Of a DNA stretch of 24,632 nucleotides, positions 1-24,632 are shown piece by piece. Below the pieces are notes generated by a model. That model was not told where the DNA came from, ran no database searches, and saw only the letters and a list, made by a program, of their open reading frames with translations. How positions within the stretch are numbered: position 1 is the first letter of the stretch; every line of letters starts with the position of its first letter. The position numbers were made by a program, and so were the translations under genes. The DNA is from a virus, in IMG/VR virus record IMGVR_UViG_3300021185_002377, positions 1 to 24,632 of that record; one strand, written 5' to 3'.

Positions 1-53
1 TGGGAGGGCACCCGACCCCGATTTTTTTTCACATAATTAAAATTTTTTTAAAA
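1..53 (+). other. AT-rich leader upstream of the small terminase gene
   Basis: The first 53 bases hold a GC-rich run (GGGAGGGCACCCGACCCCG), eight T residues at 22-29, then an AT-rich stretch up to the GTG at 54. No Shine-Dalgarno motif is visible. The run followed by T8 resembles the tail of an intrinsic terminator, but I cannot draw a good stem. The terS frame stays open to the window edge, so a start further upstream cannot be excluded, although the upstream translation does not look like protein. Reading 2-40 could equally be the last codons of an upstream gene ending in TAA. Confidence 0.35.
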
Positions 54-707
54 GTGGACAAAAAAAACACCGGAAAAATTGACCGATCAATTATTCAAGG
101 CGACCAGGCAAGGAAAATCCTGGAAGCAGATCTGAAAAATATTGTCTCGAAAGTTGCGTCCGGAAAAACTTTATCGGCTCGAGAGAGAAAAGTCATTGAA
201 GAAGCAACCTCTGAAAAAGACGAAGCGGAATCAGTAGGTGATTTGATCGAGATCCTGGGAATGACCAGGTCGAACTTTTACAAATACAAAAAGCGGAAAG
301 GATCACCGGATGGGAACTCGATTTCACAATGGAAGAAATTCATTGCAGAGTCGCAACTTGCCGGAGAAACGGAGCAGATCACTCCGGAAGAAATTATTCA
401 ACTCAAGGCAAAGCTATTAAAAGAAAAAGCATCCAGGGAGGAGATTGAACGAAAACTCAAAGAGATCCGGCTCGACCGGGAGGTTCAAGGGTTTGTTCCT
501 TTATCCCAGGCGAAGGAAGCAATTACTCGAGTCCTAGAACCCCTCTCGAGGGTCATTGAAGGTATTCCTAAGAAGTATGCTCTCCGGGTGAACCCGGTGG
601 ATCCAGATCATGCGGAGGAAATGCTCCGAGAAATGGTTCGAGAATTAAAAACACAAGTCCAGGACACTAGGGCACCGAAAATTTCAAAACAGAAAGGCGT
701 AAAATGA
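54..707 (+). CDS. terS: Putative terminase small subunit (DNA packaging)
   Basis: This 217-residue protein is probably the small terminase subunit, which recognises the phage packaging site and hands DNA to the large subunit. Residues about 60-82 look like a helix-turn-helix (VGDLIEILGMTRSNFYKYKK). Residues 110-145 form a charged helix with coiled-coil character. The C-terminal part (about 150-200, with LEPLSRVIEGIPKKYALRVNP) resembles the helical segment of lambda Nu1-like subunits that contacts the large subunit. The start is a GTG without a clear ribosome site. The stop overlaps the next ATG (ATGA at 704-707), and a large terminase gene lies one gene downstream, which supports the role. 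A different DNA-binding packaging factor is possible. Confidence 0.7.
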   Translation: MDKKNTGKIDRSIIQGDQARKILEADLKNIVSKVASGKTLSARERKVIEEATSEKDEAESVGDLIEILGMTRSNFYKYKKRKGSPDGNSISQWKKFIAESQLAGETEQITPEEIIQLKAKLLKEKASREEIERKLKEIRLDREVQGFVPLSQAKEAITRVLEPLSRVIEGIPKKYALRVNPVDPDHAEEMLREMVRELKTQVQDTRAPKISKQKGVK

Positions 708-1909
708 ATATTAAAAACCATACAAAAGAAAAACTTCACGACATCTCGAAAGTAATCGAGAACCCGAGAAATCCGAACAAACACTCGGACTCACAGATTG
801 CAATGCTCTCGAAGATTATTGAGTTCCAGGGGTGGAGGATTCCGATCGTTGTCTCCAATCGGTCTGGGTTCATAGTTCGAGGTCATGGTCGATTGATGTC
901 TGCCAGGAAGCTCGGACTCGAAGAGGTTCCGGTCTCTTTCCAGGATTACGAAAGTGAGGCTCAAGAGTGGGCAGATTTGATTGCCGACAATCGGATTGCA
1001 GAACTTGCGGAGATGGATCGATCAGAACTCAAGGACATCATTCAGCAACTCGACACCGGAGAGATCGACCTAGACTTGACCGGATTCGATCAGGAATCAC
1101 TCGAGGATTTGATGAGTGAATTCTTCGAGCCAGAAGATGGACTGACGGATGATGATAAGATCCCCGAAGATGTGGAAGCAAGATGCAATCTCGGGGATTT
1201 GTGGCAACTCGGAGACCATCGTTTGATGTGTGGAGATAGTACGAACGAACAAATGGTTGAGTTTTTACTTGAGAATAAAAAAGCAGACATAACTTTTTCT
1301 GACCCTCCTTATGGGGTTGATTATGACGGAGGGATTCAATTCACTAATTCTGGAGTAAAGAAAGGATCGAGGCAAAAATTAATAAACGATGATTCTGATA
1401 TTTATGAGAAGGTTATTCCTATTTTTGCAAGGCATACAAACTTCGCAATTTACACATGGTTTGCCGGTACCAAGGCACTAAGTCTTTACAAATCCATTGA
1501 TAAGGTTGGAGAAATTTCTGCATTAATTATCTGGGAAAAAAACGGAGGATATTCCGCCATGAATGCACATTACAAGCAAAAGCATGAACCTTGCATTTAT
1601 TGGAAGGCAAAAAATAGTTCAATGAAGTGGAACGGGTCTTCAAAAGAAAACACAATCTGGACAATCAACAAAGATGGGAAAAATAACTTTCATCCAACGC
1701 AAAAACCGATTGAACTTGCTTGCCGAGCAATTGGAAACCACAAGGCAGAATCCGTCCTCGACCTTTTCCTTGGTTCTGGCTCGACCTTAATCGCTTGCGA
1801 AAAGCTCAAGCGGAAATGCTTTGGCATGGAACTCGACCCTCATTATTGCGATGTGATTATTCAGCGATGGGAAGACTTCACCGGGAAAAAAGCGGAGAAG
1901 ATAAACTGA
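704..1909 (+). CDS. ParB/Srx-like domain fused to beta-class DNA methyltransferase
   Basis: This 401-residue protein has two parts. Residues about 10-115 match the ParB/sulfiredoxin-like domain often fused to phage methyltransferases: IENPRNPNKHSD, then IVRGHGRLMSARKLG. Residues about 160-395 are an N6-adenine or N4-cytosine methyltransferase of the beta arrangement. The catalytic DPPY is at 200-203, before HPTQKP (330-335) and the SAM-binding FLGSGS (355-360). It would methylate phage DNA, for protection against host restriction or to mark genomes for packaging; the target sequence cannot be read from the protein. It sits between the two terminase genes, overlapping the first by ATGA and the second by TGATG. 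The stretch 1201-1740, covering the catalytic motif and likely target-recognition region, has different base composition from its flanks. Confidence 0.9.
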   Translation: MNIKNHTKEKLHDISKVIENPRNPNKHSDSQIAMLSKIIEFQGWRIPIVVSNRSGFIVRGHGRLMSARKLGLEEVPVSFQDYESEAQEWADLIADNRIAELAEMDRSELKDIIQQLDTGEIDLDLTGFDQESLEDLMSEFFEPEDGLTDDDKIPEDVEARCNLGDLWQLGDHRLMCGDSTNEQMVEFLLENKKADITFSDPPYGVDYDGGIQFTNSGVKKGSRQKLINDDSDIYEKVIPIFARHTNFAIYTWFAGTKALSLYKSIDKVGEISALIIWEKNGGYSAMNAHYKQKHEPCIYWKAKNSSMKWNGSSKENTIWTINKDGKNNFHPTQKPIELACRAIGNHKAESVLDLFLGSGSTLIACEKLKRKCFGMELDPHYCDVIIQRWEDFTGKKAEKIN

Positions 1910-3696
1910 TGGACGAAAGACTCCTGGATCATACGTTCAAGATCTTTGAACCGACCAGGAAAGAGTCGGTTGTCGAGTGGGCAGAAAAGAACGCTTATCT
2001 TTCGGAACGAGTAACCGAAATGGCAGGAAGATATTCGACCTCAGAGCATCCATATGTCAGGGAAATCCTTAATCTTTGGCAGAATCCAAAGGTCAAAAAG
2101 ATTTCGTTGTGTTGGGGGTCGCAGACCTCCAAGACTACGACGACCTATATCGGATTAGGATGGGCAATTGATCGAAACCCTTCTCCGATTCTCTGGGTCT
2201 GGTCAAACGAGAAGCAAGCCAGGAACTTCTCGAACGATCGATTCCTACCATTCTGCGAGGACTCGGAGGCAATTGCTCGACACTTACCCAGGACAAGCGA
2301 CGGAAAGGTCGATCGAGATCGAGCCTCTGCCCTCCGTATTGAGTTTGATCGATGCTCGATGAATTTGATCGGAGGACAATCTCAAAGGAATGTCCGAAAT
2401 TATCCGGTCACCTATCTCGTCCTGGATGAGATCGACGTGATCCCGGAAGCAATCCGGAAGGATGTCCATGACCGGGTCAAGGGTCGGAGGTCGTACAAGA
2501 TCTTTCAGTCATCGACACCCATCGAGGAGAATGGAATCTGGGCAGAATATTTGACCGGTGATCGGAGCAAGTATTTCATGCCCTGCCCTCATTGCGAAGA
2601 GGAGATCTCCTTTGAGTGGAAAACCGGAAAGAATGATTATCGTCTGCAATATCCAGGCAAGGCAAAGAGGGACGATGGATCCTATGATTTTGATATCATA
2701 AAAAACGAAACTTTTTATTCCTGCCAATCTTGCGGAGGTCAGATCCAGGACGCTGAAAAATTCCGAATGCTTCGAGAGGGAAAATGGAAATCGACTGCAA
2801 CCGGTGAACCAGGAGTCCGGTCGTTTCACCTCTCGAGCCTTTATTCTCCGACGATCACTTTCGGGGAAATGATGATCAAATGGATCAAGGCTCAAGATTC
2901 CCTGGATGGTCTCAAGCAATTTGTTACCGGTTGGCTTGCCGAGCCGTGGAAGGATGAACTTTTAAACGCAACCGAAGAGGCAACTCATGAACTTTCCGGG
3001 GACTACGAGAGGGGAGACATGATGGGAGAATTTCGATTGATGGCAGTCGATGTCCAGAGAGCTCATTTCGTTTGGTTGGTTCGAGGGTACGACTCAGACG
3101 GAAATTCATTTTTGATCGATCATGGATATGCTCCGTCCTACACCGAACTTGATGAAATATTCGCCCGATATGAATGCTCCGCCTTGGTTATGGATACCGG
3201 TTTCGGGGAACGAACCCAGGAGAATTATGAGGCAATATGGAGGAGAAGATCGAAATGGTGGGCTTGTAAAGGTTGGAAGACTTTATCGACCCCGGTTTCA
3301 ATTAAAGCAATCGATCCATTCTCGGGAACGAATAAGTCAGGGAAATACAAACTCCGACTTCTCCATGTTGACTCGAGCGTCTTTGGTGGAGAGATCCTTA
3401 AACGAAGATCGAAACTCGTTGAGGGTTTTCAAATTTACCGAGAACCAGACAGAGATTATATCAAGCAAATCAATGGAAAATTCATCGTCGAAAGCGTCAC
3501 CCGAACAGGGGAAACAAAGCAAGAGTGGAGGACGAAAAGGCATGGGCAAGACCACTTTTTCGACTGCGAAGTCTACATCCATGCACTCTCGAAAGTCCTC
3601 GGGCTCGGGGCAGTCAAAAAAAAGAAATCCAAGGAAAATGAAAAAGAACAAAAACCAAGAAAAACAAGCAAGCAGAATGAACCGAATTTTTGGTAA
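1909..3696 (+). CDS. terL: Terminase large subunit, lambda gpA-like
   Basis: This is the packaging motor ATPase and genome-cutting nuclease, 595 residues from the ATG at 1909, which overlaps the methyltransferase stop by one base. An in-frame start near 1720 would lie inside the methyltransferase and is not needed. The ATPase domain shows a Walker A variant GSQTSKTT (70-77) and Walker B YLVLDE (169-174). Cysteine pairs CPHC (226-229) and CQSC (272-275) form a zinc-finger-like insert typical of the GpA family. The C-terminal nuclease half has acidic residues in AVDVQ (D381) and VMDTGF (D429), and a later DHFFDCE. The length fits the family (about 600-650). A Lys-rich tail ends the protein, overlapping the following small ORF by 20 bases. 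Confidence 0.93.
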   Translation: MDERLLDHTFKIFEPTRKESVVEWAEKNAYLSERVTEMAGRYSTSEHPYVREILNLWQNPKVKKISLCWGSQTSKTTTTYIGLGWAIDRNPSPILWVWSNEKQARNFSNDRFLPFCEDSEAIARHLPRTSDGKVDRDRASALRIEFDRCSMNLIGGQSQRNVRNYPVTYLVLDEIDVIPEAIRKDVHDRVKGRRSYKIFQSSTPIEENGIWAEYLTGDRSKYFMPCPHCEEEISFEWKTGKNDYRLQYPGKAKRDDGSYDFDIIKNETFYSCQSCGGQIQDAEKFRMLREGKWKSTATGEPGVRSFHLSSLYSPTITFGEMMIKWIKAQDSLDGLKQFVTGWLAEPWKDELLNATEEATHELSGDYERGDMMGEFRLMAVDVQRAHFVWLVRGYDSDGNSFLIDHGYAPSYTELDEIFARYECSALVMDTGFGERTQENYEAIWRRRSKWWACKGWKTLSTPVSIKAIDPFSGTNKSGKYKLRLLHVDSSVFGGEILKRRSKLVEGFQIYREPDRDYIKQINGKFIVESVTRTGETKQEWRTKRHGQDHFFDCEVYIHALSKVLGLGAVKKKKSKENEKEQKPRKTSKQNEPNFW

Positions 3697-3841
3697 TTTT
3701 ATGAGGATTCCTCTCGTTGTGTTTTATTGCATCTCAGCAATATTAATCGGAATCATTGTGGGAGCAATTGCATCCATCGTCCTGCCGATATTTCTACCTT
3801 ACCAGATGATCAAGGTTCGGTTTTTCAAGGATGGAACTTGA
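3677..3841 (+). CDS. Small single-pass membrane protein, unknown function
   Basis: This 54-residue ORF starts inside the last 20 bases of terL and ends 11 bases into the next gene. A hydrophobic stretch at about residues 11-41 (with AILIGIIVGAIASIVLPIF) predicts one membrane helix, flanked by basic residues on both sides. A second start at 3701 (residue 9) would still keep the helix. No clear Shine-Dalgarno motif precedes either start, so translation would depend on coupling to terL. Its frame bridges the gap between two confident genes, which favours it being real. Its role is unknown; a holin-like or membrane-anchoring role is only speculation, since such genes are not usually placed here. 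Confidence 0.5.
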   Translation: MNRIFGNFMRIPLVVFYCISAILIGIIVGAIASIVLPIFLPYQMIKVRFFKDGT

Positions 3842-4604
3842 TGTCAAACTTGAGTCGGAAAGATTCGACTCTGCCCTCAAGATCTTAATGAAGGTCACCG
3901 GGGCAAGCCAGGAACAAGTCATTAAATCAGAATTTCGGTCAATGCTCGGACGAGCAATGGACTTAACTAATCGAGCAGATAAAAGCAAAATCAAAGCTCG
4001 ATTTGATTACCGAGGACTAGGTGGAGAGCAAAGCGATAAGGTTCTCTCCAGGGTCATGATTGATGGAAAGAGAATTTACACGAAATCCGTCCATAAAAAA
4101 GGAATGTGGGTCTCGAGGTATAAGGGCAAAAACGCTAAAAAAGGGAAGGGGAATTACTGGGATCCGAATCGAGTTAATCCTAAGTACAAAAAGGTCAAAG
4201 CCCTATTTGATAAAAAAAGAAAATATGCACTCGCACAAAGTGGGCAATCAAAAGCGACATGGGTTCACCTTGCGAAAAAAATCAACATGAAAGGAATGAA
4301 GCTCGGGAAATATAAGGTTCCTGCTTATGTTCAAAAAGTGATTCTACCCAGGAGACTCAAGGGAAAATTGAATATGAACTTCGGGACAAATCCTCTCGAT
4401 TATTTTGTCGAGTCAGTCAATGCCGGAGATACGGCAACCGCACCGGAAGGAAAGTTCGGGGGATCCGGAGCAAGGAACGCAATGAAATACGCATTCAAAG
4501 GAAGGAAAGATTTTTATTCTGAGAACCTTTCAAAAGGGGTTTTTAACACAACGAAAAAAGCTCTCCGAGCTTACCCGGAACTCCGGATCGAGTTGGACTC
4601 TTGA
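3831..4604 (+). CDS. Basic protein of unknown function between terminase and portal genes
   Basis: I do not recognise this 257-residue protein. It is strongly basic, especially at residues 75-180, with many Lys/Arg clusters and Trp-Val/Trp-Asp motifs (KGMWVSRYKGK, GNYWDPNR). It has no signal peptide or membrane segment. The last third is Gly/Asn-rich (FGTNPLDYFVESVNAG). It overlaps the small membrane ORF upstream by 11 bases and touches the next gene. The position between terL and the connector suggests a head- or packaging-associated protein, perhaps binding DNA, but that is inference from charge and place only. Confidence 0.75.
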   Translation: MELDVKLESERFDSALKILMKVTGASQEQVIKSEFRSMLGRAMDLTNRADKSKIKARFDYRGLGGEQSDKVLSRVMIDGKRIYTKSVHKKGMWVSRYKGKNAKKGKGNYWDPNRVNPKYKKVKALFDKKRKYALAQSGQSKATWVHLAKKINMKGMKLGKYKVPAYVQKVILPRRLKGKLNMNFGTNPLDYFVESVNAGDTATAPEGKFGGSGARNAMKYAFKGRKDFYSENLSKGVFNTTKKALRAYPELRIELDS

Positions 4605-4621
4605 CGATCCGTCGTCTTTTG

Positions 4622-4951
4622 ATGACGACCACTCCCACGACAACACCCGAGCCCACGACGACCCTGGATCCTACGACGACCCCGGAACTTGTCACAAAAA
4701 CTGCAAAAGAGATCGAGCTTCAAGAGTGGCTCGAGATTAGATCGAGTTTAATGAACGCTTTCAAAGAACTAGTGAAAGTTTCAATCAATCAATATTCGAT
4801 CCAGGAACGACAAGTCATCCATGAACGGAGGTCAGAAATTCGCAAGGAAATCCGGATGGCAGATCGGAAAATCAAACTTCTCCAGGGATCAATTCGTGGA
4901 CATCACTCTCCGAGCTTGGAAGGGTTCGGGCAATACGACTCAATAGGATGA
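4622..4951 (+). CDS. Putative gpW-like head-tail connector with Thr-rich N-terminal extension
   Basis: The core (about residues 30-100 from the ATG at 4622) is helical and charged, with an RRSEIRKEI...RKIKLLQ helix and a short glycine-containing tail (EGFGQYDSIG). Together with its place between terminase and portal genes this resembles lambda gpW-type head-completion proteins. In lambda, gpW closes the head after packaging and prepares it for tail attachment. The N-terminus is unusual: residues 2-22 are a Thr/Pro/Glu tract (TTTPTTTPEPTTT then LDPTTTPE) like the fibre linkers far downstream. A TTG at 4601 overlapping the previous stop would add seven residues. The stop overlaps the portal ATG. 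The family call is by analogy and moderate. Confidence 0.55.
   Translation: MTTTPTTTPEPTTTLDPTTTPELVTKTAKEIELQEWLEIRSSLMNAFKELVKVSINQYSIQERQVIHERRSEIRKEIRMADRKIKLLQGSIRGHHSPSLEGFGQYDSIG
4625..4687 (+). repeat. Thr-Pro-Glu low-complexity tract in connector gene
   Basis: Short in-frame repeats of ACG/ACC/ACA Thr codons with Pro and Glu encode TTTPTTTPEPTTT and TTTPE. The composition matches the linkers of the fibre genes at 17.4-21.9 kb, but here the tract is an N-terminal extension of a small head protein. Confidence 0.8.
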
Positions 4952-6435
4952 AAAATAAAACTTTTTGGAACCGGGTTAAGACTGCCGGAAAATATGTCTT
5001 TTCTCGGGAGCACGGATACAACGCAAGCAAGTCCACAAAGAGGCGAGCTAGACGCAGGGAAACGAACCCGAGACCGGAACACCTGGCACTCGATCTTTCA
5101 GATCGTGCTCGAGTCATTGGAACCCTCTTGGACTTCCGGAGAAATAATCCCTTAGTCGCTTCAATTTGCAGGCTCCGGGAGACTGATGTGATTGGTCAAG
5201 GAATCATCCCCCAGGTCAACTCCGGATCTGACGACCTGGACAAAGAACTTGAGGGTCTTTGGTCGGACTATTCAAGGAGTCCAGAGGTTTCGGGGTCAAT
5301 GAATATGAGGGATTTGCAGAAATCACTTTCCTCAATGCCTTTGATTTTTGGCGACGGAGGACTCCTTTTGACAAAGGACGGCAAAGTGCAATTTGTCGAA
5401 GGAGATCGAATCGGAACCCTCGAGGGGCAAGGTTTTTTTAACCGGGAGAACCCGAAGAAATCAAATCCAGGAGGGAAGCGAATTATTGATGGGATTGAAC
5501 TTGATAAGCAGAACCGGGCAATCGCTTATCATATCGGCACCCGGGAGGATGGATTCCTTCAAGATATCCGCAGAATTAAAGCAGAGAATTTTCTTTTTCA
5601 CTTCAAGCGAATCCGTCCGACGCAAACTCGAGGGATTCCGGAACTCGCACCGGTCGCAGATGATCTCCAGGACTTGGATGAATACGATGAGATTGAAATG
5701 ATATCTGCAAAGATTTCTGCGACTCTATCCGCAGTCATTAAACGAGAAGGAGCAATGGATTTTGAGCTCGAGGAACGAGAGCAAGAGGAGGGACGATTAA
5801 ATTCATTTGAGCCCGGTCAATTTCAGTACCTAGAACCGAATGAAGATGTTTCGGTCATTTCCGGCAATCGACCGAATGTTTCTGCGATTGATTATGTGAC
5901 TTATCGACTTCGGAAAATCGGATCATCCCTAGGGATTCCGGTCGAGTTTTTACTCCAGACAATCGGAGAAACTTCATTTTCTGCATCGCAAGGAATGATC
6001 CTTTTATATCAATCAACCATCGAATCCGAGCAACGAGAAATCATCAAAGTGATGGATCGATTGTGGAGGTGGAAGGTTCGGTCGTGGATTGCCAGGAGAG
6101 AAATCGATTTTGATCGAGAGAAATTTGATCCAATGAATCTTCGATGGCAACCCCCTGGATTTCGATGGGTGAATCGCCAGGCTCAAGTTCAATCTGATGC
6201 GACTTACCTCGGACTCGGGGCAATCTCTCTGGACGATATTTCTGCAACTTTCGGACACGACGCTCAGACCTCACTTGCACGAAAAGCAAAGAACATCCAG
6301 GACGCTCAAAGGATTGCAAAAGAATACGGAATCGATGATTGGCAGATGCTCTTCAATCCTTTCCCGACAACTGCACAAGCAAACCTCATCGACCTAATGG
6401 GCAGAGGGGATGGAGTTGACGATTCCCAGGATTAA
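4948..6435 (+). CDS. Portal protein, lambda gpB family
   Basis: This 495-residue protein forms the dodecameric ring at the capsid vertex through which DNA is packaged and ejected. Family features include the basic N-terminus, RNNPLVASICRLRETDVIGQG (about 65-85), the RGIPELAPVADDLQDLDEYD helix segment (about 230-250) that leads into the stem/clip region, and the aromatic/proline-rich C-terminal segment (WRWKVRSWIARR, about 370-381). The length fits the lambda-type portal family. It starts with an ATG overlapping the connector stop (ATGA), and is followed by a short basic ORF and then the protease, as expected for this module. Confidence 0.9.
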   Translation: MKNKTFWNRVKTAGKYVFSREHGYNASKSTKRRARRRETNPRPEHLALDLSDRARVIGTLLDFRRNNPLVASICRLRETDVIGQGIIPQVNSGSDDLDKELEGLWSDYSRSPEVSGSMNMRDLQKSLSSMPLIFGDGGLLLTKDGKVQFVEGDRIGTLEGQGFFNRENPKKSNPGGKRIIDGIELDKQNRAIAYHIGTREDGFLQDIRRIKAENFLFHFKRIRPTQTRGIPELAPVADDLQDLDEYDEIEMISAKISATLSAVIKREGAMDFELEEREQEEGRLNSFEPGQFQYLEPNEDVSVISGNRPNVSAIDYVTYRLRKIGSSLGIPVEFLLQTIGETSFSASQGMILLYQSTIESEQREIIKVMDRLWRWKVRSWIARREIDFDREKFDPMNLRWQPPGFRWVNRQAQVQSDATYLGLGAISLDDISATFGHDAQTSLARKAKNIQDAQRIAKEYGIDDWQMLFNPFPTTAQANLIDLMGRGDGVDDSQD

Positions 6436-6436
6436 C

Positions 6437-6601
6437 ATGAGAGAAATCGTCAAAAAATATTTAACATCTCGAAACCCTCAACTCTTGAAAAAGATGAGAA
6501 CCGAGGAGATTCGATTTGTGAACCGACCAGAAAACCAACCGAAAAAAAATCCGAAAAATGATTCCAAAAATAAAGAGAATTCTCCGGATCCTATTAAATA
6601 A
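6437..6601 (+). CDS. Short basic ORF between portal and protease genes
   Basis: A 54-residue ORF starts one base after the portal stop, with AGGA five bases upstream of its ATG, a reasonable ribosome site. The product is Lys/Arg/Asn-rich (MREIVKKYLTSRNPQLLKKM, then a Lys/Asn/Pro-rich tail) with no recognisable domain. It could be a small head protein, or a chance ORF in the portal-protease gap. Coupling to the portal stop and the ribosome site make translation plausible. Confidence 0.4.
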   Translation: MREIVKKYLTSRNPQLLKKMRTEEIRFVNRPENQPKKNPKNDSKNKENSPDPIK

Positions 6602-6685
6602 AAAACCAGGATCTGAATTTGTCTCCGTCCCGGCTTTCCCGGGTGAACGAGAAAGATTTTTAAAAATTTTAAACAAAGGTAAATA
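6602..6685 (+). other. Non-coding leader before the protease gene
   Basis: This 84-base gap contains a perfect but short GC stem (CCCGG at 6629-6633 with CCGGG at 6639-6643) and an AT-rich run (GATTTTTAAAAATTTTAAAC) ending in AAAGGT shortly before the ATG at 6686. The stem is only five base pairs and has no adjacent T run, so I do not call a terminator. No sigma70-like promoter stands out. Confidence 0.4.
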
Positions 6686-7795
6686 ATGCCGATTCCAATC
6701 CCACTCGCAGAAGAGACCGATCAAGATTTTGTCACCCGGTGCATGAATGATGCAATGATGAAAGATGAATTCTCGGATCTCAATGATCGATTAAATATTT
6801 GCTCAATTCAAGCCCGGTATAAAACCGAGCAGAAGCAGGGGGAGAATCTTTCCAGGCTCCGAGTTGGATTCCGCAGATCACCAGGTCACAAAGTAGACCA
6901 GGGAGAGGGGACAATCTCGGATATCTCTTTGATCGAAGTCGGAGAGGCTCGAGGACATGAACTTTGGATCGATGAGAAATCACTCGAGACCGCAGTCGAG
7001 GTCATGGGCTCAAATCTCCCTGCCTACATCACGCATAAGGGAGCACTTGAAGAAGATCGGATATTGAAAGAGGTCGGCTATTTTTCGGAGTTTTATGTGG
7101 ACGGAGAAAAACTAAAAGCCAAAAACTTTAAAGCTCTCGGATCATTCCAGAACGATGAGTCGGATCGATTCAATCGTCTTTTTGATATCGCGTCAGAGAT
7201 GCCGGACACTTTCGGAGTCAGTCTCGTTTTTGAAGCGGAGGTCGTTCATGTAATGGAGGACGGATCCGAGATCCTGGTTCATGAAATGCTCGAGGATGAC
7301 TTCAAGAATGCAGTCCGGGAATTCCCCTCAGTTCGTTTCAAATCAATCAAATCCGCTGATTTTGTTGACGCTCCAGCGAGCAATAGAGCAGGACTATTTT
7401 CAGCACAAACACACCAAGGACAAAAAATGGAAAAACCAGAAGCACTTGAAGAAATCGTCGAGGAAGAAATCGTCGAGCAACAACTTGATGAAACTCCCCA
7501 GGAGCAACCCGAGGAAAACCAAGATGAGCCCATCGACTACCAAGCAAAAATTTTAGACCTTGAAGGTAGGATCACCGAACTTGAGGGCAAGCTTTCAGAA
7601 GAGCAAAAAATCAATGAGACTCTCTCTGAATTGATCGAGGGTGAAGATCCCATCAATGAGGAAGCAGAGAATCAAGTTGAGGAGGTTTCCATTGCCGAAA
7701 AATTCGCATCCGCACAAGGAGCAGAAGCGACCGAAATTTATCGTTCTCACAAAAGCGAAATCCGCAAACTTTTTAACCAATCCAGGAGATCTTAA
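6686..7795 (+). CDS. Prohead protease with C-terminal scaffold region
   Basis: This 369-residue protein likely matures the prohead and supplies the scaffold. The N-terminal 40 residues (IPLAEETDQDFVTRCMNDAM...FSDLNDRLNICSIQA) match a short module often found in front of phage capsid proteases. Residues about 55-240 are the protease: a candidate catalytic His in ITHKG (H117), a candidate Ser in DTFGVSL (S179), and the family-like motif KSADFVDAPASNRAGLF near 222-238. Residues about 248-369 are acidic and Gln/Glu-rich with coiled coil, typical of a scaffold. An in-frame ATG at 7427 with its own ribosome site could make the scaffold separately. AAAGGT precedes the main ATG; the major capsid gene follows two bases after the stop. 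Confidence 0.82.
   Translation: MPIPIPLAEETDQDFVTRCMNDAMMKDEFSDLNDRLNICSIQARYKTEQKQGENLSRLRVGFRRSPGHKVDQGEGTISDISLIEVGEARGHELWIDEKSLETAVEVMGSNLPAYITHKGALEEDRILKEVGYFSEFYVDGEKLKAKNFKALGSFQNDESDRFNRLFDIASEMPDTFGVSLVFEAEVVHVMEDGSEILVHEMLEDDFKNAVREFPSVRFKSIKSADFVDAPASNRAGLFSAQTHQGQKMEKPEALEEIVEEEIVEQQLDETPQEQPEENQDEPIDYQAKILDLEGRITELEGKLSEEQKINETLSELIEGEDPINEEAENQVEEVSIAEKFASAQGAEATEIYRSHKSEIRKLFNQSRRS
7427..7795 (+). CDS. Candidate nested scaffold protein (internal in-frame start of protease gene)
   Basis: The ATG at 7427 (Met248 of the protease ORF) is preceded by AAGGA at 7416-7420, six bases away, better than the ribosome sites of several genes in this window. It falls exactly where the protease domain ends and the acidic coiled-coil scaffold begins, giving a 122-residue product starting MEKPEALEE. 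Lambda gpC/Nu3 uses the same architecture: an internal start in the protease gene makes the scaffold in excess. What is seen is the site and its placement; that it is used is inferred. Confidence 0.5.
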   Translation: MEKPEALEEIVEEEIVEQQLDETPQEQPEENQDEPIDYQAKILDLEGRITELEGKLSEEQKINETLSELIEGEDPINEEAENQVEEVSIAEKFASAQGAEATEIYRSHKSEIRKLFNQSRRS

Positions 7796-7797
7796 TC

Positions 7798-8697
7798 ATG
7801 GCAAACACAATAGCTTCAGACTTACAAAACAACATCATATCTCAGTCAGCACTCGAGCAATTCACCTCGATCCTGGCTCCGATTAACGCTTTCAGCACCT
7901 CGTTTTCAGACGAGGCATCTGCTCGAGGAAATAAGGTCACAATCTTAAACCTCTCGAACACTTCTTCAGCTACCGACTTTAGTCCGGCAACCGGATACAC
8001 TTCGCAAGATACTAGCTTCGGGGAAACTCAAATCGAGTTGAACAAACACAAGTTCGTAACTTGGCACATCACCGACAAGCAGAGATCCGAGAGTTCAAGC
8101 ATCGAGCTCGAGCGTTTCGGTTATCAAAAAGGGGGTGAACTAGCAAAAGCAGTATTCCAGGACATTTGCTCAGAGGTCACAAACGCAAATTATTCTGATT
8201 CCGTAACTGCTTCGGCAACAAACTTCGGGGTCGATGATGTGGCAACACTTCGCAAGGAAGCAATAAACAACAATCTCCCGGTCGAGAATCTTGCCCTGGT
8301 ACTTAATGCCGGACACTATGCAAACTTGATCCAAGATTCTGCCGTTGCATCTGCTCTAGCTTATGGATCTTCTGACGCAATTAAGGGTGGCAAGGTTCCA
8401 AGTCTTTTTGGAATTCCTTCCATTTACGAAACCAATTCGGTTCCTGCAAATGGTGAGAACCTAGAAGGATTCGTCGCTCACCCTGCCGGTCTTGCGGTTG
8501 CGATGAGATACCTTGAACCAAGCAACTCCCAGGAATATATTTCTGCTCGAGTTGTATCAGATCCGGAAACCGGAATGGTCATGGGTTATCGTGAGTTTTA
8601 CGACCCGAAAGCAGGTGTTCAGACTGCGGTTCTCGAATGCGTTTACGGATTCAAGACAGGTCGTCCCGAAGGAATAATCCGTTTGAAATCCGCTTAA
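7798..8697 (+). CDS. Major capsid protein
   Basis: This 299-residue protein is the shell subunit. It begins MANTIASDLQNNIISQSALE, with AGGAG at 7784-7788 nine bases upstream of the ATG. The N-terminal FSDEASARGNKVTILNLS stretch, the HITDKQRSESSSIELERFG segment (about 94-113) and the GGKVPSLFGIPSIYETNSVP segment (about 198-217) are typical of HK97-fold shell proteins of the P22-coat-like group. The usual C-terminal beta domain follows (GFVAHPAGLAVAMRYLEP). It lies directly after the protease/scaffold gene. There is no long N-terminal delta domain, consistent with a separate scaffold. Confidence 0.85.
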   Translation: MANTIASDLQNNIISQSALEQFTSILAPINAFSTSFSDEASARGNKVTILNLSNTSSATDFSPATGYTSQDTSFGETQIELNKHKFVTWHITDKQRSESSSIELERFGYQKGGELAKAVFQDICSEVTNANYSDSVTASATNFGVDDVATLRKEAINNNLPVENLALVLNAGHYANLIQDSAVASALAYGSSDAIKGGKVPSLFGIPSIYETNSVPANGENLEGFVAHPAGLAVAMRYLEPSNSQEYISARVVSDPETGMVMGYREFYDPKAGVQTAVLECVYGFKTGRPEGIIRLKSA

Positions 8698-8900
8698 TGA
8701 GAATCGGAACAATTGTCGGAGCAAAAGGGGGCAAGTTTGTTTCCCTGGGAGCCGGGACTGCGAGCGTCATGCTTAAAGAATTCCGGAAGGGAAAGTTTGA
8801 AGGATTCGAGAAAGTTTGCTTTTTCGATACCGGAGGACGACTGATCCGGAAATCCGGATCCCCGGCAAAAGCTCAACCAAAAGCACCGGCAAAAAAATAG
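8697..8900 (+). CDS. Small capsid-linked protein of unknown function
   Basis: The start is the ATG at 8697, which shares its A with the stop of the major capsid gene (TAATG). The 67-residue product has a Gly-rich beta-like core (MRIGTIVGAKGGKFVSLGAG...VCFFDTGGRLIRK) and a Lys/Ala/Pro-rich tail (SPAKAQPKAPAKK). Its tight coupling to the capsid gene and the terminator right behind it suggest a head component made at high level, for example a decoration or head-stabilising protein. No family is recognised. Confidence 0.65.
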   Translation: MRIGTIVGAKGGKFVSLGAGTASVMLKEFRKGKFEGFEKVCFFDTGGRLIRKSGSPAKAQPKAPAKK

Positions 8901-8924
8901 TTTACTTCGTTGGTTCAGTTCAAG

Positions 8925-8956
8925 AAGGGGCAGTCGATTGACTGCCCTTTCTGTTT
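8925..8956 (+). terminator. Intrinsic terminator after the capsid genes
   Basis: An 11-base-pair stem (8925-8935 with 8940-8950, one G-T wobble) encloses the loop GATT; the arms are AAGGGGCAGTC and GACTGCCCTTT, and CTGTTT follows. It lies in the gap between the capsid pair and the neck genes. It could reduce transcription of downstream genes relative to capsid, or protect the 3' end of a capsid message. Confidence 0.85.
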
Positions 8957-8960
8957 ATAG

Positions 8961-9302
8961 ATGGGCACCCTCGATCGAGATTTTTTTTCACAAGACCTAG
9001 ATTTCTTAATTGCAGAAACCGGGAGATCTTTCACCGGGGTTTCACCAGATCGAATCCAGGGGATCATTTACCTGGGAGCACTTCGGAGCATTGAGGAGTC
9101 ATATGATGTTGAAATCTATGGAAGAGAAGCTTCGGTCGATTCAGAGATCGTAATCAATACCAACAAGCAGGACAAGCAACCTAGCAAAGGTTCTTTACTC
9201 AAGGACGATCAGGGAAATCTTTTCAAAGTATTTGAGACCGAAGGGGAAGACTTTGGATCCGTCCTCCGTCTTCGAGTTGTGAGCAAATTCGCAAAGGAAT
9301 GA
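8961..9302 (+). CDS. Putative head-tail joining (neck) protein
   Basis: This 113-residue protein starts four bases after the terminator. Its N-terminal half is helical (DRDFFSQDLDFLIAETGRSF) and the C-terminal half is beta-rich, with SKGSLLKDDQGNLFKVFE followed by VLRLRVVSKF, a pattern resembling head-closure or head-tail joining proteins. The position after the capsid genes and before tail genes agrees. No Shine-Dalgarno motif is evident. The stop overlaps the next ATG (ATGA). The role is assigned mainly from position. Confidence 0.5.
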   Translation: MGTLDRDFFSQDLDFLIAETGRSFTGVSPDRIQGIIYLGALRSIEESYDVEIYGREASVDSEIVINTNKQDKQPSKGSLLKDDQGNLFKVFETEGEDFGSVLRLRVVSKFAKE

Positions 9303-9787
9303 GGGCTTTAAATATTGATGAACTTTTAAGCTTCGAGAAACACTTTGAGGACGCTTCCACGCAATTCCTTTCGGAAGCAACTTCGATCCCTTGTTTTCCT
9401 GCGACAAGTAATGAGTTTTTGATCACCCCCAGGATCGAGGTTTTATTTACTCATAACGGAGCAGAATTACCGAACGACGCACCAATCGAATCGGATCCAG
9501 AACTCGGGGCAGAATATTTAAAGCACGATGCAAATTTCGAGGTCGCCATCGTCACGGACTTCGCACTCGAGCAAGCAAGAGAATTCCACCTGGGACTCGT
9601 TGGATCGGTTCGGAAAGAACTTCTTCGGTCGGGCTCAAATTGGAACGAACAGAACCTTCCTTTCTATGCTCTGAAATTCCTTAGACCATCAAATACAACC
9701 AGGGAAATCGACGGAGAACTTCAACGAACGATCCTAAATTACGACCTTAAATTCGTCATCCGGAAAAACGCTTTTCCTGCAAGTTGA
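9299..9787 (+). CDS. Putative tail terminator / neck protein
   Basis: This 162-residue protein sits between the head-tail joining candidate and the tail tube candidate, the usual place of a tail terminator or completion protein. It shows FLITPRIEVLFTHNGAELPN, ANFEVAIVTDF and a C-terminal GELQRTILNYDLKFVIRKN strand. This mixed alpha/beta layout with a final beta strand is common in tail terminator proteins. It starts with an ATG that overlaps the preceding stop (ATGA). I recognise no specific family, so the call rests on synteny. Confidence 0.5.
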   Translation: MRALNIDELLSFEKHFEDASTQFLSEATSIPCFPATSNEFLITPRIEVLFTHNGAELPNDAPIESDPELGAEYLKHDANFEVAIVTDFALEQAREFHLGLVGSVRKELLRSGSNWNEQNLPFYALKFLRPSNTTREIDGELQRTILNYDLKFVIRKNAFPAS

Positions 9788-9829
9788 CGATTTGTGGGTC
9801 ATTAGAAATCAGACTTTTTTTCAAACTCC

Positions 9830-9835
9830 AGGAGG
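9830..9835 (+). promoter_or_regulatory. Strong Shine-Dalgarno AGGAGG before the tail tube candidate
   Basis: AGGAGG lies eight bases before the ATG at 9844 in a 56-base intergenic leader. It is the best match to a consensus ribosome site I noticed in the window, in keeping with a protein needed in many copies. Confidence 0.75.
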
Positions 9836-9843
9836 ACTAAAAA

Positions 9844-10206
9844 ATGGCAATCATCAAAGACGGACAACAGGCATTCGGGATAGAATCTTCACCCATCACA
9901 ATCGGGGGAGTCACCTATGTGGCAGAGAATATGACTTTCAACTATACCGCAACTCGAGCGGATTTAAACGACTCAAATGGGGAACCTTTAGCATCGACTA
10001 TTGTTCCCGGTCGAATCGAAGGATCTGCGACTTTGCAACTTGCTTCCGAGGATGCAAGCCCGAACCTGGTTGGAACCGAGTTCACTATGAGCAACACAAG
10101 AACTCCCGGAACTTACATGATTACGGATTCAAGTGAAGCTCAGTCGCAAGGAGATTATGTAAAGGTCAGCGTTACCTTTTATCAGAAAATAAATGTGACT
10201 CCATAA
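9844..10206 (+). CDS. Putative tail tube (major tail) protein
   Basis: This 120-residue protein is predicted to be mostly beta structure: ITIGGVTYVAENMTFNYTAT, ASTIVPGRIEGSATLQLAS and a final SQGDYVKVSVTFYQKINV strand pair. It has the strongest ribosome site of the region (AGGAGG) and lies just upstream of the chaperone and tape measure genes, the usual place of the tail tube gene. It is smaller than most tube proteins (often 140-250 residues), so it could be a minimal tube or another beta-rich tail protein. No other gene between capsid and tape measure is a better candidate. Confidence 0.55.
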   Translation: MAIIKDGQQAFGIESSPITIGGVTYVAENMTFNYTATRADLNDSNGEPLASTIVPGRIEGSATLQLASEDASPNLVGTEFTMSNTRTPGTYMITDSSEAQSQGDYVKVSVTFYQKINVTP

Positions 10207-10207
10207 T

Positions 10208-10825
10208 GTGGAACCAGGCGACGATTTTATCACTCGATTATGGAGTGATTATTCTGCAAAGATAGCAGAAGCAAAAGCCACCGAAACTGAAGGGAGGCTC
10301 TCTGCCTTCTGCCCACAACCACTCTCGAGAATCGGGGACTTCCCACTTGTCCCACTTACGCTCGAGAGGTACTGCATTTTATCGCTTCCGGACTTCTGGG
10401 ATGATCCAGACCAAAAGGTTCCTATCCTTCGTTTTCTATGGGTGATGTCCCCGGACTTCGACCCGGATCCAACTCGAGCGACCGACTTTTTATTAGATCA
10501 CATCCAGGACGATCTCGAAGGAGTTGAGGAAACAATTCGAGAGATCTTTGAGTTTGCGTTTCGATTTGCTCCAAAATCAAAATCCTCTAAGTCATCCGAC
10601 TCCTCAATCTCCGACTGGATTTCGAGCCTGGTCGATTTGTTCTCGAGTGAATATGGATGGACGGATGACAAAATTTTGACCACTCCGATCGATCGTTTAT
10701 TCCTTTACCTTCAAAGGATCCAGGAAAGAAAATCAGAAAAACCGATTTCGTTCTCGTCTGAAGCAGATCGGCTTCGTCAAGAATTTATGGACATCGTGAA
10801 CCAGGAGAAAATTTCAAGAAACTGA
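10208..10825 (+). CDS. Putative tail assembly chaperone
   Basis: This acidic 205-residue protein starts at a GTG within TAATGTG, where the TAA ends the tail tube gene. The C-terminal part contains ISSLVDLFSSEYGWTDDKIL and DRLFLYLQRIQERK, a pattern seen in proteins encoded just before the tape measure gene. Such chaperones hold the tape measure while tube subunits are added. A Ser/Lys-rich linker (about 122-132) separates two helical parts. I looked for a programmed -1 frameshift site near the 3' end and found no convincing slippery heptamer. The gene ends one base before the tape measure ATG. Confidence 0.6.
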   Translation: MEPGDDFITRLWSDYSAKIAEAKATETEGRLSAFCPQPLSRIGDFPLVPLTLERYCILSLPDFWDDPDQKVPILRFLWVMSPDFDPDPTRATDFLLDHIQDDLEGVEETIREIFEFAFRFAPKSKSSKSSDSSISDWISSLVDLFSSEYGWTDDKILTTPIDRLFLYLQRIQERKSEKPISFSSEADRLRQEFMDIVNQEKISRN

Positions 10826-10826
10826 T

Positions 10827-13800
10827 ATGGCAGGAATGTCGATAATTGCAAAGCTCGGACTCTCGAGCAAAGACTTTTCCAAGGCACTCGGAAAGGTTGA
10901 GAAAGAAGGTAAATCCTTTTCTACAAATTTTGCATCTGCTATCAAAAAAAGTTTTGCAGTTGCCGGAACTGCGATTGCAACTTTTGCAACAAAGGGAGCA
11001 ATTGACTTCACGAATTTTGAAAAAAAGATCACAGAAGTTTTTACCCTTATTCCGGATGCCGGCAAAGATGCTTTCGGAAAATTGGAGGACGGAGTTCGTT
11101 CTTTGTCCGTTGAGATGGGGGTGGATTTAACTGATGCAGTAAATGGACTCTACCAGGCAATCTCTGCCGGGGTTCCGCATGGATCCGCAATTGACTTTCT
11201 GAAGACTGCCTCAAAAGCTTCGATTGCAGGGGTCTCGACCCTGGAGACTTCAGTCGGAGCCCTAACGACAATTATCAACGGATATGGACTCGAGATGGAG
11301 GAAGCTGAAAGGGTCTCTGATGTTCTTTTTTCCGTCGTCAAGAATGGGGTCACAAACTTTACCGAGCTCGGAACTAATGTCGGAAAGGTGACTCCAATTG
11401 CCTCTGCCCTGGGAGTCGAGATTGATGAACTCGGATCTTTGTTTGTTGTTTTGACGAAGCAGATGGGGGCAGGGAAAACGGCAGAGGCTGGAACTGCACT
11501 TCGGGCAATGCTTGCAGAACTTGCGAAGGAAGGAATGAAGGCGAATAAGAATTTTGCGGAACTTGGTCAAGGTACTTTTCCCGAGTTTATTGCTCGAGGT
11601 GGCAAAGTCACGGAAGCACTCAAACTGATGAAGGATTCCGCTAAAGCAAACGGCAAAAGTTTAATGGATATGTTCCGAGGAGTTGAGGCAGGAAATGGAG
11701 CATTGATGGTCATGACTCAGGAGGGCGAATCTGCAAGCAAGGCACTAGATGCACTTCAAAAAGATGTCGGGTCGGTTAATGTTGCAGTTAATGACATGAT
11801 GGGCACAAGCTCAAAAGATTTTGATAAAATGATGGCGACCCTCAAGGATCTCTCCATCGAATTCGGGTCTGCTTTTTCTCCCTTGATCAAAGAACTTTTA
11901 CCGGACACAACTTCCGGACTTTCATCGGCAAAGGAATCAATAAAAGCTTTCGGGAATTCCATTGCTTCGATCATTCGATTCGTCAAAGATTTTGCCATTG
12001 AAGTCGGAGTTTTGGTTGCCGGAATTGCAGGGTATAAAGCCGGACTGATTCTTGCAGAAGTTGCGACACTTGCACTCTCGGGAACTCTTACCGGGACGAC
12101 GAGGGCGATGAAGGGATTCAAGATTGCAATGGGAGCCCTAATGGTTGGAAACTTTACAAAGGCACTAGGGGGATTGAATGTCGCACTTAGAGCAATAGGA
12201 GCAACATTGATCGCAAATCCTATCGGGTTATTTATTGCCGGTTTGACGGCAGTCGTGGCACCCATTGTTTTATTCAAAAAAGAACTTGCAGATCAAACGG
12301 AAAAAGCAAAGGAATCTGCTCGAGTCATTCGGGAAGACTTGGTCAAAGCAATCGATAGCCTGGAACAAAAAGCAAAGACCGGAACCGAAGAGATTAAAAA
12401 CTTGGATGATGAAATTGCGAAGATGCAAAAGAAGAGGGATGTTCAGATATTTGGAAAACCTCCGATCGATGAAGCGAAGGATTTCTTTGAAATTATCCGA
12501 GACACTTTCGAGCAAGATCGAGCCCGAAATAAAGAAATCGAGATTCAACTAGAGTTGGCAAAAAAACAACTTGCAGAAGCAAAGGAAAATCGAGATTTGC
12601 AAATTGAAATCAATAAAGAGGTTAACGGATATACAGACGAAAAAAGAGAAGCACTAGTCGAGACCGGACTTCTTACTGATGAAATCCTCAAAGTCCAGGA
12701 AGCAGAAAAAAAGGTCAAAGAATTAACCCTGGAACATCTCGAGAACCGGGTCAAGATCACCGATAACGTGGATCTTTTAGTGACTGAAAGATTGAAAGAA
12801 AAGCAAGTCGCTGAAGACATCAACCTAGCAATCGAAAAGACAAACAAAAACTTTGAACTTCAAAAGACTGAAGCTGGGAAGATCGTCCTCGAGCAAGAGA
12901 AAATTGCAGAACTTGAGAAGCAAAAAAAGGAATTAATCGACAAAGCAAAACAGGCTCGGGTTCTGGAAGCAGGGGAAGCGACAAAACTCAAAGGGATTGA
13001 GAATGGGATTTTGTCTGCCCGAAAAAATATTCGGGACATAATCAGAGACCAGATGATCAAGGCTCACCAAGATGAAGTGGATGAGATTGATTTAAAGAAT
13101 CAAGAAGTAAACAAACTTTTAAAGCTCGAGCAGGATCGACTTAAGGTCGTACAGGATGCCAAGGATGCCAAGGCTAAAGAAGTGCAGGTTCTCAGAGATG
13201 CACTTGCTGAGGCTCGGAAGGATCTTGATGCTTTTAAGAAATTCTGGAGGGTCGATTTCAATGGTGCCTTGAAGATTAATGTCAAAGAATTACGAGCAGA
13301 ATTTGAGGAACTTAAAAAAGCCGGAGAACTCCCTGACAATGTACGGACTTTAAAGGACTTCGAGGATCTTATTCGTCATCAATCCTCAGTCGCAAAAAGC
13401 ACTCGGGATGACATTATTGAGCAAGGCAGAATTGCAAAAGCAGAACATGACGAACTAATTGCCCAGGAGAAAACTGCACTTGCAAACAAGAAAGCAATCG
13501 AGGGGCAAATAAATGCTCAGACGATTGCAAAGATTGCTAAGGAAAAGGAACTCGAGGACATCAAGAGCAAGACATCTGATGAGCTTGTTTCTGCGACGGG
13601 ACAAATGGCAACGGCAATCGATAAAATGAAAGACTTTAAGGTCATCCCTCCGCAGATTCCCGGAACCTTAGTCGATGCAGTAAATTCGCAGACCAATGAT
13701 TTGAGTGCTATCAATCAAGGAGTGAAAGATTTCCTGGATAAAGACATGAAGTTAGACACCGACAAATTAACCAAGGAGGACACTCAGCAGAAGATTTTAA

Positions 13801-13832
13801 CCACCCTCGGAGGCTTTTTCGTGAACCTATGA
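10827..13832 (+). CDS. Tail tape measure protein
   Basis: At 1001 residues this is the largest protein of the tail module and sets tail length. Residues about 60-310 match the phage minor tail/tape measure domain: FEKKITEVFTLIP, VNGLYQAISAGVPHGSAIDF, ASIAGVSTLETSVGALTTI, SDVLFSVVKNGVTNFTELG, and LGSLFVVLTKQMGAGKTAEA. Hydrophobic segments follow at about 392-418 (VGVLVAGIAGYKAGLILAEV) and 457-483 (LIANPIGLFIAGLTAVVAPI), probably used during ejection through the host membrane. Residues about 485-960 are long Lys/Glu-rich coiled coils. The stop overlaps the next ATG. At about 1.5 angstrom per residue the tail would be near 150 nm, an estimate only. Confidence 0.9.
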   Translation: MAGMSIIAKLGLSSKDFSKALGKVEKEGKSFSTNFASAIKKSFAVAGTAIATFATKGAIDFTNFEKKITEVFTLIPDAGKDAFGKLEDGVRSLSVEMGVDLTDAVNGLYQAISAGVPHGSAIDFLKTASKASIAGVSTLETSVGALTTIINGYGLEMEEAERVSDVLFSVVKNGVTNFTELGTNVGKVTPIASALGVEIDELGSLFVVLTKQMGAGKTAEAGTALRAMLAELAKEGMKANKNFAELGQGTFPEFIARGGKVTEALKLMKDSAKANGKSLMDMFRGVEAGNGALMVMTQEGESASKALDALQKDVGSVNVAVNDMMGTSSKDFDKMMATLKDLSIEFGSAFSPLIKELLPDTTSGLSSAKESIKAFGNSIASIIRFVKDFAIEVGVLVAGIAGYKAGLILAEVATLALSGTLTGTTRAMKGFKIAMGALMVGNFTKALGGLNVALRAIGATLIANPIGLFIAGLTAVVAPIVLFKKELADQTEKAKESARVIREDLVKAIDSLEQKAKTGTEEIKNLDDEIAKMQKKRDVQIFGKPPIDEAKDFFEIIRDTFEQDRARNKEIEIQLELAKKQLAEAKENRDLQIEINKEVNGYTDEKREALVETGLLTDEILKVQEAEKKVKELTLEHLENRVKITDNVDLLVTERLKEKQVAEDINLAIEKTNKNFELQKTEAGKIVLEQEKIAELEKQKKELIDKAKQARVLEAGEATKLKGIENGILSARKNIRDIIRDQMIKAHQDEVDEIDLKNQEVNKLLKLEQDRLKVVQDAKDAKAKEVQVLRDALAEARKDLDAFKKFWRVDFNGALKINVKELRAEFEELKKAGELPDNVRTLKDFEDLIRHQSSVAKSTRDDIIEQGRIAKAEHDELIAQEKTALANKKAIEGQINAQTIAKIAKEKELEDIKSKTSDELVSATGQMATAIDKMKDFKVIPPQIPGTLVDAVNSQTNDLSAINQGVKDFLDKDMKLDTDKLTKEDTQQKILTTLGGFFVNL

Positions 13833-14446
13833 AGACTTACTATGATGCTCCTCACTTGAACGATTTTATCGAGCCCATTCGGGTGACTAAATCTCCCCGA
13901 AGAAGTTTTCCAATTCGCCAGGATCTTTCCGCAATAATTTACGAAATCGACTTTGTTCAGAAGTCCGAGTTTTTTCGCCCGGCTCGGCTCGGATTAAATT
14001 TCCCGGATGATCCTCGGGCAAGATTAGTAGATGAATCAGATCCGAAAGGAACCGATCATGGACTTGTCCAATTCTCCCGAACTTACATGACGACACCGGG
14101 CACTCGATTTGAATTTGAGCCTGGATCTTTTACATTCCCGGAGTTTAAGGATTCGACCGGGAGCACGACCCGGCAAAGCTTTTCCCTCCAGGTAGTTTTT
14201 CGAGTCAAATATTCTTACATTTATACCGAAAACCCAGGAGATGATTTGATCATCAATGAGAAATTTTCGGCAATTGATGAAAACGGATCTCGGGTAAATT
14301 ACATTTCCCCACTCACAACTCCAGACTCTGCCAATTATATGTCGAGAATTCAGTCCGGAGATTTTATCCAGGCAGAGCAATCATTAGTCGAAAGATATTC
14401 TGGAAATATTTGGCAGATCCGAGACCTGGAAGTTCAGATCAAGTAA
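13829..14446 (+). CDS. Tail-tip protein of unknown family
   Basis: This 205-residue protein follows the tape measure with an ATGA overlap, in the position of a distal tail or hub protein. It looks beta-rich, with Arg/Pro/Phe-rich segments (VTKSPRRSFPIRQDLSAI, FFRPARLGLNFPDDPRARL, GTRFEFEPGSFTFPEF). The end, IWQIRDLEVQIK, is a typical final strand pair. I recognise no family. The role is inferred from gene order, and it ends within TAATG shared with the next gene. Confidence 0.5.
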   Translation: MKTYYDAPHLNDFIEPIRVTKSPRRSFPIRQDLSAIIYEIDFVQKSEFFRPARLGLNFPDDPRARLVDESDPKGTDHGLVQFSRTYMTTPGTRFEFEPGSFTFPEFKDSTGSTTRQSFSLQVVFRVKYSYIYTENPGDDLIINEKFSAIDENGSRVNYISPLTTPDSANYMSRIQSGDFIQAEQSLVERYSGNIWQIRDLEVQIK

Positions 14447-15279
14447 TGGCAAAAGTCGGAAGAGTCACAAAGGGAAAACGACCAACCCTACTTGAGACAA
14501 CAAAAGCAAATGAGGTCATCGACGCAATCAACATTCTGCACAATGTCACAATCGAAAAAGGTTCCCAGGATGAAGTCATCATAAGTCCACAAGGTGTCGA
14601 GATATATTATGACGGAAACTCAAATGCTCCAACCGGTTCTGGAGTCGATGCGATCATTGAATCCATTTCTCTTGACGGATCAAGTGGAGTTGAAATCGGG
14701 GTCGAGGATGGAATAATCCAGAATGTCATTTCCCGAACTCCAAGTCTGGGCACCGGTGGAACATTTCGATTAATTGATGCTTTTGATTTCTCAAGGTGCA
14801 AGGAATTTGTGTTGCAGAATGGACTTGTCAAATCAGTCTCAGAATTCCCATCTCAATTCTCTGGAACCACTCAATTTCTTGAGCTATTGGATCCGACGGA
14901 TCCGACAAGATTGGTTCGATTGGTGATACGGGAAGGGGTGATTTCAAGCATCACAGCAACTCCATCAAAATATGAACTTCAGTCGGTCGAAGTTTGTGTC
15001 GATGGGGTAAACACGACTAAAAACTTTCTAGCTTATGATGCAAATAATCCGAACGCTCAACCGATTGATCCAGGGTCGGTTCTGAATATAATTTACACGA
15101 AGACCGAAACGGATGCTCTTTTCATTAGAATTCCCGACGGAGATGCTAGGTATTCGATGAAGGTAGACACCTACACGAAGCAAGAGTCGGACGCTAGGTT
15201 TGCACCCTTACAATCAACACAAAATCAACTCGGAACGATCAACGATTTTATTCAATCATTTACTCAAAACTTATCATGA
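14446..15279 (+). CDS. Tail fibre-like protein with YTK[TQ]E repeats
   Basis: The start is the ATG at 14446, overlapping the previous stop by one base; a TTG at 14410 inside the upstream gene is less likely. The 277-residue product has three related segments, GVEDGIIQNVISRTPS (about 85-100), VLQNGLVKSVSEFPS (about 122-136) and VIREGVISSITATPS (about 160-174), suggesting a short beta repeat. Near the C-terminus are two copies of a motif common in fibre and appendage proteins, YTKTETDALF (217-226) and YTKQESDARF (243-252). It is probably part of the tail-tip fibre or its attachment. The stop overlaps the next gene (ATGA). Confidence 0.65.
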   Translation: MAKVGRVTKGKRPTLLETTKANEVIDAINILHNVTIEKGSQDEVIISPQGVEIYYDGNSNAPTGSGVDAIIESISLDGSSGVEIGVEDGIIQNVISRTPSLGTGGTFRLIDAFDFSRCKEFVLQNGLVKSVSEFPSQFSGTTQFLELLDPTDPTRLVRLVIREGVISSITATPSKYELQSVEVCVDGVNTTKNFLAYDANNPNAQPIDPGSVLNIIYTKTETDALFIRIPDGDARYSMKVDTYTKQESDARFAPLQSTQNQLGTINDFIQSFTQNLS

Positions 15280-15695
15280 CAACGCTCGGAGATTTAGGCA
15301 AAATCGTAGCAGATGAAATCAAGCTTGTTCGTATTGAAGCTGAAGAAGTTAAAGTTCAGACGGAGGAGAAAATCGAGATCATTGATACTCAATTATCCGG
15401 AACCATCGAGACCGACTTATCGGATCATGAAAATAAACTCCGGAATCATGAAGGTAAAATTAAATCCTTGTTCAGATCATTCTTGCACGAACAACAAAAA
15501 CAGAATGAAATTTCAAATGATGTTAATACCTGGATCTCGACGATCGAAGCTCAAATCATAACGATTGAAGCCAAGCAACAAAAATTCGACAACATAACAA
15601 CCGGTCTTTTTAATTATTTCTCGAAAATTCTTGAGTCAGATTCCGGGAACTCCGATCTTTCTCAATTAGTGGCGACTTTAAGTGAAAATAATTAA
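15276..15695 (+). CDS. Coiled-coil protein, probably fibre-associated
   Basis: This 139-residue protein is almost entirely helical and rich in Glu, Ile, Lys and Gln, with heptad-like runs (EIKLVRIEAEEVKVQTEEKI, then HENKLRNHEGKIKSL). It has no signal peptide or enzyme motif. It is translationally coupled at both ends (ATGA at the start; the next gene's GTG lies 14 bases before its stop). It may act as a trimeric stalk or connector between the fibre protein before it and the Cys-rich protein after it. That is inference from shape and place. Confidence 0.6.
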   Translation: MTTLGDLGKIVADEIKLVRIEAEEVKVQTEEKIEIIDTQLSGTIETDLSDHENKLRNHEGKIKSLFRSFLHEQQKQNEISNDVNTWISTIEAQIITIEAKQQKFDNITTGLFNYFSKILESDSGNSDLSQLVATLSENN

Positions 15696-16413
15696 ATGCG
15701 ACTGCGACTGCGAGTCAGATCCTTGCGAAGATTGTCAGTCTGGTGAAATATCTTGCCTTGATTTTTTTAATATCCAGGTAAATTTACCAGAGGAAACCTG
15801 GGAAGATTTATCCGGGAATTATCAAATGAATCGAGTCGGTTATCCTCAAAGTTTATCCGCTGATCTTTGGTGGTCAAATTTATGCTCAACGACCTGCAAT
15901 GCTTTCGGATTTATGGGTGAAGATTTAGCAATTGCAATCCAGGCAGATTCTCATCCTTATGTCTGGGACTTTATCTGGAGGGGTTATGTATATTTGCGGG
16001 ATTCTTCCGGGTCTTGGAATCAATTTCAATATGGTTTGAACTTTTCACAAGGTGGATTTCAGATGGTGGATGAAAGATCTTGCGAGGGTCATTGCAATGG
16101 GCTTTTTTCGGGAAAATATGCTCAAGAATATAGCCCGAAAACCAAAGATCTTTCAAGGCAAGGAATTTTTATTCATGGAGAACCTGGAGAGTTCGTCATT
16201 CCAATGGACAGGGCATGGGGTGGACAAGGTTATTTTGACGGAGAGTGCGGTCAATGTCGCTCCATGAATCACACTTATTACCCTGGATTGAATGTAAGTT
16301 TTAACTTCAAAGAAAAGTTTTTCATAAGAGATGATCTAGGACGCATTCTCCCCGAAACTTATATTCTGCAAAGTAATATTTTTAAACAATTGGAAAATGG
16401 ATGCACGACTTGA
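15682..16413 (+). CDS. Cys-rich protein of unknown function, tail region
   Basis: This 243-residue protein starts at a GTG overlapping the coiled-coil gene by 14 bases. The N-terminus has a dense cysteine cluster (C6, C8, C10, C15, C18, C25; CDCDCESDPCEDC), followed by pairs C68/C72, C134/C138 and C189/C192. The rest is aromatic- and Gly-rich with many Trp/Tyr/Phe, as in beta-sandwich binding domains (DLWWSNLC, YVWDFIWRGYVYLRD, MDRAWGGQGYFDGECGQC). The cysteines could bind metal or form disulfides outside the cell. No family is recognised. TCGA words are rare here compared with neighbouring genes, suggesting a different origin. Position suggests a virion tail-tip or host-contact role. Confidence 0.65.
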   Translation: MKIIKCDCDCESDPCEDCQSGEISCLDFFNIQVNLPEETWEDLSGNYQMNRVGYPQSLSADLWWSNLCSTTCNAFGFMGEDLAIAIQADSHPYVWDFIWRGYVYLRDSSGSWNQFQYGLNFSQGGFQMVDERSCEGHCNGLFSGKYAQEYSPKTKDLSRQGIFIHGEPGEFVIPMDRAWGGQGYFDGECGQCRSMNHTYYPGLNVSFNFKEKFFIRDDLGRILPETYILQSNIFKQLENGCTT

Positions 16414-16612
16414 AAAACTAATAAAAAAATTTAACGACAATAAAACTTTTGAAGGTGCCGGGGATGTGATTGAGAGGGTCACAAAAAGCATAGGGATTCC
16501 AACTTGTGGAGGATGCAAAAAGAGACGAGATTATTTGAATCAGAAATTCCCATTCCGAAAGATTGACGATCCTCGGACTTCTGATGATCGAAAAGATATT
16601 CGTCAACCTTAA
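16397..16612 (+). CDS. Small CGGC-motif protein
   Basis: This 71-residue protein contains IGIPTCGGCKKRRDYLNQKF (residues about 32-51), resembling a motif I associate with small phage proteins (G-I-x-x-C-x-G-C-x-x-R-x-x-x-L-N). The two cysteines three apart plus basic residues could bind metal or nucleic acid, but no function is established to my knowledge. The N-terminal half is a charged helix. It overlaps the gene before by 17 bases and the gene after by 29 bases, a dense arrangement. Confidence 0.65.
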   Translation: MDARLEKLIKKFNDNKTFEGAGDVIERVTKSIGIPTCGGCKKRRDYLNQKFPFRKIDDPRTSDDRKDIRQP

Positions 16613-17372
16613 TTCTGGCTCCATTGGCTCCGCTCGGGTCGAGTCTGCAACGGATCCAACTCCGAAAGCTTTTTCGCCTTTAGTTGTCGGAGACCTTCGG
16701 GACTTTGATCTTCTTTTTGTGGACGGATCCGGAGGACATGAAGCCGGGGGAGATGTTTCCGGCATTCGATTATCCATTGAAACCGATTCAGTCCTTTCAT
16801 CGACTTCAAATTTTGTAAGCTTCGGAAATACTTTTCGGATGAGTTTGAGCCTAGGAACCGAAGAGATTAAGAACGCAATGGGATCCGGTGATATTCAAGC
16901 AAAATTTAAGATCACTCGAACAATCAGAACGGGAGAGACCAGGACAATTCTCTTGGCACCCATTACCTTGACAGGATCGGTTTCAGATACGATCCCGGCA
17001 GATAATCAAATCTTTCAGGAAACTTTTATCGTCGCAATCGACGCAGAAGATCAACCAACGGAATCGGGATCAAGCAAATCAACCTTTCGACTGCCGTTTA
17101 TTTTTGAAATCCTGGAAGCTCGAGCGTCTGTAAAATCTGCTCCTGCCGGGTCTTCGATTTTAGTGGATGTCAACCAGGACGGAATATCAATCTTTAATAC
17201 TCAATTAGAAATCCCTGGAGGATCAAAAACTTCAATGGATGCCCTCGTTCTCCCGACCTTCTCATCTGCCTTACTTTCGGATGATTCCGAGATCTCGATT
17301 GATGTCGATCAAGTCGGATCTGAGTCTCCCGGATCCGGTTTGAAAGTTTATCTTTCCGGTCGGAGGGGATGA
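16584..17372 (+). CDS. Beta-rich fibre or adhesin-type structural protein
   Basis: I choose the ATG at 16584; a TTG at 16563 would add seven residues. The 262-residue product is beta-rich. The N-terminal half (SIGSARVESATDPTPKAFSP, then VGDLRDFDLLFVDGSGG) looks like a domain found in phage structural proteins. The C-terminal half has VKSAPAGSSILVDVNQDGIS followed by IFNTQLEIPGGSKTS, which resembles a jelly-roll-like domain recurrent in fibre and appendage proteins (APAGS...DVN.DG.SI). It lies directly upstream of the giant fibre gene with a Shine-Dalgarno-containing junction. No enzyme motif is seen. Confidence 0.6.
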   Translation: MIEKIFVNLNSGSIGSARVESATDPTPKAFSPLVVGDLRDFDLLFVDGSGGHEAGGDVSGIRLSIETDSVLSSTSNFVSFGNTFRMSLSLGTEEIKNAMGSGDIQAKFKITRTIRTGETRTILLAPITLTGSVSDTIPADNQIFQETFIVAIDAEDQPTESGSSKSTFRLPFIFEILEARASVKSAPAGSSILVDVNQDGISIFNTQLEIPGGSKTSMDALVLPTFSSALLSDDSEISIDVDQVGSESPGSGLKVYLSGRRG

Positions 17373-17375
17373 GAT

Positions 17376-19670
17376 ATGGGAAACTCTATCGGATCCGGGC
17401 TCGGTGGTAATATTGTGAGCGTATCTTTTATTAATCAACCATTTCCGAATGGTGGGGGTTTACAGGGCACGACCGAACAACCGACAACGACTTCGAGCAC
17501 AACCGAACAACCGACGACGACAATTCTTTGCGAACCGGTTTCTGTTAATGGATATTTCCCTCTGTATACATCAGAGCAATGTGCGATCCAGGAAGGAAAC
17601 GGAACCTTCCATTCTCATAACCTTAATGGGACTTTGTACTTCATGCCTAATGGTGTTGAGTATTGGCACGGAAACTATTCGACGACGACAACTTCCACCA
17701 CCGGAGAACCCACAACCTCGACCTCGAGCACAACTGAAGAACCGACGACATCAACTTCGACAACCCTTGAGCCCGAATACTTGAACCAGGATGGGTTTGC
17801 CGGTTTTCGGGTGAATCAATTTTTTAACAGGGACGGAGAACTTTGGTCTCTTGGATCCAATGCCGACAACACATTTGCCGAGCTAGGTTTCGGGTTCGGG
17901 GTGAATCCCTCGGATCAAGGGGAGGCATCTCAGACCTTAATGACGGATGTCGAATTTATCGCAGGAGGTGGAAATCGACTTTATGTGATCAAGGACGATG
18001 GATCCGTCTGGGCAGTCGGTCGAAATTCAAACGGAGAACTCGGGGACGGAACGCAAGAAACTGCATTTGATTTCATTAAGATTTTTGATGGTGAAGATAA
18101 AAACTATGTGACGACAACGAGCACGACTTCAACTTCCACAACGGAAGAACCTACGACCTCGAGCACAACCTCCACAACGGAAGAACCTACGACCTCGACG
18201 ACTAGCACCACAACGGAAGAACCTACGACCTCAACCTCCACAACGGAAGAACCTACGACCTCGACGACCTCGAGCACAACTTCGACAACGACGATCGACC
18301 CTTCGACCTTATGGGATCCGAGTCAGATCATCTCAAGCATCTGGCTCGATGCTTCCGACACAAGCACCATCACTCATGACGCTAATTTAATTAGTCAATG
18401 GAGTGACAAAAGTGGGAATGATAATCATGCCACACAATCCAGCAACGGAAGTAAACCTATCCTCAATGCTTCCGATCCAGATGGAAAAGTAATAATTGAT
18501 TTTGATGGGATAAATGATTCATTATTAGCACCAACTTTAAATATTAATCAATCTTACTCGATTTACTTAGTAGCTAAAAGCAACAAAACCTCCTCTGGTA
18601 CTCCTCATGATCGTGATCGAGATTATTTATTTGACGGAATTGGACCGGGTCAAGAGAGAACTTTGATTGCACTAAATCGGTCAGGCAAAGTTGATATGTA
18701 TGCCTACAATTCATGGGCAAATAGTAGTATTAACACGCCAACAGGTTATTTTGTAATCTCGGCAGTTTGTAATACTTCAAGCAGTTCGCTCGCCCTAAAT
18801 GGAACAAATGTCACGGGTCTAACTATTGGAGCAAGTAGCTTCACAAACGGATTAACGATCGGAGCAAATATGAGTTCGACTAGCGATTTCCTAGACGGAA
18901 GTATTGCTGAATTTTTGATTATTGATGAAACCTCAAGCACAAGCACTCGTCAGCGAGTCGAGGGCTACCTCGCCCACAAGTGGGGCATTTCCTCACAACT
19001 TCCGACCTCCCATCCATTCAAGAATGATATTCCGAGAGTCGGATCCACCACAACCTCGAGCACAACTGAAGAACCGATCCCGACTCTTGATAAAGATTAC
19101 ATTTATACATCGACTTTCGGAACGGATACCGCAACTTATTCGATCGATGAATCCGGGAAAATTAGTGTTTCGGGAGGTCAAAATCAAACCGCAAATTTAT
19201 TTTATGAAGACCCGATTTTTTCCGTTGGTGATGTCGTAAGTGTAAGAATTACTGATGCACCACCTACCGACACCTATTTGAGTATTTCGACGACAAACCG
19301 GGCACCGAACACCCCGGGCGAAAGTGGCATCCGATTAAGATGGAATTCTTCCGGAACTTTTACCTCCCGGAATTACATCAACGGAACGAGCACAAATAAA
19401 GATTTTGATTCAAGTTTTTCCGCATTTGACCAGGTAACACTTTATATTAAAAGGGAATCGAACACAACTTTTAGTGCAAGCTTTGACCTCGGGTCAGGCA
19501 AGGTGAATTTTAATGATTCGGGAGGAGATGAGAAACAAATCTTAACAATAACCGGACTAAGTTCGGATCCTCTTTTTATCGGTCTTGAAACCTACCACCT
19601 GGGATCCCGGGAGTTTATAGATTTCGGAACTGAAAACTTAGGAAAAATAATTCCATCGACCTCGGTTTAA
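17376..19670 (+). CDS. Giant modular tail fibre protein 1 (HSH module, RCC1 blades, LamG)
   Basis: The 764-residue product is a chain of domains joined by Thr/Ser/Glu/Pro linkers. In order: a Gly-rich N-terminus; linker 32-50; a module at 52-101 with NGYFPLYTSEQC, GTFHSHNLNG and YFMPNGVEYWHGNY; linker 102-131; two RCC1-type blades at about 139-240 (GELWSLGSN, GSVWAVGRNSNGELGDG); a long linker 246-308; a LamG/concanavalin-like domain at about 315-555 (IWLDASDTSTITH, ISQWSDKSGNDNHATQ, EGYLAHKWGISSQLPTSHPF); a short linker; and a C-terminal beta-rich domain of unknown family (about 570-764). LamG domains commonly bind glycans, so a receptor-binding or adhesion role is likely. GGAGG at 17362-17366 is a ribosome site. 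Confidence 0.8.
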   Translation: MGNSIGSGLGGNIVSVSFINQPFPNGGGLQGTTEQPTTTSSTTEQPTTTILCEPVSVNGYFPLYTSEQCAIQEGNGTFHSHNLNGTLYFMPNGVEYWHGNYSTTTTSTTGEPTTSTSSTTEEPTTSTSTTLEPEYLNQDGFAGFRVNQFFNRDGELWSLGSNADNTFAELGFGFGVNPSDQGEASQTLMTDVEFIAGGGNRLYVIKDDGSVWAVGRNSNGELGDGTQETAFDFIKIFDGEDKNYVTTTSTTSTSTTEEPTTSSTTSTTEEPTTSTTSTTTEEPTTSTSTTEEPTTSTTSSTTSTTTIDPSTLWDPSQIISSIWLDASDTSTITHDANLISQWSDKSGNDNHATQSSNGSKPILNASDPDGKVIIDFDGINDSLLAPTLNINQSYSIYLVAKSNKTSSGTPHDRDRDYLFDGIGPGQERTLIALNRSGKVDMYAYNSWANSSINTPTGYFVISAVCNTSSSSLALNGTNVTGLTIGASSFTNGLTIGANMSSTSDFLDGSIAEFLIIDETSSTSTRQRVEGYLAHKWGISSQLPTSHPFKNDIPRVGSTTTSSTTEEPIPTLDKDYIYTSTFGTDTATYSIDESGKISVSGGQNQTANLFYEDPIFSVGDVVSVRITDAPPTDTYLSISTTNRAPNTPGESGIRLRWNSSGTFTSRNYINGTSTNKDFDSSFSAFDQVTLYIKRESNTTFSASFDLGSGKVNFNDSGGDEKQILTITGLSSDPLFIGLETYHLGSREFIDFGTENLGKIIPSTSV
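17469..17525 (+). repeat. Thr-rich linker 1 in fibre 1
   Basis: Two near-identical copies encode TTEQPTTT, from DNA units built on ACCGAACAACCGACNACGAC. This is the only place where Gln replaces the second Glu of the usual EEP core. Confidence 0.85.
17679..17768 (+). repeat. Thr-rich linker 2 in fibre 1
   Basis: It encodes STTTTSTTGEPTTSTSSTTE and continues EPTTSTSTTLEP. The DNA word CTCGAGCACAACTGAAGAAC recurs almost unchanged near 19056 in the same gene. Confidence 0.85.
18111..18299 (+). repeat. Thr-rich linker 3 in fibre 1 (longest)
   Basis: About 63 residues of Thr, Ser, Glu and Pro hold four EEPTT cores. The DNA word ACAACGGAAGAACCTACGAC recurs four times with spacer lengths varying by Thr/Ser codons, typical of slippage or recombination between short repeats. 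Confidence 0.88.
19044..19079 (+). repeat. Thr-rich linker 4 in fibre 1
   Basis: A short linker (STTTSSTTEEP) separates the LamG domain from the C-terminal domain. Its DNA closely matches the first part of linker 2 about 1.35 kb upstream. Confidence 0.8.
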
Positions 19671-19673
19671 AAG

Positions 19674-22517
19674 ATGACAACTTCAACGACACTCGAACCA
19701 ACCACAACCAACGAGGGTTTTCCCGAACGATTTATCCAGGTTTGTCCTTCAGATAACTTCACCCTTTTCCTGCAAGCTTCCGGGGATGCCTGGTCATGTG
19801 GAGAAAATTCTCGGGGTCAACTAGGCAATCAATCTTCTGAAACCAACTTCACTCCTCTTATTTTTGGAAGTGGCTTTATCAAATTGGATGTCGGTCAATT
19901 TCATGCCGGTGGGCTTGATGTAAATAAAAGACTTTTCTTGTGGGGTGATGGGTGGCATGGAGAGCAAGCAATCGATCCGAATTTAATTTCGGAAAATGTG
20001 GATGAGAGATTTATTTCATTACCAACCCAGAGAGCAAGTGCAGTCCTCGATTTTGCTCTTGGAAATGCTCGAACCTTTTACATCAATTCCGGAGGTTTGA
20101 TTTTAGCTTGTGGGGAGAATACTGACGGAATCCTGGGGACTGCATCGACTGAAACTCATATCCGGGATTTTGAATTAGTAATCACCCCCGAAGGATTAAA
20201 GTTTGAAAAAATCGATGCAGGGATGGATCACTTCGGTGCAATCGACGAGAATGGTGCCTTGTGGTTATGGGGGTCGAATCAATTCAATAAACTTTCACTT
20301 TCGGGAGAGACCTTGAAAGTTGCGACTAAAGTAATCGACGCAAATGTTCGGAGTGTTTCTTGTGGGGAAGATTTCACCATAGCAACTCTGACAAACGGAA
20401 GGGTTCTTGCGGTCGGAAAAGGAGGGTGGGGATCCACGCTCAATTGGTTCGATGTAGTCGGACAACCCTCGAGGGATTATGCTTTGACTGAAATATGGGG
20501 AAGTAGTGATCCGGATTTCGTGCGAGGAATGAAGATAATTTACGCAGGTTATTCGGAGATTATGCTTTTTCTCGATGATTTTTATGCTCTAAAATTTGTC
20601 CCGGATATTACTTCCGGGTTTAGGACAACGAAACTCGGGACTATTTACTCAAGGTACACGGCACCATTTGCCGAAAATGCAGATGGGTCAAATAATTATA
20701 CTCGATCGGATTATGTTTTTCTTGATGTGACATTTCAAGAGACCGGTTTTGAACTTTACGAACCGCAGGATTTTAGTCTGGACGGATGGGGCTCAAGCAA
20801 TGGAGACTCGATTGTCCTCTCATACGAAATTGATCAACTGACGACCTCGAGCACGACTGAGGAACCTACAACCTCAACTTCGAGCACGACCGAGGAACCT
20901 ACAACCTCAACTTCGAGCACGACCGAGGAACCTACAACCTCAACTTCAACCTCCACAACAATCGACCCGGCAACCCTGGACTCCGACTCTGATGGGGTCA
21001 ACGATGCGGAGGATTATTTCTACCAGGACTCCAGGATCTCAGCGACCGAGGCAGAACTTGAGACCTGGGTCACCGATGCAGACACTCCGCTTGATAATAA
21101 TGCAACGGATCCAATCGTCATCCGAGCTCTTCGGACTTATGACAACACCCTGGAACTCGGAAAATTTTATCTGTTTTTTCGAGATGATTATGGAGTCATC
21201 GAGATGACCGACCAGGCAGGGAATTCCGACGGATCACTTTCTGCGGATCTTTCCACCCGGGGAGATGGATGGGAAGTGATTAAACCTTTCGTAGCAACTA
21301 CGACCTCGACAAGTACAACCGTGGAACCGACAACTTCGACTTCGACGACTGAGGAACCGACAACTTCGACTTCGACGACCGAGGAACCTACAACCTCAAC
21401 TTCGAGCACGACTGAGGAACCTACAACCTCAACTTCAAGCACAACAATCGACCCGGCAACCCTGGACTCCGACTCCGACGGGGTAAATGATGCAGAGGAT
21501 TATTTCTTTAAAGATGAAGCAGAAACTTACACAAAAGCGGAACTTGAGACCTTTCCGTTTGATCCTGCTTCATCCATTTCCGCATGGGATCGAATTAAAT
21601 TTATAAGTAGTGGGCAAGGAAATATTCCAAACCCAGGAATGATCCCTGGAGAATTTTATTTAATCGGGGATGTCCAAGAATATGGATGGAAAGTTTTTGG
21701 AAGGGACTCTGCTCAAGTGGACTCGGACGGCAATATTCTTGAGATTTTTTCAGCAGACAGAGGAATCTTGTGGGAGAAATTAAGCTCATCATCGACAACG
21801 ACTTCAACGACTTCAACGACTTCGACCTCGAGCACGACAACGAGCACGACTTCGAGCACGACCTCGAGCACGACCTCAACAACTCAAGAACCAACCCCGA
21901 CCGAGTTCGATACCTTAGACGGATTCATGAGTTATTGGTGCGAAAATAATGCAGGGTACAACGAAATTGCCAAATTTCCGACAACTTTAAACTCAGTAGA
22001 AAACAGGACTGGTTCATACACAAATTTCCGAAACTTTGCTCCGCAAGGTTTAGGGGCAGGAGATTATGAAATAAATTCGTCCGGGGATACGATCAAATTC
22101 ACCAACCCGGCTCCAGGGTTTTCACATTACACGTCCGCAAGTCCGGTTTCGGGTGGATCCTATAAACACGACCTAGGAAATGTTTCGACCGGTGGATCCT
22201 CTGGAGTTAAGATTGAGGGAACCATTGCCTACGCAAGTTACACTCGCTGGAATATGGGAACTAATACAGGAAACGAATTCCGAGCAGTAAATGGATCCAG
22301 CCAAGAGGTTAATGCTTCAAATAGGCAAGTCGACCAATCGTCAGTCTTGGTTGGAGATGCATTCCAGGGGCAGGGACAACATTGCTTCCATACTTTATTG
22401 GCGAATTTCTCTTTTGAAATCGGATCAAGTTTAGGCTATTTTGAAGCAAGTTTTTTGCTCTCGGACGCATCTGGGAAATGGCAATATTTAAAATTTTACG
22501 GACAAGCAGTCTCCTAA
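19674..22517 (+). CDS. Giant modular tail fibre protein 2 (RCC1 propeller, Ca-binding repeats)
   Basis: This 947-residue protein opens with a Thr-rich start (MTTSTTLEPTTT). Residues about 17-310 form an RCC1-like beta-propeller with about six visible blades (DAWSCGENSRGQLGNQ, KRLFLWGDG, LILACGENTDGILG, GALWLWGSN). An unknown domain follows (about 311-386), then linker 389-430. A module at about 434-540 begins with LDSDSDGVNDAEDYF, a thrombospondin type 3-like Ca-binding motif. Linker 542-592 leads to a second copy at about 596-702, linker 704-738 to a C-terminal domain (740-947) rich in Gly, Ser and aromatics. It is probably a fibre or adhesin. It starts three bases after the stop of fibre 1. 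Confidence 0.8.
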   Translation: MTTSTTLEPTTTNEGFPERFIQVCPSDNFTLFLQASGDAWSCGENSRGQLGNQSSETNFTPLIFGSGFIKLDVGQFHAGGLDVNKRLFLWGDGWHGEQAIDPNLISENVDERFISLPTQRASAVLDFALGNARTFYINSGGLILACGENTDGILGTASTETHIRDFELVITPEGLKFEKIDAGMDHFGAIDENGALWLWGSNQFNKLSLSGETLKVATKVIDANVRSVSCGEDFTIATLTNGRVLAVGKGGWGSTLNWFDVVGQPSRDYALTEIWGSSDPDFVRGMKIIYAGYSEIMLFLDDFYALKFVPDITSGFRTTKLGTIYSRYTAPFAENADGSNNYTRSDYVFLDVTFQETGFELYEPQDFSLDGWGSSNGDSIVLSYEIDQLTTSSTTEEPTTSTSSTTEEPTTSTSSTTEEPTTSTSTSTTIDPATLDSDSDGVNDAEDYFYQDSRISATEAELETWVTDADTPLDNNATDPIVIRALRTYDNTLELGKFYLFFRDDYGVIEMTDQAGNSDGSLSADLSTRGDGWEVIKPFVATTTSTSTTVEPTTSTSTTEEPTTSTSTTEEPTTSTSSTTEEPTTSTSSTTIDPATLDSDSDGVNDAEDYFFKDEAETYTKAELETFPFDPASSISAWDRIKFISSGQGNIPNPGMIPGEFYLIGDVQEYGWKVFGRDSAQVDSDGNILEIFSADRGILWEKLSSSSTTTSTTSTTSTSSTTTSTTSSTTSSTTSTTQEPTPTEFDTLDGFMSYWCENNAGYNEIAKFPTTLNSVENRTGSYTNFRNFAPQGLGAGDYEINSSGDTIKFTNPAPGFSHYTSASPVSGGSYKHDLGNVSTGGSSGVKIEGTIAYASYTRWNMGTNTGNEFRAVNGSSQEVNASNRQVDQSSVLVGDAFQGQGQHCFHTLLANFSFEIGSSLGYFEASFLLSDASGKWQYLKFYGQAVS
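20838..20963 (+). repeat. 33-base tandem repeat linker in fibre 2
   Basis: About three tandem copies of a 33-base unit encode SSTTEEPTTST each. Copies differ only in single synonymous bases (GACTGAG or GACCGAG), which points to recent expansion. Confidence 0.9.
20955..21020 (+). repeat. Ca-binding module leader, copy 1
   Basis: This 66-base segment encodes TTIDPATLDSDSDGVNDAED plus YF. It matches 21441-21506 at all but five bases, all of them third-codon, synonymous changes. Confidence 0.9.
21297..21449 (+). repeat. Mixed 30- and 33-base repeat linker in fibre 2
   Basis: Here 30-base units (EEPTTSTSTT) are followed by 33-base units (SSTTEEPTTST), about 51 residues in all. Codon usage shifts along the array from ACTTCGACTTCGACGAC to CTCAACTTCGAGCACGAC, suggesting it was assembled from two sub-families. 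Confidence 0.88.
21441..21506 (+). repeat. Ca-binding module leader, copy 2
   Basis: This is the second copy of the 66-base segment at 20955-21020, with the same encoded residues. It introduces a second, more diverged copy of the roughly 105-residue module. Confidence 0.9.
21783..21887 (+). repeat. Thr/Ser-only linker in fibre 2
   Basis: About 35 residues are nearly all Thr and Ser (SSSTTTSTTSTTSTSSTTTS and on) until QEP. The DNA consists of ACGACTTCAACGACTTC and CGAGCACGACCTCGAGCACG repeats. It lacks the EEP cores of the other linkers. Confidence 0.85.
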
Positions 22518-22518
22518 T

Positions 22519-23133
22519 GTGCCAATCTTTAATGATCATCGAACAACCTTTCTCCATATCGGAAAAACCGGTGGAGTGAGTATTGAGAAAGCTCTCGGAC
22601 TTCCACCCAGGGATTATCGAAATTTTTGCCCGGAGTTTATCTTTGGCTTGAAGAATGGAGTCATGATTCAACACGCAAGGTTCCAATTTCTCGAGCAATT
22701 TATGACCGAAGAGCAGAAAGGTTTTTTTCGGTTCACTATCATCCGAAATCCCTGGCACCGAATGATCTCGGCTTTTTATTATTTACTCCCGGCACACCTC
22801 CGAAGATTTCAGACCTTCGAGAATTGGCTCGAGGACAAATACGAAAAGATTGTCGATGGAAGGTGGACGGAAGGTTCCCACTTTGTTCCTCAAATCGAAT
22901 ACACCCACCAGGACGGAAAGCAAATTGTCGATCGGATCCTCCGAACCGAAACCCTCGCAGATGATTTCTCCAGGATGTGCAAGGAGCAAGGGATCAAAGC
23001 AGGGGAATTAAAAAAGCTTAATGTCTCCAGGCTCCGGGACAAAAAGCTCGAGGACTACACCCCGAAAACTCGAGACATGATCTCCGAAATGTACGCACTC
23101 GAGATCGATCATTTCGGATTTAAATATGAATGA
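22519..23133 (+). CDS. Sulfotransferase (PAPS-dependent, sulfotransferase family 2-like)
   Basis: This 204-residue protein probably transfers sulfate from PAPS to a carbohydrate. It shows a 5'-phosphosulfate-binding loop, FLHIGKTGGVSIEKAL (residues 11-26; the family usually has HIPKTGG), and a 3'-phosphate-binding segment, FTIIRNPWHRMISAFYYL (72-89) with Arg76 and Ser84. The C-terminal pattern LNVSRLRDKKLEDYTP and IDHFGFKYE matches the end of carbohydrate sulfotransferases. No signal peptide or membrane anchor is visible, so it acts in the cytoplasm. It starts at GTG within TAATGTG, the TAA being the stop of fibre 2, and overlaps the next gene by eight bases. Substrate is unknown: fibre glycans or host surface sugars are candidates. 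Confidence 0.88.
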   Translation: MPIFNDHRTTFLHIGKTGGVSIEKALGLPPRDYRNFCPEFIFGLKNGVMIQHARFQFLEQFMTEEQKGFFRFTIIRNPWHRMISAFYYLLPAHLRRFQTFENWLEDKYEKIVDGRWTEGSHFVPQIEYTHQDGKQIVDRILRTETLADDFSRMCKEQGIKAGELKKLNVSRLRDKKLEDYTPKTRDMISEMYALEIDHFGFKYE

Positions 23134-23824
23134 CTTATTCGTCACCGGACTTTGGAGAGTCGATGCAAAATACAATTTCGAGTCTTACCTCCGAATGATT
23201 CCCCTGGTTGTGAAAAAATTAAAGGCAGAAGCAACCAGGGCAGGGAATCAAATCCGAATTGTCATCTGCACGAACCAGGAAGGGATCGATCGAATCAAGA
23301 TCAAAGATCCGGTCGAGTTTGTTCAGATAGAATTTGAAGACCTTCCATCCGTTCCATCCGTCTCAGAACCCTGCGGATTGAAACTCGGATGGATGCTCAA
23401 TACTGAAAAGCTCAACGGACTGAATCGAGTCTGGGCAAATAAGATTTTCTTGATGGATGAAATGTCCAGGAGGATGGGGGACGAGGAATCGAATGTGATT
23501 TGGATCGATGCCGGGCTCAAACAATTTCAAAAAAACTTCCCGGTCGGAAAGCTCGACAGGTTCGATCGAATCCGACCTGGACAAATCTTTACTAATCAAT
23601 ATCCGAATCCCGATCGGGTTCGGCATTGCAGGTGCGAAATTCCCCATCATATTCGAGCAGGATTGATTGGTTGTCATCGATCATCGATCCACGAATTTTC
23701 CAGGGAATTCTCGAGGCAAATGGGCAGGGTCTCCGAAGACTGCGGATCATGGGATGAGGAAACAATCCTCTCCAGCATTTACTTAAAGAATAAAAAAATA
23801 TTCCAAACCTGGAAAGATTTGTGA
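23126..23824 (+). CDS. Putative HtrL/YibB-like glycosyltransferase
   Basis: This 232-residue protein shows the pattern of the HtrL/YibB family: an N-terminal strand and Tyr/Leu helix (LFVTGLWRVDAKYNFESYL), the central VWANKIFLMDEM followed by VIWIDAGL (102-131, where the Asp probably belongs to the metal/nucleotide site), and a C-terminal GLIGCHRSSIHEFSREF...WDEETIL segment (about 179-214). Members are predicted sugar transferases of cell-surface polysaccharide clusters. The gene overlaps the sulfotransferase by eight bases and ends in GTGA overlapping the next gene. The substrate cannot be read from sequence. The family call rests on motif resemblance. Confidence 0.62.
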   Translation: MNDLFVTGLWRVDAKYNFESYLRMIPLVVKKLKAEATRAGNQIRIVICTNQEGIDRIKIKDPVEFVQIEFEDLPSVPSVSEPCGLKLGWMLNTEKLNGLNRVWANKIFLMDEMSRRMGDEESNVIWIDAGLKQFQKNFPVGKLDRFDRIRPGQIFTNQYPNPDRVRHCRCEIPHHIRAGLIGCHRSSIHEFSREFSRQMGRVSEDCGSWDEETILSSIYLKNKKIFQTWKDL

Positions 23825-24225
23825 GCGTTCGAGTCGGGGCAATGTTTGAGAGTTTGTTTGCGTCCGAGGCAATGCGTCGAGGATTGGATGTGGCTTTTCC
23901 GTCTGGTCATCATCTCCCATTCGATCTCATTGTTTCAAATTCATCCGGGAAACTTTTTCGAGTGCAAGTCAAAGGAACCTCGAGCGACCAGGGAGGCTTT
24001 TATAAATTTATAACTAGGCGAGGAACAGGGACGAAAAAGAGGGTCGATTATCGAAATGAAATTGATGTCCTGGTCGGGATCGTCGAGAGACCAGGAGATC
24101 GAGTTTTTTATGTCATTCCAAGCACTAGTCTAGGGGATCAACTATCGCTAAAAGTTAGACCATCTTTTGACTCCTCCGGGAAATATGAAAGGTTTAAGGA
24201 ATCGTGGGAAATATTTAAAAAATGA
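23821..24225 (+). CDS. PD-(D/E)XK nuclease-like protein
   Basis: This 134-residue protein starts at GTG (GTGA overlap). The layout is that of a small PD-(D/E)XK fold: a helix with Glu10 (GAMFESLFASEAMRRG), then HLPFDLIV with Asp35, then LFRVQVKGT with Gln49-x-Lys51, followed by a beta-rich region (NEIDVLVGIVERPGDRVFYV). Relatives include Holliday-junction-resolvase-like and homing-type nucleases. Gln in place of the more usual Glu before x-Lys is found in active members too. Why it sits between two glycosyltransferase genes is unclear: it may be a selfish or recombination-promoting element, or act on host DNA. Overlaps with both neighbours indicate co-translation. Confidence 0.68.
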   Translation: MSVRVGAMFESLFASEAMRRGLDVAFPSGHHLPFDLIVSNSSGKLFRVQVKGTSSDQGGFYKFITRRGTGTKKRVDYRNEIDVLVGIVERPGDRVFYVIPSTSLGDQLSLKVRPSFDSSGKYERFKESWEIFKK

Positions 24226-24632
24226 AAAAGAAATTAACTATCGGAATGGCGACTTCAGACGACTTTGATGGAGTGTTTTTTACGACTCAATCAATCCGGA
24301 TCGCAAACCGGGATCGACTTGATGAAATTGAGATTTTAATCATCGACAATAAGCCAGGAAGTCCGGAGGGGAAAGCAACTCGGGAACACGCTCGAAAGAT
24401 CGGGGCAAGGTATCACCCGGAAAAGGAGTGGAGATCGACTGCAATTCGAGATCTGGTCTTCAAGTTCTCGAAAGCGGAATGGGTTCTATGTATGGATCCC
24501 CATGTTCTCGTCGAGCCCGGAACGATTGCCAGGATCCTCGAGTTTGCCGAGCATAATCCAGGGTCTCGAGACCTCTACGCAGGAGGACTTTTTTATGACA
24601 ATTTAGGCAACGGAGTAGCAACCAACATGAGA
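24222..24632 (+). CDS. Family 2-like glycosyltransferase, 5' part only
   Basis: The ATG at 24222 overlaps the previous stop (ATGA), and the frame stays open through the last base, giving 137 residues without a stop. The N-terminus is a GT-A-type nucleotide-sugar-binding domain: LTIGMATSDDFDGVFFTTQS (5-24), EIEILIIDNKPGSPEG (36-50), and VLCMDPHVLVEPGTI (88-102), whose MDPH is the DxD-like metal site. Members move sugars from nucleotide sugars to polysaccharides, lipids or proteins. With the two transferases upstream it forms a carbohydrate-modification cassette. The remainder lies outside the window. Confidence 0.82.
   Translation, partial: MKKKLTIGMATSDDFDGVFFTTQSIRIANRDRLDEIEILIIDNKPGSPEGKATREHARKIGARYHPEKEWRSTAIRDLVFKFSKAEWVLCMDPHVLVEPGTIARILEFAEHNPGSRDLYAGGLFYDNLGNGVATNMR

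Follow-up and report, generated by a model that had tools for sequence, protein, structure and literature searches.

The exchange of target-recognition domains has been described for Type III DNA methyltransferases. Recognition domains of the modA alleles of Haemophilus and Neisseria, as well as those of the Type III Mod proteins of H. pylori, are exchanged via conserved flanks (PMC3311624, PMC3983042), and such domains are reported to move even between non-orthologous genes, at motif DNA of weak similarity (PMC3983042). The recognition domain of modA12 is lower in GC, which was interpreted as an indication of horizontal transfer (PMC3311624). Fusions of a ParB domain to a DNA methyltransferase are known from phages and bacteria. 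In the ParB-Tls locus, a fusion of ParB with an m6A/m4C methyltransferase precedes the terminase genes, with 36 examples of this type in Paracoccus prophages, and one suggestion is that ParB guides modification as the DNA is packaged (PMC6536676, citing Iyer et al. 2013); in a ParB-methylase of Bacillus cereus, the ParB domain is described to nick DNA non-specifically (PMC5512222). In cryoconite phages, orphan methyltransferases are the commonest named genes of variable islands (51 of 482 function-assigned genes), and the packaging module of a Mu-like phage showed insertion, deletion or replacement of methyltransferases (PMC7468147). A search by title in the mostly non-subscription literature returned no report of exchange within phage ParB-methyltransferases.

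The window analyzed here, a virus record of 24,632 bases taken at its full length, carries a tailed-phage late operon with the gene order putative small terminase subunit (TerS), methyltransferase, large terminase subunit (TerL, gpA), portal, major head protein and tail protein. The putative TerS gene (54..707, plus strand) is assigned by its position upstream of TerL, and a Pfam scan of its product gave zero matches. Its stop codon overlaps the start codon of the methyltransferase gene (ATGA), which lies at 704..1909 on the plus strand and codes for a 401-residue fusion of ParB to an N6/N4 DNA methyltransferase (PF01555, 2.8e-21). TerL follows at 1909..3696 on the same strand (PF05876, 6.4e-44; PF20454, 5.7e-30), and the ParB-methyltransferase gene hence occupies the slot between TerS and TerL. 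Further downstream, we observed a weak RCC1-like match (17376-19670), a sulfotransferase-family protein (22519-23133), a PD-(D/E)XK nuclease-family protein (23821-24225) and, at the end of the window, a glycosyltransferase-family fragment (24222-24632).

The methyltransferase reading frame is open, with the DPPY, HPTQKP and FLGSGST motifs all intact. Its product matches the profile of the ParB-methyltransferase family phrog_498 (3.7e-119) over residues 3-398 of 401, covering profile positions 29-428 of 633, and was matched in 909 of 50,697 phage records. A ParB N-terminal domain is present according to the ParB-like family phrog_620 (1.8e-37, residues 7-157), the Pfam ParB_N match (PF02195, 5e-4) lying under the curated cut-off (20.4 vs 26.3 bits). 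The motifs occur in the order DPPY (residues 200-203), recognition region, FLGSG (residues 355-359), which we take to be the order that defines the beta class of amino-methyltransferases. We built a structure model from 65 aligned sequences with a mean pLDDT of 85.9 (34.1 for a single-sequence model). Foldseek matches were re-compared with the whole model, the comparison resting mainly on residues 168-401 with the ParB part outside, and placed it close to DNA-bound M.BceJIV (Z 22.4, rmsd 2.2, 205 aligned), CcrM (Z 21.8) and the Type III Mod Mbo45V (Z 18.7). Taken together, the gene probably encodes an orphan phage beta-class amino-methyltransferase fused to ParB, with predicted N6-adenine or N4-cytosine transfer, presumably active and with its specificity presumably set by the core.

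On the plus strand of the gene, a ParB-like N-terminal part (N, 704..1198), which resembles the stand-alone ParB of locus L120, is followed by a 5' junction zone (1193..1312) that ends at the catalytic DPPY motif (1301-1312). The putative target-recognition cassette (1313..1690, codons 204-329) corresponds to the unit swapped in relatives. A 3' junction zone (1691..1745), reaching from HPTQKP (1691-1708) to a change point in third-position GC content (GC3) at about 1736, leads into the conserved C-terminal part (C, 1746..1906) with the SAM-binding motif FLGSGST (1766-1786). The initial annotation, which had proposed that the segment 1201-1740 was replaced by recombination, was thus right in placing DPPY inside this segment and the ParB part and the final SAM motif outside of it. 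We consider it likely that the gene is a mosaic ParB-methyltransferase, belonging to a family whose cores are swapped as cassettes and thereby give new anti-restriction specificity.

Ancestry of the two parts of the gene

The two parts of the protein resemble different relatives, which are referred to here by their locus numbers. Compared with L005, amino acid identity is 61% in the ParB part and 21% in the core, while the comparison with L126 gives 28% in the ParB half and 72% in the core. When the ParB part alone was used as query, eight loci were returned: L118/L119, which belong to the L005 lineage (63%), the stand-alone ParB of L120 (64%), L121-L124 (48-54%) and L125 (31%). The core alone likewise returned eight loci, L126-L133, at 57-73%. 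Loci found with the ParB query carry unlike cores or none, and those found with the core query carry unlike ParB parts. At the DNA level, similarity to L005 ends at nt 1188, whereas similarity to L126 starts at nt 1193 and that to L127/L128 at nt 1127, reaching nt 1893-1901.

Trees were constructed with IQ-TREE from 46 of the 72 non-redundant rows of the alignment. The N tree places the window with L005/L009/L017 (support 100/99; L119 belongs with L005), and the core tree places it with L126/L127 (98/92) and, more widely, with L126-L132 (99/97). In AU tests, for which the clades were picked after the identities had been seen, the N grouping is incompatible with the core data (p=3.7e-5), as is the core grouping with the N data (p=1.5e-4). 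Rejection fails for two narrower groupings, namely the window with L126/L127/L128/L131 on the N tree (p=.088) and the window with L005 alone on the core tree (p=.47), the latter because the L005 core forms a very long branch. The separate trees for ParB part and core conflict in both directions, and neither congruence nor uniform identity along the gene was found.

The position of the switch was located with a triplet scan of 138 informative residues, which places it at residues 168-171 (nt 1205-1214), within a stretch holding few informative sites (residues 151-202), with a maximum descent of 61 and none of 20,000 permutations as extreme. This is close to the 5' boundary at 1201 that had been proposed. 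On the 3' side, all 7 diagnostic sites in residues 332-346 favour L126, and past residue 346 eight sites favour L005 and seven favour L126. Of the proposed replacement between two breakpoints, the 5' switch therefore holds, while a 3' breakpoint within the window gene is marked by GC3 alone, the diagnostic sites being split 8 to 7. At the level of sequence, it is well supported that the ParB part and the methyltransferase core differ in ancestry. L126 was rejected as a recent donor, as its core is only 72% identical in amino acids and has a GC3 of.16 vs.35 in the window. The terminases that accompany the window's N type do not decide the matter: L121 and L124 combine a related TerL (about 50%) and this N type with other cores, and L119 has the window's N type, yet a terminase of another family.

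The slot itself varies among the phages related through TerL. L084 (TerL 91% identical in amino acids), L085 and L086 (78%) lack the methyltransferase gene, TerS abutting TerL; the TerS query returned L084 as the only relative. In L082, about 20 nt at the contig edge resemble the 3' end of the window's methyltransferase gene, and the first 60 nt of L083 are unmatched. L089 carries a different methyltransferase in the slot (best match phrog_67). In L087 (TerL 78%), QueD-like, nucleoside deoxyribosyltransferase-like and queuine-transferase-like genes lie between TerS and TerL (718-2217), perhaps constituting a 7-deazaguanine DNA modification cassette. The L089 methyltransferase (327-1070) and the L089 TerL share the start MKTP, and L090 has TerL (577-780) at the corresponding position but lacks the methyltransferase; the L089 gene looks as though it had entered at the start of TerL. 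Because L084-L086 are empty at this position and L087 and L089 hold other modification-type genes, the TerS-TerL junction is a slot for alternative DNA-modification genes, like the one reported for the ParB-Tls locus (PMC6536676).

This variation bears on the possibility, which we consider the less probable one, that the slot received the complete gene in one piece from another phage, with no internal swap in the window lineage. The absence of the gene from L084, L085 and L086 and the other genes of L087 and L089 speak for a gain of this kind. Such a gain (or loss) is real, but it leaves the internal mosaic, whether it arose earlier or later, unexplained, and both can hold.

Composition and palindrome content of the core

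The core had been regarded as foreign in view of its scarcity in TCGA and CCWGG and its AT-richness. The counts themselves are reproduced: segment 1201-1740 contains 1 TCGA, 0 CCAGG and 0 CCTGG, compared with 313 TCGA (mean 6.8 per 540 nt) and 79 CCAGG plus 43 CCTGG (mean 2.6 per 540 nt) in the window, and its GC content is 37.6% vs 44.6% for the window as a whole. Both extremes, at most one TCGA together with zero CCWGG, are found only in 540-nt segments starting at 1131-1221 (0.4% of about 2,410 overlapping segments), and a GC content as low occurs in 1.0% of such segments, in two regions. The flanks had been described as full of both motifs, which suits TCGA (12 in 704-1200, 3 in 1741-1909) better than CCWGG (three CCAGG in the former, none in the latter). 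Recoding the same protein with the codon usage of the phage leads to an expectation of 3.5 TCGA and 0.39 CCWGG in 1201-1740, and after this codon control the single TCGA has a P of.09, while the absence of CCWGG is uninformative. Once amino acids and codon usage were controlled in this way, the two motifs were dropped as primary evidence for a foreign origin; since the deficit is weak after codon control, GC3 and the trees were used instead.

The AT shift in the core is synonymous, and GC3 is the robust signal. In the window gene, GC3 is.536 in N,.344 in the core and.582 in C, each deviating from phage codon usage at a P of about.002-.01 (core P=.002), with N and C deviating in the opposite direction. 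A change-point scan places the GC3 boundaries at codons 175 and 344 (nt ~1229 and ~1736; likelihood ratio 21, permutation P=.007). Two other regions of the window, 15682-16413 and ~18190-18900, deviate towards low GC3 as much as the core does; the first of them codes for 243 aa, contains one TCGA and has no match in Pfam or PHROGs.

To place this in the context of the family, near-identical rows were removed, which kept 72 of the 90 viral sequences (L057 is left out of one GC3 count). With amino acids stratified, codons 203-331 have a lower GC3 than the remainder of the gene in 69 of the 72 sequences, the window among them; the median odds ratio is.52, and the difference is significantly lower in 44 and significantly higher in 0. 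The drop in mean GC3 across the 72 sequences begins at codon 205, directly past DPPY. Measured against the codon usage of the own locus, which was feasible for 65 loci (the other 7 of 72 having too little other coding sequence), GC3 deviates by -.155 in the core, -.083 in C and -.005 in N. Raising of the flanks by GC-biased gene conversion was rejected over the 65 loci in view of N at -.005 and core at -.155, a rejection that does not extend to the window taken alone, in which both flanks exceed the GC3 expectation (+.066 and +.148). AT-richness of the core is a lasting trait of this module. The synonymous dip being family-wide, it neither dates nor proves import, and the AT-richness can no longer be read as a sign of import as it had been originally. 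It is compatible with continuing import from an AT-rich pool, and selection on the module may also be its source.

Palindrome content offers a further view on the age of the core. Expectations for the window were obtained by synonymous codon shuffling, and the comparison covers the window, L083, L084, L086 and L103. In the window, several palindromes are strongly avoided (observed/expected: GGCC 0/24, GGNCC 1/36, ACGT 4/49, CGCG 1/24, GCGC 0/20, ACNGT 1/25, TTCGAA 0/13) and others are over-represented (CCWGG 109/35, CTCGAG 47/11, GGATCC 32/14, CCGG 138/87). The motifs over-represented in the window are exactly those near-absent in the sister lineage L086 (TerL 78%), with CCWGG at 0/6, CTCGAG at 0/3, GGATCC at 0/4 and CCGG at 1/16. 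The strong avoidance suggests that the window lineage is under restriction pressure. The window core contains 0 of eleven near-purged palindromes vs 5.8 expected from its own dinucleotides, and the L126 and L127 genes likewise contain 0 of those eleven. This argues against a very recent import of the core from a phage that faces a different restriction regime; the nearest known core is only 72% identical to that of the window.

The same observation enters into the question of direction. The ParB part might be the newcomer, in the sense that a resident L126-type methyltransferase was given a new N-terminal domain, a scenario that we rate as rather doubtful and slightly below the gain of the gene as a unit. 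It would account for a core that obeys the palindrome avoidance of the phage and for DNA similarity to L126-L128 that extends through the C part (nt 1893-1901), and the trees are silent on direction. Against it stands the ParB part, which matches the phage in composition and TCGA density where the core does not, together with L121 and L124 (TerL 50%), which pair the same N type with other cores.

Core exchange among relatives

Whether cores are exchanged in the family was assessed on 170 aligned sequences, comprising 90 viral ones (the window included) and 80 from genomes. Left out were L066 (internal stop), L113, L114 and L133 (partial), L120, L122 and L123 (no methyltransferase), L125 (unaligned) and L118, L119, L121 and L124 (contigs or genes identical to those of L005, L009 and L017); L010 and L057 are incomplete at the N end. 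Among the 199 pairs with N 85-99.5% identical, core identity is bimodal, being below 60% in 117, at least 85% in 81 and between these values in 1, and C falls below 60% in none of the 199. In the viral pairs of this range, 117 of 153 have a core below 60% and the other 36 one of at least 85%; restricted to the 72 non-redundant viral rows, it is 76 of 91 pairs below 60%, the thinning by N and core jointly favouring unlike pairs. As pairs are non-independent, clusters weigh more than pair counts: 9 of the 22 clusters with N at least 92% identical contain 2-4 core types, viral contigs throughout. Core types 1 and 2 reach N identities as low as 60 and 57%, respectively, and some pairs have cores 97-99% identical despite N at 75-87%.

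The boundaries of the exchanged segment are sharp at the DNA level. Twelve pairs with high N but low core identity were chosen for inspection, and in 10 of them the DNA similarity breaks off at gene nt 564-619 and returns at 918-1054, past DPPY and close to HPTQKP; it continues 3' of that point, mostly for more than 1 kilobase. Similarity in the inspected pairs amounts to 81-95% before the core and 70-95% after it. In its own coordinates, the truncated L057 has its breakpoints at 366 and 742, and L035/L039 and L014/L021 gave a single gapped alignment with the same dip in protein identity. The sharp breakpoints in pairwise identity that the initial annotation had proposed to look for are seen in the viral relatives, where the core is swapped between similar flanks. 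As judged from these alignments, exchange of the recognition core is well supported for the viral relatives and probable for the window gene.

The bimodality also speaks against a history free of recombination, in which the recognition region would be fast-evolving, naturally AT-rich and foreign-looking in every such gene. This explanation, which we hold to be improbable, draws on the GC3 dip in 69 of 72 sequences that starts right past DPPY and on the contrast between core and N over the 65 loci (.155 below own-locus codon usage vs -.005), and for composition alone it survives. Fast divergence fails, however, to explain a core that is 72% identical to L126 next to a ParB part at 28%, the nearly identical cores joined to more distant N parts and the two separate ranges of core identity among pairs with similar N, and it is contradicted by the conflict of the N and core trees.

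In the genome-derived (prophage) sequences, which were ranked by likeness to the window and are an unfair sample in this respect, swaps are seldom seen. None of the 46 pairs with N 85-99.5% has a core below 60%, and 1 of 122 pairs with N at least 80% is swapped. With 30 genes from one bacterial order included and two doubled genes left out, 19 of 473 bacterial genome pairs with N at least 65% have a core below 50% (27 of 485 with the doubled genes). These swaps are confined to few groups, namely L194/L195/L222-L224, L160 vs L227-L231, and L210 and L142 vs others. In sequenced phages, nt 1-356 of the gene of Streptococcus phage Javan117 match Javan141 (98.3%), Javan523 (93.5%) and phiGBSVK-E1 (86.0%), with nothing beyond at that sensitivity; in Javan141 a stand-alone ParB is followed by an ABC-type gene. 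A Gordonia gene used as query gave at least 80% coverage in 45 of 71 matching records, and central exchange was not seen among the matches listed (45 of 71, near-full-length). A Javan123-type streptococcal gene gave at least 80% coverage in 82 of 82 matching records, again with no central exchange seen among the matches listed (50 of 82). An exchange universal to ParB-methyltransferases is therefore unsupported, given the Gordonia and streptococcal groups without central swap and the rarity of swapped genome pairs.

Several arrangements in these relatives are of note in their own right. Acidithiobacillus phage AcaML1 carries a tandem pair of methyltransferase genes (L215:1432-4247), genome G001 has two methyltransferase copies, and such tandem or paired copies could serve as feedstock for exchange; with the AcaML1 gene as query, 5 weak records were returned from plasmids. 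In S. suis phage records such as Javan575 (MK448811.1, 12355-14466), two separate pieces make up the methyltransferase match, which spans 2,112 bp vs 1,257; this suggests an insertion inside the methyltransferase gene in several of these records. A stand-alone ParB lies beside an ABC-ATPase-like gene (phrog_11143) in L120 (4001-5612), followed there by an acetyltransferase-like gene matching the same phrog, as well as in Javan141 (L216:3001-4175). L120 and Javan141 have related ParB domains without a methyltransferase.

A very improbable explanation is the joining of contigs of different phages in conserved motif DNA during assembly: the pairs that keep N and C at high N identity are all metagenome contigs with breakpoints in conserved motifs, and none of the 46 comparable genome pairs is swapped, but 82 of 83 extracted viral genes read through both junctions without a break in frame, the same N-core combinations recur in separate assemblies from different metagenomes (e.g. 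L012/L013, L015/L016, L044/L045; some samples are perhaps related), and less similar swapped pairs are found between bacterial genomes.

The mosaic origin that we favour can be outlined as follows. A ParB part reaching to nt ~1190-1300 and a catalytic and recognition core of different ancestry are joined in the linker before DPPY or near DPPY itself. The stretch from DPPY to HPTQKP, the predicted target-recognition domain, is swapped as a cassette in this family, at least in environmental phages, probably through recombination within the conserved DNA that codes for the motifs on both sides, the ParB part and the SAM-binding end staying in place. The exchange may proceed by homologous or short-homology recombination. 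Each swap would create a new methylation specificity in one step, protecting the phage DNA from a different set of host restriction enzymes, and evasion of restriction by cassette exchange appears a reasonable reading.

Comparison with known systems

Like the ParB-Tls locus, the window has a ParB-bearing DNA-modification gene that adjoins the large terminase subunit; it differs in that the gene is located between TerS and TerL, and recognition-core exchange is not described in the available text on ParB-Tls. The turnover described for cryoconite phages is mainly at the level of genes, that account, as far as available, giving no cassette boundaries within methyltransferase genes. In the lactococcal system, Hill et al. 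in 1991 reportedly found that a phage had acquired, from plasmid pTR2030, a functional domain of a Type IIA methylase, which has in common with the present case that a phage gains a methyltransferase domain through exchange.

The closest parallel to the core swap is the exchange of recognition domains in Type III Mod proteins. Similar to these, the viral relatives have a variable central region between conserved ends with DPPY and FxGxG, and the recognition domain of the window is lower in GC than its flanks, as is described for modA12. Unlike them, the window enzyme is an orphan that carries a ParB domain and is encoded in a phage packaging operon: the gene has no adjoining res gene, its neighbours being TerS and TerL, and no helicase-type restriction gene was found among the window proteins scanned. 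The family-wide AT-rich cassette serves as a warning that a low-GC recognition domain can be a standing property of a module instead of a sign of transfer.

If the cassette sets specificity, the anti-restriction methylation of a phage would be changeable in a single recombination step, the cassette type could be read from the sequence, and it would become testable whether phage methylation tracks the restriction specificities of co-occurring hosts. An evenly balanced proposition is that, in environmental phages, the ParB-methyltransferases constitute an open system of alleles, in which shared AT-rich specificity cassettes recombine between DPPY and HPTQKP. In such a system, anti-restriction methylation specificity would turn over faster than the surrounding genome, and the ParB part would act as a chassis that is combined with other modules too, as in L120 and Javan141. 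The system would then represent, on the side of the phage, a counterpart to the shuffling of Type III mod and hsdS alleles in hosts.
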